Part shown: piece by piece, positions 1-64,000 of the stretch
Numbering within the stretch: the stretch's first letter is position 1
Layout: the number at the start of each line of letters is the position of its first letter
Source: Prochlorococcus sp. AG-347-L20
GTDB lineage: Bacteria; Cyanobacteriota; Cyanobacteriia; PCC-6307; Cyanobiaceae
Assembly (NCBI GenBank): GCA_003281225.1
Contig: QCCP01000001.1
Location: forward strand, 124,001 to 188,000
Direction of reading: 5' to 3'
DNA length: 64,000 bases
Translations under genes and position numbers: made by a program
Notes under the pieces: generated by a model
Databases searched by the model: none
What the model was told of the DNA's origin: nothing
Seen by the model: the letters and a program-made list of their open reading frames with translations, nothing else

Positions 1-84
1 AGACAGCAATTTAAAAAACTAAAGGTTTATAAAGGTGCTGATCATCCTCATGCTGCTCAAAATCCTGTATTATTAAAAAGTTAA
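1..84 (+). CDS. rplM: 50S ribosomal protein L13, 3' end only
   Basis: This is an open frame entering from the left edge, absent from the ORF track. It reads RQQFKKLKVYKGADHPHAAQ... and stops with TAA at 82-84. The YxGxxHPHxAQ tail is typical of bacterial L13, a primary-binding large-subunit protein. Only 27 residues are visible. It is followed 9 bp later by rpsI, the conserved L13-S9 gene pair, which strongly supports the call. Confidence 0.93.
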   Translation, partial: RQQFKKLKVYKGADHPHAAQNPVLLKS

Positions 85-93
85 TTTATCAAA

Positions 94-504
94 ATGAATA
101 GTCAAATAAAAAGCAAAGCTGTGTATTGGGGAACTGGAAGAAGAAAAACTTCAGTAGCTAGAGTTCGCTTGATTCCAGGAAATGGACTAATAAAAATTAA
201 TGGTCGTGCTGGAGATGATTACTTAAACTTTAATCCTCTTCACTTAAATTCAATAAAAGCACCTTTACAAACATTAGGCCTTGAAAATTCTTATGATATT
301 TTTGTAAATGTTTTTGGTGGTGGATTGACTGGCCAAGCAGATGCGATAAAACAAGGAGCAGCTCGAGCACTTTGCGAATTATCTCCTGACAATAGGAAAC
401 CGCTAAAAACGGAAGGCCATCTCAGTAGAGATCCTAGAGCTAAGGAAAGAAGAAAATATGGTCTTAAAAAAGCAAGAAAAGCTCCTCAATTCTCTAAACG
501 TTAA
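94..504 (+). CDS. rpsI: 30S ribosomal protein S9
   Basis: The 136-residue product is the small-subunit protein S9, whose C-terminal tail reaches the P-site tRNA. The N-terminal segment [16 protein letters not shown] and the basic end [17 protein letters not shown] (final KR) are family hallmarks. The length matches bacterial S9. It sits 9 bp after rplM and 13 bp before rpmE, so all three are probably co-transcribed. Confidence 0.97.
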
Positions 505-517
505 AGGAATTTAAATT

Positions 518-778
518 ATGCCAAAATCAGAAATACACCCAAAATGGTATCCAGATGCAAAAGTTATTTGCAATGGAGAAGTCGTAATGACTACTGGCTC
601 CACCCAGCCTGAATTACATGTTGATGTTTGGAGTGGAAATCATCCCTTCTTCACTGGAACTCAAAAGATTCTTGATACAGAAGGGAGGGTTGATAGGTTT
701 ATGAAAAAATATGGAATGGGTTCAGCTAATTCAGCTACATCAAAAGATCAAAAAGAAGAAAAAGATTCTAAAAAGTAG
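518..778 (+). CDS. rpmE: 50S ribosomal protein L31, zinc-free type
   Basis: The 86-residue L31 has the cyanobacterial/chloroplast form, containing VDVWSGNHPFFTGTQK and GRVDRFMKKYGM. Only one cysteine is present (in VICNGE). The CxxC positions that bind zinc in C+ L31 proteins are replaced, so this is the zinc-independent version. The C-terminus after YGMG is a charged, Lys/Glu-rich tail. An AAGGA ribosome-binding site precedes the ATG. It lies between rpsI and prfA. Confidence 0.95.
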   Translation: MPKSEIHPKWYPDAKVICNGEVVMTTGSTQPELHVDVWSGNHPFFTGTQKILDTEGRVDRFMKKYGMGSANSATSKDQKEEKDSKK

Positions 779-805
779 AATTTTCAAAATTAAGCACAAT
801 TTTAA

Positions 806-1900
806 TTGGAATACTCAACATTAATTGCAAGGTTGAAAACTGCTTCAGAAAGTTTTGAAAATTTGGAAGTGCAACTTGCAGATCCTGATATAGCTAATGA
901 TCCAAAAAAATTAGAATCAATAGCAAGAGAAAGGTCAAAATTGGAACCTTTGGTGATTGATTTTAATAAGTTGCTTGATACTGATAAAGAAATCGAAGAT
1001 TCAAAAAATCTACTAAAAGAGAATAGAAATGATAAAGAAATGGAATCTTTGATAAATGAGGAGTTAATAATTCTAGAGGAATCTAAGAGTGAACTGATTC
1101 AAAAAACCACAATCGCCTTATTGCCAAAGGACCCAAGGGATGAAAGAAGTGTAATGTTAGAAATCAGAGCCGGTGCTGGAGGTAACGAGGCTTGTATCTG
1201 GGCGGGTGATTTAGCAAGAATGTATGAAAGATATGGACAAAAAATTGGATGGTCTGTAAAACCTGTTAGTGCTTCAGAGTCAGATATGGGTGGATTTAAG
1301 GAGTTAGTTATCTCCGTTAAGGGAGATTCTGTATATAGTCAACTTAAATTTGAGGCTGGTGTACATAGAGTCCAAAGAGTTCCAGCTACTGAATCTCAAG
1401 GTAGAGTTCACACCTCTACTGCTACAGTTGCCGTTATGCCTGAGGCTGATCCTGTTGAGGTTAAAATTGATCCAACAGATCTAGAGGTTGGAACAGCAAG
1501 ATCAGGAGGTGCAGGAGGACAAAATGTTAATAAGGTAGAGACAGCTATTGATCTTCTCCATAAGCCTACAGGAATAAGAGTTTTTTGTACTCAAGAGAGA
1601 TCACAATTGCAAAATCGCGAACGAGCAATGGAAATTTTAAGAGCTAAATTGTATGAAATTCAATTAAAAGAAGCCAATGCAAAAGAGAGATCACAAAGGC
1701 TTTCCCAAGTTGGAACAGGCGATAGAAGTGAAAAAATAAGAACTTATAATTTTAAAGATAACAGGACAACTGATCATAGATTAGGTTCCAATTTTTCTCT
1801 TGAGCCAATTCTTGCTGGTCAATTAGAAGAAGTGATTAATGCATGCATAGCGCAAGAACAAAAAAGAATGATGGAAGATTTTAATAAAGAAGTAAATTAA
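806..1900 (+). CDS. prfA: Peptide chain release factor 1
   Basis: RF1 (364 aa) recognises UAA/UAG stop codons and triggers peptide release. The codon-reading tripeptide PAT is at residues 193-195 (in [10 protein letters not shown]). The GGQ hydrolysis motif is at about 237-239 ([10 protein letters not shown]), with the usual coiled N-terminal domain before it. The start is TTG at 806; no ATG lies close upstream in frame. It follows rpmE by 27 bp and ends 9 bp from the convergent HNH gene. Confidence 0.96.
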
Positions 1901-1909
1901 GATTTTCTA

Positions 1910-2416
1910 TTAGATTGCAACCCCTATTACGTATTTACTCCATTCTTTATGCTTGCCAGAGTCAATTTGTCTTGTAGCTTCAAAATTTAGATTACTTAAT
2001 GGACGATAAGGCTTGCGTTTTAAAGGCATATTAGCCTCTTCGGGGGTTCGATTACCTTTTTGTACATTACATCTGAGACATGCTGTAGTAACATTTTCCC
2101 AGTTATCTGTTCCACCTCTGCTTCTCGGTAAAACATGATCTATTGATAGGTCACTACCCCTATAGTTACAGTATTGGCAAGAATTATTATCTCTCAGAAG
2201 AATATTTTTTCTTGTTAAAGAAACCTCTCTAAAAGGAACTTTAACGTAGTAACGAAGTCTTATAACTGTCGGCAACTTTTTCCCGCTATGAATTGAATAT
2301 GTTTTATCTTCCTCTAAGCTTTCGGCTTTACCTTTAATCATCAAAATTACTGCTCTTCGCCAAGAAGTGATGTTTAAAGGTTCATAAGATGCATTTAAAA
2401 CTAGAGTCTGGCCCAT
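1910..2416 (-). CDS. HNH endonuclease family protein
   Basis: This is a 168-residue stand-alone HNH protein. A zinc ribbon is formed by C80xxC83 and C113xxC116 around the core LSIDHVLPRSRGGTDNWENV, with His94 and Asn108 as likely catalytic residues. The N-terminal part (MGQTLVLNASYEPLNITSWRRAV) is the conserved extension of the cyanobacterial housekeeping HNH family. Because it is chromosomal and next to core genes, it does not look like an intron or phage nuclease. The true substrate is not known to me. It is convergent with prfA and divergent from alr. Confidence 0.85.
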   Translation of the reverse strand: MGQTLVLNASYEPLNITSWRRAVILMIKGKAESLEEDKTYSIHSGKKLPTVIRLRYYVKVPFREVSLTRKNILLRDNNSCQYCNYRGSDLSIDHVLPRSRGGTDNWENVTTACLRCNVQKGNRTPEEANMPLKRKPYRPLSNLNFEATRQIDSGKHKEWSKYVIGVAI

Positions 2417-2484
2417 GCCAAAATACTATTTACATGTCATGCTAACTGTATATTTCAATAAGCGCATATAATTGTGCAAAGTTA

Positions 2485-3684
2485 ATGCAAATTCGGCAAA
2501 CAAATCAGCGATTTAATTTTGATAAATATCCAAACTTTGATAGAGATATAGATCCGAAACAAAGAGCATGGATTGAAGTCAATGGTGAAGCAATAGAAAA
2601 AAATGTAAGGCAGTTAAGATCTAAATTAAGTAAAAGTTGTCAATTTATGGCAGTTGTTAAAGCTGATGGATATGGACATGATTCAAAATTAGTATCAGAA
2701 TATGCAATCAAAGGTGGAGCTTCGCAACTAGGAGTTGCCACTTTAAAAGAAGGGATTAAACTGCGTTCTTCGGGAGTTAACAAACCAATTCTTGTTTTGG
2801 GAAATCTATATACGAAAAAGGATTTAATAATAGCCTTTAAAAATGATCTTATGCCAACTATCAGTAGTCTTAGAGAGTGTTTAATTTGCAACAATATTGG
2901 TAAGCAGTTTGGGTTGAAATTTTCTTTACATCTTAAGGTTGATACTGGAATGTCAAGATTAGGATTTGAATCTGATAATTTTATTCAGGAATTTGAAAAA
3001 ATAAAATCTTTTGAAAACATTTCAATAGAAGGAATATATAGTCATTTATCATCTGCAGATGAAGATAACTCATTAGATCCTAAAAGCAGTACTCAATTAC
3101 AAAAACTTAAGTTTAGGGAATTATTAAAGCAAATTAACGTTGATAGTGATCACAATATCAAGATTCATTTGGCAAATTCTGCAGGCATGCTTCTCAATAA
3201 AGATTTTCATTTTCATATGGTACGAGTTGGACTTTCTATGTATGGATATAGTCCTCTAGCAAAAATAGATAAAAATTTATGTCTTAAACCAGCTTTATTT
3301 TTGAAGGTCAAAGTAGCTTTTATAAGAGTTATTGATCAAGGTGTAAGAGTAAGTTATGGAGGAAAATTTGTAAGCAGAAGAAAAACTAAGTTGGCTGTAT
3401 TAAGTATTGGTTATGCAGATGGAGTCCCGAGAAATCTCTCAGGTAAGATAAAAGTTATTTTTAAAAATAAACTTTATCCTCAAGTAGGATCGATAACTAT
3501 GGATCAAATGATGGTGGATATTACAGGTTCAGATGAAATTAAAGTTGGCAGTACTATGACATTACTAGGATCCGAGGGCGATAAAACAATTTCTCCAGTT
3601 GATTGGGCAAGGGAATCTAATACTATTCCTTGGGAAATTCTTTGTTCTTTTAAAAACAGATTGCCGAGAGTTCAAGTTGATTAG
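2485..3684 (+). CDS. alr: Alanine racemase
   Basis: This PLP enzyme (399 aa) interconverts L- and D-alanine for peptidoglycan. The PLP-binding lysine is K59 in FMAVVKADGYGHDS, and the catalytic tyrosine lies in VSYGGKF of the C-terminal beta domain. LKVDTGMSRLGF and SIGYADGVPR are further family motifs. About 25 residues precede the usual Alr start (near RAWIEVNGEAIEKNV), so the annotated ATG may be slightly early. It is divergent from the HNH gene, with 68 bp for both promoters. Confidence 0.95.
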   Translation: MQIRQTNQRFNFDKYPNFDRDIDPKQRAWIEVNGEAIEKNVRQLRSKLSKSCQFMAVVKADGYGHDSKLVSEYAIKGGASQLGVATLKEGIKLRSSGVNKPILVLGNLYTKKDLIIAFKNDLMPTISSLRECLICNNIGKQFGLKFSLHLKVDTGMSRLGFESDNFIQEFEKIKSFENISIEGIYSHLSSADEDNSLDPKSSTQLQKLKFRELLKQINVDSDHNIKIHLANSAGMLLNKDFHFHMVRVGLSMYGYSPLAKIDKNLCLKPALFLKVKVAFIRVIDQGVRVSYGGKFVSRRKTKLAVLSIGYADGVPRNLSGKIKVIFKNKLYPQVGSITMDQMMVDITGSDEIKVGSTMTLLGSEGDKTISPVDWARESNTIPWEILCSFKNRLPRVQVD

Positions 3685-3745
3685 ACATTTCGATTAAATA
3701 AAAAATTTTGAATGTTTGCAAAAAAATTGATAATGTATAAGAACT

Positions 3746-3834
3746 GGAGAGGTGGCTGAGTGGTTGAAAGCGGCTCCCTGCTAAGGAGTTACAGGAGGTA
3801 ACTTTTGTCGAGGGTTCGAATCCCTCCCTCTCCG
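3746..3834 (+). tRNA. trnS: tRNA-Ser(GCT)
   Basis: An 89-nt class II tRNA is visible. Acceptor arms GGAGAGG/CCTCTCC pair fully, with discriminator G and no encoded CCA. The anticodon loop CTGCTAA carries GCT at 3780-3782 between stems GCTCC and GGAGT. A long variable arm (acaggaggtaacttttgt) and T-arm gggttcgaatccc follow. It decodes AGC/AGU. A GATAAT-like -10 lies just upstream. Confidence 0.96.
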
Positions 3835-3869
3835 TGATTTATTTAGAAAATTTTTAATTAATATTTGTT

Positions 3870-4658
3870 TTAAAACAAGTCAAGATTAATATCTTTAAGA
3901 TCATAAATAGAATTTAAAATCAAGTCAGCACCTGCATCTCTAAGATTTGTTTCGTAAGAATTACGTTCTTTTAATCGAGAATTTAAATGTAAATGAGGGG
4001 GAGCTATTCCGATGCTTATGAATTTCTGAGATGGTATTTCCTTTCTAGCGTTTATAACTGTATTTATATCTGCAATAGTATCTCCTACATAGGCAATGGG
4101 AATATTTGATTCGCCAAGTTTATCTCCAATAAGCTTTTTTGATAAGTTAATAAAACCTTTAGGATCAGGCTTATCAGGGGCATCTCCCATAGATATTAAT
4201 GGTGGTGATTTTAGTCCAAGTCTTTTTTCTAAAACAAATTTTGCAGAAGCAGACTCTGCACCACTAACAAAACCCCAGATTATTCCATTACCTTGAATTA
4301 AATCAAAAAACTTTTTATCAACTAATAACTCCTCATTTGTTATGTAACCAGACCAGTATTTACTATCTTTATTTGGATCTCCACCAAAGTAAAAATCTTC
4401 AAAACATTTTATTATCTCCTCTCTTGTAGGAATTTTAAGGTTTAAGTTCTCTTTCTTTATACATCTTTTTATAAGTTCTAAACTTAAATCCCAGTCATTA
4501 TTCCAGATACCTTCATTTTTTGCATTATCAATATCTATATAACTTGGCTCCCATCCGGAAAATTTGTGCACTGTTTTTTTTAATGAAAGTCTGTAACTAT
4601 TTTCTACGCTGCGGATTACCCCATCAATGTCAAACAAAATTAAACCAATATTTTTCAA
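3870..4658 (-). CDS. HAD-superfamily phosphatase, subfamily IA (TIGR01548-like)
   Basis: The 262-residue haloacid dehalogenase-type hydrolase has motif I ILFDIDGV (nucleophile D10, acid D12). Motif II is FVSGAES, the motif III lysine is in the DKPDPKGF region, and motif IV is YVGDTIADI. The family resembles the cyanobacterial TIGR01548 phosphatases, whose substrate is not certain. It is transcribed away from the tRNA's 3' side and has its own near-consensus -10 element. Confidence 0.85.
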   Translation of the reverse strand: MKNIGLILFDIDGVIRSVENSYRLSLKKTVHKFSGWEPSYIDIDNAKNEGIWNNDWDLSLELIKRCIKKENLNLKIPTREEIIKCFEDFYFGGDPNKDSKYWSGYITNEELLVDKKFFDLIQGNGIIWGFVSGAESASAKFVLEKRLGLKSPPLISMGDAPDKPDPKGFINLSKKLIGDKLGESNIPIAYVGDTIADINTVINARKEIPSQKFISIGIAPPHLHLNSRLKERNSYETNLRDAGADLILNSIYDLKDINLDLF

Positions 4659-4677
4659 TTAATTTTCATACATCGTT

Positions 4678-4683
4678 ATTATA
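4678..4683 (-). promoter_or_regulatory. -10 element (TATAAT) of the HAD phosphatase gene
   Basis: On the minus strand a perfect TATAAT lies 20 nt upstream of the ATG, giving a predicted short 5' UTR of about 12 nt. The -35 region (TTCTTA) is weak, as is common in Prochlorococcus. A perfect palindrome TTCTTATAAGAA (4695-4706) overlaps that -35 position and could be an operator. Confidence 0.5.
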
Positions 4684-4753
4684 AAAGACTAGTATTCTTA
4701 TAAGAAAAAAGCAAAGAAAAACATTCTATTTTTAAAATTATGGATTATCTAAA

Positions 4754-6556
4754 CTAATTTTGTAAATATCCTCTGGGAGTGAGAAATATTTCGTCAACTA
4801 AGGTTGTTTGAGAATTGCCAATAATAATGATTGATAACATATCAATCTCTTTAAAAGGAATGGTGTTTAAAGTAAAAAATTTTTTGGTTTGATTTTCTCT
4901 CCCTACTTGTCTAGCTATTAAAACTGGAGTATCACCATGCCTAGATTGTAAACATATATCTATTACACTTTTTAACTGCCAATTTCTTTCAATGGATTGA
5001 GGATTAAATAAAGCTATTACAAAGTCACCCACAAGAGCTCCCTCAATTCTTTTTTCTATTAAAAACCATGGAGTTAATTTATCGCTTAAGCTTACTGAAC
5101 AAAAGTCATTCATTAGTGGTGCGCCACTAATCGCAGCGGCTAATTGAACACTACTTATACCTGGATGTACTTCAAAGTAAGGTCTATATTCTTTTTTGAT
5201 TTTTTGAAGTAATTCTAAAAGTAAACCTGCCATTCCATAAAATCCAGATTCACCTGAAGAAATTAAAGCCACTTTTATTCCTTCCTCAGCTAGTTTAATT
5301 GCTTTACTGCATCTCTCTTTTTCTTCAGTAAGTTTACTATTAATTAAAACCTGATCATTCCTTTTTAAGGGTTTTATCAAATCTAAATACATTTTGTATC
5401 CAATCCAAACAGTACATCTTGAAAGTGCTTTTCTTGCATTATTAGTTAGAAAGGAGATATCGCCTGGCCCACTTCCAATAATATGGATTTCACCATGGGT
5501 TGGATTAAATTGATTTTTTGATTCTGCTACAGCGATAGTTACTGCCCCAAATTGATTTTTAAAAATTCTTTTTTCTTCTAATAATTTTGATTCTTCTCCT
5601 GCTGCAAGTAAGCAGGAGGCTTCTGCGACGGAAGGAGTGCCAATTTCATTTTGCACAACATTTGATGGATTTGGAACAATTATTTTTGAAAGATCTTCTC
5701 TACTAAAAAACTTTATATGCAAGTTTTTTTCTTTAGCAAGTTCTAAAATTCCTTTCTCATTTTTTTTTATATCAATAGTTGCAAATCCCGCAATTGATTG
5801 CTGTGATATATTCCCTGACTCAAAAAAATTATTTAAAGAATTTGTTATTAATTCTTTGCTTGTATTTCTTTCACATCCAATACCAACCCATAATACGGGT
5901 GGGTGCCAAGTGGTTTCATCATTTTCGAATATACTCACATAAAAAGTTGAATCTGGTTTTTCAGTTTCTTTTTGATCAATTTGATTAATAATCTCAGCTG
6001 ATTCGGAAGTTTTCCATAAGTTATTACCAGATAATTGTTTGCAAAATATTTCTTCGTTCTTAGCTTGTTTAATTACTAGTTTTGACCAATCGTTTATTTT
6101 GCCAGATCTTTTCCAACCCCATTGATTCCCAAATGCATCAAGATTTAAGAGGCTTTGATCATTGGAATTATTAGTTTCTATTATTTCGCCACCAAGTAAA
6201 TTAGCAATTTGACATGCAATATTTTGCGTATTTGACTGATGCAAACCAATCAAAGGAACTATCTTGGAACATTTGTTATCTATAACTATTACACCAGGAT
6301 CTTGATCTTTTGAGGTTAAAAAAGAATTTATTATGCGTATTGATGCAGCGATGGAGCCTATAAAAATTATTAAATCTATCTCCGGCCATTTTTTAAGTAA
6401 GATTTCTTTCGGTTTTTGTACTTGAATAAGTTCATTTTCCTTACCATCCTCTTTCGAAGAACCCGCAATATATATGTCTTTGACAAATTCTGTTTTTTTA
6501 AGCCTTTTTAAAATTTCTTTTGAATTATTAGATAGACCTATAGCAATTCCTTTCAA
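4754..6556 (-). CDS. cobJ: CbiG-CobJ fusion: cobalt-precorrin-5A hydrolase / precorrin-3B C17-methyltransferase
   Basis: The 600-residue protein carries two cobalamin-ring enzymes. Residues about 1-345 match CbiG, with the N-terminal domain to ~125 and the C-terminal domain ~220-345 including WVGIGCERNTSKE and GTPSVAEA. Residues about 355-600 are a tetrapyrrole SAM methylase starting HIIGSGPGD, with SSGESGFYGMA and HPGISSVQLAAAISGAPL. The fusion puts ring contraction and the following acetaldehyde-releasing step on one chain. Prochlorococcus is known to make pseudocobalamin. The gene is divergent from psaA across a 335-bp gap. Confidence 0.9.
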   Translation of the reverse strand: MKGIAIGLSNNSKEILKRLKKTEFVKDIYIAGSSKEDGKENELIQVQKPKEILLKKWPEIDLIIFIGSIAASIRIINSFLTSKDQDPGVIVIDNKCSKIVPLIGLHQSNTQNIACQIANLLGGEIIETNNSNDQSLLNLDAFGNQWGWKRSGKINDWSKLVIKQAKNEEIFCKQLSGNNLWKTSESAEIINQIDQKETEKPDSTFYVSIFENDETTWHPPVLWVGIGCERNTSKELITNSLNNFFESGNISQQSIAGFATIDIKKNEKGILELAKEKNLHIKFFSREDLSKIIVPNPSNVVQNEIGTPSVAEASCLLAAGEESKLLEEKRIFKNQFGAVTIAVAESKNQFNPTHGEIHIIGSGPGDISFLTNNARKALSRCTVWIGYKMYLDLIKPLKRNDQVLINSKLTEEKERCSKAIKLAEEGIKVALISSGESGFYGMAGLLLELLQKIKKEYRPYFEVHPGISSVQLAAAISGAPLMNDFCSVSLSDKLTPWFLIEKRIEGALVGDFVIALFNPQSIERNWQLKSVIDICLQSRHGDTPVLIARQVGRENQTKKFFTLNTIPFKEIDMLSIIIIGNSQTTLVDEIFLTPRGYLQN

Positions 6557-6891
6557 ATCAGAAACTCTTGACAGTTACGTTGAAATTATATCCTGTTGCT
6601 GGATTTAAGAAATTTACTTTGAAATATAAAAAAAAATTTAAGAAATTTACATAAATTTTGAGTAAAAATACTCATAGTCTAGTCATGGACAAGAATTTAA
6701 CAAAATATTCATATAGTAACAATCATTAGAACATTTGTTACGTTAATGCATAACGAAAGAATCTTTGCCTTATTATTTTTGAAACGAATATCTAAAGTTT
6801 CCGAAGGATTCGTTTTCTTGAACATTATCATTATAAATATGTTCGAGATCCGATCAATCGGCTTTAATGTCAATTATTTTCGAGGTGCTAG
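6557..6891. other. Repeat-rich cobJ-psaA intergenic region (psaA promoter and leader)
   Basis: No gene is visible in these 335 bp. They must hold the divergent cobJ and psaA promoters. Structures seen are the 15-bp direct repeat (listed separately), GAGTA-aaaa-TACTC (6660-6673), CGTTA-atgca-TAACG (6741-6755), and AAACGAAT...ATTCGTTT (6782-6789 with 6808-6815, 18-nt loop). A CCGA-tcaa-TCGG element lies nearer the start. TATAGT at 6712-6717 is a possible psaA -10. TTTACATA (6646-6653) resembles one half of the RpaB HLR1 element; no good second half is present. Confidence 0.6.
6603..6650. repeat. 15-bp direct repeat, 33-bp period, upstream of psaA
   Basis: ATTTAAGAAATTTAC occurs exactly at 6603-6617 and again at 6636-6650. 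The 33-bp period is about three helical turns, so both copies would face the same side of DNA. The location, about 240-290 bp before the psaA ATG and just upstream of the cobJ start, suggests paired regulator sites. That role is inference only. Confidence 0.75.
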
Positions 6892-9195
6892 ATGACCATC
6901 AGCCCACCAGAAAGTGGAGAAAAAAGCAAAAAAGTTTTGGAAGATCCTGTAAAGGCTGATCCAAGACCTATTGATTTTGCCAAATTAGATAAGCCAGGTT
7001 TCTGGTCAAGTAAATTATCTAAGGGTCCAAAAACTACAACTTGGATCTGGAATTTGCATGCTGACGCACATGATTTTGATGTGCATACAGGCGATGCTGA
7101 AGAAGCAACAAGAAAAATCTTTTCGGCTCATTTTGGACATCTTGCAGTCATTTTTATATGGATGAGTGCAGCTTTTTTCCATGGAGCAAGATTTTCTAAT
7201 TATTCAGGTTGGTTAGCTGACCCAACTCATGTCAAACCCGGAGCACAACAAGTTTGGGCAATAGTTGGCCAAGAAATGCTGAATGCTGATCTTGGAGCTA
7301 ACTACAACGGAATTCAAATCAGTTCAGGAATATTCCACATGTGGCGAGCATGGGGAATAACTAATGAAAGTGAATTGATGGCTTTAGCAATAGGTGCTGT
7401 AGTAATGGCTGCACTTATGCTTCATGCAGGAATCTTTCATTATCACAAAGCAGCTCCAAAAATGGAGTGGTTCCAAGATATTGAGTCTATGCTTAACCAC
7501 CATATAGCTGGTTTAGTAGGATTAGGTTCTTTAGCATGGGCTGGTCATTGTATTCATATCGGAGCTCCTACTGCAGCTCTCTTAGATGCGATTGATGCAG
7601 GCTCTCCTTTAGTAATTAATGGTAAAGAAATAGCAACTATTGCAGATATGCCTATGCCACATCAACTCTGTGATCCACAAATAATCGGTCAGATATTTCC
7701 AGGATTAGCTAGTGGTACAGGTAATTTCTTTAGTTTAAACTGGTTAGCTTTCTCAGATTTCCTTACCTTCAAAGGTGGACTTAACCCTGTTACAGGAAGT
7801 TTATGGATGACTGATGTTTCACATCATCACTTAGCTTTTGGTGTAATAGCAATAATTGGTGGTCATATGTATAGGACTAATTACGGTATTGGTCATAGTA
7901 TGAAAGAAATATTAGATTCACAGCAAGGAGACCCAATATTATTTCCTGCTCCTAAAGGTCATCAAGGTCTTTTTGAGTTCATGGCAGAAAGTAGACATGC
8001 CCAGCTTGCAGTAAACCTAGCAATGCTTGGATCAATAAGCATACTTGTATCTCATCATATGTATGCGATGCCTCCATATCCATATATAGCTACTGACTAC
8101 ATGACAGTTCTTGGATTATTTACTCATCACATGTGGATAGGTGGATTATTCATAGTAGGTGCAGGGGCCCATGCTGGAATTGCAATGGTTAGAGATTATG
8201 ATCCAGCCAAACATATTGATAACGTATTAGACAGAATCCTTAAAGCAAGAGATGCCTTAATAAGTCACTTGAACTGGGTATGTATGTGGTTAGGATTTCA
8301 TAGCTTTGGACTCTACATTCACAACGACACTATGAGGGCTTTGGGAAGACCTCAAGATATGTTTAGTGATTCTGCAATTCAACTTCAGCCAATTTTTGCT
8401 CAATGGGTACAGAGTATTCAAGCATCTGCTGTTGGAACTTCTCTTTTAGCAGGTACTGCAGAAGCTTTACCTCACAAAGCTTTAAGTGAAGTTTTTAATG
8501 GAAGTTTAGTAGAAGTGGGTGGAAAGGTTGCTATAGCTCCAATTCCATTAGGGACAGCTGATTTAATGATTCATCATATTCATGCTTTCCAAATTCACGT
8601 AACTGTTTTGATACTTCTCAAAGGAGTACTTTATGCAAGAAGTTCAAGGTTGATCCCTGATAAAGCTTCTTTAGGATTTAGATTCCCTTGTGATGGACCT
8701 GGAAGAGGTGGTACATGTCAAGTTTCTTCTTGGGACCACGTGTTCTTAGCCCTTTTCTGGATGTATAATTGTTTATCAATAGTTATTTTCCACTTCTCTT
8801 GGAAAATGCAGAGTGATGTTTGGGGACTTACTGGTGGTAACTTCGCACAAAGTTCCATTACTATTAATGGTTGGTTAAGAGATTTCCTTTGGGCGCAAGC
8901 TTCTCAAGTATTAACAAGTTATGGTCAATCAATAAGCATGTACGGTTTGATGTTCTTAGGAGCTCACTTCATATGGGCATTTAGTTTAATGTTTCTCTTT
9001 AGTGGAAGGGGATATTGGCAAGAATTGTTCGAATCAATTGTTTGGGCACATAACAAACTTAAAGTTGCTCCAACCATTCAACCAAGGGCTTTATCTATCA
9101 CCCAGGGTAGAGCAGTAGGTGTAACACACTTCCTTGTCGGTGGTATTGCTACCACATGGGCCTTCTTCCATGCTCGCCTTTTCGGCCTGGGCTAA
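6892..9195 (+). CDS. psaA: Photosystem I P700 apoprotein A1
   Basis: PsaA (767 aa) is one of the two core membrane subunits that carry P700, the electron-transfer chain and most core chlorophyll. The [18 protein letters not shown] loop supplies two cysteines for the shared FX 4Fe-4S cluster. Multiple His-rich helices (e.g. [31 protein letters not shown]) ligate chlorophyll, and 11 membrane spans are expected. A GAGGTG ribosome-binding site lies 5 nt before the ATG. psaB follows after 27 bp, so the two are co-transcribed. Confidence 0.99.
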
Positions 9196-9222
9196 TTACC
9201 TGAACTTCACCTTTTTAATTCA

Positions 9223-11451
9223 ATGGCAACAAAATTTCCATCATTTAACCAGGGTCTAGCTCAGGACCCTACAACCCGACGAATATGGTACGGAATAGCT
9301 ACCGCTCACGACTTTGAAAGTCATGATGGTATGACCGAAGAAAAGCTTTATCAGAAGCTTTTCTCTACACATTTTGGTCATCTAGCAATAATCGCTCTCT
9401 GGGTAGCTGGTAACTTATTTCATATTGCGTGGCAAGGTAACTTCGAGCAGTTTGTACTTGATCCAACTCACGTTCGTCCTATTGCCCATGCTATTTGGGA
9501 TCCACATTTTGGATCTGGTATCACAGAGGCAATGACACAAGCTGGAGCTAGTGGTCCAGTAAACATAGCTTACTCTGGTCTCTACCATTGGTGGTACACA
9601 ATTGGAATGAGAACTAATGAGCAACTCTTTCAAGCTTCAATATTCATGAGTATTTTGGCTTGTTGGACTCTATTTGCAGGTTGGTTACACTTACAGCCAA
9701 AATTCAGACCTTCTCTAGCTTGGTTTAAAAATGCAGAATCAAGATTAAATCATCATTTAGCTGTCTTATTTGGTTTTAGTAGTATTGCTTGGACAGGCCA
9801 TTTGGTTCATGTTGCTATACCTGAATCAAGAGGTCAGCATGTAGGTTGGGATAACTGGTTAACAGTACTGCCACACCCTGCAGGACTAGCTCCTTTCTTT
9901 ACTTTAAACTGGGGAGCATATGCCCAAAATCCTGATTCTCTAGATCAGGTATTTGGAACAGCTGAGGGAGCTGGTACAGCAATCTTTACTTTCTTAGGTG
10001 GTCTTCATCCTCAAAGTGAAGCTTTATGGCTTACTGACATTGCTCATCATCATATAGCGATTGGAACAGTTTTCGTAATTGCTGGTCATATGTATAGAAA
10101 TACCTTCGGTATTGGTCATAGCCTAAAAGAAATTACAGAGGCTCATAATACAAGACACCCTAATGATCCTCATAAAGGTAGTTTCGGAATTAACCATGAT
10201 GGAATATATGAAACTGTAAATAATTCATTACATTTCCAACTTGGACTAGCATTAGCATCTCTTGGTGTAGCAACTTCTCTAGTGGCGCAACATATGGGTG
10301 CACTTCCTTCTTACGCTTTTATTGCCAGGGACTACACTACACAATCTGCTCTATATAGTCATCATCAGTACATAGCAATGTTCTTGATGGTCGGTGCTTT
10401 CGCACACGGTGCTATTTTCTTTGTTAGAGATTATGATCCAGAATTAAATAAAGATAATGTATTAGCAAGAGTGCTTGGAACAAAGGAAGCTTTGATAAGT
10501 CACCTTAGCTGGGTAACAATGTTGCTTGGATTCCATACTCTTGGAATTTATGTTCATAACGATGTTGTTGTAGCTTTTGGTAATCCTGAAAAGCAAATCC
10601 TAATCGAGCCAGTATTTGCTCAATTTGTTCAAGCTGCTCAAGGGAAGATGATGTACGGATTTAACGCTTTATTATCTGATCCTACAAGTTCAGCAACTCT
10701 CGCAGCTAATTCATTACCAGGTAATCATTACTGGATGGATCTTATCAATAGACAAGATGCATTAAGTGCTTTCTTACCTATCGGGCCAGCAGATTTCTTA
10801 GTTCACCATGCTATCGCTTTAGGTCTTCATACAACTGCATTAATTCTTATCAAAGGTGCACTTGACGCTAGAGGAACAAAATTAATTCCTGATAAGAAAG
10901 ATTTAGGTTATGCTTTCCCTTGCGATGGACCTGGGCGTGGAGGTACTTGTGATAGTTCATCTTGGGACGCTATGTACTTAGCTATGTTCTGGGCATTAAA
11001 TTTACTAGCATGGGTAACTTTCTACTGGCATTGGAAACACCTAGCAATTTGGCAGGGTAACGTAGCACAATTTAACGAATCAGGAACTTATCTAATGGGT
11101 TGGTTCAGAGATTATCTCTGGTTAAACTCTGCTCAACTTATTAATGGATACAATCCATTTGGAGTAAATTCTCTATCTCCTTGGGCTTGGATGTTCCTAT
11201 TCGGTCACTTAGTTTGGGCTACTGGCTTCATGTTCCTAATATCATGGCGTGGTTACTGGCAAGAGTTAATTGAAACATTAGTTTGGGCACATCAGCGTAC
11301 TCCAATTGCTAACCTTGTTGGCTGGAGAGATAAGCCAGTTGCACTTTCAATTGTTCAAGCTAGATTAGTTGGACTAGCACATTTCACGATTGGAAACATA
11401 CTAACATTTGGGGCATTTGTTATAGCATCCACTTCAGGAAAGTTTGGTTAA
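9223..11451 (+). CDS. psaB: Photosystem I P700 apoprotein A2
   Basis: PsaB (742 aa) pairs with PsaA to form the reaction-centre heterodimer in the thylakoid. The FX loop [18 protein letters not shown] is intact. The N-terminus [32 protein letters not shown] is canonical, and the length is normal. A rho-independent terminator stands just after the stop, so psaA-psaB is a closed bicistron. Confidence 0.99.
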
Positions 11452-11470
11452 ATTTCCTTTAAATAATTTA

Positions 11471-11498
11471 AATCACCACCAATGTGGTGATTTTTTTT
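11471..11498 (+). terminator. Rho-independent terminator after psaAB
   Basis: AATCACCAC-CAAT-GTGGTGATT forms a perfect 9-bp stem with a 4-nt loop, and a run of eight T overlaps the end of the stem. It starts 20 nt after the psaB stop. It is the clearest intrinsic terminator in the window. Confidence 0.9.
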
Positions 11499-11554
11499 GT
11501 TTAATTTTAATGTTCTAAATTAAGTTAAAATTGTGTAATTATTATTAAATATAA

Positions 11555-12517
11555 ATGTCAGATATAAAACAATTAATTTCTATTATCGTCCCTGTTTTTA
11601 ATGAAAGCGAGAGTATTGGTCTTTTATTAGATGAAGTTATAAATATAATGTCTTCTCATAAATTTAATTTTGAATTGATTGTTGTAAATGATGGTTCTAA
11701 AGATAATACTCATCAAGTATTAAAGCAACTAACTCTCAAAATTAAAGAATTGTCAGTAATTTCCCTCCGCAAAAATTACGGTCAAACTGCAGCAATATCA
11801 GCTGGCTTTGATAATTCTAAGGGCGATATTGTTATTACTTTGGATGGTGATTTACAGAATGATCCAAATGATATTCCTTTATTAATTTCAGAAATTAATA
11901 ATGGTTATGATTTGGTTTGTGGTTGGAGGTTTGATAGAAAAGATAAATTAATTAATAGAAAGATACCTTCAAAAATAGCGAATAAGTTAATAGCTCATGT
12001 GACAGGTTTGAAGTTGCATGACTATGGTTGCTCATTAAAAGCGTTTAAGAAAGAAATAATAGAAGATATAAAGTTATATGGCGAACTTCACAGGTTTTTG
12101 CCCGTTTTAGCAAATATTGAAGGTGCAAGAATCAAAGAAATTAAAGTAAACCATAGGAGCAGGCAATATGGATCTAGCAAATATGGAATTGATAGAACTT
12201 TTAGAGTTTTAATGGATTTACTAACTGTTTGGTTTATGACTAAATTTTTAACAAGACCGATGTATGGATTTGGTTTTGTTGGAATTATAAGTATTTTCTT
12301 TAGTCTTGCGATAAGTTCTTATTTAATAGTTTTAAAAATAATGGGTGAGGATATTGGAAATCGTCCGTTGCTAATGTTTGCATTAATATTAGGAATTGCT
12401 GGTGTTCAATTATTTAGCTTTGGATTATTGAGCGAACTTTTAATTAGGACATATCATGAAAGTCAAAGTCGTCCAATTTACAGAATTAGATCAATAAACA
12501 GTGCTAAGCAAAATTGA
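11555..12517 (+). CDS. Family 2 glycosyltransferase, polyprenyl-phosphate sugar synthase type
   Basis: The 320-residue GT2 enzyme has a GT-A domain (IIVPVFNESESIGLLL; LDGDLQNDP with the DxD metal site) spanning about 1-230. Two C-terminal membrane helices follow (MYGFGFVGIISIFFSLAISSY and PLLMFALILGIAGVQLFSFGLL). This is the architecture of DPM1/GtrB-like enzymes, which load a sugar onto a polyprenyl phosphate for export. A lipid-linked sugar for envelope decoration is the likely product; the sugar is not predictable. It lies directly downstream of the psaAB terminator, in the same orientation but as a separate unit. Confidence 0.85.
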   Translation: MSDIKQLISIIVPVFNESESIGLLLDEVINIMSSHKFNFELIVVNDGSKDNTHQVLKQLTLKIKELSVISLRKNYGQTAAISAGFDNSKGDIVITLDGDLQNDPNDIPLLISEINNGYDLVCGWRFDRKDKLINRKIPSKIANKLIAHVTGLKLHDYGCSLKAFKKEIIEDIKLYGELHRFLPVLANIEGARIKEIKVNHRSRQYGSSKYGIDRTFRVLMDLLTVWFMTKFLTRPMYGFGFVGIISIFFSLAISSYLIVLKIMGEDIGNRPLLMFALILGIAGVQLFSFGLLSELLIRTYHESQSRPIYRIRSINSAKQN

Positions 12518-12521
12518 TTGA

Positions 12522-12914
12522 TTACTTGAACTGTCTTATTAATAAAGCTGAAATTTCAACGACTTCAGGAGAAATATCTCTTAGGCCTTTTCGTAAAATT
12601 GGTAATGTTGATTTATCAGCCAATTCTTCCGCAATTTTTAATGCCTTTAATTTATTTTCTGTATTACCCTGAAAAAGACTAATCATTTTATTTCTTTGAG
12701 AATTTTTATAAAATAATGAGTACTTTTTATCTTCGTGATTGTATAAAAAACTTTTTTTATTAGATAGATATTTATTATTATTTTTTCTATATTTTTTTAA
12801 TTTAACGGAATGTAATTTACCATTATTTATAAACTTTCTAAAGCTTCTTTTTTTTAAAAATAGAATTAATATTCCTATAAAAATAATAAGTAAAATTGCT
12901 AAAAAATTTAACAT
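12522..12914 (-). CDS. Small membrane-anchored protein with a HEAT-like C-terminus
   Basis: I do not recognise a named family for this 130-residue protein. The first ~20 residues form one hydrophobic helix (LAILLIIFIGILILFL). A strongly basic Lys/Asn/Tyr-rich linker follows. The last ~50 residues (ALKIAEELADKSTLPILRKGL and SPEVVEISALLIRQF) look like one or two HEAT-type helical repeats. It converges on the glycosyltransferase gene with a 4-bp gap and is divergent from psaI. Composition is very AT-rich, like the surrounding spacers. Confidence 0.6.
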   Translation of the reverse strand: MLNFLAILLIIFIGILILFLKKRSFRKFINNGKLHSVKLKKYRKNNNKYLSNKKSFLYNHEDKKYSLFYKNSQRNKMISLFQGNTENKLKALKIAEELADKSTLPILRKGLRDISPEVVEISALLIRQFK

Positions 12915-12983
12915 GTAAAAAGTTAATAATTTTTATATCATCCAGTAATAAAATTAACATTATTTCGCTGATAAATACTAAAG

Positions 12984-13003
12984 TGTTTAAAGATGTTTAA
13001 AGA
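12984..13003 (+). repeat. Tandem 10-bp repeat in the psaI leader
   Basis: TGTTTAAAGA is repeated twice without a gap, ending 3 bp before the psaI ATG. It occupies the position of the ribosome-binding site; AAAGA in the second copy may serve weakly in that role. Confidence 0.7.
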
Positions 13004-13006
13004 ACT

Positions 13007-13120
13007 ATGCCATCTGATTTACCAAGTCTTTTACCTTCAATTTTTGTTCCATTAATTGGTATAGCAATGCCTGCTGTTTTTATCGTATTGATTGGAAGAT
13101 TAATTACAGCAACTGAATAA
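13007..13120 (+). CDS. psaI: Photosystem I subunit VIII (PsaI)
   Basis: This 37-residue gene is too short for the ORF track. The product MPSDLPSLLPSIFVPLIGIA... is a single membrane helix ending IGRLITATE. PsaI binds PsaL and supports the trimer domain of photosystem I. psaL follows after 27 bp, the classic psaI-psaL pair, which makes the call secure. Confidence 0.93.
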   Translation: MPSDLPSLLPSIFVPLIGIAMPAVFIVLIGRLITATE

Positions 13121-13147
13121 ATTATCAAACACTAAACTATTAAAAAA

Positions 13148-13747
13148 ATGAGCGACTTTCAAAAATCATTCTCTGAATCAACTAGTTCTATTAAGTTTGA
13201 TGAGAAATACATAGATACTTCTGTACAACCAAATGATATTGGCGTAGCAGAACAATGGGCAGTAAAAACAGTTGCTGATCCTTGTGTTGGTAATTTAGCT
13301 ACTCCAGTTAATAGTGGTTATTTTACAAAAGCCTTTATAAATAATTTACCTTTTTATAGAGAAGGTATTTCCCCTAATTTTAGAGGTTTAGAAACTGGAG
13401 CAGCTTTTGGATATCTTCTATACGGACCTTTTACCATGACTGGGCCATTAAGAAATTCTGAATTTGCTCTAACAGCTGGACTTCTCGCTACTATTGGAGC
13501 TGTTCATATTTTGACAGCACTTTTTGTTCTATACAATGCACCTGGTAAAGCACCTAATGTTCAACCTCCAGATGCGACTGTTAATAATCCGCCAAAGGAC
13601 TTATTCACAAGAGCTGGTTGGGCTGATTTTACAAGTGGATTTTGGTTAGGAGGATGTGGAGGAGCCGTTTTTGCTTGGCTACTTGTCGGAACATTACACT
13701 TAGATACAATAATGCCAATTATTAAAAATATTTGGACTGCTGGGTAA
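13148..13747 (+). CDS. psaL: Photosystem I subunit XI (PsaL)
   Basis: PsaL (199 aa) forms the trimerisation domain of photosystem I. The sequence contains the conserved [23 protein letters not shown] segment followed by [18 protein letters not shown]. Two or three hydrophobic spans come next ([42 protein letters not shown]). The N-terminal stromal extension of about 40 residues is longer than in many freshwater cyanobacteria. It is co-transcribed with psaI. Confidence 0.97.
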
Positions 13748-13812
13748 TTCCTAAATAAAAGAATAAGTAATATTTAAAATTTAATTTTTAATTAAAAGTT
13801 GAGCTCTACTTA

Positions 13813-14571
13813 CTAACGTATTGTTCTGTCCCATCTATAATTTCTAACAACTCTTCCTGCTGAAATAAGCTTTGATTTATAATGCAATGAGATATTATCA
13901 TTAGAATGTTTTAGGGTATCTAATCCTATTCCATTTCTACCAAAATCCTTTCCAGAGCTATGATAATAAAAACCGTCTCCTTTGTAGATTCCAATATGAT
14001 CACATTTTTCTTCATATCCAAAAAATAAAAGATCGCCAGGTCTTAGAGCTATATAAGACTCTTCGAAATAAAAAAGATGTTTACAAAAACTTTTTATTTG
14101 ATAAGAGTCTCGAGGTATATGAATGCGATGCTTTAAAAAAGCAGTCTGAATTAATCCGGAACAATCAAAGTTGGGTCCTAATGTACCTCCCCAAAGATAT
14201 TCATTATTTAACTCAGATTGATCCTTGATCCATTTTAAAATTGAGTTAACTTTATTTTTTATAAAGAATTGTTCATTTTTTAAATTCTCAGTTTTTCTCA
14301 ATTCGTATTTCTCAATAATCAATCCATCTAAATTTATCCAGCAGACGTAGCCATCTTCATATAGTTGAACTAAAATTCTTGAAAATTTATGATTATATTG
14401 ATAAGAATTTGGATAAAGTAGCCTAAAAATTCTATTTTTAAATATTTCAGTTACTAATTTATCTTCTTTTTCATTTTGATATCCAGAAATATTAACTTTT
14501 AATTTCCACCAAATAGTTTTTGAAAAATTAGTTTGTTTAAATAGTGAGATAGGATTTTTATAATTTTCCAT
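13813..14571 (-). CDS. NlpC/P60-family cysteine peptidase
   Basis: The 252-residue protein has an SH3b-like N-terminal half (about 1-100) and a C-terminal NlpC/P60 domain. The active-site residues are visible: Cys137 in FDCSGLIQTAF, His192 in CDHIGIYKG and a third polar residue, His204 in YYHSSG. Such enzymes cut gamma-D-Glu-diamino-acid bonds in peptidoglycan stem peptides. No signal peptide is evident, so a role in recycling of cell-wall peptides or an unusual export route is possible. Its ATG lies only 3 bp from the divergent beta-lactamase-like gene. Confidence 0.85.
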   Translation of the reverse strand: MENYKNPISLFKQTNFSKTIWWKLKVNISGYQNEKEDKLVTEIFKNRIFRLLYPNSYQYNHKFSRILVQLYEDGYVCWINLDGLIIEKYELRKTENLKNEQFFIKNKVNSILKWIKDQSELNNEYLWGGTLGPNFDCSGLIQTAFLKHRIHIPRDSYQIKSFCKHLFYFEESYIALRPGDLLFFGYEEKCDHIGIYKGDGFYYHSSGKDFGRNGIGLDTLKHSNDNISLHYKSKLISAGRVVRNYRWDRTIR

Positions 14572-14574
14572 ACG

Positions 14575-15477
14575 ATGTCCTTTTACTATACAAGTAAAGA
14601 GATGGGTCTAGCCTTAAATGATATTTTAGGGAGAGTATGCTCTTATAATAAAGATTTTTCAAGAGAAGATATTGCCATAACTTGGATTAATTATAAAAGT
14701 GAAAATAAAAGCGTATTTAAAGGTTTTGGCACTGGTATTAATAATACAAAAATGGTTTACCCTGCCAGCATAGTCAAGTTGGTTTATGGCCTTGCTGCAT
14801 ATTATTGGATTAAAAAAGGAAGTTTATTATTATCAGATGAAATTATTGATGCTGTAAGGAAAATGTTATCTTTCTCAAGTAATAATGCAACAAGCTTCTT
14901 AATTGATTTACTCACTGGAACAACAAGTGGACCTTGTATTGAGGGCGAATTATGGGAAAATTGGAAATATCAAAGAAGTATAATAAACGATTGGCTACAT
15001 GATTTACATTGGGAGGAATTGAGTGGTATAAATTGCTGTCAGAAGACCTGGGATGATGGACCATTTGGTCGTGAAAAAGAATTTTATGGAAATGATAATA
15101 AAAATAGAAACGCTATGAATTCTGATTCAGCTGCACGGGTGTTGGAGGAAATTATGATTCATATTGATTATCAAAAAAATGATCTAAATTTACGAAGTTT
15201 TTTAAAAAGAAATTTAAATAAATTGGTTCTTAAAAACGATTCTCTTAATCAAATAGATGGTTTTTTGGGTGCAGGATTACCAGAAAGCATTAATCTCTGG
15301 AGTAAAGCAGGCTTAATGTCTGAAGTCAGACATGATTCTGCTTGGTGGACTAATAGTCGATCTCTCCATACTTTATTAGTTGTTTTTTGTGATGGAGAAA
15401 AATATTCCAAAGATACTTCTTTCTTACCATCAATATCAAAAGAAGTATATGAGTTTAATAAAAGATATCTGACTTAA
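14575..15477 (+). CDS. Serine hydrolase of the class A beta-lactamase / penicillin-binding fold
   Basis: The 300-residue protein carries a full set of SxxK-enzyme motifs. These are S65-I-V-K68 in YPASIVKLVYG, an SxN-type motif near 101-104 (SSNNAT), and KAG in LWSKAGLMSEVRHD in place of KTG. This is the fold of class A beta-lactamases and D-Ala-D-Ala peptidases. With KAG and no signal peptide, a cytoplasmic peptidase or amidase role is as likely as antibiotic hydrolysis. ATG 14575 is the first start; an internal ATG at 14602 (MGLAL) is possible. It is paired divergently with the NlpC/P60 gene, which suggests a shared cell-wall theme. Confidence 0.8.
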   Translation: MSFYYTSKEMGLALNDILGRVCSYNKDFSREDIAITWINYKSENKSVFKGFGTGINNTKMVYPASIVKLVYGLAAYYWIKKGSLLLSDEIIDAVRKMLSFSSNNATSFLIDLLTGTTSGPCIEGELWENWKYQRSIINDWLHDLHWEELSGINCCQKTWDDGPFGREKEFYGNDNKNRNAMNSDSAARVLEEIMIHIDYQKNDLNLRSFLKRNLNKLVLKNDSLNQIDGFLGAGLPESINLWSKAGLMSEVRHDSAWWTNSRSLHTLLVVFCDGEKYSKDTSFLPSISKEVYEFNKRYLT

Positions 15478-15479
15478 GA

Positions 15480-15692
15480 CTAAAGTAAATCATCTAAGTA
15501 ATTAGGATCTAATTTGTCAGTATATGCTTCATAAGGTAACATCATTACTTCTTCAAAATCTAAATCATTCATAATCCATTCTCTATATTCAGCTAACAAA
15601 CTTTTTCTATCTTCATTATCTAATTCATAAATACGCAACGCTGTATCTTTGAAATTTTCTTTAATTAAATCTTCAATTTCTTTCCTCTTCAT
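15480..15692 (-). CDS. Small acidic protein, function unknown
   Basis: I do not recognise this 70-residue protein. It is strongly acidic, with about 20 Asp/Glu against about 10 Lys/Arg. It looks mainly helical (KRKEIEDLIKENF; NEDRKSLLAEYREWI) with an acidic C-terminal tail (KLDPNYLDDLL). The ATG lies 1 bp after the stop of the recombinase-like gene, so translation is probably coupled. The stop is 2 bp from the convergent serine hydrolase gene. It is a plausible partner or modulator of the upstream DNA-binding protein. Confidence 0.7.
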   Translation of the reverse strand: MKRKEIEDLIKENFKDTALRIYELDNEDRKSLLAEYREWIMNDLDFEEVMMLPYEAYTDKLDPNYLDDLL

Positions 15693-15693
15693 T

Positions 15694-16317
15694 TTATGTT
15701 AGTTCTCCTTCCAAAATTACTCTTCTTATTGTTGACAACGCAATTCCTGTTTGTGATCTGATTGATCGATAAGAATATCCTTCATTGCGCAATCTGATGA
15801 CTAAAGATTCTTTTAGAGGACTTATTTTGGGTCTTCCTCCCAAATTATTTCCAGATAATTTTCTGCGTAATAGTTGTTCTTTTTTTCTTTCACCTAAACT
15901 TTGGTCTTCTAAATTATCTAATTCATATAAAATCTTAAAAATTGAAGAATTTGTATTAGAAGATTCATTAGTAGCAAAAAAACCAGTCAAAGTTCGCAAT
16001 TGAATATTCTTATTAATAAGTTTATTTATTGTTATCAAACATTCTTTTTTATTTTTAAATGCTCGATCAAGCTGAGTTATTATTAAGTGATCGCCTTTTG
16101 ATAAGGAATTTATAGCTTTATTGAGTTGGGGTTTGATTTCTTCATCTAAACTTATAAATTCAGAGAACACTAAACTGCAACCCTCTTCCTTCAAAATTTT
16201 TATTTGCTCTTCTAAATATTCATATTCGTTATGAGTAGCTCTAGCATAACCTATTGCTTTAGAGTTTTTACTTTTTTCCGATAATAAAATACGTTTTCTT
16301 TTAAATTTAAAAGTCAA
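15694..16317 (-). CDS. Serine-recombinase-like DNA-binding protein with altered active site
   Basis: The 207-residue protein aligns end to end with resolvase/invertase recombinases. The catalytic-domain start is IGYARATHNEYEYLEEQ, the middle motif TQLDRAFKN, and a C-terminal helix-turn-helix RNEGYSYRSIRSQTGIALSTIRRV follows a GGRPK hinge. Against gamma-delta resolvase the nucleophile Ser10 is Thr28, Arg45 is Lys62 and Arg71 is Lys88; Arg8, Asp67 and Arg68 are kept (R26, D84, R85). Strand cleavage is therefore doubtful, and a DNA-binding or regulatory role is likely. A 20-residue basic N-terminal extension is present. Confidence 0.8.
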   Translation of the reverse strand: MTFKFKRKRILLSEKSKNSKAIGYARATHNEYEYLEEQIKILKEEGCSLVFSEFISLDEEIKPQLNKAINSLSKGDHLIITQLDRAFKNKKECLITINKLINKNIQLRTLTGFFATNESSNTNSSIFKILYELDNLEDQSLGERKKEQLLRRKLSGNNLGGRPKISPLKESLVIRLRNEGYSYRSIRSQTGIALSTIRRVILEGELT

Positions 16318-16660
16318 TGTTTTATTACATATATTTTTTACTGTATCAAAAAATAATTAAAAAAACACTTTTTAGTACAAAATAAGGCAATTATTTCTAA
16401 CTTTTTAGCTATATTTTTAAAGTTAGTACGTTCTGATATCTGTATTAAAAATAACGTTATGCAATCTGATTCAATTTTAGTTAATAGAACAAGAATTTTG
16501 TGTAACGAGTAAATTTTATTAAGATTTTCTAAATTGCATAAGGATTAGTTGAATTCATTTATTTATTTACTTCTGTTGAATGAGCTTCGTCTTTGAAATT
16601 ATAAATAGTTAATTCATCTTGTTTTTAGTAAAATAAAATTACAGGTCAAGAAGATTTAAT
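16318..16660. other. 343-bp AT-rich spacer between the recombinase-like gene and lipA
   Basis: No convincing gene is present. The spacer must contain the two divergent promoters. I see an 8-bp inverted repeat CTAACTTT (16397-16404) / AAAGTTAG (16419-16426), 14 bp apart and about 80-110 bp upstream of the recombinase-like start. A 17-codon ATG frame (16459-16512) is too short to trust. An unannotated small RNA cannot be excluded by eye. Confidence 0.5.
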
Positions 16661-17554
16661 GTGACTAATAATCCTAATAGTTTAATTTCAAAACCTGAAT
16701 GGTTAAGGGTCAAAGCTCCACAAGTTGAGCGTATTGGTAATACGGCAAATTTATTAAATGATTTAAATCTCAATACCGTATGTCAAGAAGCAAGCTGTCC
16801 AAATATCGGTGAATGTTTTGCTAGTGGAACTGCAACTTTTCTCATAATGGGTCCTGGTTGCACTAGGGCATGTCCATATTGCGATATTGATTTTGATAGA
16901 TCTAAGAGAGACTTAGACCCAACTGAACCATATCGTTTAGCCGAAGCTGTTTTTAGAATGAAGCTGAAGCATGTTGTAATCACATCAGTTAATAGAGACG
17001 ATATTGAGGATGGTGGCGCATCTCAATTTTTTCAATGTGTTCATCAAATAAGAGAAAAATCTCCTGAAACTACTATTGAGCTTCTAATACCTGATCTTTG
17101 TGGCAACTGGAAAGCGCTTGAAAAAGTTCTCGATTCAAATCCAAACGTTTTAAACCACAATATTGAGACTGTGTCTTCGCTATATAAAAAAGTAAGACCT
17201 CAGGGTAAATATGAAAGAACTCTTGAGTTGCTTAAAAGAACCAGAGACTATTCTCCCAAAATTTATACAAAGTCAGGCTTCATGCTTGGTTTAGGGGAAA
17301 AAGACGAGGAGGTCTTAAGTCTTCTTAAGGATTTAAAAAGTAATTTCGTTGATATTGTTACTATTGGCCAATATTTATCTCCTGGCCCTAATCATTTACC
17401 TGTTAAAAGATTTGTAAGTCCTTCTAAATTCAACTACTTTAGAGCGTTAGGGGAAAAAGATTTAAACTTCATGCAAGTAGTTAGTTCTCCTTTAACTCGA
17501 AGTAGCTATCATGCTGAAGAGATTCAAAAACTTATGAAAAAGTATCCAAGATAG
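16661..17554 (+). CDS. lipA: Lipoyl synthase
   Basis: LipA (297 aa) inserts two sulfurs into octanoyl groups on lipoate-dependent enzymes. Both 4Fe-4S cluster motifs are intact: C41-x4-C46-x5-C52 (auxiliary cluster) and the radical-SAM C67-x3-C71-x2-C74 ([12 protein letters not shown]). The C-terminal RSSYHAEE motif supplies the serine ligand. The start is GTG. This may be one of two LipA paralogs common in marine cyanobacteria. The gene converges on the YciI-like gene with a 6-bp gap. Confidence 0.95.
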
Positions 17555-17560
17555 TTATAT

Positions 17561-17854
17561 TCATTTATTTGGATCTACCCACTCATTTAATTTCCATTTA
17601 ACTAGATCATTTTTAATCATTGGATCATTCTTAATTATTTTTAGTGCATTTCTATAATTATTCATCTCAAGAATAAGTAATCCGCCTTCACCTGGCCTAT
17701 TTAACTCATCTACCAAAAAGCCACTTTTTATATTAATTCCCTCTTTTTTTAATTTTTTTACCCAATCAATATGTTCGTTAATTATTTTTCGTTTTAAATC
17801 TTTATTAATTAAGTATTCTTTTTTTATAATTTCAGTTTTTACGAAGAAAGGCAT
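17561..17854 (-). CDS. YciI-like protein
   Basis: The 97-residue protein has the YciI/YCII ferredoxin-like pattern: MPFFVKTEIIKKEYL at the start, HIDWVKKLKKEGINIKSGFLVDE with the conserved His-Asp-type centre (H33), and GEGGLLILEMNN. Members are small alpha-beta proteins, some with dehalogenase-like activity, mostly uncharacterised. Its ATG directly abuts the stop codon of glsF, so the two are very likely co-translated. Confidence 0.75.
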   Translation of the reverse strand: MPFFVKTEIIKKEYLINKDLKRKIINEHIDWVKKLKKEGINIKSGFLVDELNRPGEGGLLILEMNNYRNALKIIKNDPMIKNDLVKWKLNEWVDPNK

Positions 17855-20800
17855 TTACATTTTTTTTATACCAAGCATCTCTTCTTCGCTTGGGGGAACA
17901 ATCAATTTGAAAGTACTCTTAAAATGAGACCAATTTTTAATTATTTTGGTAGCCCTTAAGCTATTTGTTTTTGCTTGATATTCTCTAATAATTTCCAATA
18001 AGATATTTTCCTGCTTTGGTGAGGTTATTTGATGAATGCTTACTATTTCTTTATTTACTTTATTACTTAAATCATTATTTTCATCGATTATAAAAGCTAT
18101 TCCACCAGTCATGCCCGCACCAATATTCCTTCCTGTGGAACCTAGAATTACAACTTTCCCACCAGTCATGTATTCACAACAATGATCACCTGCTCCTTCT
18201 GTTACAGCTGTAGCACCACTATTTCTAACCGCAAATCTTTCTCCCGATTTGCCTAATGCAAATAATTTTCCACCTGTTGCTCCATAAAGACAAGTATTTC
18301 CTAGGATTACTTGTTCGGAGGAGATTTCATTTATTTTTGGTGGAATTATTGTGAGTATTCCTCCATTCATTCCTTTACAAACATAATCATTAGCTTCTCC
18401 GATTAATTGAACATTCATTCCCTTCAATAAAAAGGCACCAAAGCTTTGTCCTGCATATCCTTTGAAATTTAAGTTGAGTTCACCATTGAAGCCAGTGTTG
18501 CCGTGAAGTTCTGCGATTTCGCCTGATATTTTCGCACAAACACTTCTATCTGTGTTTTTTATCTTAATTTCTTTGGTTAATATTTCGTGATTTTTAATTG
18601 AATCTAAAAATTTATTATCAGACAAAAACTCGTCTTCTAATACTGAACCATTACTATGGGCAGTTTTTAAGTGTTTTAACCATGATCTATCAGGGGTTGA
18701 GTCTTCATTTACTAAAGAAGAAAGATCAATATTAGAAGTTTTTGGAAGATCGATATTTCTTGCATAAAGAAATTCTTGATTACCAATCAGTTCTTCCATA
18801 TTAGAGACACCGATACTACTCATTATCTGTCTTACTTCTTCAGCAATATACAAGAAAAAATTGACGACATTTTCTGGAATACCTTTAAATCTTTTTCTTA
18901 ATTCTTCTTTTTGAGTGGCAACTCCAACAGGACACTTGTTTGTATGACAAACCCGAGCCATTATGCATCCTTCAGCAATCATCGCTACAGAACCAAAACC
19001 GTATTCTTCAGCACCTAGTAAAGCTGCAATAACTACGTCCCAGCCTGTTTTAAGACCTCCATCAGTTCTCAAAATTACTCTTTCGCGTAAGTTATTCTCT
19101 AAGAGAGATTTATGAACCTCAGCAACACCAAGTTCCCATGGTAAACCTGCATGTTTGATAGAACTAAGGGGTGAAGCACCTGTACCTCCGTCATGGCCTG
19201 ATATTTGAATTACATCTGCATTAGCTTTGCTTACTCCAGCGGCAATAGTGCCTATACCAATTTCAGAAACAAGTTTAACGCTTACTTTCGCTTTTGGATG
19301 AACTTGGTGTAAGTCGTGGATAAGTTGAGCTAAATCTTCAATTGAATAAATATCATGATGCGGGGGAGGAGATATTAAAGCTACTCCAGGTTTACTATTT
19401 CTTAGTTTTGCGATGTAAGAATCAACTTTTGGACCAGGTAATTGTCCCCCCTCCCCAGGTTTTGCGCCTTGAGCCATTTTAATTTCGAGTTGTTTACCAC
19501 TTCTTAGATATTCAGGTGTAACTCCAAATCTTCCTGAAGCTATTTGTTTAATAGCGGAGCATGCGGTGTCTCCATTCTTTAAGCCTTTAATAAATGGCAA
19601 CGTCGCTGACTCAGTATTTTCATCGATATCATCTAAAACATTAAAACGAGCTGGATCTTCTCCCCCTTCTCCACTATTACTTTTTCCACCAATTCTATTC
19701 ATTGCAACTGCTAAAACTTCATGCGCTTCTCTAGATAAAGCACCTAAACTCATTCCTCCAGTACAGAACCTTTTGCAAATTGATTCAACACTTTCAACTT
19801 CCTCTAATGGAATACTTTTTCTTTTTGAATTAATTGTTAGTAAATCTCTAAGAGATGTTGTCGGTCTATTACTAATAAGTTTTTTGTAAGTTTCAAAATG
19901 ATCGTATCCTGGCCCTTGTTTTACAGCCGAATGTAAAACTTTGGACATCTCTGGGTTATTGGAATGATATTCCCCATTATTTCTAAATTGTACAAATCCT
20001 AAAAACTCTAATTTCTTTAAATCAATCTCTGGATAGGCTTTCGTATGTATTGAAAGTGTCTCATTAGTTAATTCTTTTAATGTTATGCCAGCGATACGAC
20101 TTGTTGTACCATCAAAAGCAATTTTTATTAAGTCAGATCCAAGGCCTACAGCTTCAAAAATTTGTGCACCATGGTAACTAGATAAAAGTGAGATACCTAT
20201 TTTTGAGAGAATTTTTCTTAGACCGTCTTCTAGAGCTTTTTTAATATTTTCTTGAACATCAACTATTGATAATGGATTTATTTTTTTGCTTTCAATGAGT
20301 TTTTGTGTTTTTGGATGTTTTAACCAGTGTCTACCTGCTTCGAAGGTCAACCAAGGGCAAACTGCACTTGCTCCATATCCAATTAAACAAGCTAAGTGAT
20401 GTGTGCTCCAACATTGACCGGTCTCAACTATTAGAGAAGCTTTTAGCCTGATTTCTTTTTTAAGAAGATAATGATGAATTGCTCCAACAGCAAGTAAAGG
20501 AGGTATGAAAGTCTTTTTAGGATTAATTCCCTTATCAGAAATGATAATTAAAGAGCAACCTTCTTTTATAGACAGCTCACTCTGTTTACAAATTAGTTTT
20601 AATTGGTTCTCTAAGCCTTTAATACCTTCCTCTAAATCAAACAAACTTGAAATTGTCTGAGATTTAATTTTTGATTTTTTGATGGAAATGAGTTCTTCCT
20701 CATTTAAAATAGGACTTTGTAAATGAATAAAAGGTTTTGCATCTTTAATTTTAAATGGTGTACATCTTTCTCCTAGATGCATCTCTAAACTCATTACAAG

Positions 20801-22426
20801 TTTTTCTCTCAGAGGGTCAATAGGAGGATTAGTAACTTGCGCAAATCTTTGCTTAAAGTAGTCGTATAATATATGTGGCTTAGATGAAAGAACTGCTAAT
20901 GGGATGTCGTCGCCCATGCAAAAAGTAGGCTCTTTAGCTAATGAAGCCATTGAATCTAAGACAAGGTCATTATCTTCCGCTGAAAACCCGTATGCAGTTT
21001 GTTGTTGCAACAACTCAAGGTCTTTTAGTTTGCAGTCTTTAACCCATTCATTATTTTCAATTTTGATAGTTCTATTACTGAGAAGATTTTTATAATCATG
21101 CCTTTGAGCGGCTTCAGATTTTACTTCCCAATTTCTTAGGATTCTATTCTGATGAAAATCAACTGCCAACATTTGTCCCGGTCCTAATCGACCTTTTTCT
21201 ATTACTCTTTCTTCTTCAAGATCTACTACTCCTGTTTCAGAACCCATTATTACAAAACCATCATTTGTGATTGAATATCTTGCTGGTCTTAGGCCATTTC
21301 TATCAAGCGTTGCTCCGACAAAATTTCCATCAGCAAATACAAGGAGTGCTGGACCATCCCAGGCTTCTTGTAGGCTTGCAGAATATTCATAAAAAGCTTT
21401 TATATACTCTCTCTCCTCAAGTTCTGGTTGATCCCTAAATGCTTCAGGAACAAGTTTTAATAATGAGTCAGTAATGGGCTGACCTGAACGAATATTGATT
21501 TCAAGGGTTGCATCAAGATTCGATGAATCACTTTTGTTTACATCTACAATAGGCTTTATTTCATTAGATAACTCTCCCCAAAAATCATCAATATGTGTTT
21601 CTGAAGCTTTAGCCCAATTAATATTGCCTAAGAGAGTATTTATTTCGCCATTATGACCCAAAAATCTCATGGGCTGAGCTAGTGGCCATTTTGGAAGTGT
21701 ATTAGTACTAAATCTACGATGATAAACAGAAAATGAAACTTTAAAACTCTCTTCTTTTAGATCTTGATAAAACTCGGATAATATTTCAGAGCGAACCATA
21801 CCTTTATAAACAACTGTTTGAGAACTTAGTGAGGCAAAATAAAACTCACAATCACCAACATCGTTTTTGAAAGTTTCTCTTATTTTTTTCTCAATTCTTT
21901 TCCTTAATTGAAATAAAAGCCTTTCAACATCCTTAAGATTTTTTTTATGTATATATAAAATCCACTGACTGATGAATGGAGCATTTGCTTTAGCTAAAGG
22001 ACCTAAGATTTCATTATTGACAGGTACTGTTCTCCAAGATGTTTTGTTGATTTTTAATTTTTCTGCTTCTTCATCACATATTGATTTACATATTTCAATT
22101 TTTTCTTTTTTATTAGGCATAAAAACCATGCCTAAACCTCTATTAAATTCTTGAGTATTTTCTAGATTAATTTTCTCTTCTAGATATCCCCATGGAATTG
22201 AACATAAAATGCCTGCTCCATCTCCTGAGTCACTATCGCCTCCACAACCGCCTCTATGCTCCATGCAGTTGAGGCCCTTTAGAGATTGTTTAAGGATCCA
22301 GTTGCTTTCTATACCTTCAACATTTGCTACGAAACCTACTCCACACGCATCTTTCTCCCCAATTATTCCATTTGGGGAATAACTATCTTGATATGGGCCA
22401 ACGATTCTTTTGATACTCTCTCCCAT
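17855..22426 (-). CDS. glsF: Ferredoxin-dependent glutamate synthase
   Basis: Fd-GOGAT (1523 aa) makes two glutamates from glutamine and 2-oxoglutarate using reduced ferredoxin. The N-terminal glutaminase domain follows a 27-residue propeptide; the nucleophile is Cys28 in KDACGVGFVANVEG. The FMN domain and a 3Fe-4S motif (CIMARVCHTNKCPVG, about residue 1150) follow, then a beta-helical C-terminal domain with GxTGG-type repeats. Its length and single-subunit form fit the plant/cyanobacterial enzyme. It is divergent from rpsL; the YciI-like gene abuts downstream. Confidence 0.97.
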   Translation of the reverse strand: MGESIKRIVGPYQDSYSPNGIIGEKDACGVGFVANVEGIESNWILKQSLKGLNCMEHRGGCGGDSDSGDGAGILCSIPWGYLEEKINLENTQEFNRGLGMVFMPNKKEKIEICKSICDEEAEKLKINKTSWRTVPVNNEILGPLAKANAPFISQWILYIHKKNLKDVERLLFQLRKRIEKKIRETFKNDVGDCEFYFASLSSQTVVYKGMVRSEILSEFYQDLKEESFKVSFSVYHRRFSTNTLPKWPLAQPMRFLGHNGEINTLLGNINWAKASETHIDDFWGELSNEIKPIVDVNKSDSSNLDATLEINIRSGQPITDSLLKLVPEAFRDQPELEEREYIKAFYEYSASLQEAWDGPALLVFADGNFVGATLDRNGLRPARYSITNDGFVIMGSETGVVDLEEERVIEKGRLGPGQMLAVDFHQNRILRNWEVKSEAAQRHDYKNLLSNRTIKIENNEWVKDCKLKDLELLQQQTAYGFSAEDNDLVLDSMASLAKEPTFCMGDDIPLAVLSSKPHILYDYFKQRFAQVTNPPIDPLREKLVMSLEMHLGERCTPFKIKDAKPFIHLQSPILNEEELISIKKSKIKSQTISSLFDLEEGIKGLENQLKLICKQSELSIKEGCSLIIISDKGINPKKTFIPPLLAVGAIHHYLLKKEIRLKASLIVETGQCWSTHHLACLIGYGASAVCPWLTFEAGRHWLKHPKTQKLIESKKINPLSIVDVQENIKKALEDGLRKILSKIGISLLSSYHGAQIFEAVGLGSDLIKIAFDGTTSRIAGITLKELTNETLSIHTKAYPEIDLKKLEFLGFVQFRNNGEYHSNNPEMSKVLHSAVKQGPGYDHFETYKKLISNRPTTSLRDLLTINSKRKSIPLEEVESVESICKRFCTGGMSLGALSREAHEVLAVAMNRIGGKSNSGEGGEDPARFNVLDDIDENTESATLPFIKGLKNGDTACSAIKQIASGRFGVTPEYLRSGKQLEIKMAQGAKPGEGGQLPGPKVDSYIAKLRNSKPGVALISPPPHHDIYSIEDLAQLIHDLHQVHPKAKVSVKLVSEIGIGTIAAGVSKANADVIQISGHDGGTGASPLSSIKHAGLPWELGVAEVHKSLLENNLRERVILRTDGGLKTGWDVVIAALLGAEEYGFGSVAMIAEGCIMARVCHTNKCPVGVATQKEELRKRFKGIPENVVNFFLYIAEEVRQIMSSIGVSNMEELIGNQEFLYARNIDLPKTSNIDLSSLVNEDSTPDRSWLKHLKTAHSNGSVLEDEFLSDNKFLDSIKNHEILTKEIKIKNTDRSVCAKISGEIAELHGNTGFNGELNLNFKGYAGQSFGAFLLKGMNVQLIGEANDYVCKGMNGGILTIIPPKINEISSEQVILGNTCLYGATGGKLFALGKSGERFAVRNSGATAVTEGAGDHCCEYMTGGKVVILGSTGRNIGAGMTGGIAFIIDENNDLSNKVNKEIVSIHQITSPKQENILLEIIREYQAKTNSLRATKIIKNWSHFKSTFKLIVPPSEEEMLGIKKM

Positions 22427-22463
22427 AGATTATTTAATTCTATTTAGTTATTTATGTATTTCT

Positions 22464-22469
22464 ATTATA
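22464..22469 (-). promoter_or_regulatory. -10 element (TATAAT) upstream of glsF
   Basis: A perfect TATAAT on the minus strand lies 38 nt before the glsF ATG. No convincing -35 or NtcA box (GTA-N8-TAC) was found by eye in the 100 bp further upstream. Confidence 0.45.
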
Positions 22470-22619
22470 AAAATAAATATGAAAATAAATCTAAAGATAA
22501 TTAATATTTACCAAATAATTTTAATTTGACAAATTTAAAAAAATATAATTAAAAACTTTTAGTTAGTGCTCTTAAAAGGTTATGATAGTTGAATGTTTAT
22601 TTTTATCTAAGTTTAATAG

Positions 22620-22994
22620 ATGCCCACCATCTCACAATTAGTAGGTTCAGAAAGAAAACGTCTGACAAAGAAAACAAAATCTCCTGCATTAAAAGCTTGC
22701 CCTGAGAGAAGAGGGGTATGTACAAGAGTATATACATCAACACCGAAGAAGCCTAATTCAGCTTTGAGAAAAGTTGCTAGGGTTAGATTAACTTCTGGTT
22801 TCGAAGTAACTGCTTATATACCTGGGATTGGACATAATTTGCAAGAACATTCAGTAGTACTGCTTAGGGGTGGAAGAGTAAAGGATTTACCAGGAGTTAG
22901 ATATCATATAATAAGAGGAACTTTAGATACGGCTGGAGTCAAAGATAGACGTCAATCCAGATCTAAGTATGGAGCAAAAGCTCCAAAAGATTAA
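22620..22994 (+). CDS. rpsL: 30S ribosomal protein S12
   Basis: S12 (124 aa) lies at the decoding centre. [18 protein letters not shown] and [17 protein letters not shown] are invariant segments, and the streptomycin-relevant lysines (in TPKKPNSA and GRVKDLPG) are wild-type. It opens the str operon. A -10-like TATGAT lies at 22581-22586, about 34 nt before the ATG. Confidence 0.98.
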
Positions 22995-23019
22995 TTTGTA
23001 AACATCACTTTTTTTAAAC

Positions 23020-23490
23020 ATGTCACGTCGTAATGCAGCAGTAAAAAGACCAGTTCTTCCTGATCCTCAATTTAATAGTCGTCTTGCTTCAATGATGATT
23101 TCTCGATTGATGAAACATGGTAAAAAATCTACAGCTCAAAGAATATTGTCTGATGCGTTTTCTTTAATAAGCGAGAGAACAGGAGGGAATGCAGTAGAAT
23201 TATTTGAAACAGCTGTAAAAAATGCTACTCCTCTTGTCGAGGTTCGAGCTAGAAGAGTTGGTGGTGCAACATATCAAGTACCTATGGAAGTTCGCCAAGA
23301 GAGGGGTACGGCTATGGCATTAAGATGGCTTGTTACATTCTCACGCGCAAGAAATGGCAAAAGTATGTCCCAAAAACTTGCTGGCGAGTTGATGGATGCA
23401 GCAAATGAAACAGGAAGTTCCGTTAAAAAAAGAGAAGATACTCATAAAATGGCAGAAGCTAATAAAGCTTTTGCACATTACAGATATTAA
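23020..23490 (+). CDS. rpsG: 30S ribosomal protein S7
   Basis: S7 (156 aa) nucleates the head of the small subunit. It begins [10 protein letters not shown], carries [19 protein letters not shown] and ends with the helical [17 protein letters not shown] tail, all canonical. It is 25 bp after rpsL and 96 bp before fusA. Confidence 0.98.
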
Positions 23491-23586
23491 TTTCATCAAA
23501 AGGTACTTAAGTAGTTTATTATTATTAAAGTTTGCTTTTAGTGTGAACTACACTTATCAAAATTTATTTTATTTGGAGCTTTAAAA

Positions 23587-25662
23587 TTGGCACGCGACTT
23601 CCCCCTAGAACGAGTAAGGAATATAGGTATAGCCGCTCATATTGATGCAGGTAAAACAACCACAACTGAAAGAATTTTGTTTTATTCAGGTGTAGTTCAT
23701 AAGATAGGAGAGGTGCATGATGGTGCTGCTGTAACAGATTGGATGGCTCAAGAAAGAGAAAGAGGAATAACTATTACTGCTGCTGCAATATCTACTAGTT
23801 GGCAAGATCATAGGATTAATATTATTGATACTCCTGGACACGTTGATTTTACTATTGAAGTTGAAAGATCAATGCGTGTGTTGGATGGAGTCATAGCTGT
23901 ATTTTGTGCAGTTGGTGGAGTTCAGCCTCAATCTGAAACGGTTTGGCGTCAAGCAGATAGATACTCTGTTCCAAGAATGGTTTTTGTTAATAAAATGGAC
24001 AGAACTGGTGCGGATTTTTTAAAAGTTAATAAGCAAATTAAAGATCGACTAAAGGCAAATGCACTTCCAATTCAGTTACCTATTGGGGCTGAAGGTGATC
24101 TCACAGGCATTATTGATTTAGTAGCCAACAAAGCATATCTTTACAAAAACGATTTAGGTACTGATATTGAAGAAGGACCAATTCCATCTGATATGGAGGA
24201 GGAAGCTACTGAATGGAGATTTAAGTTAATGGAAAGTGTTGCAGAAAATGATGAAGAGTTAATAGAAATATTTCTTGAAACAGGAGAATTATCTGAAGAA
24301 CAACTTAAAAAAGGTATCAGAGAAGGGGTTTTAAAACATGGATTGGTTCCTGTATTATGTGGATCAGCTTTTAAGAATAAAGGTGTCCAGCTTGTTTTAG
24401 ACGCTGTAGTTGATTACTTGCCAGCTCCAGTTGATGTGAAACCAATACAAGGTGTTTTGCCAAGTGGCAAAGAAGATGTTAGACCTTCAGATGATAATGC
24501 TCCTTTCAGTGCATTAGCATTCAAAGTTATGTCAGATCCCTATGGGAAATTAACTTTTGTAAGAATGTATTCAGGTGTTCTTTCGAAGGGAAGTTATGTA
24601 ATGAATTCTACTAAGGATGCTAAAGAGAGAATTTCTAGATTAGTGATTCTTAAGGCTGATGAAAGAGTGGAGGTTGATGAATTGAGGGCAGGGGATTTAG
24701 GAGCTGTATTAGGTCTTAAGAACACAACAACTGGAGACACTTTGTGTAACACAGAAGATCCGATAGTTTTGGAGACATTGTTTATTCCTGAACCTGTTAT
24801 CTCAGTAGCTGTTGAGCCAAAAACTAAAGGCGATATGGAAAAATTATCTAAAGCTTTAACTGCTTTGTCTGAAGAGGATCCAACCTTTAGGGTAAGTACA
24901 GATCCTGAGACAAATCAAACTGTTATTGCAGGTATGGGTGAATTGCACTTAGAAATCCTTGTTGACAGAATGTTAAGGGAATTTAAAGTTGAAGCAAATA
25001 TAGGAGCTCCACAGGTTTCATATAGAGAAACTATTAGGTCTAGTTCTAAAGGAGAAGGTAAATATGCAAGACAGACTGGAGGTAAAGGTCAATATGGTCA
25101 TGTAATTATTGAAATGGAACCTGCTGAAGTTGGTAAAGGTTTTGAATTTGTAAATAAAATTGTTGGAGGAGCTGTACCAAAAGAGTATATTGGACCAGCA
25201 TCTAATGGAATGAAAGAGACCTGTGAATCTGGTGTTCTTGCCGGTTATCCACTCATTGATGTAAAAGTAACACTAGTCGATGGTTCATTCCACGATGTAG
25301 ACTCATCTGAAATGGCCTTCAAAATTGCAGGTTCCATGGCTTTTAAAGACGGGGTTAAAAAATGCAATCCTGTCCTTTTAGAGCCTATGATGAAAGTTGA
25401 GGTCGAAAGTCCTGACGACTTTCTTGGATCTGTAATTGGTGATCTCTCTTCCAGAAGAGGTCAAGTAGAAGGACAATCTGTTGATGATGGATTGTCTAAG
25501 GTACAGGCCAAAGTGCCCTTAGCCGAAATGTTCGGTTATGCCACTCAACTCCGATCAATGACTCAAGGTCGGGGTATATTTTCAATGGAGTTCGCAAATT
25601 ATGAGGAAGTTCCTCGTAATGTTGCTGAAGCTATCATTTCCAAGAATCAGGGCAACTCCTGA
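23587..25662 (+). CDS. fusA: Elongation factor G
   Basis: EF-G (691 aa) is the translocation GTPase. G1 is [16 protein letters not shown]3 DTPGHVDF and G4 [10 protein letters not shown], followed by domains II-V of normal length. The start is TTG, with a GGAG ribosome-binding site 8 nt upstream. The 96-bp rpsG-fusA gap holds only a weak AGTGT/ACACT inverted repeat, so the operon is probably continuous. Confidence 0.98.
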
Positions 25663-25706
25663 TCTCTAAACTAAACACTCTTAAACCCTCGATTCTTTAA
25701 TTCAAA

Positions 25707-26906
25707 ATGGCTCGCGAGAAGTTCGAAAGAAACAAACCACATGTCAACATAGGTACTATTGGCCATGTTGATCATGGAAAAACAACACTAACAGCTGCTA
25801 TTACAAATGTACTAGCTAAAAAAGGTCAAGCTCAAGCTCAAGACTATGGAGACATTGATGGAGCTCCTGAAGAAAGAGAGCGTGGCATTACCATTAATAC
25901 AGCTCATGTTGAATATGAAACTGAAGGCAGACATTATGCTCATGTTGATTGCCCAGGACATGCTGATTATGTAAAAAACATGATCACAGGGGCAGCCCAG
26001 ATGGATGGAGCAATTCTAGTTTGCGCAGCTACAGATGGTCCTATGGCTCAAACAAAAGAGCATATTCTATTAGCTAAACAGGTTGGAGTTCCTGCTCTTG
26101 TTGTTGCTCTAAATAAGTGCGATATGGTCGATGATGAAGAAATTATTGAACTAGTCGAAATGGAAATTAGGGAACTTTTAGATAGTTATGACTTTCCTGG
26201 AGATGACATTCCTATAGTTCAAGTTTCGGGTTTAAAAGCTCTCGAAGGTGATTCTACTTGGGAATCAAAGATTGAGGAGTTAATGAAAGCAGTTGATGCT
26301 AGCATTCCTGAGCCTGAAAGAGAAGTTGATAAACCATTCTTGATGGCAGTTGAAGATGTTTTCTCAATCACTGGTAGAGGAACTGTTGCTACTGGAAGAA
26401 TTGAGAGAGGTAAAGTTAAGGTTGGAGAAGAAGTAGAAATAGTTGGAATAAGAGATACAAGAGTAACAACTGTTACTGGAGTTGAAATGTTCCGAAAACT
26501 TCTTGACGAAGGAATGGCTGGTGACAATGTTGGTTTACTTTTAAGGGGTGTCCAGAAAGAAGACATTGAGAGAGGAATGGTTCTTGTGAAGAAAGGATCA
26601 ATTACTCCTCATACTCAGTTTGAAGGAGAAGTTTATGTTCTCAAAAAAGAAGAGGGCGGAAGACATACACCTTTCTTTGCCGGATACAGACCTCAGTTCT
26701 ACATCAGAACAACTGATGTAACAGGTCAAATAACAGCATTTACCTCAGATGATGGCTCTAATGTAGAAATGGTCATGCCAGGAGATAGAATTAAAATGAC
26801 TGGAGAATTAATTTGCCCTGTAGCTATTGAACAAGGTATGCGATTCGCCATACGTGAAGGTGGACGTACTATCGGAGCTGGAGTTGTTTCTAAAATTCTC
26901 AAATAA
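25707..26906 (+). CDS. tuf: Elongation factor Tu
   Basis: EF-Tu (399 aa) delivers aminoacyl-tRNA. G1 [16 protein letters not shown]3 [12 protein letters not shown] and G4 [10 protein letters not shown] are intact, with domains II and III following. It is 44 bp after fusA, as the last GTPase of the str operon. A hairpin lies in the 99-bp spacer before rpsJ. Confidence 0.99.
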
Positions 26907-26956
26907 TAATATGAATTTTAAAAATTTAACCTCAATCATCTAATATAGATTTATGT

Positions 26957-26987
26957 GTAAGGGTCATCTTAACCAATGACCCTTTAC
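26957..26987 (+). other. Hairpin in the tuf-rpsJ spacer
   Basis: GTAAGGGTCAT-cttaacca-ATGACCCTTTAC folds into an 11-bp stem with one bulged T. The GC-rich core AGGGTCAT is strong for this AT-rich genome. There is no T-run after it, so it is not a classic terminator. Processing, attenuation or mRNA 3'-end protection are possible. Confidence 0.7.
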
Positions 26988-27005
26988 TAGAAGTTATTTG
27001 AAACT

Positions 27006-27326
27006 ATGACTGCATCTATTGCACAACAAAAAATAAGAATAAGGCTCAAAGCATTTGATAGAAGAATGCTTGATTTATCTTGCGACAAAATTATCCAAAC
27101 TGCTGACACTACTTCTGCCTCAGCAATTGGTCCAATACCTTTACCTACAAAAAGGAAGATTTATTGTGTCCTAAGATCACCACATGTTGATAAAGATTCT
27201 AGAGAGCATTTTGAAACAAGAACTCATCGAAGAATAATAGATATCTACAGTCCTTCTGCAAAAACTATTGATGCTTTGATGAAACTCGATCTACCTAGTG
27301 GTGTAGATATAGAAGTTAAACTTTAA
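27006..27326 (+). CDS. rpsJ: 30S ribosomal protein S10
   Basis: S10 (106 aa) is a head protein that also acts in NusA/NusB antitermination in other bacteria. [52 protein letters not shown] and the end [11 protein letters not shown] are canonical. In cyanobacteria rpsJ stays with the str operon instead of heading the S10 operon, as here. Confidence 0.98.
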
Positions 27327-27381
27327 TAAATCCCGAAACCGCCCTAAATTGATTAAAATAAATAAAACGAATGAGGTTTAA

Positions 27382-28038
27382 ATGGGAGAACTCTCAGTAA
27401 GGGAATTACCTTTATTTCCTTTGCCAGAAGTAGTCCTTTTCCCTCAAGAAGTATTGCCTTTACATATTTTTGAATCGAGATACAGGATTATGCTCCAATC
27501 TGTTCTTGAAAGTGATTCTATGTTTGGAGTGATTAAGTGGGATCCAACCACTAAAAGTATGGCTAACGTTGGATGTTGCGCACAAATTTTAAAACATCAA
27601 ACTGCAGATGATGGGAGAAGTAATATTATCACTCTCGGCCAACAAAGATTTCAAGTTTTAGAAATTACCCGTTCGACGCCATTTTGTTCTGCGATGGTTA
27701 GTTGGATTAGTGATGATAATATTGATGACTTTCAAAAATTAGATTCTCTAAAAGATTCAGTAAAAGAAGCACTTACTGATGTTATTAATTTAACGAGTAA
27801 ATTGAATAATACAAAGAAAAATCTACCTGATAAATTACCAGATAACCCTATGGATCTATCATTTTGGATAGGTTCTCATTTGGGCGGTCCTGTTGCAGAA
27901 GAACAGCAAAGACTTCTTGAAGAGAGAAATACTTTTACCCGTTTGCAAAGAGAATATGAAATGCTTGATCATACAAGAAAACAACTTGCAGCAAGAACAG
28001 CATTGAAAGAGAGCTTTCCTGATATAAAAGAAAATTAA
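27382..28038 (+). CDS. LON substrate-binding-domain protein (no ATPase or protease)
   Basis: The 218-residue protein matches only the N-terminal domain of Lon: LPLFPLPEVVLFPQEVLPLHIFESRYRIM is the family signature. A helical C-terminal part (EEQQRLLEERNTFTRLQREYEML) follows. With no AAA+ or Ser-Lys protease domain, it probably works as a substrate adaptor or scaffold. It abuts the methyltransferase gene (stop at 28038, ATG at 28039), indicating coupled translation. Confidence 0.88.
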   Translation: MGELSVRELPLFPLPEVVLFPQEVLPLHIFESRYRIMLQSVLESDSMFGVIKWDPTTKSMANVGCCAQILKHQTADDGRSNIITLGQQRFQVLEITRSTPFCSAMVSWISDDNIDDFQKLDSLKDSVKEALTDVINLTSKLNNTKKNLPDKLPDNPMDLSFWIGSHLGGPVAEEQQRLLEERNTFTRLQREYEMLDHTRKQLAARTALKESFPDIKEN

Positions 28039-28974
28039 ATGTTTGAATTATTATTCCCTTTTTTTATAATAATTTTATTCTTTTTATTCTTAGCGATAAT
28101 ATGGAGAAATAATGCTAGAAAATATATTTCTTCCGGTACAGTAGCTTCTGCATATGATGCTTGGACCCAAGATAAATTACTTGAAAGATTATGGGGAGAA
28201 CATATACATTTGGGTTTTTATCCCTCAGGAAAAAAAAATATTGATTTTAGAAAGGCTAAAGTTCAGTTTGTTCATGAATTAGTCAAATGGAGTGGTTTAG
28301 ACAAATTACCACAGGGATCCAGAATACTTGATGTAGGTTGTGGAATAGGGGGAAGTTCTAGGATTCTTGCAGAATATTATGGATTTAATGTCACTGGCAT
28401 TACAATTAGTCAGGCACAAGTTAAAAGAGCAAGAGAGCTTACTCCAGATGGGTTAAATTGCAACTTCCAAGTTATGGATGCTTTGGATTTGAAATTTGAA
28501 GATGGATCATTTGATGCCGTCTGGAGTGTTGAAGCTGGTGCACACATGAATGATAAAACTAGGTTTGCAAATGAAATGCTGAGAACTCTAAGACCTGGAG
28601 GGTATTTCGCTTTGGCTGATTGGAACTCAAGAGACCTTGGGGCATACCCGCCATCATTTTTTGAAAAGTTAGTTCTTAAACAATTACTTGAACAATGGGT
28701 ACATCCCAATTTTATTAGTATTAACGAATTTAGTAACATTCTTAGAACTAACGAAAATAGCTCAGGAAGGGTTATTTCTGAAAATTGGAATTCCTATACA
28801 AATCCTTCATGGTACGACTCCATTATTGAAGGCATTCGAAGACCCTTTGTAATTTTGTCACTTGGCCCATTTGCTATAGTGAAGTCAATTAGAGAGATTC
28901 CAACAATACTACTCATGAATTGGGCATTTAAGAGAAGTTTAATGGAGTTTGGAGTTTATAAATGTAGAGGGTAA
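28039..28974 (+). CDS. 2-methyl-6-phytyl/solanyl-benzoquinone methyltransferase
   Basis: This 311-residue SAM methyltransferase has an N-terminal membrane helix (MFELLFPFFIIILFFLFLAII). Motif I is ILDVGCGIGGSSRILAEYYGFNVTGI, motif II FDAVWSVEAGAHM and motif III LRPGGYFALADW. From memory it closely resembles Synechocystis Slr0418, including SVANAYDQWT-like and FVHELVKWSGLDKLP segments and the C-terminal REIPTILLMNWAF. That enzyme methylates the ring of tocopherol and plastoquinone precursors. Thylakoid or inner-membrane location is expected. It is convergent with pheA, 1 bp apart. Confidence 0.83.
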   Translation: MFELLFPFFIIILFFLFLAIIWRNNARKYISSGTVASAYDAWTQDKLLERLWGEHIHLGFYPSGKKNIDFRKAKVQFVHELVKWSGLDKLPQGSRILDVGCGIGGSSRILAEYYGFNVTGITISQAQVKRARELTPDGLNCNFQVMDALDLKFEDGSFDAVWSVEAGAHMNDKTRFANEMLRTLRPGGYFALADWNSRDLGAYPPSFFEKLVLKQLLEQWVHPNFISINEFSNILRTNENSSGRVISENWNSYTNPSWYDSIIEGIRRPFVILSLGPFAIVKSIREIPTILLMNWAFKRSLMEFGVYKCRG

Positions 28975-28975
28975 A

Positions 28976-29821
28976 TTAATCTAGTTCAACATTTTCAGAA
29001 AAATAATTTCCAAAATCTACAAAATTCTTGCAAAGTGGCTTTAACTGATTTTTTAATTCAAAAAAATTTTTAATGTTATTTTGATCATTGATTTCTAAAT
29101 CAACATAAATGATATATTCGCCTAATTCCCTTTTTGAAGGTCTTGATTCAATTTTGCTCATATTAAATCCAAAATCTGCAATATAATTTATGGCTTTAAG
29201 CAAAGCTCCAGGTTTATTTGAAATTAATGAGAAAGCAAAACTGGCAATATTAGCTAAATTTGAATTTGATTCCTTGCTCAATAAAACAAATCTAGTGCAA
29301 TTACCTGGAACATCATTAATAGGAAAGGCTAATTCTTTTAGTCCTTCGATTTGAATTAACGATTTTGAACCGATAGCAGCTCTGAATTTACTCCCCTTGA
29401 TCATATTGACAGCTTCTGATGTTGAATTTGTTGGGAGAGGAATTGCATTTGGAAGATTCTCTGATAACCATTCTGAACATTGAGCTAATGCTTGAGGATG
29501 AGATAATACTTCTGAAATGTTTGAAAGTTCCCCATCACTAATTAACGCATGTTTTATAGGTAAAACAATTGCTTTATTTATAAAAATTTCAGGGAATTTC
29601 CAAAGGGCATCTAGAGTAGCTGTAACTCCCCCTTCTACAGAATTTTCAATAGGGACTACAGCCGCATCACAATTGTTGTACGCTATTGATTTAATGACCG
29701 AATGTAACCCATTACATGGTACAAATATAGGTGTCTGAAAATTGGCAAGCTTTGATAATATATGGGCTGCTTTTTCTGCGTATGTTCCTTGAGGACCTAA
29801 ATATGCAACTTGTTTGCGCAT
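28976..29821 (-). CDS. pheA: Prephenate dehydratase
   Basis: PheA (281 aa) converts prephenate to phenylpyruvate for phenylalanine synthesis. The catalytic domain starts VAYLGPQGTYAEKAA, with VPIENSVEGGVTATLD and the NCTRFVLLS motif (the catalytic Thr-Arg-Phe). A C-terminal ACT domain (SNKPGALLKAINYIADFGFNMSKIESRP) should bind phenylalanine for feedback control. There is no chorismate mutase domain, as usual for cyanobacteria. Confidence 0.95.
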   Translation of the reverse strand: MRKQVAYLGPQGTYAEKAAHILSKLANFQTPIFVPCNGLHSVIKSIAYNNCDAAVVPIENSVEGGVTATLDALWKFPEIFINKAIVLPIKHALISDGELSNISEVLSHPQALAQCSEWLSENLPNAIPLPTNSTSEAVNMIKGSKFRAAIGSKSLIQIEGLKELAFPINDVPGNCTRFVLLSKESNSNLANIASFAFSLISNKPGALLKAINYIADFGFNMSKIESRPSKRELGEYIIYVDLEINDQNNIKNFFELKNQLKPLCKNFVDFGNYFSENVELD

Positions 29822-29874
29822 GATTAATTGTAAAAAAAAAAAGAGATCAAATAAGCATTGGAGGAATATAGAAA

Positions 29875-30393
29875 ATGCTATTGTCTTTTAATGCTAAACA
29901 GAAACTCAAGCTTTCTGTAACACGTAATAAAGAATATCTTTCTAAATATCTTTTGGAAGAAGAAAGAGTTGTTGGAGCAATGCTTGACTCCAAAAAATTA
30001 GTACCTGAAGGAATAGGTAGATACAAGTATACAGTAACAAGTTTTAAGGTTTTTCAATTAGATATTAATCCTGTTGTCTTAATTGCGGTAGAAAATAAAG
30101 ATGGAATTTTAAAAATGAGTGCTCTTGAAAGTACATTGGATGGTTTGGGGATGATAGATGATTTTAATCTTATTTTGAAAGCAAATTTGGAAGCAACTGA
30201 TACTGGTTTAGAAGGTGAGGCGCTTCTTGGGGTATCTGTAAGCCAACCCCCTTTACTAAAGCTGGTACCAAGGAAAATTTTGGAATCTACTGGCCATTCG
30301 GTATTAAATGGGATTCTGTTGGGTATAAAGTCAAGGGTTCAACAGCAACTTGTAAAAGATTTTTTAGATTGGTGTGAATTAAATAAGATTTGA
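29875..30393 (+). CDS. DUF1997-family protein
   Basis: The 172-residue protein fits DUF1997, a family of cyanobacteria and plastids. It has an alpha-beta START-like layout with [30 protein letters not shown] at the front and the conserved [32 protein letters not shown] near the end. Function is not established. The 3' end overlaps the convergent rnhB gene by 15 bp. Confidence 0.75.
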
Positions 30394-30996
30394 TTTCTTT
30401 AAAAAACTTTTCCTATGAAGTTTAGTTATTCCATTTTTTTTGATTAATGAAAGATGTTCTCTGGTTCCATAACCTTTATTTTTAAATATCAAGTATCCTG
30501 AATATTTTTTTTCTAACCTTTCCATTAGATTATCGCGAGAAACTTTGGCAACTATGCTTGCTGAAGCTATTGAGATAAACTTTGAGTCTCCAGATATTAT
30601 GTTTTCCTGAATTCCGTCCCATGGCCTTAATAATAAAGGACCATCAATTATTAATTCAGATGGCTTTTCTTTTAATTTTTTTAAAGCTCTGATCATTGAA
30701 AGTTCTGTCGCAACCCTGATACCTAACTTATCTATTTCTCTGGCCGAAGATTGCCCAATTCCATAATCTGAAGAGAGTAATAAAATTTTTTGTAAAAAGA
30801 ATTTTCTTTTTTTGGGAGTTAGTTTTTTACTATCTGTTACTCCAAATTGTTTTAAGATAAATCTATTTTTTTCAGTTAATACTACAGCTGCTGAAAAAAC
30901 TGGACCAAAAATTGCTCCTCTTCCAACTTCATCTATTCCAACTTCGAATACTTTATTCAATGCTTGCTGAAGATCTTCTTCTTTTTTTTCTTGCAT
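30379..30996 (-). CDS. rnhB: Ribonuclease HII
   Basis: RNase HII (205 aa) removes ribonucleotides from DNA and cuts RNA-DNA hybrids. The catalytic DEDD set is seen as [15 protein letters not shown] (Asp, Glu), then ELIIDGPLL (Asp) and [17 protein letters not shown] (Asp). The ATG lies 44 bp inside the upstream rne frame, so the two genes overlap and are likely translationally coupled. The other end overlaps the DUF1997 gene by 15 bp. Confidence 0.94.
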
Positions 30997-32773
30997 TGTT
31001 TAGCTCATCTGTAAGTTCAATTTCATCTTTTTTATCCTTAAATACAACTTCATTATTTTCATTGGTTTTATTTGTTGATTTATTTTTAGAATTTACATTT
31101 GCTTCAATTTTAATTTGAATCTTTTCTTCTCCCGATTTTGAGACTTTTTTAATTTGTTTTGTTTTTGTTTTTTTATTATCTAAGGGTTTTTCCATTTCTT
31201 TATTACTTTCTTTTAAACGCACAAAATTGTTGCTGGTGAGATATTCTTTACCCAACTTTATAAGTGGATTAATACCTAATTGACTGAAAACAATTTTTTC
31301 TTCATTTGTAAGATCAACTGTTATTATATTTTTTTCTTTTGAATTTGATTGGTTAAAATTATCATTATCATTTTCTTTTTTATTAGAAAAATTCTCTTTA
31401 CTTAGGTCTTTGGAGTTAATTAATTCCTTGTCAATTATTTTTTCCTGCTCATCAGTTGATTGAGAAGTATCTTTATCTAAAGATTTTAGGTTGTTTGATT
31501 GATTAGATTTACTTTCAACATTTTTAATTTTTAAGTTAGAAATTTCGTGATTTAATATATTCTCTACATGTCCGGTACCATCGCATGTAGAACATTTTTT
31601 ACCGAATAATTCATATATATTTTGACCTTGTCTTTTTCTGGTTAACTCTACTAAGCCTAATTCAGTAAGCTGAGCTATTTGAGGCCTGGCAGAATCATCT
31701 TTTATTGCTGAGGTAAAATGCTCAAGTAACTGAAATTGATCTCTTCTTGATTCCATATCGATAAAATCTATTACTATAACTCCACCAATATTTCTTAATT
31801 TCATTTGCCTTGAGATTTCAACTGCTGCTTCGCAGTTTGTCCACAAAACGGTTTGCCTTGAATTTGCGGATCTTGTAAATGATCCAGAGTTTACATCGAT
31901 TACTGTTAGAGCTTCAGTAGGTTCGATAATGATATAACCTCCCGAAGGAAGATCTACTCTAGGTTGGAGAGCTTTTTGAATTGTTTTCTTAATTTCATAC
32001 TTTTCGATAATATGTTGGTCTAAAATATTATCGTGAAATTCAATATCTATATCAGGTTCATAATTTTTTAAGAAATCTTTTGCCCTTACAACTGAAAATT
32101 TACTATCAATAATTATGCTCTTAGTTGATTCTTTAATATAATCTCTTAAGATTTTAAGAGAGAAATCATCATCTCTTTTTATTAAATTTGGTGGATTAGA
32201 AGCTTCAGAAACTCTTAGTACATTTTCCCATTGCTGAATTAATTGTTCTAAATCTTCAATTAGAAGTTCTTCTTTTATTTTTTCAGCCTCTGTTCTAAAT
32301 AACAAGCCTGTGCTTGGTGGTTTTATTAAAACACCAAGAGCTTTCAAACGGCTTCGTTCTGTTTCTGTATTTATTTTTCTTGAAATATTCACTCCTTGGC
32401 CATATGGCTGTAAGATCAAGTATTTCCCTGGGATTGAAATACTTCCGGTTAGTCTGGGACCTTTAGATCCCGTGGGTTCCTTTATCACCTGTACTAGAAC
32501 TCTTTGTTTTGGTTCTAATAATTCAGTTATTCCAAATGTCCCTTTTTTAAGTCTTAGTGGACCTAAATCTGAAACATGGATGAATCCATTTTTCTCACTT
32601 TCACCAATATTTATAAAAGCGGCATCAATACCAGGGAGAACATTTTCAACTGTTCCTAAAAAAATATCGCCAATTTGATATTGACCTTGTGCGACGATTA
32701 ATTCATCAACTCGATCATCTGTGAGTAGTGCTGCTATTCGAGCCTGCTCAGCGATGATAATTTGCTGAGGCAT
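30953..32773 (-). CDS. rne: Ribonuclease E/G
   Basis: RNase E (606 aa) is the main mRNA-decay and rRNA-processing endonuclease. The S1 domain ([25 protein letters not shown]) comes first. The DNase I-like part contains VIDVNSG and IDFIDM with the two metal-binding Asp residues. The zinc-link CSTCDGTGH joins dimers. The C-terminal ~200 residues are low-complexity, Lys/Asn/Ser-rich. The end [13 protein letters not shown] matches the basic nonapeptide (RRRRRRSSA in Anabaena) reported to dock PNPase. The leader is structured. Confidence 0.95.
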
Positions 32774-32798
32774 ATAATTGATTCTGAATGATTTGGAT

Positions 32799-32940
32799 TT
32801 TGAAAATCGTCTAAATTAATAAATTAAATTTTGTCATTTAATGAAGTAATTTTTTAGCTATAAATATTTACTTTTTAAAAATTAATAAAGTTAAAAGTGA
32901 TTGAATTCTGATATTTATAAAGCTTTAAACGATTTTCAAA
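32799..32940 (-). promoter_or_regulatory. Long inverted repeat in the rne 5' leader
   Basis: Arms 32924-32940 and 32799-32815 are 17 nt each. In rne mRNA sense they read UUUGAAAAUCGUUUAAA and UUUAGACGAUUUUCAAA and pair over all 17 positions with one G-U. On the plus strand the same position is an A-C mismatch, so pairing is complete only in the rne transcript. The loop is 108 nt, and the 3' arm ends 25 nt before the AUG. RNase E is known to autoregulate through its leader in other bacteria. Confidence 0.65.
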
Positions 32941-33070
32941 CTAATTGAAATTGATTTTCACAGCTATGATTATCTCTTAAATTAACCATAACTAAAATAA
33001 TTTTAACATCTAATCACCACTAAAGCACGTTAATACATTATTCTAATATTGGTGAATTTTTTTATCTAAA

Positions 33071-34297
33071 GTGGTTCAAGTAAACGAAAATTATTTAAAA
33101 CTCAAAGCAGGCTATTTATTCCCAGAAATTGCTAAAAGGGTAAAAATATATTCTCAATCAAATAAGAGTGCTGAAATTATTAAGCTTGGCATAGGAGATG
33201 TTACAGAACCATTACCTAGAGCATGCATAGAGGCTATGGGTAGAGCTTTAGATGAAATGGGAACAAAAGATGGTTTTAGAGGTTATGGACCAGAACAAGG
33301 TTATTCTTGGCTAAGGGAAAAAATATCTGAGCATGATTTTATTTCGAGAGATTGTCAAATTTCGCCTGAAGAAATCTTTGTTTCAGATGGTTCTAAATGC
33401 GATAGTAGCAATATTTTAGATATTCTTGGCAAAGATAATTCAATTGCTGTAACAGATCCTGTTTACCCAGTTTATGTAGATAGTAATGTTATGACAGGCA
33501 GAACTGGTGATTCTCTTGAAAATGGTACTTATCAAGGATTGACATATCTTGCAATAAACGAGGGGAATAACTTTCTGCCAGAACTACCTGAAAAAAAAGT
33601 TGATATTTTATATCTTTGTTTTCCTAATAATCCGACTGGAGCAACGATTAATAAAGCAGATTTGAAAAAGTGGGTTGATTATGCTCTTCAGAACAATTCC
33701 CTAATACTTTTTGATGCCGCTTATGAAGCATTTATTCAAGATAATGACATTCCACATTCAATATATGAGATTGAGGGAGCAAAGGATTGTGCTATTGAAT
33801 TTAGATCTTTTTCAAAAAATGCAGGATTCACTGGAGTTAGATGTGCTTTTACAGTAATACCTAAAAATCTCAAAGGTTTGAGCTCAAAAAATGAGGAAAT
33901 AGAGTTATGGCCTCTTTGGAATAGGCGACAATCTACAAAGTTCAATGGAGTAAGTTATGTGGTTCAGAAAGGAGCAGAGGCTGTTTATTCTCTTGAAGGG
34001 AAGAAACAGGTGAGAGGTTTAATTGATTTTTATATGGAAAATGCAAAAATAATGAAAAATAAACTTCAGAATTCAGGATATAAAGTTTATGGAGGGGACA
34101 ATGCTCCTTATATTTGGATGAAAGTTCCAGATCAAATGACATCTTGGGACTTTTTTGATTTCCTTCTCCAAAAAGTTAGTGTAGTGGGAACACCTGGGAG
34201 CGGATTTGGATTAGCAGGAGAGGGTTATTTTCGCTTGTCAGCATTTAACTCACGATCAAACGTCCTTGATGCAATGGAAAGAATAATTAATATATAA
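33071..34297 (+). CDS. dapL: LL-diaminopimelate aminotransferase
   Basis: DapL (408 aa) converts tetrahydrodipicolinate directly to LL-diaminopimelate, the lysine and cell-wall route of cyanobacteria and plants. It is a PLP fold-I enzyme. [43 protein letters not shown] and the PLP lysine in [15 protein letters not shown] are all present. The start is GTG. It is divergent from rne across 297 bp, and clpS follows after 31 bp. Confidence 0.96.
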
Positions 34298-34328
34298 TTA
34301 TTAGTAAATTTAAACTTTTATAAATTTA

Positions 34329-34646
34329 ATGCTATCTATAAAATTAGAACAAAGTGTAAATAATAATTCAGCAGTGATTGAAAAGAAACCTGCTGAATTA
34401 AAAAATAAATTTCCAAAATATAAGGTTTTACTTCATAATGACCCAGTTAATTCTATGGAGTATGTCACTATTACATTGCGAGAAGTTGTGCCGCAATTAA
34501 GCGAACAAGATGCTACGGCCATAATGCTTGAAGCACATAATACGGGTGTTGGTTTAGTAATTGTTTGTGATTTAGAACCAGCAGAATTCTACTCAGAATC
34601 ATTAAAATCTAAAGGAATTTCTAGTTCAATTGAGAAAGAGGATTAA
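34329..34646 (+). CDS. clpS: ClpS adaptor protein
   Basis: ClpS (105 aa) delivers N-degron substrates to ClpAP/ClpCP. The core YKVLLHNDPVNSMEYV has the conserved NDPxxxMxYV N-degron pocket, and EAHNTGVGLVIVCDLEPAEFY follows. The ~25-residue N-terminal extension is flexible, as usual. It is same-strand after dapL and converges on the radical SAM gene. Confidence 0.94.
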   Translation: MLSIKLEQSVNNNSAVIEKKPAELKNKFPKYKVLLHNDPVNSMEYVTITLREVVPQLSEQDATAIMLEAHNTGVGLVIVCDLEPAEFYSESLKSKGISSSIEKED

Positions 34647-34661
34647 TAACGGTTGAATTTA

Positions 34662-36281
34662 TTATTTAGAATGAGCTAATTTCCTTTCTGATAAAGGACG
34701 TACTTTTAGGGATTCTTTTAATGAGGACTTTCCATATTCTCTCTCAAGTATGTCGATAACTGTTTTGCCAAATTCATCTTCTGGATTATCAAAAGCTTCT
34801 AAGCAAACCTGACCAAGTTTTTTCCCTAGTGAGCCTGGATTCCAAAGAAGTTTTCTCGCTGTCCAGGGCATCATGCTCATTGGATTATAATTTGGCTTCA
34901 AAATTTTATGTTCCAAGGCGTACTTCTCAAGAAGAGTGTGAGGTTGTAAACCTATAAAGAATATAGCTGGATCAACTAAGCCTTTACCAAAAATATTTTC
35001 TAATTCTCTATGGTAAGCAATTGTTTGTCTTATGGTGCTAGGCGTTTCATCAAAAACATTAAATGAATAATTGACTGAAACATGATTCTTGAAACCTGAT
35101 TTGACTAGCATTCTGCAATTATTTAATACAGTTTCAAGGTCATACGCTAATCTCATTTTTCTAACAAGTTCTTGAGATCCAGACGTGATACCTATTTCAA
35201 AATAGCTCATACCTGTTTCAACCATAAGCTTAGCCAGCTCAGCATCAATATTATCTGCTCTGATGTATGCAGCCCAATTAATATCGTCCCAGCCTTGGTC
35301 CTTAATTGCTTGCAAAAGTGTTTTTGCATCTTCAATATGTTTTTTGGCTGGAATAAATTGTGCATCTGTGAACCAAAATCCCCTTACTCCAAGATCATAT
35401 AATTGCTTCATTTCTTTGATTACTTCCTTAACAGGATTAACGCGAACTTGCTTCCCCTCCACAACTGTGTAAACGCAGAAACAACAATTATGAGGGCAAC
35501 CTCTTTTTGTTTGTACCCCAACGTAATAATCGCCACCTTCTATATACCAATCGAATTCAGGCCATATTGATTTAATATATTTGTAGTCGCATGCAGTTTT
35601 AACAGTTCCTGAAGGTTGTTCATGTATTAATTTGTTACGTGGTTTTTGTCCAGCAACATAACATCTTTCTTCCTTTATTGAATCTCCTCTAATGATTTTT
35701 TCTATGAGATTTTCTCCCTCTCCGACGGAAATGATAGTTCCTTTTGGGAGTAGATTTCCCAATTGTTCATAGAAGACACTAACAGCTCCACCTCCTAAAA
35801 TTACTTTTACATTCTTATTGTATTTTTGTGCTCTTTTTAGCCCCATCTTGACTAAATTAGTATTTCTATATATTTCTCCATAATGAGATGCAATTAATTT
35901 TAATCCTCCCCAGGAACCTCTAATTTTTTTAAGGATATTTTTTGAGTAGAAAACTTCAAAAGAGTTTTGTAGGGGATTTCCACTTCTACCATCAACAGGT
36001 GCATAAATTTGTATATCTCTCCATGAAAAAATGATTAGGTGTGGTCTAAATTGATCGATTTTTCTAGCTAAGTATTTAGAAACTTTATTAGATGGAATTA
36101 TTGCTAGATCAATGAATTGCTGCTCTAAACCTGGAAAACATTTATGAATATGGTCTGCTAAGTAAATAGGTCCTATTGGAAATATTGGATTACATGGCAG
36201 TCTTACAGTTAGTATTTTTCCATAGTGATATCTTTGATAATTTTTTTTATTTAATTTTTCGAGCTTCAAATTAAAATTCAT
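34662..36281 (-). CDS. Radical SAM protein with N-terminal B12-binding-like domain
   Basis: In this 539-residue protein, residues about 20-200 look like a cobalamin-binding Rossmann-type domain (PIFPIGPIYLADHIHKCFPG; KVILGGGAVSVFYEQLG; SVGEGENLIEKII). The radical SAM core has C262-x3-C266-x2-C269 in KRGCPHNCCFC. GVRGFWFTDAQF and YFEIGITSGSQELVRKMRLAYD follow. The layout is that of BchE/P-methylase-like enzymes. The family is widespread in cyanobacteria, but I cannot assign a reaction. No partner gene is evident nearby. Confidence 0.8.
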   Translation of the reverse strand: MNFNLKLEKLNKKNYQRYHYGKILTVRLPCNPIFPIGPIYLADHIHKCFPGLEQQFIDLAIIPSNKVSKYLARKIDQFRPHLIIFSWRDIQIYAPVDGRSGNPLQNSFEVFYSKNILKKIRGSWGGLKLIASHYGEIYRNTNLVKMGLKRAQKYNKNVKVILGGGAVSVFYEQLGNLLPKGTIISVGEGENLIEKIIRGDSIKEERCYVAGQKPRNKLIHEQPSGTVKTACDYKYIKSIWPEFDWYIEGGDYYVGVQTKRGCPHNCCFCVYTVVEGKQVRVNPVKEVIKEMKQLYDLGVRGFWFTDAQFIPAKKHIEDAKTLLQAIKDQGWDDINWAAYIRADNIDAELAKLMVETGMSYFEIGITSGSQELVRKMRLAYDLETVLNNCRMLVKSGFKNHVSVNYSFNVFDETPSTIRQTIAYHRELENIFGKGLVDPAIFFIGLQPHTLLEKYALEHKILKPNYNPMSMMPWTARKLLWNPGSLGKKLGQVCLEAFDNPEDEFGKTVIDILEREYGKSSLKESLKVRPLSERKLAHSK

Positions 36282-36387
36282 GTCATGAAATTTAATGAAT
36301 TTATTTCCTTTAAGAATCTAACTACTTTATTACTAATTTGGAGAAATTAAAAATCCTAAGAAAATACTCGCGAAAATTTTATTTAAT

Positions 36388-37479
36388 TCAGATATCAGAA
36401 ATCATATAAATCCAGCATACTCTGAGAAGTTTTAATCCATCTACCCATCTAGATATATTTGGTGCTCCAGATTTTCTAGCGTAATATCTAACAGGGTAAT
36501 TTAATATTTTAATGTTATTATTCGCAGCTTCAAATATTATTGTAAAGTCTCCAAATGGATCAGATTTGGAATCCCAACTTCCGTTTTGTTTCATAAGTTT
36601 AAAGAATTTTCTTGAAAAAACTTTTGTTCCACAGAGTGAATCTGATACAGGCTTATTTATTAGAATTGATAGAAAAATTGCGAAGAGTCTATTTCCTATA
36701 TAATTTGCCCATCTCATCGCATCTTTTTCCATTGGAAAAGTTGTGCGGGCACAATTAATTAGGATATTTTTATTTTTGGTTGATTCCATTATTGCTGCAA
36801 TACTGTCATCAATATCTACAGTAAAATCACTATCAATTATGGCGAGGGTCTCACCTGAAGAAATATTAAAACCCTCCACGACTGCATTTTTCTTCCCTTT
36901 AGAAGTTTGTTTTAAAAGAGATATCTTGAAAAATTTTGAAAAATTTTCTTTTAACTCTTTCAAAATTTCATATGTATTATCATTGCTATTGCCTTCAACA
37001 AATATAATTTCTAATTTATTGGGTATATTTTTGAATTTATTTAAGGCATTAATTAAAAGTTCTTTATTACCAGCTTCATTTCTAGCAGGAATTACAATTG
37101 ATATTAAATGTTCAGAAATATTTTCACTATATTTATAAAAAACTATTTCGAGTTCATAAGCGAGCTGTTTTATGATTGGTATTTTTCTGAAAATATTTTT
37201 AATAGATTGTGGAATTACTTTAGTGGGCATAGGAGTTAGTTTTTTTGCTTTCCATCTAATTGATCTGTAGTTATAAATTTCTGCTAGAGATTCGATATCG
37301 CATAAAGTTATTCTTGCTTTGCTAGTAGTTTCTCTAAAAATTCTTGAATCTAATCTTAGCCATCTAGTGATTGGCTCCCAAGTATTCCCGCGGACTTTAA
37401 TGGAAATAAATTCGCTATTGTCTTTGAATAATTGATGAAGTTTATTATTAGTTAAATTCCAACTATTAACAGATCTCAT
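36388..37479 (-). CDS. Family 2 glycosyltransferase with N-terminal remnant of a methyltransferase module
   Basis: Of 363 residues, about 120-340 form a GT2 domain (LISIVIPARNEAGNKELL; AIIDSDFTVDIDDSI with the DSD metal site; SDSLCGTKVFSRKFF). The N-terminal ~115 residues (GNTWEPITRWLRLDSR; ITLCDIESLAEIYNY; NIFRKIPIIKQLAYELEIVFYKY) resemble the C-terminal half of the SAM methyltransferase fused to GT2 in other cyanobacterial proteins. The SAM-binding half is absent, so this module cannot be active. The neighbouring ArnT-like gene suggests envelope-sugar work. Confidence 0.75.
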   Translation of the reverse strand: MRSVNSWNLTNNKLHQLFKDNSEFISIKVRGNTWEPITRWLRLDSRIFRETTSKARITLCDIESLAEIYNYRSIRWKAKKLTPMPTKVIPQSIKNIFRKIPIIKQLAYELEIVFYKYSENISEHLISIVIPARNEAGNKELLINALNKFKNIPNKLEIIFVEGNSNDNTYEILKELKENFSKFFKISLLKQTSKGKKNAVVEGFNISSGETLAIIDSDFTVDIDDSIAAIMESTKNKNILINCARTTFPMEKDAMRWANYIGNRLFAIFLSILINKPVSDSLCGTKVFSRKFFKLMKQNGSWDSKSDPFGDFTIIFEAANNNIKILNYPVRYYARKSGAPNISRWVDGLKLLRVCWIYMISDI

Positions 37480-37520
37480 TATTAAAGATTACAAACAACA
37501 ATTCATTATATATGGATTAT

Positions 37521-39074
37521 TTACTTTTTTAATATTAATTTCCATGGATTTAAAACATCATTTTCGTATATCACTTCATAAGAATTATCATTATCTTTTA
37601 TTGTTTTATCGTCAGTTGTCCATGCTAATTCAGATTTTTTTAACTGATTAATACTTTCTAATCCCCTACCTAATTTGGGAGTTGATAAAGAAATCCTTAT
37701 GATTTTTGATTGCGATCGAGAGTTGTTGATTCCTTTTTTATCTACCATTATTGTTTGATTTTTTACTAAATCAAGGGATGCAAGATATTCCATTTTCTCT
37801 CTTAGTTCTCTTGATCTATCAGTGAATAAACCTGATTGCAAAATAAATGAAGTGAATAAGTAAGGCCCAATTATGAGAGTTATTAATATTTCTTTGAACG
37901 AATTTTTATGTTTTATTAATGACCAAGATAAGCCGAAAGATAATAAACCAAGAATTATAAATATATTTTCCTTTGTATTAAGGTTAATTGAATCTTTAAA
38001 GAAAAAATAATATGTGAAAGTTAGAGCAAATATAAATAATGGAATTATATTTGATGTCATAAATATAAAAAATCGACTATATTTATCTGAATTGAGTAAA
38101 TATTTTATTCCTACATATGTATTTAATGAAAAAATAGATGAGATTTGTAGAGTATAGTAAGGGGTTTTTGTAGAGAAAATGCTAAGGATTGTTAGTAAAA
38201 TAAAAGGAAAAAAAGCAAGTATATATTTATTCTCTTTACTTTGAGAAACGTTGTATATTGTGCCAATAATTGCAAAAAAACTCCATGGCAGAAATGTTAC
38301 GGGTACATTCCAGAAATAATAATAGAAAGGATTTGTAAAAGAATTTTTATTTGATAGAAAGTTAAACTTTTCAACTAAGTAAAAAATAATATTTTTATCT
38401 AAATAAGGGTTGATAGAAAACGTCCATACTAAAAAAGGAATAAATCCAATGATTAGTCCTAACCAAAAGAATTTGATGAATAAAAAATTTTTTTTAAGAA
38501 AAAAATATGGTATTAGTGATAATAACGGTACAAAAACTAAAAAAGTTTTCATCATAAAAGCTAAACCAATCCAAATTCCAAAAAGTAGAATATAGTATTT
38601 GTTATTTTTACTTTTTATTTTGACTAAAGCTAATACTCCAACAGTTACTAAACATGAATAAATAATATCTTGAGTGGCTAAGTGTGAGTAGTCAAACCAT
38701 ATATATGTAGTAGCAAGGATTAGTGGAGATATAATTGCATTTTTTTTATTAAATAATTCTTCATGTAATTTATAAGTTGTAAATAGCATCAATATTGATG
38801 CGACTGTTGTTGGTAGATATGCAGAAAAAATATTTCTTCCAAATAAGTCTTGTGACTTTGCTATTAAAAACTGTAATCCGATTGTTCTATCTAAAGCATA
38901 TTCATCCCACCATAGTGGAATTGTCCAGTTACCTTTTTCTAATATCCATCTAGCTTGTAGTGCATAAAAACCTTCATCGAACGCAATATAACTTCTTTTG
39001 CCAAAATAAAAAATAAGAGGAATAAAAACAAATAATTTAAAGAGATATCGAAATTTTAAAATTTTATTAACCAT
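37521..39074 (-). CDS. ArnT/PMT-family membrane glycosyltransferase
   Basis: The 517-residue protein has about 10-12 hydrophobic spans and the GT39/GT83 layout. The first extracytoplasmic loop holds the acidic DEGFYALQARWILEKGNW motif, followed by YALDRTIGLQFLIA. It transfers a sugar from a polyprenyl-phosphate donor to an external acceptor (lipid A, protein or other glycan). The C-terminal ~100 residues are extracytoplasmic. The acceptor is unknown. It lies 41 bp upstream of the GT2 gene on the same strand, likely one operon, and starts 18 bp after tRNA-Thr. Confidence 0.82.
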   Translation of the reverse strand: MVNKILKFRYLFKLFVFIPLIFYFGKRSYIAFDEGFYALQARWILEKGNWTIPLWWDEYALDRTIGLQFLIAKSQDLFGRNIFSAYLPTTVASILMLFTTYKLHEELFNKKNAIISPLILATTYIWFDYSHLATQDIIYSCLVTVGVLALVKIKSKNNKYYILLFGIWIGLAFMMKTFLVFVPLLSLIPYFFLKKNFLFIKFFWLGLIIGFIPFLVWTFSINPYLDKNIIFYLVEKFNFLSNKNSFTNPFYYYFWNVPVTFLPWSFFAIIGTIYNVSQSKENKYILAFFPFILLTILSIFSTKTPYYTLQISSIFSLNTYVGIKYLLNSDKYSRFFIFMTSNIIPLFIFALTFTYYFFFKDSINLNTKENIFIILGLLSFGLSWSLIKHKNSFKEILITLIIGPYLFTSFILQSGLFTDRSRELREKMEYLASLDLVKNQTIMVDKKGINNSRSQSKIIRISLSTPKLGRGLESINQLKKSELAWTTDDKTIKDNDNSYEVIYENDVLNPWKLILKK

Positions 39075-39092
39075 TTTAATTTGCTATGAAAG

Positions 39093-39164
39093 TGCCGATA
39101 ATTGGAATTGAACCAATGACCTACTGTTTACGAGACAGTTGCTCTACCACTGAGCTACACCGGC
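39093..39164 (-). tRNA. trnT: tRNA-Thr(CGT)
   Basis: In minus-strand sense, acceptor GCCGGTG pairs with TATCGGC (two G-U pairs), with discriminator A and no encoded CCA. The anticodon loop CTCGTAA between ACTGT and ACAGT gives CGT (plus positions 39130-39132), which decodes ACG. The D-arm gctcagtggtagagc and T-arm ttggttcaattccaa are canonical. The tRNA is 72 nt. Confidence 0.96.
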
Positions 39165-39218
39165 CAAATTAAATATTGAATTTTTCATATAGACTTAATT
39201 TTATAATTGAAAGAATTT

Positions 39219-39455
39219 ATGTCAAAAATAGATCCTGAATTGAAAAAGAAATTATTAAAGGAATCCCAAGCTCCTTTCAAGGGATTGAGAAGAATATTGT
39301 GGATAGCTTTTAGCGGTTCTGCATTTTTGGGACTTCTAATAATGCTTTCCAGAATTGCGAATGGAACTGAATTACAGCTAAATAACCTTCTCATACAGTT
39401 GGGTGCTTGTGTAATATTTCCTACTTTATTAATCTTTGACAGAAATAAAGATTAA
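39219..39455 (+). CDS. DUF3493-family small membrane protein
   Basis: I prefer ATG 39219 (78 aa, MSKIDPELKKKLLKESQ) over the tracked TTG at 39207. The protein fits DUF3493. A basic amphipathic N-terminus (APFKGLRRILWIAF) is followed by two hydrophobic helices (WIAFSGSAFLGLLIML; LLIQLGACVIFPTLLIF). The family is found in cyanobacteria and plastids and has been linked to photosystem assembly factors, but the role here is inference. It converges on infB with a 16-bp gap. Confidence 0.7.
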   Translation: MSKIDPELKKKLLKESQAPFKGLRRILWIAFSGSAFLGLLIMLSRIANGTELQLNNLLIQLGACVIFPTLLIFDRNKD

Positions 39456-39471
39456 TAAACTAGAAGTTTAA

Positions 39472-42400
39472 TTATTGTGATAAGGTCCTTTTTTTTGTGA
39501 CAAACTTGAATGCTTCGATTACATCTCCTTCAATCCATGAAGAGAATTTATCGCAGCCAACTCCACATTCAAATCCTGTATTTACTTCTTTTACATCATC
39601 TTTAGCTCTTTTTAGAGAGTCTAAATTACCCTCAAATATTACTTTCTCTGATCTAATAACTCTCAGAGAACAATTCCTTTGTAGTTTACCAGTTTGTATA
39701 TAACAGCCCGCAATAGCTCCTTTACCAACTGCAAAAGTTGCTCTAACTTCAGCTTTCCCTAATGATTCTTCGACAAGATCGGGTTCAAGTAGCCCTTCCA
39801 TGGCCAACTGAATATCTTCTAAGAGTTTATAAATTACTTCATATTCTCTTATGTCAACGTCATTAGCATCAGCTGCTCTCTTCGCGCCAGAAGCCAATGA
39901 GGTGTTAAATCCAATGATTACTGACCCAGATGCAGCAGCGAGATCGATATCTGTCTCAGTTATTTCTCCGGGAGCAGAAAGTAGGACTCTGACTTGAACT
40001 TCATTTTTTGGTAATTGTTCTAGTGATCCTAATATCGCTTCAACACTACCTTGAACATCAGCCTTGAGAATTAAGTTTAACTCCTTAAGTTCTCCATCAT
40101 TTGCTTGAGTTGATAAGGATGATAAGCTGACTCTTCTAGAGGCCATTTGCTGAGCTAATTTTGTGGCTCTAGCATCTGTTGCCCTTTCCCCGACAATGGC
40201 TCGACCAGTTTTCTCATCAGGGTAGACTTCGAATTCATCCCCTGCAGTGGGTACTTCACTGAATCCTAGCGCTTCCACTGGGAATGATGGCCCTGCTTCT
40301 TTAATTCTATTACCATGTTCATCAACCATTGCTCTAATTTTTCCAAGGACTGAACCCGCAGCTAAAACATCTCCAGATTTCAAGGTTCCATTTTGTACTA
40401 ACAAAGTAGCTACAGGTCCTTTTGCTTTGTCTAGGTGGGCTTCAATAACAGTACCTTTTGCAAATCTATCAGGGTTAGCTTGTAGATCTTCTACCTCTGA
40501 AACTAATAAGATCATTTCAAGTAATTTATCAATGTTTTGTTTTTTGATAGCACTTACTGGAACCATCACTGTATCGCCTCCCCAATCTTCAGCAATTAAA
40601 TCTTTTTCTGATAGTTCCTGCTTTACTCTGTCTGGAGAAGCCCCTTCTTTGTCAATTTTATTTATTGCAACAACTATTGGCACTTTTGCAGCTCTTGCAT
40701 GACTGATAGCTTCTAATGTTTGAGGTCTGCAACCATCATCTGCGGCAACTACAAGAACAGCTACATCTGTAACCTTTGTACCCCTTGCTCTCATTGCAGT
40801 AAAGGCTTCATGACCAGGAGTATCAAGAAAAGTTAATTTTTTCTTTTGAGATTCATGTTCAAATTCAACTTGATAAGCTCCTATGTGTTGAGTGATGCCA
40901 CCTGCTTCCCCCGAAGCTACTCTTGATTCTCTGATGGAATCTAAAAGACTTGTTTTGCCATGATCTACATGACCCATCACTGTAATAACAGGTGGTCTTC
41001 TTATTAGATTATCAATATCATCAGATTCAATCATATCAACTGTTTTCTCAGCAGCTTCTTGGATATCATCTTGTAAAACAGGCACCCCAAATTCTTCTGC
41101 TACAGTTTCGATAGTTGCCAAGTCAAGTGATTGAGTAACAGTTGCCGTTATTCCTTTGAAGAAAAGAGATTTTATTATTTCAGAACTTTCAAGGCTTAAT
41201 TTATCAGCTAATTCTTGAACAGTTAAATTATCTTCGGGAACTATTATCATTTCAGGTCTTACTTGTTTGGCCTCTTTGGCAGCCTTTAATTCCATTGCTC
41301 TCCTTTTCTGCCTTTGTCTTGTGGTCTCTTTTTTCTTCTTCTTAATTTGTTTGATAGATTTTTGAGATTTAGTTTCTTCAGACTTTTCTTTCTTAGGACG
41401 CGCAAGACTTGCTGATAAAATTGAAATTTTCTCTCCTGAATATCCACTGGTTTCAGATGTTAATGAATCATCATTTTCACCAATAATATGAACTTTCTGC
41501 CTTTGTTTTTGAGGATTTTTACTTCTTAATGCTTCAAGTTTTGCGCTATCATCCCAGTCTGTCTTTCCAGGTTTCTTTGAACTATTTGAAAATGTTCTAT
41601 AAGGAGGTTTTTTGGAACTTGGAGTAGTATTTGGACGACTATTTGGCGCTTTCGCCTTCTGATTAGGTGCATCGATATTTTGTTTTGCGTTATTCTTTGT
41701 AACTAGTTTGTCTTTCTCAGAATTATTATTTTTTTGAAGTTGTAAAAGTTCGTTAGGTGATACTGGCTTCCTTATCCCAGAGGAATTTTGGCCATTGAAT
41801 TTAGAACCAGGCCTATTATTGGGCATTCCAGGTCTGTTAGGAGAACCAGGTCTATTGGGATTGCCTTGCCTATTAAATGAGCCAGGTCTGCCTTGATCTG
41901 AAGGTTGGTTTCTTAAACCAGGCCTATTGGGCATGCCAGGTCTGTTGGGAGAACCAGGTCTATTGGGATTACCTTGCCTATTAAATGAGCCAGGTCTGCC
42001 TTGATCTGAAGGTTTGTTTCTAAATCCAGGCCTATTATTGGGCATTCCAGGTCTGTTAGGAGAACCAGGTCTATTGGGAGAACCAGGTCTCTTGGGAGAA
42101 CCAGGTCTGTTTGAGGCAGTTTGCTTAAAAGAATTGTTTTGCTTACTCTTTTGTTTATTAGGATTTATTTTTGGATCTTCTCTTCTTATTGGAGCTCCTA
42201 CCAGCTCAGGGGTTTTCATTCCAGTATTAAAATTTTTTGTTTTAGGTTTGTTCGCATTTTGATCAGGGTTGTTTGACAGTCGTCTTTTATCCCCTGCACT
42301 TGCGATGTTCTGGGAAGATTCATTAGATTTAAAATTATTATTTATATTTTTTGGCTTTGCGATTAATTGAATAGGTGGTTTAGCCGGACTTTTGATAGGT

Positions 42401-42888
42401 GGGGTTGTGTTATTTTTGAAAGTTTTTTTATCTTGGTTTAAATTCTGTAAAGGTTTACTATTTGTATTTGTAAGATGTGCTCGAGATTGTGAACTATTAG
42501 TAATGTTAGTTTTAATGGGATTTTGAAGTTGATTTGGAATTTTTTTTACACTCTCAGGCTTGTTAAGTGGTTTTATCAATAAGGGTTTTATCTTTGAATT
42601 ATCTTCGAGAGGTTTCCCTTTTTTAGAAGAAATAAAAGGAGATTTATCTTCTTTGTTTTGTTTGAAATTATCTTTTTTAATTGAAGGTTTATTAATTGAG
42701 AGTATTTTTTTATCTGAATTCTTTTTATTAATAAGATTTTTAATTTTTTTTGCCTCTTCTGCACTAATAGAACTGCTATGGCTTTTTACTGAAATTGAAA
42801 GTTTTTGAGCGGCATCCAGTACATCTTTATTTTCCAGATTTAAGTCTCTGGAAAGTTCGTAAATTCTGATTTTATCGCTGATAGTCAT
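39472..42888 (-). CDS. infB: Translation initiation factor IF-2
   Basis: IF-2 (1138 aa) is the GTPase that places initiator tRNA. The GTPase domain carries [30 protein letters not shown] and NKIDKEGA. Domains II-IV follow to EGDVIEAFK. The first ~550 residues are low-complexity and lineage-specific: a winged IF2_N start ([24 protein letters not shown]), then basic Asn/Lys/Pro-rich sequence with RPG repeats, then [15 protein letters not shown]. It is the last gene of the rimP-nusA-ylxR-infB operon. Confidence 0.97.
41811..42115 (-). repeat. In-frame RPG-rich tandem repeat inside infB
   Basis: At about residues 258-360, IF-2 has RPG(S/M)PN units nested in a longer repeat. Two almost identical blocks containing [20 protein letters not shown] lie 108 bp (36 codons) apart; for example GAGAACCAGGTCTATTGGGATT occurs at 41841 and 41949. 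A partial third copy (GGCATTCCAGGTCTGTTAGG) lies at 42041 versus 41822. The near-identity at DNA level indicates recent duplication or slippage. Confidence 0.85.
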
Positions 42889-42944
42889 TTAATCTGATTT
42901 GTACTCTTTTGAAATTAAAGAGGATTTAATTTAATTATATTCCC

Positions 42945-43217
42945 TTAATGGGGATAGTTATTGTAGCTTGTAATTTCTTTTTCAAAAATTTCAACAAATT
43001 CAGGTTCTAAAAATGTTTTTAAAGCTTTTTGAAGCTTTTTTTTGATCTTGGAATCTGAGTAGCATTTTTTTGACTTGCAAATGTAAGCTGATCTCCCCAT
43101 TCCCTTTTGAATCATGATGCCATGCTTATAATCTTTAGTAATCTTTAAAAGATCTTTCCGGTCATATGTTTTTCTACATGAAATGCATACACGCAAAACA
43201 GGGATTTGTTGTATCAC
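42945..43217 (-). CDS. ylxR: YlxR-family RNA-binding protein
   Basis: The 90-residue YlxR/RnpM-like protein (DUF448) has RVCISCRKTYDRKDLLKITKDY at the front, including a CxxC, and GRSAYICKSKKCYSDSKIKKKLQKAL. In other bacteria YlxR members bind RNA (RNase P RNA or nucleoid functions). The ATG overlaps the nusA stop by 4 bp, so the genes are translationally coupled. The spacer to infB is 56 bp. Confidence 0.9.
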   Translation of the reverse strand: MIQQIPVLRVCISCRKTYDRKDLLKITKDYKHGIMIQKGMGRSAYICKSKKCYSDSKIKKKLQKALKTFLEPEFVEIFEKEITSYNNYPH

Positions 43218-44617
43218 CGTTTTTTCTCCTCTTTGGCAGATATCTCAGTATCTTGAACAGTCTCTAATGGATCATTATCTGTGAATTCTTCTCCTTCGTA
43301 TTGTTCTTCTCCATATTCTTCTTCATCTTCGGGAAGGGGATAAAGCTCTCTTAATCTTGCATCTTCCGCAGCACGCTCAGCTTGTTCTGCTTCTAATCTA
43401 AGCTCAGCTTCTCGCTGGAGATTCTCTTCCTCTTCCCTTTGAACGATTAATTCAGAGACTGCAGCATCTTCTGCTTCCTGATCGTATTCATGTGAGTTTT
43501 TAACATCAATTTTCCAACCAGTTAATCTTGCTGCAAGTCTTACATTTTGTCCTTCTCTGCCTATTGCAAGACTTAATTGATCGGGAGGAACTAGCACATG
43601 GGCGTGTTGACCTTCTGGGTCAACAAGTCTCACGAGATCTACTTTCGCTGGGCTTAAAGAGTTTAAAATATATTGTATTGGGTCAGATGACCATTTAATA
43701 ACATCAATTTTTTCTCCTCTTAATTCATTTACTACTTGTTGGATTCTTGCCCCTCTCGCTCCAATACAAGCACCTACAGGGTCAACTTCTTGTTCCACGC
43801 TATCAACAGCAACTTTTGTTCTTGGCCCAACAGCTCTTGAAGGAGGATTAGCTTCTCTTGAAACAGCAACAATTTTTACTGTGGCTTCTTGAATTTCCGG
43901 CACTTCGTTTTCAAATAAATAAACAACTAATCCAGCATTTGCTCTGCTTACAAAAAGTTGTGGACCTTTTCTGGCTATTTCGCTAACTTCTTTCAAGAAT
44001 ACTTTGAAAGTTGCATTAGCTCTATAGTTATCATTTGGTAATTGATCTCTTTTAGGAAGTTCGGCCTCTACTTCAGGTCTACCAATACCCGAACTAACTC
44101 CCATTATTACTGATTGTCTTTCAAATCTTATAACTCTTGCAGTTAAAACAGGATCTTCCAAATCTGCAAATTCTTCTTGGATCATTTTTCTTTGTTGATC
44201 TCTTAATTTTTGGGCTAAAACTTGCTTTGTTGTTGAAGCAGCCATTCGTCCAAAATCCTCTTTTTCTGGAGTAACGTCTAAAACAACCGTGTCACCTATT
44301 TGAGCATCATCAGCTACTTGTTTAACTTCTACTAAAGATATTTGATGATCTTCGCTTTCAACTTCTTCTACAATTATTTTACTTGATAAGATCCTATAAC
44401 CTTCTTCATCTAGATCTAATCCAACATCAAAATTACTAAAGTATTCTTCATCAAATGGATCTTCGTTAACTCCAATGTAAAAAGTTCTTCTGTATTTTTC
44501 GTATCCCTTTAACAAAGCTTCGCGCAAGGCTGCTTCAACGATATTAGGAGGTAACTTTTTTTCCTCACTAATGTCTTCAATAAGATTGTTTAAACCTGGG
44601 AGAATAACTAATGCCAT
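43214..44617 (-). CDS. nusA: Transcription termination/antitermination factor NusA
   Basis: NusA (467 aa) binds RNA polymerase and nascent RNA. It shows the N-terminal RNAP-binding domain ([35 protein letters not shown]), an S1 domain, and KH domains with [27 protein letters not shown] and [23 protein letters not shown]. The C-terminal ~70 residues are highly acidic ([18 protein letters not shown]...[16 protein letters not shown]) in place of the AR repeats of E. coli. Confidence 0.96.
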
Positions 44618-44653
44618 CTATGATGGGAAAATTGAATAATGTTTGAAAAATAA

Positions 44654-45121
44654 TTAATCTTTTAAGGTACAAAGACTAATTTTTAATACTTCATCTAAAG
44701 GGATTTTCTTTATCCTACCTTTAATGTTAATGGCTAAATAATCATTAGACTTTTCATAAAGTAAACCATTCAGGAATTTTATTTTTGAATTCTTTTGGTT
44801 TAACTCAACATTAACTGGAAAACCCTTAAAAGTTTTGAAGTCTCTATCTGAGGTTAATTCATCACTGACCCCTTGACTACTAATTTCTAACACATATGAA
44901 CAATTGAAAAGATTTGATTTTTCTATTGCCTCAGATGCTGGGGTATTAAATAATGCACAATCATCTAAAGAAATGTCATCCCCATTAGTTTTTCGTATAG
45001 TTATTTCAATAACAACTGGATTTTGATTGGTTTTTATATTTAAACCGTAGATTTCTAAATCCCTCTCATTAGCAACTTTTTCAAATAAAGCTTCTAGTTT
45101 ACTTTTGTCTTCTATATTCAA
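44654..45121 (-). CDS. rimP: Ribosome maturation factor RimP
   Basis: RimP (155 aa) assists 30S assembly. [78 protein letters not shown] matches the family (the LEISSPG-like core reads LEISSQG here). It heads the rimP-nusA-ylxR-infB operon, with nusA 36 bp downstream. It is divergent from the HtrA-type gene across 160 bp, where I see no strong promoter match. Confidence 0.92.
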
Positions 45122-45281
45122 ACTTATTTATAAATTCATTTAAGATTTATTCTCACACATTAAGAAGTTTTTTCTATAGAAAAATTTAAAAATTTGCATT
45201 TTATCGATGTAAACAAAAAAACAACAATAATCTTTTTCTTCAATTAGATTTGTTAAATAAAATAAAAAAACTATTAATTAA

Positions 45282-46412
<1,131 letters not shown>

Positions 46413-46459
46413 AGCACCCATTGAAATTTAATAATCTATAACTATTAGAGAAAAAGATT

Positions 46460-47173
46460 TTGGATTCACAAACTCAAATGAAACAAGTAGTTGCTGATGC
46501 AGCAATAAGGGAAGTAAAGAGTGAAATGATTCTCGGATTAGGTTCTGGATCTACAGCTGCATTAATGATAAAAAGCCTTGCGGATGAAATACGTTCTGGA
46601 AAACTCAAAAATATAAGAGGTGTTGCAACTTCTTTTCAATCAGAAGTTTTAGCGCTTGAACTGGGTATCCCGCTTATCGATTTAGCTTCTGTATCTCAAA
46701 TTGATTTAGCTATTGATGGAGCAGATGAAGTTGATCCAGGATTTCAATTAATAAAAGGAGGAGGAGCATGCCATGTTAGAGAAAAGTTAGTGGCATCTAA
46801 AGCTAATCAATTTTTGATTGTTGTTGATGAAACTAAACTTGTACAAAATCTAAATCAATCTTTCCCTTTACCTGTAGAAGTTCTTCCAAATGCTTGGAAG
46901 CAAGTTCAGGAAGTAATTTCAGAAATGAATGGGAATTCTTCTTTAAGATTGGCTACTAAAAAAGCTGGCCCAGTTGTCACAGACCAAGGCAACCTCATCC
47001 TAGATGTATTATTTAATAATGGTATTAAGAATCCAAAAGACATTGAAATCAGGATTAATAATATTCCAGGAGTATTAGAAAATGGATTATTCGTTGATCT
47101 TACAGACAAAGTATTAGTTGGTAAAATTGAAGACAACATTCCAGTGGTTTACTCACCCTCAAGAGTTAGCTAA
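46460..47173 (+). CDS. rpiA: Ribose-5-phosphate isomerase A
   Basis: RpiA (237 aa) interconverts ribose-5-P and ribulose-5-P in the Calvin and pentose-phosphate cycles. [27 protein letters not shown] and [13 protein letters not shown] are the substrate-binding and catalytic motifs. TTG 46460 is the tracked start; ATG 46478 ([13 protein letters not shown]) is a plausible alternative that keeps all motifs. The 3' end overlaps hisD convergently by 4 bp. Confidence 0.96.
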
Positions 47174-48456
47174 TCTTTAAATCTTATTTCTACAGAGTTA
47201 GCGTGGCTATGTAAGCCCTCACTTTTAGCAAGATTAATAATATCAAGGCTATTAACTTTTAAACTTTCTTCATTAAATTCTATTATTGAAGTATTTTTCA
47301 TAAAGGTTTCAACCCCCAACGAACCGCTAAATCTAGAATTTCCTGACGTGGGTAAAGTATGATTTGGTCCAGCAAGATAATCTCCAACAGCTTCTGGGGT
47401 CCATTTTCCTAAAAATATTGCTCCTGCATTCTCTATACCTGCAAGAATTTTTTTTGAATCTATAGTAAGAATTTGTAGGTGTTCAGGGGCAAAGTTATTG
47501 CTCAGTTCAACACATGATTCATAATTCTCGCAAATCACAATTAAACCCCAATTTTTTATTGATTGCATGCAAATTTCTTTTCTTGGATGATCATCCATTT
47601 TTTTATAAAGTTCTTCTACAACTTCTTTTGCCTGTTTATTTGATGTAGTTAGAAGTATTGATGAAGCTAAAGGATCATGTTCTGCTTGTGCTAGTAGATC
47701 AGATGCTATATGCGTGCTTTGAGCTTTTTCATCTGCAATGATTAATATTTCACTTGGACCAGCTAAAGAATCAATCCCTGTAGAGCCATAAATGAGTTTT
47801 TTCGCAGTTGTAACATATATATTCCCTGGGCCTGAAATAACATCAACTTTATTGATTTGATTTGTGCCAAATGCTAAAGCACCAATTGCTTGAGCTCCTC
47901 CAATTCTAAATACTTTATTTATCCCGGATAAGTGAGCTGCAGCTAAAACAGTTTTGTTTATTTCCCCTTCTTTATTCCCAGGAGATACCATTATAATTTC
48001 TTCTACTCCTGCTACTTTTGCAGGTATAGCATTCATCAAAACTGTACTTGGATAAGCAGCTCTACCTCCAGGAATATAAATACCTGCATTTTTAACTGGT
48101 CTCCATCTTCTTTGGACTGTATCACCATATTCACCTTTTATAGTGAAAGATTGAGGAATTTCTTTTTCATGGAATTTTTGAATTCTTTTATGAGCTACCA
48201 TAAGTGAATGCTTTAAATTGTTATCAATTTCATCCCATGCATTTTTTATTTGATCTGCACTCACTTGCATAGGGTCAGGGTCGAAACCATCAAATTTTTT
48301 TGTATATTTTTCTACTGCTATATCTCCAGAAATTTTTACTTCTTGAAGAATTTCTTCAACCATTTTATTTATCTTATTATTGTTATCTGAATTAGTTCGA
48401 GTAGAAATCCTGTTTAATTCCTCAATAGCCTCTTTTTTATTGTTTATGATCTTCAT
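47170..48456 (-). CDS. hisD: Histidinol dehydrogenase
   Basis: HisD (428 aa) carries out the last two oxidations of histidine synthesis, using zinc and [69 protein letters not shown] and [15 protein letters not shown] are all family signatures. It stands alone, with no other his genes nearby, as is usual in cyanobacteria. It is divergent from rpsT. Confidence 0.97.
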
Positions 48457-48509
48457 TTGCTTAATTTTTTCAAATAGGAAGGCTCAAAACCCAATTTAAT
48501 ATTTTCTAA

Positions 48510-48515
48510 ATTATA
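48510..48515 (-). promoter_or_regulatory. -10 element (TATAAT) upstream of hisD
   Basis: A perfect minus-strand TATAAT lies 54 nt before the hisD ATG. It stands back to back with the plus-strand rpsT promoter in the same 120-bp spacer. No clear -35 is visible. Confidence 0.4.
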
Positions 48516-48544
48516 TATGATTGATTAGTAGACGATTTATTTGT

Positions 48545-48550
48545 TATGAT
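48545..48550 (+). promoter_or_regulatory. -10-like element upstream of rpsT
   Basis: TATGAT lies 27 nt before the rpsT GTG start, giving a short leader. The same TATGAT hexamer occurs upstream of rpsL. A -35 match is not obvious. Confidence 0.4.
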
Positions 48551-48576
48551 AAAATCTTCTATTTTATGTACGCTCT

Positions 48577-48870
48577 GTGGCCAACAACAAATCAGCAAAA
48601 AAGAGAATACAAATTGCCGAAAGAAATCGTTTAATAAATAAGTCATACAAATCTACTGTTAGGACTTTAACTAAGAAAACATTAGAGAACTGCGAAAAAT
48701 ATAAAAATAACCCTAATGAGGATAATAAAAATTTAGTGAAAACAAGTCTTAATAACGCTTTTAGCTTTATTGATAAGGCAGTTAAAAAAAATGTTCTTCA
48801 CAAGAACAACGGTGCTAATAAAAAATCGAAAATCAACAATTTTGTAAAAACTACTCTTACCACTAAGTAA
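48577..48870 (+). CDS. rpsT: 30S ribosomal protein S20
   Basis: S20 (97 aa) is an early-binding small-subunit protein made of long helices. ANNKSAKKRIQIAERNRLINKSYKSTVRT and the later AVKKNVLHKNNGANKKSKIN are diagnostic. The start is GTG (GUG GCC AAC AAC...), a rare start typical of rpsT leaders, and no upstream ATG fits. tatD follows after 17 bp. Confidence 0.96.
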   Translation: MANNKSAKKRIQIAERNRLINKSYKSTVRTLTKKTLENCEKYKNNPNEDNKNLVKTSLNNAFSFIDKAVKKNVLHKNNGANKKSKINNFVKTTLTTK

Positions 48871-48887
48871 AAAGAGAGATCACAATT

Positions 48888-49676
48888 ATGAGCGATATAG
48901 AACTCATAGACTCGCACTGTCATTTAATATTTGAAAATTTTGAGAGAGATCTTGAAGATGTTGTTTTAAGATTTCGTTCAAGAGGTGTAAAAAAATTAGT
49001 TCATGCTTGTTGTGAATTAACAGAAATTCCAAAGTTAAAAAAAATATCCAATGAATTTAATGAAATTTACTATTCAGTTGGTTTGCATCCGCTAGAAGCA
49101 AAAAAATGGGAACAAAGCTCAAAATCTCTTCTAAGAAAATCAGCTCTAGAGGATAGACGAGTTGTAGCTATTGGGGAATTAGGCTTGGATTTTTTTAAAA
49201 ATGAAAATAAAACTCAGCAGATTGAAGCACTTATTCCTCAAATGGAGTTAGCTTATGAACTCCAATTGCCCGTAATTATCCATTGCAGAGATGCTGCAAA
49301 TGAAATGATTGAGATATGTAGTGATCTCTCTAAAAAAGGAAAATGTCCTGATGGTGTACTTCATTGTTGGACAGGAACACCAAAAGAAATGAAGGAATTC
49401 TTAAAGCTTGGATTTTACATCAGTTTTAGTGGAATAGTCACTTTCCCAAAAGCACATGACATTCACGAGTGTGCCAAAATAGTCCCAAATGATAAATACT
49501 TAATTGAAACTGACGCACCATTTTTATCTCCTGTCCCTCATAGGGGTAAAAGAAATGAACCCGCGTTTGTTGAAAATGTTGCCAATTTTATGGCAGATTT
49601 AAGATCTACTGAATTAACCACAATTGCTAGAGAGTCATATAAGAATGCTGAAGATTTGTTTAAATTTGACTTGTAA
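48888..49676 (+). CDS. tatD: TatD-family metal-dependent DNase
   Basis: This is a 262-residue TIM-barrel hydrolase. Metal ligands are visible as LIDSHCHLIF (HxH), AIGELGLDFF (Glu), PVIIHCRDA (His), VLHCWTG (His) and IETDAPFLSP (Asp). TatD proteins are 3'-5' exonucleases acting in DNA repair and quality control. It shares orientation with rpsT. The 241-bp gap to rpoB contains only AT-rich sequence and a 9-bp TAGGAATTA/TAATTCCTA inverted repeat with a 69-nt loop. Confidence 0.93.
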   Translation: MSDIELIDSHCHLIFENFERDLEDVVLRFRSRGVKKLVHACCELTEIPKLKKISNEFNEIYYSVGLHPLEAKKWEQSSKSLLRKSALEDRRVVAIGELGLDFFKNENKTQQIEALIPQMELAYELQLPVIIHCRDAANEMIEICSDLSKKGKCPDGVLHCWTGTPKEMKEFLKLGFYISFSGIVTFPKAHDIHECAKIVPNDKYLIETDAPFLSPVPHRGKRNEPAFVENVANFMADLRSTELTTIARESYKNAEDLFKFDL

Positions 49677-49917
49677 AGTAGACGTAGCAGCTGTTAGTAT
49701 TAGGAATTACTGGAAATTTTTCTTAATTTTTTGTCTTTAACAAACATAGTTAGTGATTTATCAGCATTAAACAAAATTTAATTCCTATTTATTAGATTGT
49801 TTTTTGTTGAAATCGAGATTTAATTGCTGATTTCATTTTAAGTGAGAAGTTAAAGAACTAATTATTAAGTAGATTAAAAGTAAATGGTAAATCTCACAAA
49901 ATCGCAGGTTTTTTTGG

Positions 49918-52900
49918 ATGAGCAGTAGCGCTTTACAGGTAGCAAAAACAGCTACTTATCTACCAGATTTAGTTGAAGTACAAAGAGCAAGCTTTAAATG
50001 GTTTTTAGAAAAGGGTTTAATAGAAGAATTACAAAATTTTTCCCCTATTTCTGATTACACAGGTAAATTAGAATTACATTTTATTGGTGAAGAGTACAGG
50101 TTAAAAAGACCTAGACATGATGTTGAGGAAGCCAAAAGAAGAGATGCTACATTTGCATCTCAGATGTATGTAATTTGCAGATTAATTAATAAAGAGACAG
50201 GGGAAATTAAAGAGCAAGAAGTATTTATTGGCGAATTACCATTAATGACTGAAAGAGGAACTTTCATTATTAATGGCGCCGAAAGAGTTATCGTTAATCA
50301 AATTGTTAGAAGTCCTGGAGTATATTTCAAAGATGAACTGGATAAAAATGGTCGAAGAACTTACAACGCTAGCGTTATCCCAAATAGAGGCGCATGGTTA
50401 AAATTCGAGACTGATAAAAATAATTTACTTTATGTGAGAGTTGATAAAACTAGAAAGATTAATGCTCATGTTCTTATGAGAGCTATGGGTCTTTCAGATA
50501 ATGATGTGGTCGACAAACTTAGGCATCCTGAGTTTTATCAAAACTCAATTCAGTCAGCTAATGACGAGGGAATTAATTCAGAAGATCAGGCATTACTTGA
50601 GTTATACAAAAAGCTACGTCCTGGTGAACCACCCTCCGTTTCTGGCGGACAACAGCTATTACAAAGTAGATTCTTTGATCCCAAAAGATATGATTTAGGC
50701 CGAGTTGGTAGATATAAAATAAATAAAAAATTGAGACTTACTGTCCCAGACGAGGTAAGAACACTTACCCATGAAGATGTTCTTTCTACCATTGATTATT
50801 TAATTAATCTTGAATTGGATATTGGCGGTGCTAGTTTGGATGATATTGACCATCTTGGTAATCGAAGGGTTAGATCTGTTGGAGAACTACTTCAAAATCA
50901 AGTACGGGTGGGACTTAATCGTTTAGAGAGAATTATCAAAGAAAGAATGACTGTAGGAGAAACAGATTCTTTAACTCCCGCTCAACTAGTCAATCCCAAA
51001 CCTTTGGTTGCTGCCATAAAGGAGTTTTTTGGCTCCAGTCAATTAAGTCAGTTCATGGATCAAACTAATCCTCTAGCTGAATTAACACATAAGAGAAGAA
51101 TCTCAGCATTAGGTCCAGGAGGTTTAACTCGAGAAAGAGCAGGCTTTGCGGTAAGAGATATTCACCCTTCACATTATGGAAGATTATGTCCTATCGAGAC
51201 TCCTGAAGGTCCTAATGCAGGACTTATAAATTCTTTAGCTACCCACGCAAGAGTTAATGAATACGGTTTTATTGAAACACCTTTTTGGGAAGTTAGTAAC
51301 GGTAGAGTTAATAAGGCAGGTAATCCGGTTTATCTTTCTGCTGATTTAGAAGATGAGTGTAGGGTTGCTCCAGGAGACGTAGCTACTGACAAGAATGGCA
51401 ATATAATCGCAAATCTAATACCAGTAAGATACAGACAGGATTTTGAAAAAGTCCCTCCTCATCAAGTTGATTATGTTCAGCTTTCTCCCGTTCAGGTAAT
51501 TTCAGTTGCTACTTCACTTATTCCTTTCTTGGAACATGATGATGCTAATAGAGCTCTCATGGGATCAAATATGCAACGCCAAGCCGTTCCATTGCTAAGG
51601 CCAGAACGCCCTTTAGTTGGTACAGGTTTAGAATCTCAAGTTGCAAGAGATTCGGGAATGGTTCCTATAACAAAAGTTAATGGAACTGTATCTTATGTAG
51701 ACGCTAATGAAATTGTCGTTAAAGATGAGCATGGTAATGAACATTTTCACTATCTTCAGAAATATCAAAGATCAAATCAAGATACCTGTCTCAACCAAAG
51801 ACCTATTGTGAAAATTGGAGATAAAGTTATATCTGGTCAGGTTTTAGCAGATGGCTCCGCATGTGAAGGAGGCGAAATAGCCCTTGGCCAAAATGTTTTA
51901 ATTGCTTACATGCCATGGGAGGGATACAACTATGAAGATGCCATACTTGTGAGCGAGAGGATGGTAACTGATGATTTATATACCTCAGTACATATTGAAA
52001 AATATGAAATTGAAGCAAGACAAACGAAGCTAGGACCTGAAGAAATAACAAGAGAGATTCCTAATATCTCGGAAGAAAGCTTGAATAATCTTGATGAGAT
52101 GGGAATTATTAGGATTGGTGCTTTTGTCGAGAGTGGAGATATTCTTGTAGGAAAAGTGACTCCGAAAGGGGAATCAGACCAACCACCAGAAGAAAAACTG
52201 TTAAGAGCTATTTTCGGTGAAAAGGCTCGAGATGTTAGAGATAATTCCCTCAGGGTACCTAAAACTGAAAAGGGAAGGGTTTTGGATGTTCGCATTTATA
52301 CTAGAGAACAAGGTGATGAATTACCTCCAGGAGCCAACATGGTTGTTAGAGTTTATGTGGCTCAGAGAAGGAAAATTCAAGTGGGTGACAAAATGGCTGG
52401 GAGGCATGGAAATAAAGGAATTATTAGCAGAATCTTACCAAGAGAAGATATGCCTTATTTACCTGATGGAACCCCTGTGGATATAGTTCTGAATCCATTA
52501 GGAGTTCCAAGTAGGATGAATGTAGGTCAAGTTTTTGAATTATTGATGGGCTGGGCAGCCTCCAACTTAAATTGCCGGGTTAAAGTTGTACCATTCGATG
52601 AAATGTATGGAGCTGAAAAATCACATCAAACTGTTCAAGCATTTTTAGAGGAAGCTTCAAAACAGCCAGGTAAAGCATGGGTTTACAATCCTGAAGATCC
52701 TGGAAAGTTATTACTTAAAGATGGTAGAACAGGGGAACCATTCGATCAGCCAGTTGCTGTTGGATACTCTCACTTCCTCAAATTAGTCCATTTGGTGGAT
52801 GATAAAATTCATGCAAGATCCACTGGTCCTTACTCTTTAGTTACACAGCAACCCTTGGGCGGTAAAGCTCAGCAAGGTGGGCAAAGGCTTGGAGAAATGG

Positions 52901-53211
52901 AAGTATGGGCTCTTGAAGCTTATGGAGCTGCTTATACTCTTCAGGAATTGTTAACTGTTAAATCTGATGATATGCAAGGAAGAAATGAAGCGCTTAATGC
53001 GATCGTAAAAGGTAAACCGATCCCAAGGCCTGGTACGCCTGAGTCATTTAAAGTTCTTATGAGGGAATTACAATCTCTAGGTTTGGATATAGGGGTTTAT
53101 ACAGATGAAGGAAAAGAGGTAGATTTAATGCAAGATATCAATCCGAGAAGAAATACTCCATCAAGGCCGACTTACGAATCACTCGGAACCTCTGAATATG
53201 AGGAAGATTAA
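49918..53211 (+). CDS. rpoB: RNA polymerase beta subunit
   Basis: RpoB (1097 aa) is of normal cyanobacterial length. The rifampicin-pocket region reads [30 protein letters not shown], matching the sensitive form. MERHGNKG-type ([15 protein letters not shown]) and [28 protein letters not shown] are canonical. It opens the rpoB-rpoC1-rpoC2 operon. No Shine-Dalgarno is evident before the ATG. Confidence 0.98.
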
Positions 53212-55158
<1,947 letters not shown>

Positions 55159-55165
55159 TCTTTAA

Positions 55166-59293
<4,128 letters not shown>

Positions 59294-59344
59294 ATATTAT
59301 CTATTATTAGATTTAGTGGCTAGAATTGATTTTTAAATTTGTAA

Positions 59345-59500
<156 letters not shown>

Positions 59501-59517
59501 AAATAGTTTTTAAATAA

Positions 59518-60576
<1,059 letters not shown>

Positions 60577-60625
60577 TATTATCTAATAAAAATTTTTTTA
60601 AAAGTATCTTGAACGCGTTATTATT

Positions 60626-60772
60626 GTGTTAATTAATCTTAAATCTTTGGGTTTTATTAAGACAAAAATTTTACCTTTCGCTATCGTCTCACTCTTTGGG
60701 ATTGCCTTCTTAGCGGTAAGTGCAAGAATTTGGTTGCCAGGAGATATGATGTCTCCTGCCCCTATAAATTAA
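60626..60772 (+). CDS. Small single-span membrane protein, function unknown
   Basis: This frame is not in the ORF track. From GTG 60626 it encodes 48 aa: a basic N-terminus (INLKSLGFIKTK), a hydrophobic helix ILPFAIVSLFGIAFLAVSA and a short tail RIWLPGDMMSPAPIN. TTG 60647 would give 41 aa. The pattern of a single span with a Pro-rich exposed tail is like small photosynthetic or respiratory subunits, but I do not recognise the family. No ATG start is available, which lowers certainty. Confidence 0.5.
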   Translation: MLINLKSLGFIKTKILPFAIVSLFGIAFLAVSARIWLPGDMMSPAPIN

Positions 60773-60790
60773 TATTTTTAGTTTTTCAAA

Positions 60791-61558
60791 ATGACAAAAA
60801 ATAAGGATCCCAATAAAGAAAGCTTAGTTGATATCGCTGTTGATCCAGATGTTTTAGCGAAAGAATTAGCCTTAGAAATTGAAATAGATCCTTTAGAGCA
60901 AATTGATGAAGATTCTTTTCCAAAAGGGTTAAACATAACTCAGGAGTGCAATGAAGCATTAAAAATGCTAAAAGGTAACAGAGAAGAAAGAATACAGGGA
61001 TTAAGAATATTTTGTGAATTTAGAGATTCAAGATCTTTTCCCCTTTTGTTACCATTGCTTGATCAACCTTGTCCTGTTGAAAGAATGAGTGTTGTATATG
61101 CATTGGGTCGTAATCCATGCCCAAGCGCGGTCGAGAAACTTGTTAGTCTTCTTGAGACTGACGATAATGCTTATGTCAGAAGAGCGACAGCATGGAGCTT
61201 AGCTAATTATGATAATCAAATTGTTTTGGAGCCATTAATAAATGCTTTGAAGAACGATGTCGCTGCAGTAAGGTTATGGGCATCTAGTTCTTTAGCTGAA
61301 ATTGGAAATGTTTCTTTGAAAAATGCTCAATTGGCAGCAGAACAACTTTTAATAAGTTTAAAAATAGATAATGAATCGGGTGTAAGAAGTAATTGCATCT
61401 GGTCATTGTGTAGATTGTACGAAAAATTAAATAATACATTTCAAGAAAGTTTCGTTGATGAATGTACCAAGATAGCTCTTTTTGATAAAGAACCCTCCGT
61501 TATGGAAGAAGCAAAAACTGCCTTGGATTCAATGGGGATGCAAGGTTTTTATAACTAA
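60791..61558 (+). CDS. HEAT-repeat protein (phycobilin lyase/NblB-like)
   Basis: The 255-residue protein has a ~40-residue acidic N-terminus. About five HEAT-like repeats follow (FCEFRDSRSFPLLLPLLDQP; ERMSVVYALGRNPCPSAVEKLVSLLE; AYVRRATAWSLANYDNQIVLEPLINAL; AAVRLWASSSLAEIGN). It belongs to the CpcE/NblB-type family. Prochlorococcus lacks normal phycobilisomes, so a scaffold or chlorophyll-related role is more likely than bilin ligation. It is same-strand with the small membrane protein upstream. Confidence 0.8.
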   Translation: MTKNKDPNKESLVDIAVDPDVLAKELALEIEIDPLEQIDEDSFPKGLNITQECNEALKMLKGNREERIQGLRIFCEFRDSRSFPLLLPLLDQPCPVERMSVVYALGRNPCPSAVEKLVSLLETDDNAYVRRATAWSLANYDNQIVLEPLINALKNDVAAVRLWASSSLAEIGNVSLKNAQLAAEQLLISLKIDNESGVRSNCIWSLCRLYEKLNNTFQESFVDECTKIALFDKEPSVMEEAKTALDSMGMQGFYN

Positions 61559-61683
61559 ATTTCTTAATTTTTTATAAGCACATGATGGAAAAAGTTTATT
61601 TATTAGATATTCCATATAAAAATTAAAATTAATTAACTTGTACCAACTGAAACAAAAAAATTTCGTTATTCTATATAAAGTAA

Positions 61684-61698
61684 AAGTACTCAGTACTT
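61684..61698. promoter_or_regulatory. Perfect 7-1-7 palindrome before the DUF2997-ycf35-ferredoxin genes
   Basis: AAGTACT-C-AGTACTT is a perfect inverted repeat 7 bp upstream of the likely ATG (61706). A TATATA -10-like element lies at 61672-61677, so the palindrome would sit over the transcription start, the place for a repressor site. Spacing differs from NtcA (GTA-N8-TAC) and from the cyanobacterial LexA consensus, which has one more base between halves. Confidence 0.6.
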
Positions 61699-61705
61699 GA
61701 ATTTA

Positions 61706-61921
61706 ATGCCTCAAAAAACATTGAGATTCAAAATTCATCAAGACGGAAGAGTTGAAGAGTCAGTAGAGGGGTTTGCTGGTAGTTCATGTAATGATGCTAC
61801 AAGAAACCTTGAAGATGCTCTTGGAAAAGTAACAGTAAAAAATAAAACTTCTGATGCTTTCATCTCTAATCAAAATGAAAAATTAAAACAATTCAACCAC
61901 GAATCTAATGTCCCACTTTAG
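61706..61921 (+). CDS. DUF2997-family small protein
   Basis: I prefer ATG 61706 (71 aa, MPQKTLRFKIHQDGRVEESVEG) over TTG 61697, which falls inside the palindrome. KTLRFKIHQDGRVEESVEGFAGSSCNDATRNLEDALGKV matches DUF2997, a small protein almost always found beside Ycf35. Function is unknown. The 3' end overlaps ycf35 by 14 bp, so translation is coupled. Confidence 0.83.
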   Translation: MPQKTLRFKIHQDGRVEESVEGFAGSSCNDATRNLEDALGKVTVKNKTSDAFISNQNEKLKQFNHESNVPL

Positions 61922-62300
61922 TACAATTAAAACTCAGCTCAAAGATTCAGAGCCATTAATTAAAGCTTTAAATAATCTTGGTTACATAATTAATCAAGAA
62001 GAGAAGTTTGTTAAAGGTTACAAAGGTAAGTTTACAGCTGTTGATATAAGCATGAATCTTCCTGGCGATACTAAAGTTGGATTTAAATGGGACAACAATT
62101 CAAATGCATATGAATTAGTTACTGATTTAGATCTGTGGAAATTTGATCTACCAGTAGAAAGATTTATCTCTAAGGTTACTCAAATGTATGCCTATGAAAC
62201 AATTATTTCCAAAACAAAAGAGGATGGTTACCAAATCGTAGAACAAAAAAATCAAAATGATGGCTCTATTGAATTGGTTTTAACCAAGTGGGATAATTAA
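61908..62300 (+). CDS. ycf35: Ycf35 / DUF1257 protein
   Basis: The 130-residue protein starts MSHFSTIKTQLKDSEPLIKAL and contains the W/Y-rich C-terminal part (FISKVTQMYAYETIISKTKEDGYQIVEQ) of Ycf35, which is also encoded in algal plastids. Its role is not established. Overlap with DUF2997 and a 9-bp gap to a ferredoxin gene suggest a small redox module. Confidence 0.85.
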   Translation: MSHFSTIKTQLKDSEPLIKALNNLGYIINQEEKFVKGYKGKFTAVDISMNLPGDTKVGFKWDNNSNAYELVTDLDLWKFDLPVERFISKVTQMYAYETIISKTKEDGYQIVEQKNQNDGSIELVLTKWDN

Positions 62301-62309
62301 CCTTATATT

Positions 62310-62669
62310 ATGGATTTAACAGATCCATTTGATAATTTTGAAGAGAATATTGAAATTACAGGCTTTGAGCCTGTACTTGGTGGAAAGTTAGCAGAAAAAG
62401 CAGTTTGGGTTGATGAGGCTAAATGCATTGGTTGCCAGTATTGTGTACACGTAGCTTCGAACACTTTCATGGTAGATGAATTTCATGGTAGAAGTCGAGC
62501 TATGCGACAAGATGGAGATAGTGCTGATGTTATACAAGAAGCGATAGATACGTGCCCTGTTGATTGTATTCACTGGGTGAATTTTGAAGAATTGGATGAT
62601 CTAGAGAACAGTCTCGATAGGGATATGTTTCAATCATTTGGAAAACCACCAAGAATGAATAAACATTAA
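62310..62669 (+). CDS. Single-cluster 4Fe-4S ferredoxin
   Basis: The 119-residue protein has one 4Fe-4S motif. CIGCQYC (C-x2-C-x2-C) in the first half is completed by the Cys of DTCPVDCIHWV in the second. Acidic N- and C-termini flank it. The type is Bacillus-like and not plant-type 2Fe-2S. It is the third gene of the DUF2997-ycf35 cluster and lies 11 bp before the aldo/keto reductase, which could use it as an electron partner. Confidence 0.85.
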   Translation: MDLTDPFDNFEENIEITGFEPVLGGKLAEKAVWVDEAKCIGCQYCVHVASNTFMVDEFHGRSRAMRQDGDSADVIQEAIDTCPVDCIHWVNFEELDDLENSLDRDMFQSFGKPPRMNKH

Positions 62670-62680
62670 TTTTTAAAAAG

Positions 62681-63874
62681 ATGCAATATCGGAGATTTGG
62701 TCGAACCAATCTGAATATCCCTATTTTATCTCTAGGTGGTATGAGATTTCAAAAGAGTTGGGAACAATTAGATTTTTCTGAGATTTCATATGATGAACAA
62801 AATAAAGTAGAAAATATTTTAAATCTAGCAAACAAATATGGCTTAAGTCATGTCGAAACTGCTAAATATTATGGGACTTCTGAGGTGCAATTAGGAATGG
62901 GTTTTAAAAATTTAAAAAAAATCCCAAACATTATTCAAACTAAGATCCCTCCAGATAGTGATCCAGAAATTTTTGAGAGAGATGTTATGACAAGTATTGA
63001 AAAATTAAAAGTTAAAAGAATTGATTTGCTAGCAATACATGGCATTAATACAGATGAACATTTACATCATGCTATTAAAGATGGAGGTTGTATTGACATA
63101 TTAAGAAATTTGCAAAAAGAAAATCTAATTGGTTCTATTGGATTTTCAACTCATGGAAAATCTTCTCTAATCGAGAAGGCTATATCAACAAACCTTTTTG
63201 ATTATGTAAATTTGCACTGGTATTTCATCAATCAAGAAAATACAAAGGTTATAAATTTGGCAAAAAAGTATGATCTTGGGGTTTTTATAATTAGTCCTAC
63301 TGATAAAGGGGGACATCTTCATACTCCCTCAAAAAAAATGTTGGAATTTTGTAAGCCACTTCATCCTATAGTTTTTAACGATCTCTTTTGCTTAAGAAAT
63401 CAAAATGTCCATACTCTTAGTGTGGGTATTGCAAAAGAGGCGGATTTTGATTTGCATTTAGAAGCTGTCTCTTTGTTATCAGACTCTGAGAAGTATGTAC
63501 CAAAGATAATAAACAGATTAAGGCAGGAATCAATTAATTCTTTGGGTTTAGAATGGCATCAAAATTGGAATAGAAATTTGCCTAGTTGGGAATATACGCC
63601 GGGAAATATTAATATTCCCGTGCTACTTTGGCTTTCAAATTTAATTGATTGGTTGGATATGGAAGGGTTTGCAAAAGCTAGATATCAATTGCTTGGTAAT
63701 GGAGGTCACTGGTTCCCAGGAAATAACTCTAATTCAATAGATATGGATGTTTCTGAGGTCCAATTATTGAGAGTATTAGAAGGTCATATAAATCCAAAAA
63801 AAGTTATAAGAAAATTGAGAACTTTAAAAGAAAAGTTTGGGGATAAAGTTGCTAAAAGATTATCAAAAAAATAA
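62681..63874 (+). CDS. Aldo/keto reductase (COG1453-like)
   Basis: The 397-residue protein carries an AKR barrel: MQYRRFGRTNLNIPILSLGGMRFQ; YGLSHVETAKYYGTSE with the catalytic Tyr (the usual Asp before it is Glu); IQTKIPP with the Lys; and LLAIHGIN with the His. The C-terminal ~120 residues are extra. COG1453 members often end in a 4Fe-4S domain. Here no CxxC set is present, and a separate ferredoxin gene lies just upstream. The substrate is unknown. Confidence 0.82.
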   Translation: MQYRRFGRTNLNIPILSLGGMRFQKSWEQLDFSEISYDEQNKVENILNLANKYGLSHVETAKYYGTSEVQLGMGFKNLKKIPNIIQTKIPPDSDPEIFERDVMTSIEKLKVKRIDLLAIHGINTDEHLHHAIKDGGCIDILRNLQKENLIGSIGFSTHGKSSLIEKAISTNLFDYVNLHWYFINQENTKVINLAKKYDLGVFIISPTDKGGHLHTPSKKMLEFCKPLHPIVFNDLFCLRNQNVHTLSVGIAKEADFDLHLEAVSLLSDSEKYVPKIINRLRQESINSLGLEWHQNWNRNLPSWEYTPGNINIPVLLWLSNLIDWLDMEGFAKARYQLLGNGGHWFPGNNSNSIDMDVSEVQLLRVLEGHINPKKVIRKLRTLKEKFGDKVAKRLSKK

Positions 63875-63876
63875 TT

Positions 63877-64000
63877 TCATAATGGATTTTTCTGAGGTTT
63901 GCCAACTTTTCTTGGGTAGATTTTAGGACAAATATTTTTTGGTTGAATAAGAATAATATTTCGGGTGCCTTTATTTCTTGGTAATATTATCTCTTTTTTA
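63877..64000 (-). CDS. rsmG: 16S rRNA (guanine527-N7)-methyltransferase RsmG, 3' end only
   Basis: The minus-strand frame running in from the right edge is not in the ORF track. It gives 40 residues ending YPRKVGKPQKNPL, then TGA. The YPR(K/R)xGxPxKxPL ending is the typical C-terminus of RsmG (GidB). The TGA lies 2 bp from the convergent aldo/keto reductase stop. Most of the gene lies beyond the window. Confidence 0.8.
   Translation of the reverse strand, partial: KKEIILPRNKGTRNIILIQPKNICPKIYPRKVGKPQKNPL

Follow-up and report, generated by a model that had tools for sequence, protein, structure and literature searches.

RNase E autoregulation in E. coli is a textbook example of mRNA self-control, and the RNA elements of RNase E autoregulation in cyanobacteria are poorly known. 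The locus described here, from the most abundant photosynthetic organism, raises the question of whether an inverted repeat in the leader of rne forms a helix in the rne mRNA, and what such a helix would be used for. The window, which is the whole stretch of 64,000 nucleotides that was analysed, belongs to the genome of a high-light Prochlorococcus. In it, rne and the LL-diaminopimelate aminotransferase gene (dapL) are divergent, with a 297-nt intergenic region of 81% AT between them. The repeat, whose helix is called P1, lies in this region among the following features:

30953..32773, minus strand: rne, RNase E, 606 aa (Pfam RNase_E_G, E=3e-91), the gene downstream of the leader
32774..32798, minus strand: conserved unpaired stretch of 25 nt from P1 to the AUG (translation start region)
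32799..32815, minus strand: 3′ arm of P1, UUUAGACGAUUUUCAAA, ending 25 nt upstream of the AUG
32816..32923, minus strand: AU-rich domain inside P1, 108 nt
32924..32940, minus strand: 5′ arm of P1, UUUGAAAAUCGUUUAAA in the rne mRNA, at -167 to -151 relative to the AUG
32945..32950, minus strand: UUUCAA upstream element, with possible local pairing to the 5′ arm (hairpin H0, which excludes P1)
33071-34297, plus strand: dapL

The top NCBIfam match of the rne product is RnaseECyano (E=3.5e-203), which stays under the full-length cut-off of that family. On the same strand, the gene rnhB (RNase HII, 30379-30996) and the end of rne share 44 nt. In two other genomes, L218 (G060) and G109, the rne frame is apparently split or shortened, possibly through sequencing error.

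The initial annotation had described an inverted repeat of 17 nt with a single G-U, a spacer of 108 nt and 25 nt remaining to the AUG, and all of this, coordinates included, was recovered exactly. The arms at 32799-32815 and 32924-32940 are 94% complementary over 17 nt each, and in the rne sense they form 16 Watson-Crick pairs and one U-G pair, the position being A-C on the opposite strand. When the intergenic region was shuffled with its dinucleotides preserved, 6 of 400 shuffles contained a repeat of 17 nt whose arms had no more than one mismatch and lay 10-160 nt apart, and one of 400 contained full pairing over 17 nt with G-U allowed. Judged by shuffles alone, the repeat is only moderately rare.

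A helix in the mRNA requires that both arms are transcribed, which can be approached through the related strain MED4. Its rne promoter has start sites at -220 (TSS1) and -200 (TSS2) from the start codon, and a third one, TSS3, is phage-induced and coincides with the G of the start codon itself (PMC9692554). The sequence taken to be MED4 (L019) has its rne start at 1,440,558, in agreement with the positions published there. The 5′ arm starts at -165 in MED4 and at -167 in the window, and the promoter region is alignable and highly conserved, which gives the following expected positions:

~32995, minus strand: 5′ end of the normal rne mRNA from TSS1, aligned from MED4
~32976, minus strand: 5′ end of the normal rne mRNA from TSS2, aligned from MED4
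32771, minus strand: counterpart of MED4 TSS3 (PMC9692554), on the G of the start codon, position taken over from MED4, giving a transcript without P1

Since the MED4 start sites lie upstream of the 5′ arm, P1 falls within the transcribed rne leader, and by analogy both arms should be present in the normal rne mRNA and missing from the phage-induced transcript. A main start site downstream of 32924, which would have left the 5′ arm untranscribed, is not what was found, provided that the MED4 start sites hold. The alternative rne transcript of phage infection, mentioned in the initial annotation, does exist, and this leader is missing from it (PMC9692554).

Conservation of the arms was followed in an alignment of 179 unique high-light leaders, for which 80 named relatives were used together with 266 genomes of the genus. 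The inferred changes per site amount to 4.65 in the 5′ arm and 6.6 in the 3′ arm, against 10.9 upstream, 11.9 in the enclosed region and 10.0 in the stretch before the AUG, so that both arms evolve about two times more slowly than the remaining leader. The contrast is larger when only changes common to at least three sequences are counted (0.29 and 0.76 in the arms vs 1.6-2.0). Loss of the arms among relatives, which would have spoken against the proposal, did not occur; they are kept over about 180 relatives. P1 pairs are maintained in most leaders, the outer ten positions in about 90% or more, and among the leaders of the MED4 clade it is the outer 11 pairs that are retained, the inner part being altered.

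Folding calculations point in the same direction. P1 is the main helix in the consensus fold of 130 non-redundant leaders, with a value of -24.3 compared to -3.1 ± 1.9 for shuffled columns and -17.0 for the antisense. In ensemble folding at 25 °C, eight or more long-range pairs are predicted for 79% of the leaders, vs 3% with a shuffled 3′ region, and the minimum-energy structure includes P1 for both the window leader (z -2.29) and the MED4 leader (z -1.38). The energy of long-range folding in single sequences is weakly informative, with a mean z of -1.5 in both high-light clades, -1.2 in the low-light clade LLI and about 0 elsewhere. Many relatives have an additional hairpin, P2 (AUAGCA..UGCUAU), within the domain enclosed by P1, which the window genome does not form. 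In 50 diverged high-light leaders, P1 and P2 together are 87.6% paired, vs 39-53% when the arms are slid, and eight of their pairs are changed on both sides, vs 4.2 in shuffles (3/500), although plain shuffles ignore relatedness. The long-range stem in the rne leader is thus conserved, transcribed from the mapped start sites of MED4 and predicted to fold in the RNA.

The strand on which selection acts is less readily told. The initial annotation read the single G-U pair as pointing to selection that acts on the RNA of rne, a view that the 179 leaders do not bear out. In the rne sense, 52 of 168 changes keep pairing and 116 break it, for an expected 25%, and in the opposite sense 49 of 138 keep it and 89 break it, for an expected 28%, where the expectations come from the substitution spectrum of the leader outside the arms; both senses are near expectation. 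Strand bias of substitutions was therefore rejected as proof of RNA selection, there being no preference for the rne strand in this set. Within the high-light clades, P1 as a whole does not reach significance in a tree-aware simulation (p = 0.07-0.18), with one pair (G-C to A-U) standing out at p ~0.01. The high-light clades alone do not allow a stem in the RNA to be told apart from sites conserved in the DNA. The case for RNA rests instead on the other Prochlorococcus clades, from which the decisive support comes.

Two further groups of leaders provide this comparison, namely the genus g71 with 35 sequences, which we read as clade LLI from genome size and sequence, and the genus g26 with 12 sequences. 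The LLI leaders have a long-range stem of different letters, in which UUAACGUC/GGCGUUAA is followed by a symmetric internal loop and then by CUUAAAGGGA/UCUCUUUAAG. This stem is 96.5% paired, vs 28-53% when slid, and its covariation is significant in a tree-aware test (p 0.0025 to 0.01). The g26 stem, likewise long-range, sets CUAAG and UUUUGGAAG against CUUCCAAAA and CUUAG. The high-light core, UUUGAAAGUCG/CGAUUUUCAAA, can be aligned with both stems, and over the resulting 11-pair core, in 42 distinct sequences of the three groups, 87.7% of the cells are paired. Changes on both sides occur in 51 cells, vs 17.3 ± 3.1 in shuffles, and the covariation score is 0.397, vs 0.06-0.14 when slid. Arms pair well within their own clade (0.86-0.93) and generally worse when a 5′ arm is combined with the 3′ arm of another clade (0.59-0.79). 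Because pairing guided the choice of register between clades, and the homology of the arms is deduced from their likeness and place, the result leans toward structure; as judged from these alignments, compensation across clades is strong but not independent support for the helix. Covariation over Prochlorococcus rne leaders, the check suggested in the initial annotation, was significant in LLI and, with the register chosen in this way, across clades, and was not significant inside the high-light clades. A strong or clear P1 was not found in two deep high-light clades (L206, L215-L218, L220-L222), and Synechococcus-like leaders show other hairpins in place of such a long-range stem.

We consider the P1 helix itself well supported, and several explanations compete for what the repeat is. 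It is very improbable that it is a chance repeat in AT-rich sequence inherited by common descent: the 6 of 400 shuffles with an equally good repeat, and the many intergenic regions on view, speak for chance, but both arms are slow-evolving relative to their flanks in the 179 leaders, and long-range stems are present in other clades too. Matches of 28 nt elsewhere, in MED4 and G008, were set aside, the one in MED4 lying inside a 76-aa open frame (WILNDLDFD) and being a chance likeness. An unlikely, if somewhat more probable, explanation treats the arms as a pair of inverted sites in the DNA, bound by a regulatory protein within the promoter region common to rne and dapL, with the RNA pairing incidental. 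The letters of the arms are conserved more than their pairing and there is no strand bias, many relatives have the dyads TTTCAAATAGTTTGAAA and GATTTTCAAAATC overlapping the arms, and the first of these dyads, when read as a hairpin, is without covariation, all of which fits DNA sites. Nevertheless, the motif is not clearly enriched genome-wide, the two arms being the only exact copies in G056 and G059, and the low-light clades retain pairing despite changed letters. A protein-binding DNA repeat is accordingly disfavoured, its possible form being that of a site for a single-target regulator. An operator of a regulon, searched for as a genome-wide DNA motif, was rejected as not clearly enriched over a reversed control pattern.

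Slightly more doubtful again is a switch in which the 5′ arm pairs by turns with the upstream UUUCAA, giving the local hairpin H0, and with the distant 3′ arm, giving P1. UUUCAA is highly conserved and the six H0 pairs form in 87-97% of the leaders; however, no H0 pair is changed on both sides, the pairing is no better than shuffled, and H0 offers six or seven pairs against the seventeen of P1, which is the predicted fold. H0 was dropped as part of a switch, its letters being conserved and covariation absent. In many relatives, the UUUCAA at 32945-32950 also builds a DNA dyad, TTTCAAA-TAG-TTTGAAA. The main live rival, to which we give a minor but real chance, accepts P1 as a true helix and assigns it to mRNA stability or translation start, with the 5′ part shielded and the start region open, and not to RNase E sensing. 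The structural evidence for P1 fits this too, as does the fact that P1 stops 25 nt short of the AUG, so that the conserved start region stays unpaired. On the other side, rne leaders are known feedback sites in E. coli and Synechocystis, and RNase E feedback via the rne 5′ UTR has been reported for MED4 alike (PMC9692554), for which reason feedback is favoured for rne here.

On balance, we lean toward P1 being the long-range closing helix of a structured rne leader that occurs in several Prochlorococcus lineages, most likely used in RNase E feedback. In the 5′ leader of the rne mRNA, P1 would close off a domain some 110 nt long and leave the last 25 nt before the AUG single-stranded, and the closed domain may offer RNase E AU-rich single-stranded RNA or a recognition surface. 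Cleavage of the leader would then drop when RNase E is busy and climb when it is in excess, and P1 might contribute by presenting the cleavage site, by binding RNase E or by protecting the 5′ part. P1 is probably the scaffold of this feedback. Conservation, predicted pairing and covariation between lineages come from the present analysis, and the MED4 start sites, the feedback via the 5′ UTR and the phage bypass from published work; the regulatory role of P1, as the sensor or scaffold itself, is what we infer. Given that the phage-induced transcript starts at the ATG, without the leader, it would escape leader-based control and thereby evade the feedback. P1 is a defined, mutable target that lies in the very segment removed by the phage-induced promoter, and it can serve in tests of both feedback and phage bypass. 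A broader and more tentative proposal is a family of structured rne leaders peculiar to Prochlorococcus, in which a long-range closing helix, with letters swapped by compensation between ecotypes, could be the RNase E sensor that cyanophages bypass by shifting the start of rne transcription to the ATG.

Among known rne leader systems, the enterobacterial rne5 acts through local hairpins, whereas the main element of the Prochlorococcus leader is a long-range helix, and rne-II is located in rne leaders, as its name says. Like the P1 leader, rne5 (RF00040) is a structured rne 5′ UTR, and in E. coli it acts in cis in the feedback of RNase E; its covariance model gave no match on the window, and none at E<=1 in six picocyanobacterial genomes (G000, MED4 and four relatives), with a positive E. 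coli control. The rne-II motif (RF01756) of the Pseudomonadales, which comes from comparative genomics (PMC2864571), is a conserved RNA structure as the P1 leader is, but from another phylum; the absence of matches to its model at E<=1 is a weak test, as the control set also gave none above the cut-off. For Synechocystis 6803, whose rne 5′ UTR has an AU-rich cleavage region, RNase E is reported to cut a U-rich element in its own leader, leading to feedback (PMC10989929). This leader is cyanobacterial like the P1 leader, but it is longer and its feedback element is a local U-rich site; a long-range helix is not described in the passages on it. An intrinsic terminator, as for the attenuation reported in Synechocystis, was not found in the leader. 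The rne 5′ UTR of MED4 and its bypass by phage (Stazic 2016; Lambrecht 2022) concern the same gene and the same leader. The 2022 MED4 text makes no mention of leader secondary structure (PMC9692554), and no description of the P1 stem was found in the open literature outside Stazic et al. 2016, which may already show a structure of the MED4 leader.

Several minor features accompany these leaders. Low-light leaders (e.g., L178, L315, L188) contain conserved GCAG..CUGC hairpins, and those of several genera have a GAGCC..GGCUC hairpin near the AUG, which suggests that these rne leaders are richly structured beyond P1. In the leaders of g26, L305 and L307, P1 is surrounded by an outermost long-range pairing, GGGUUAG / CUAACUC, at about -235 and -65. 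Near the position of MED4 TSS2, many high-light leaders carry TCATAGCTATGA (rne sense), a 12-bp DNA palindrome situated in a block that is among the best conserved of the leader. The window has an imperfect copy of this palindrome and MED4 has lost part of it; it may be a site through which rne or dapL is regulated.
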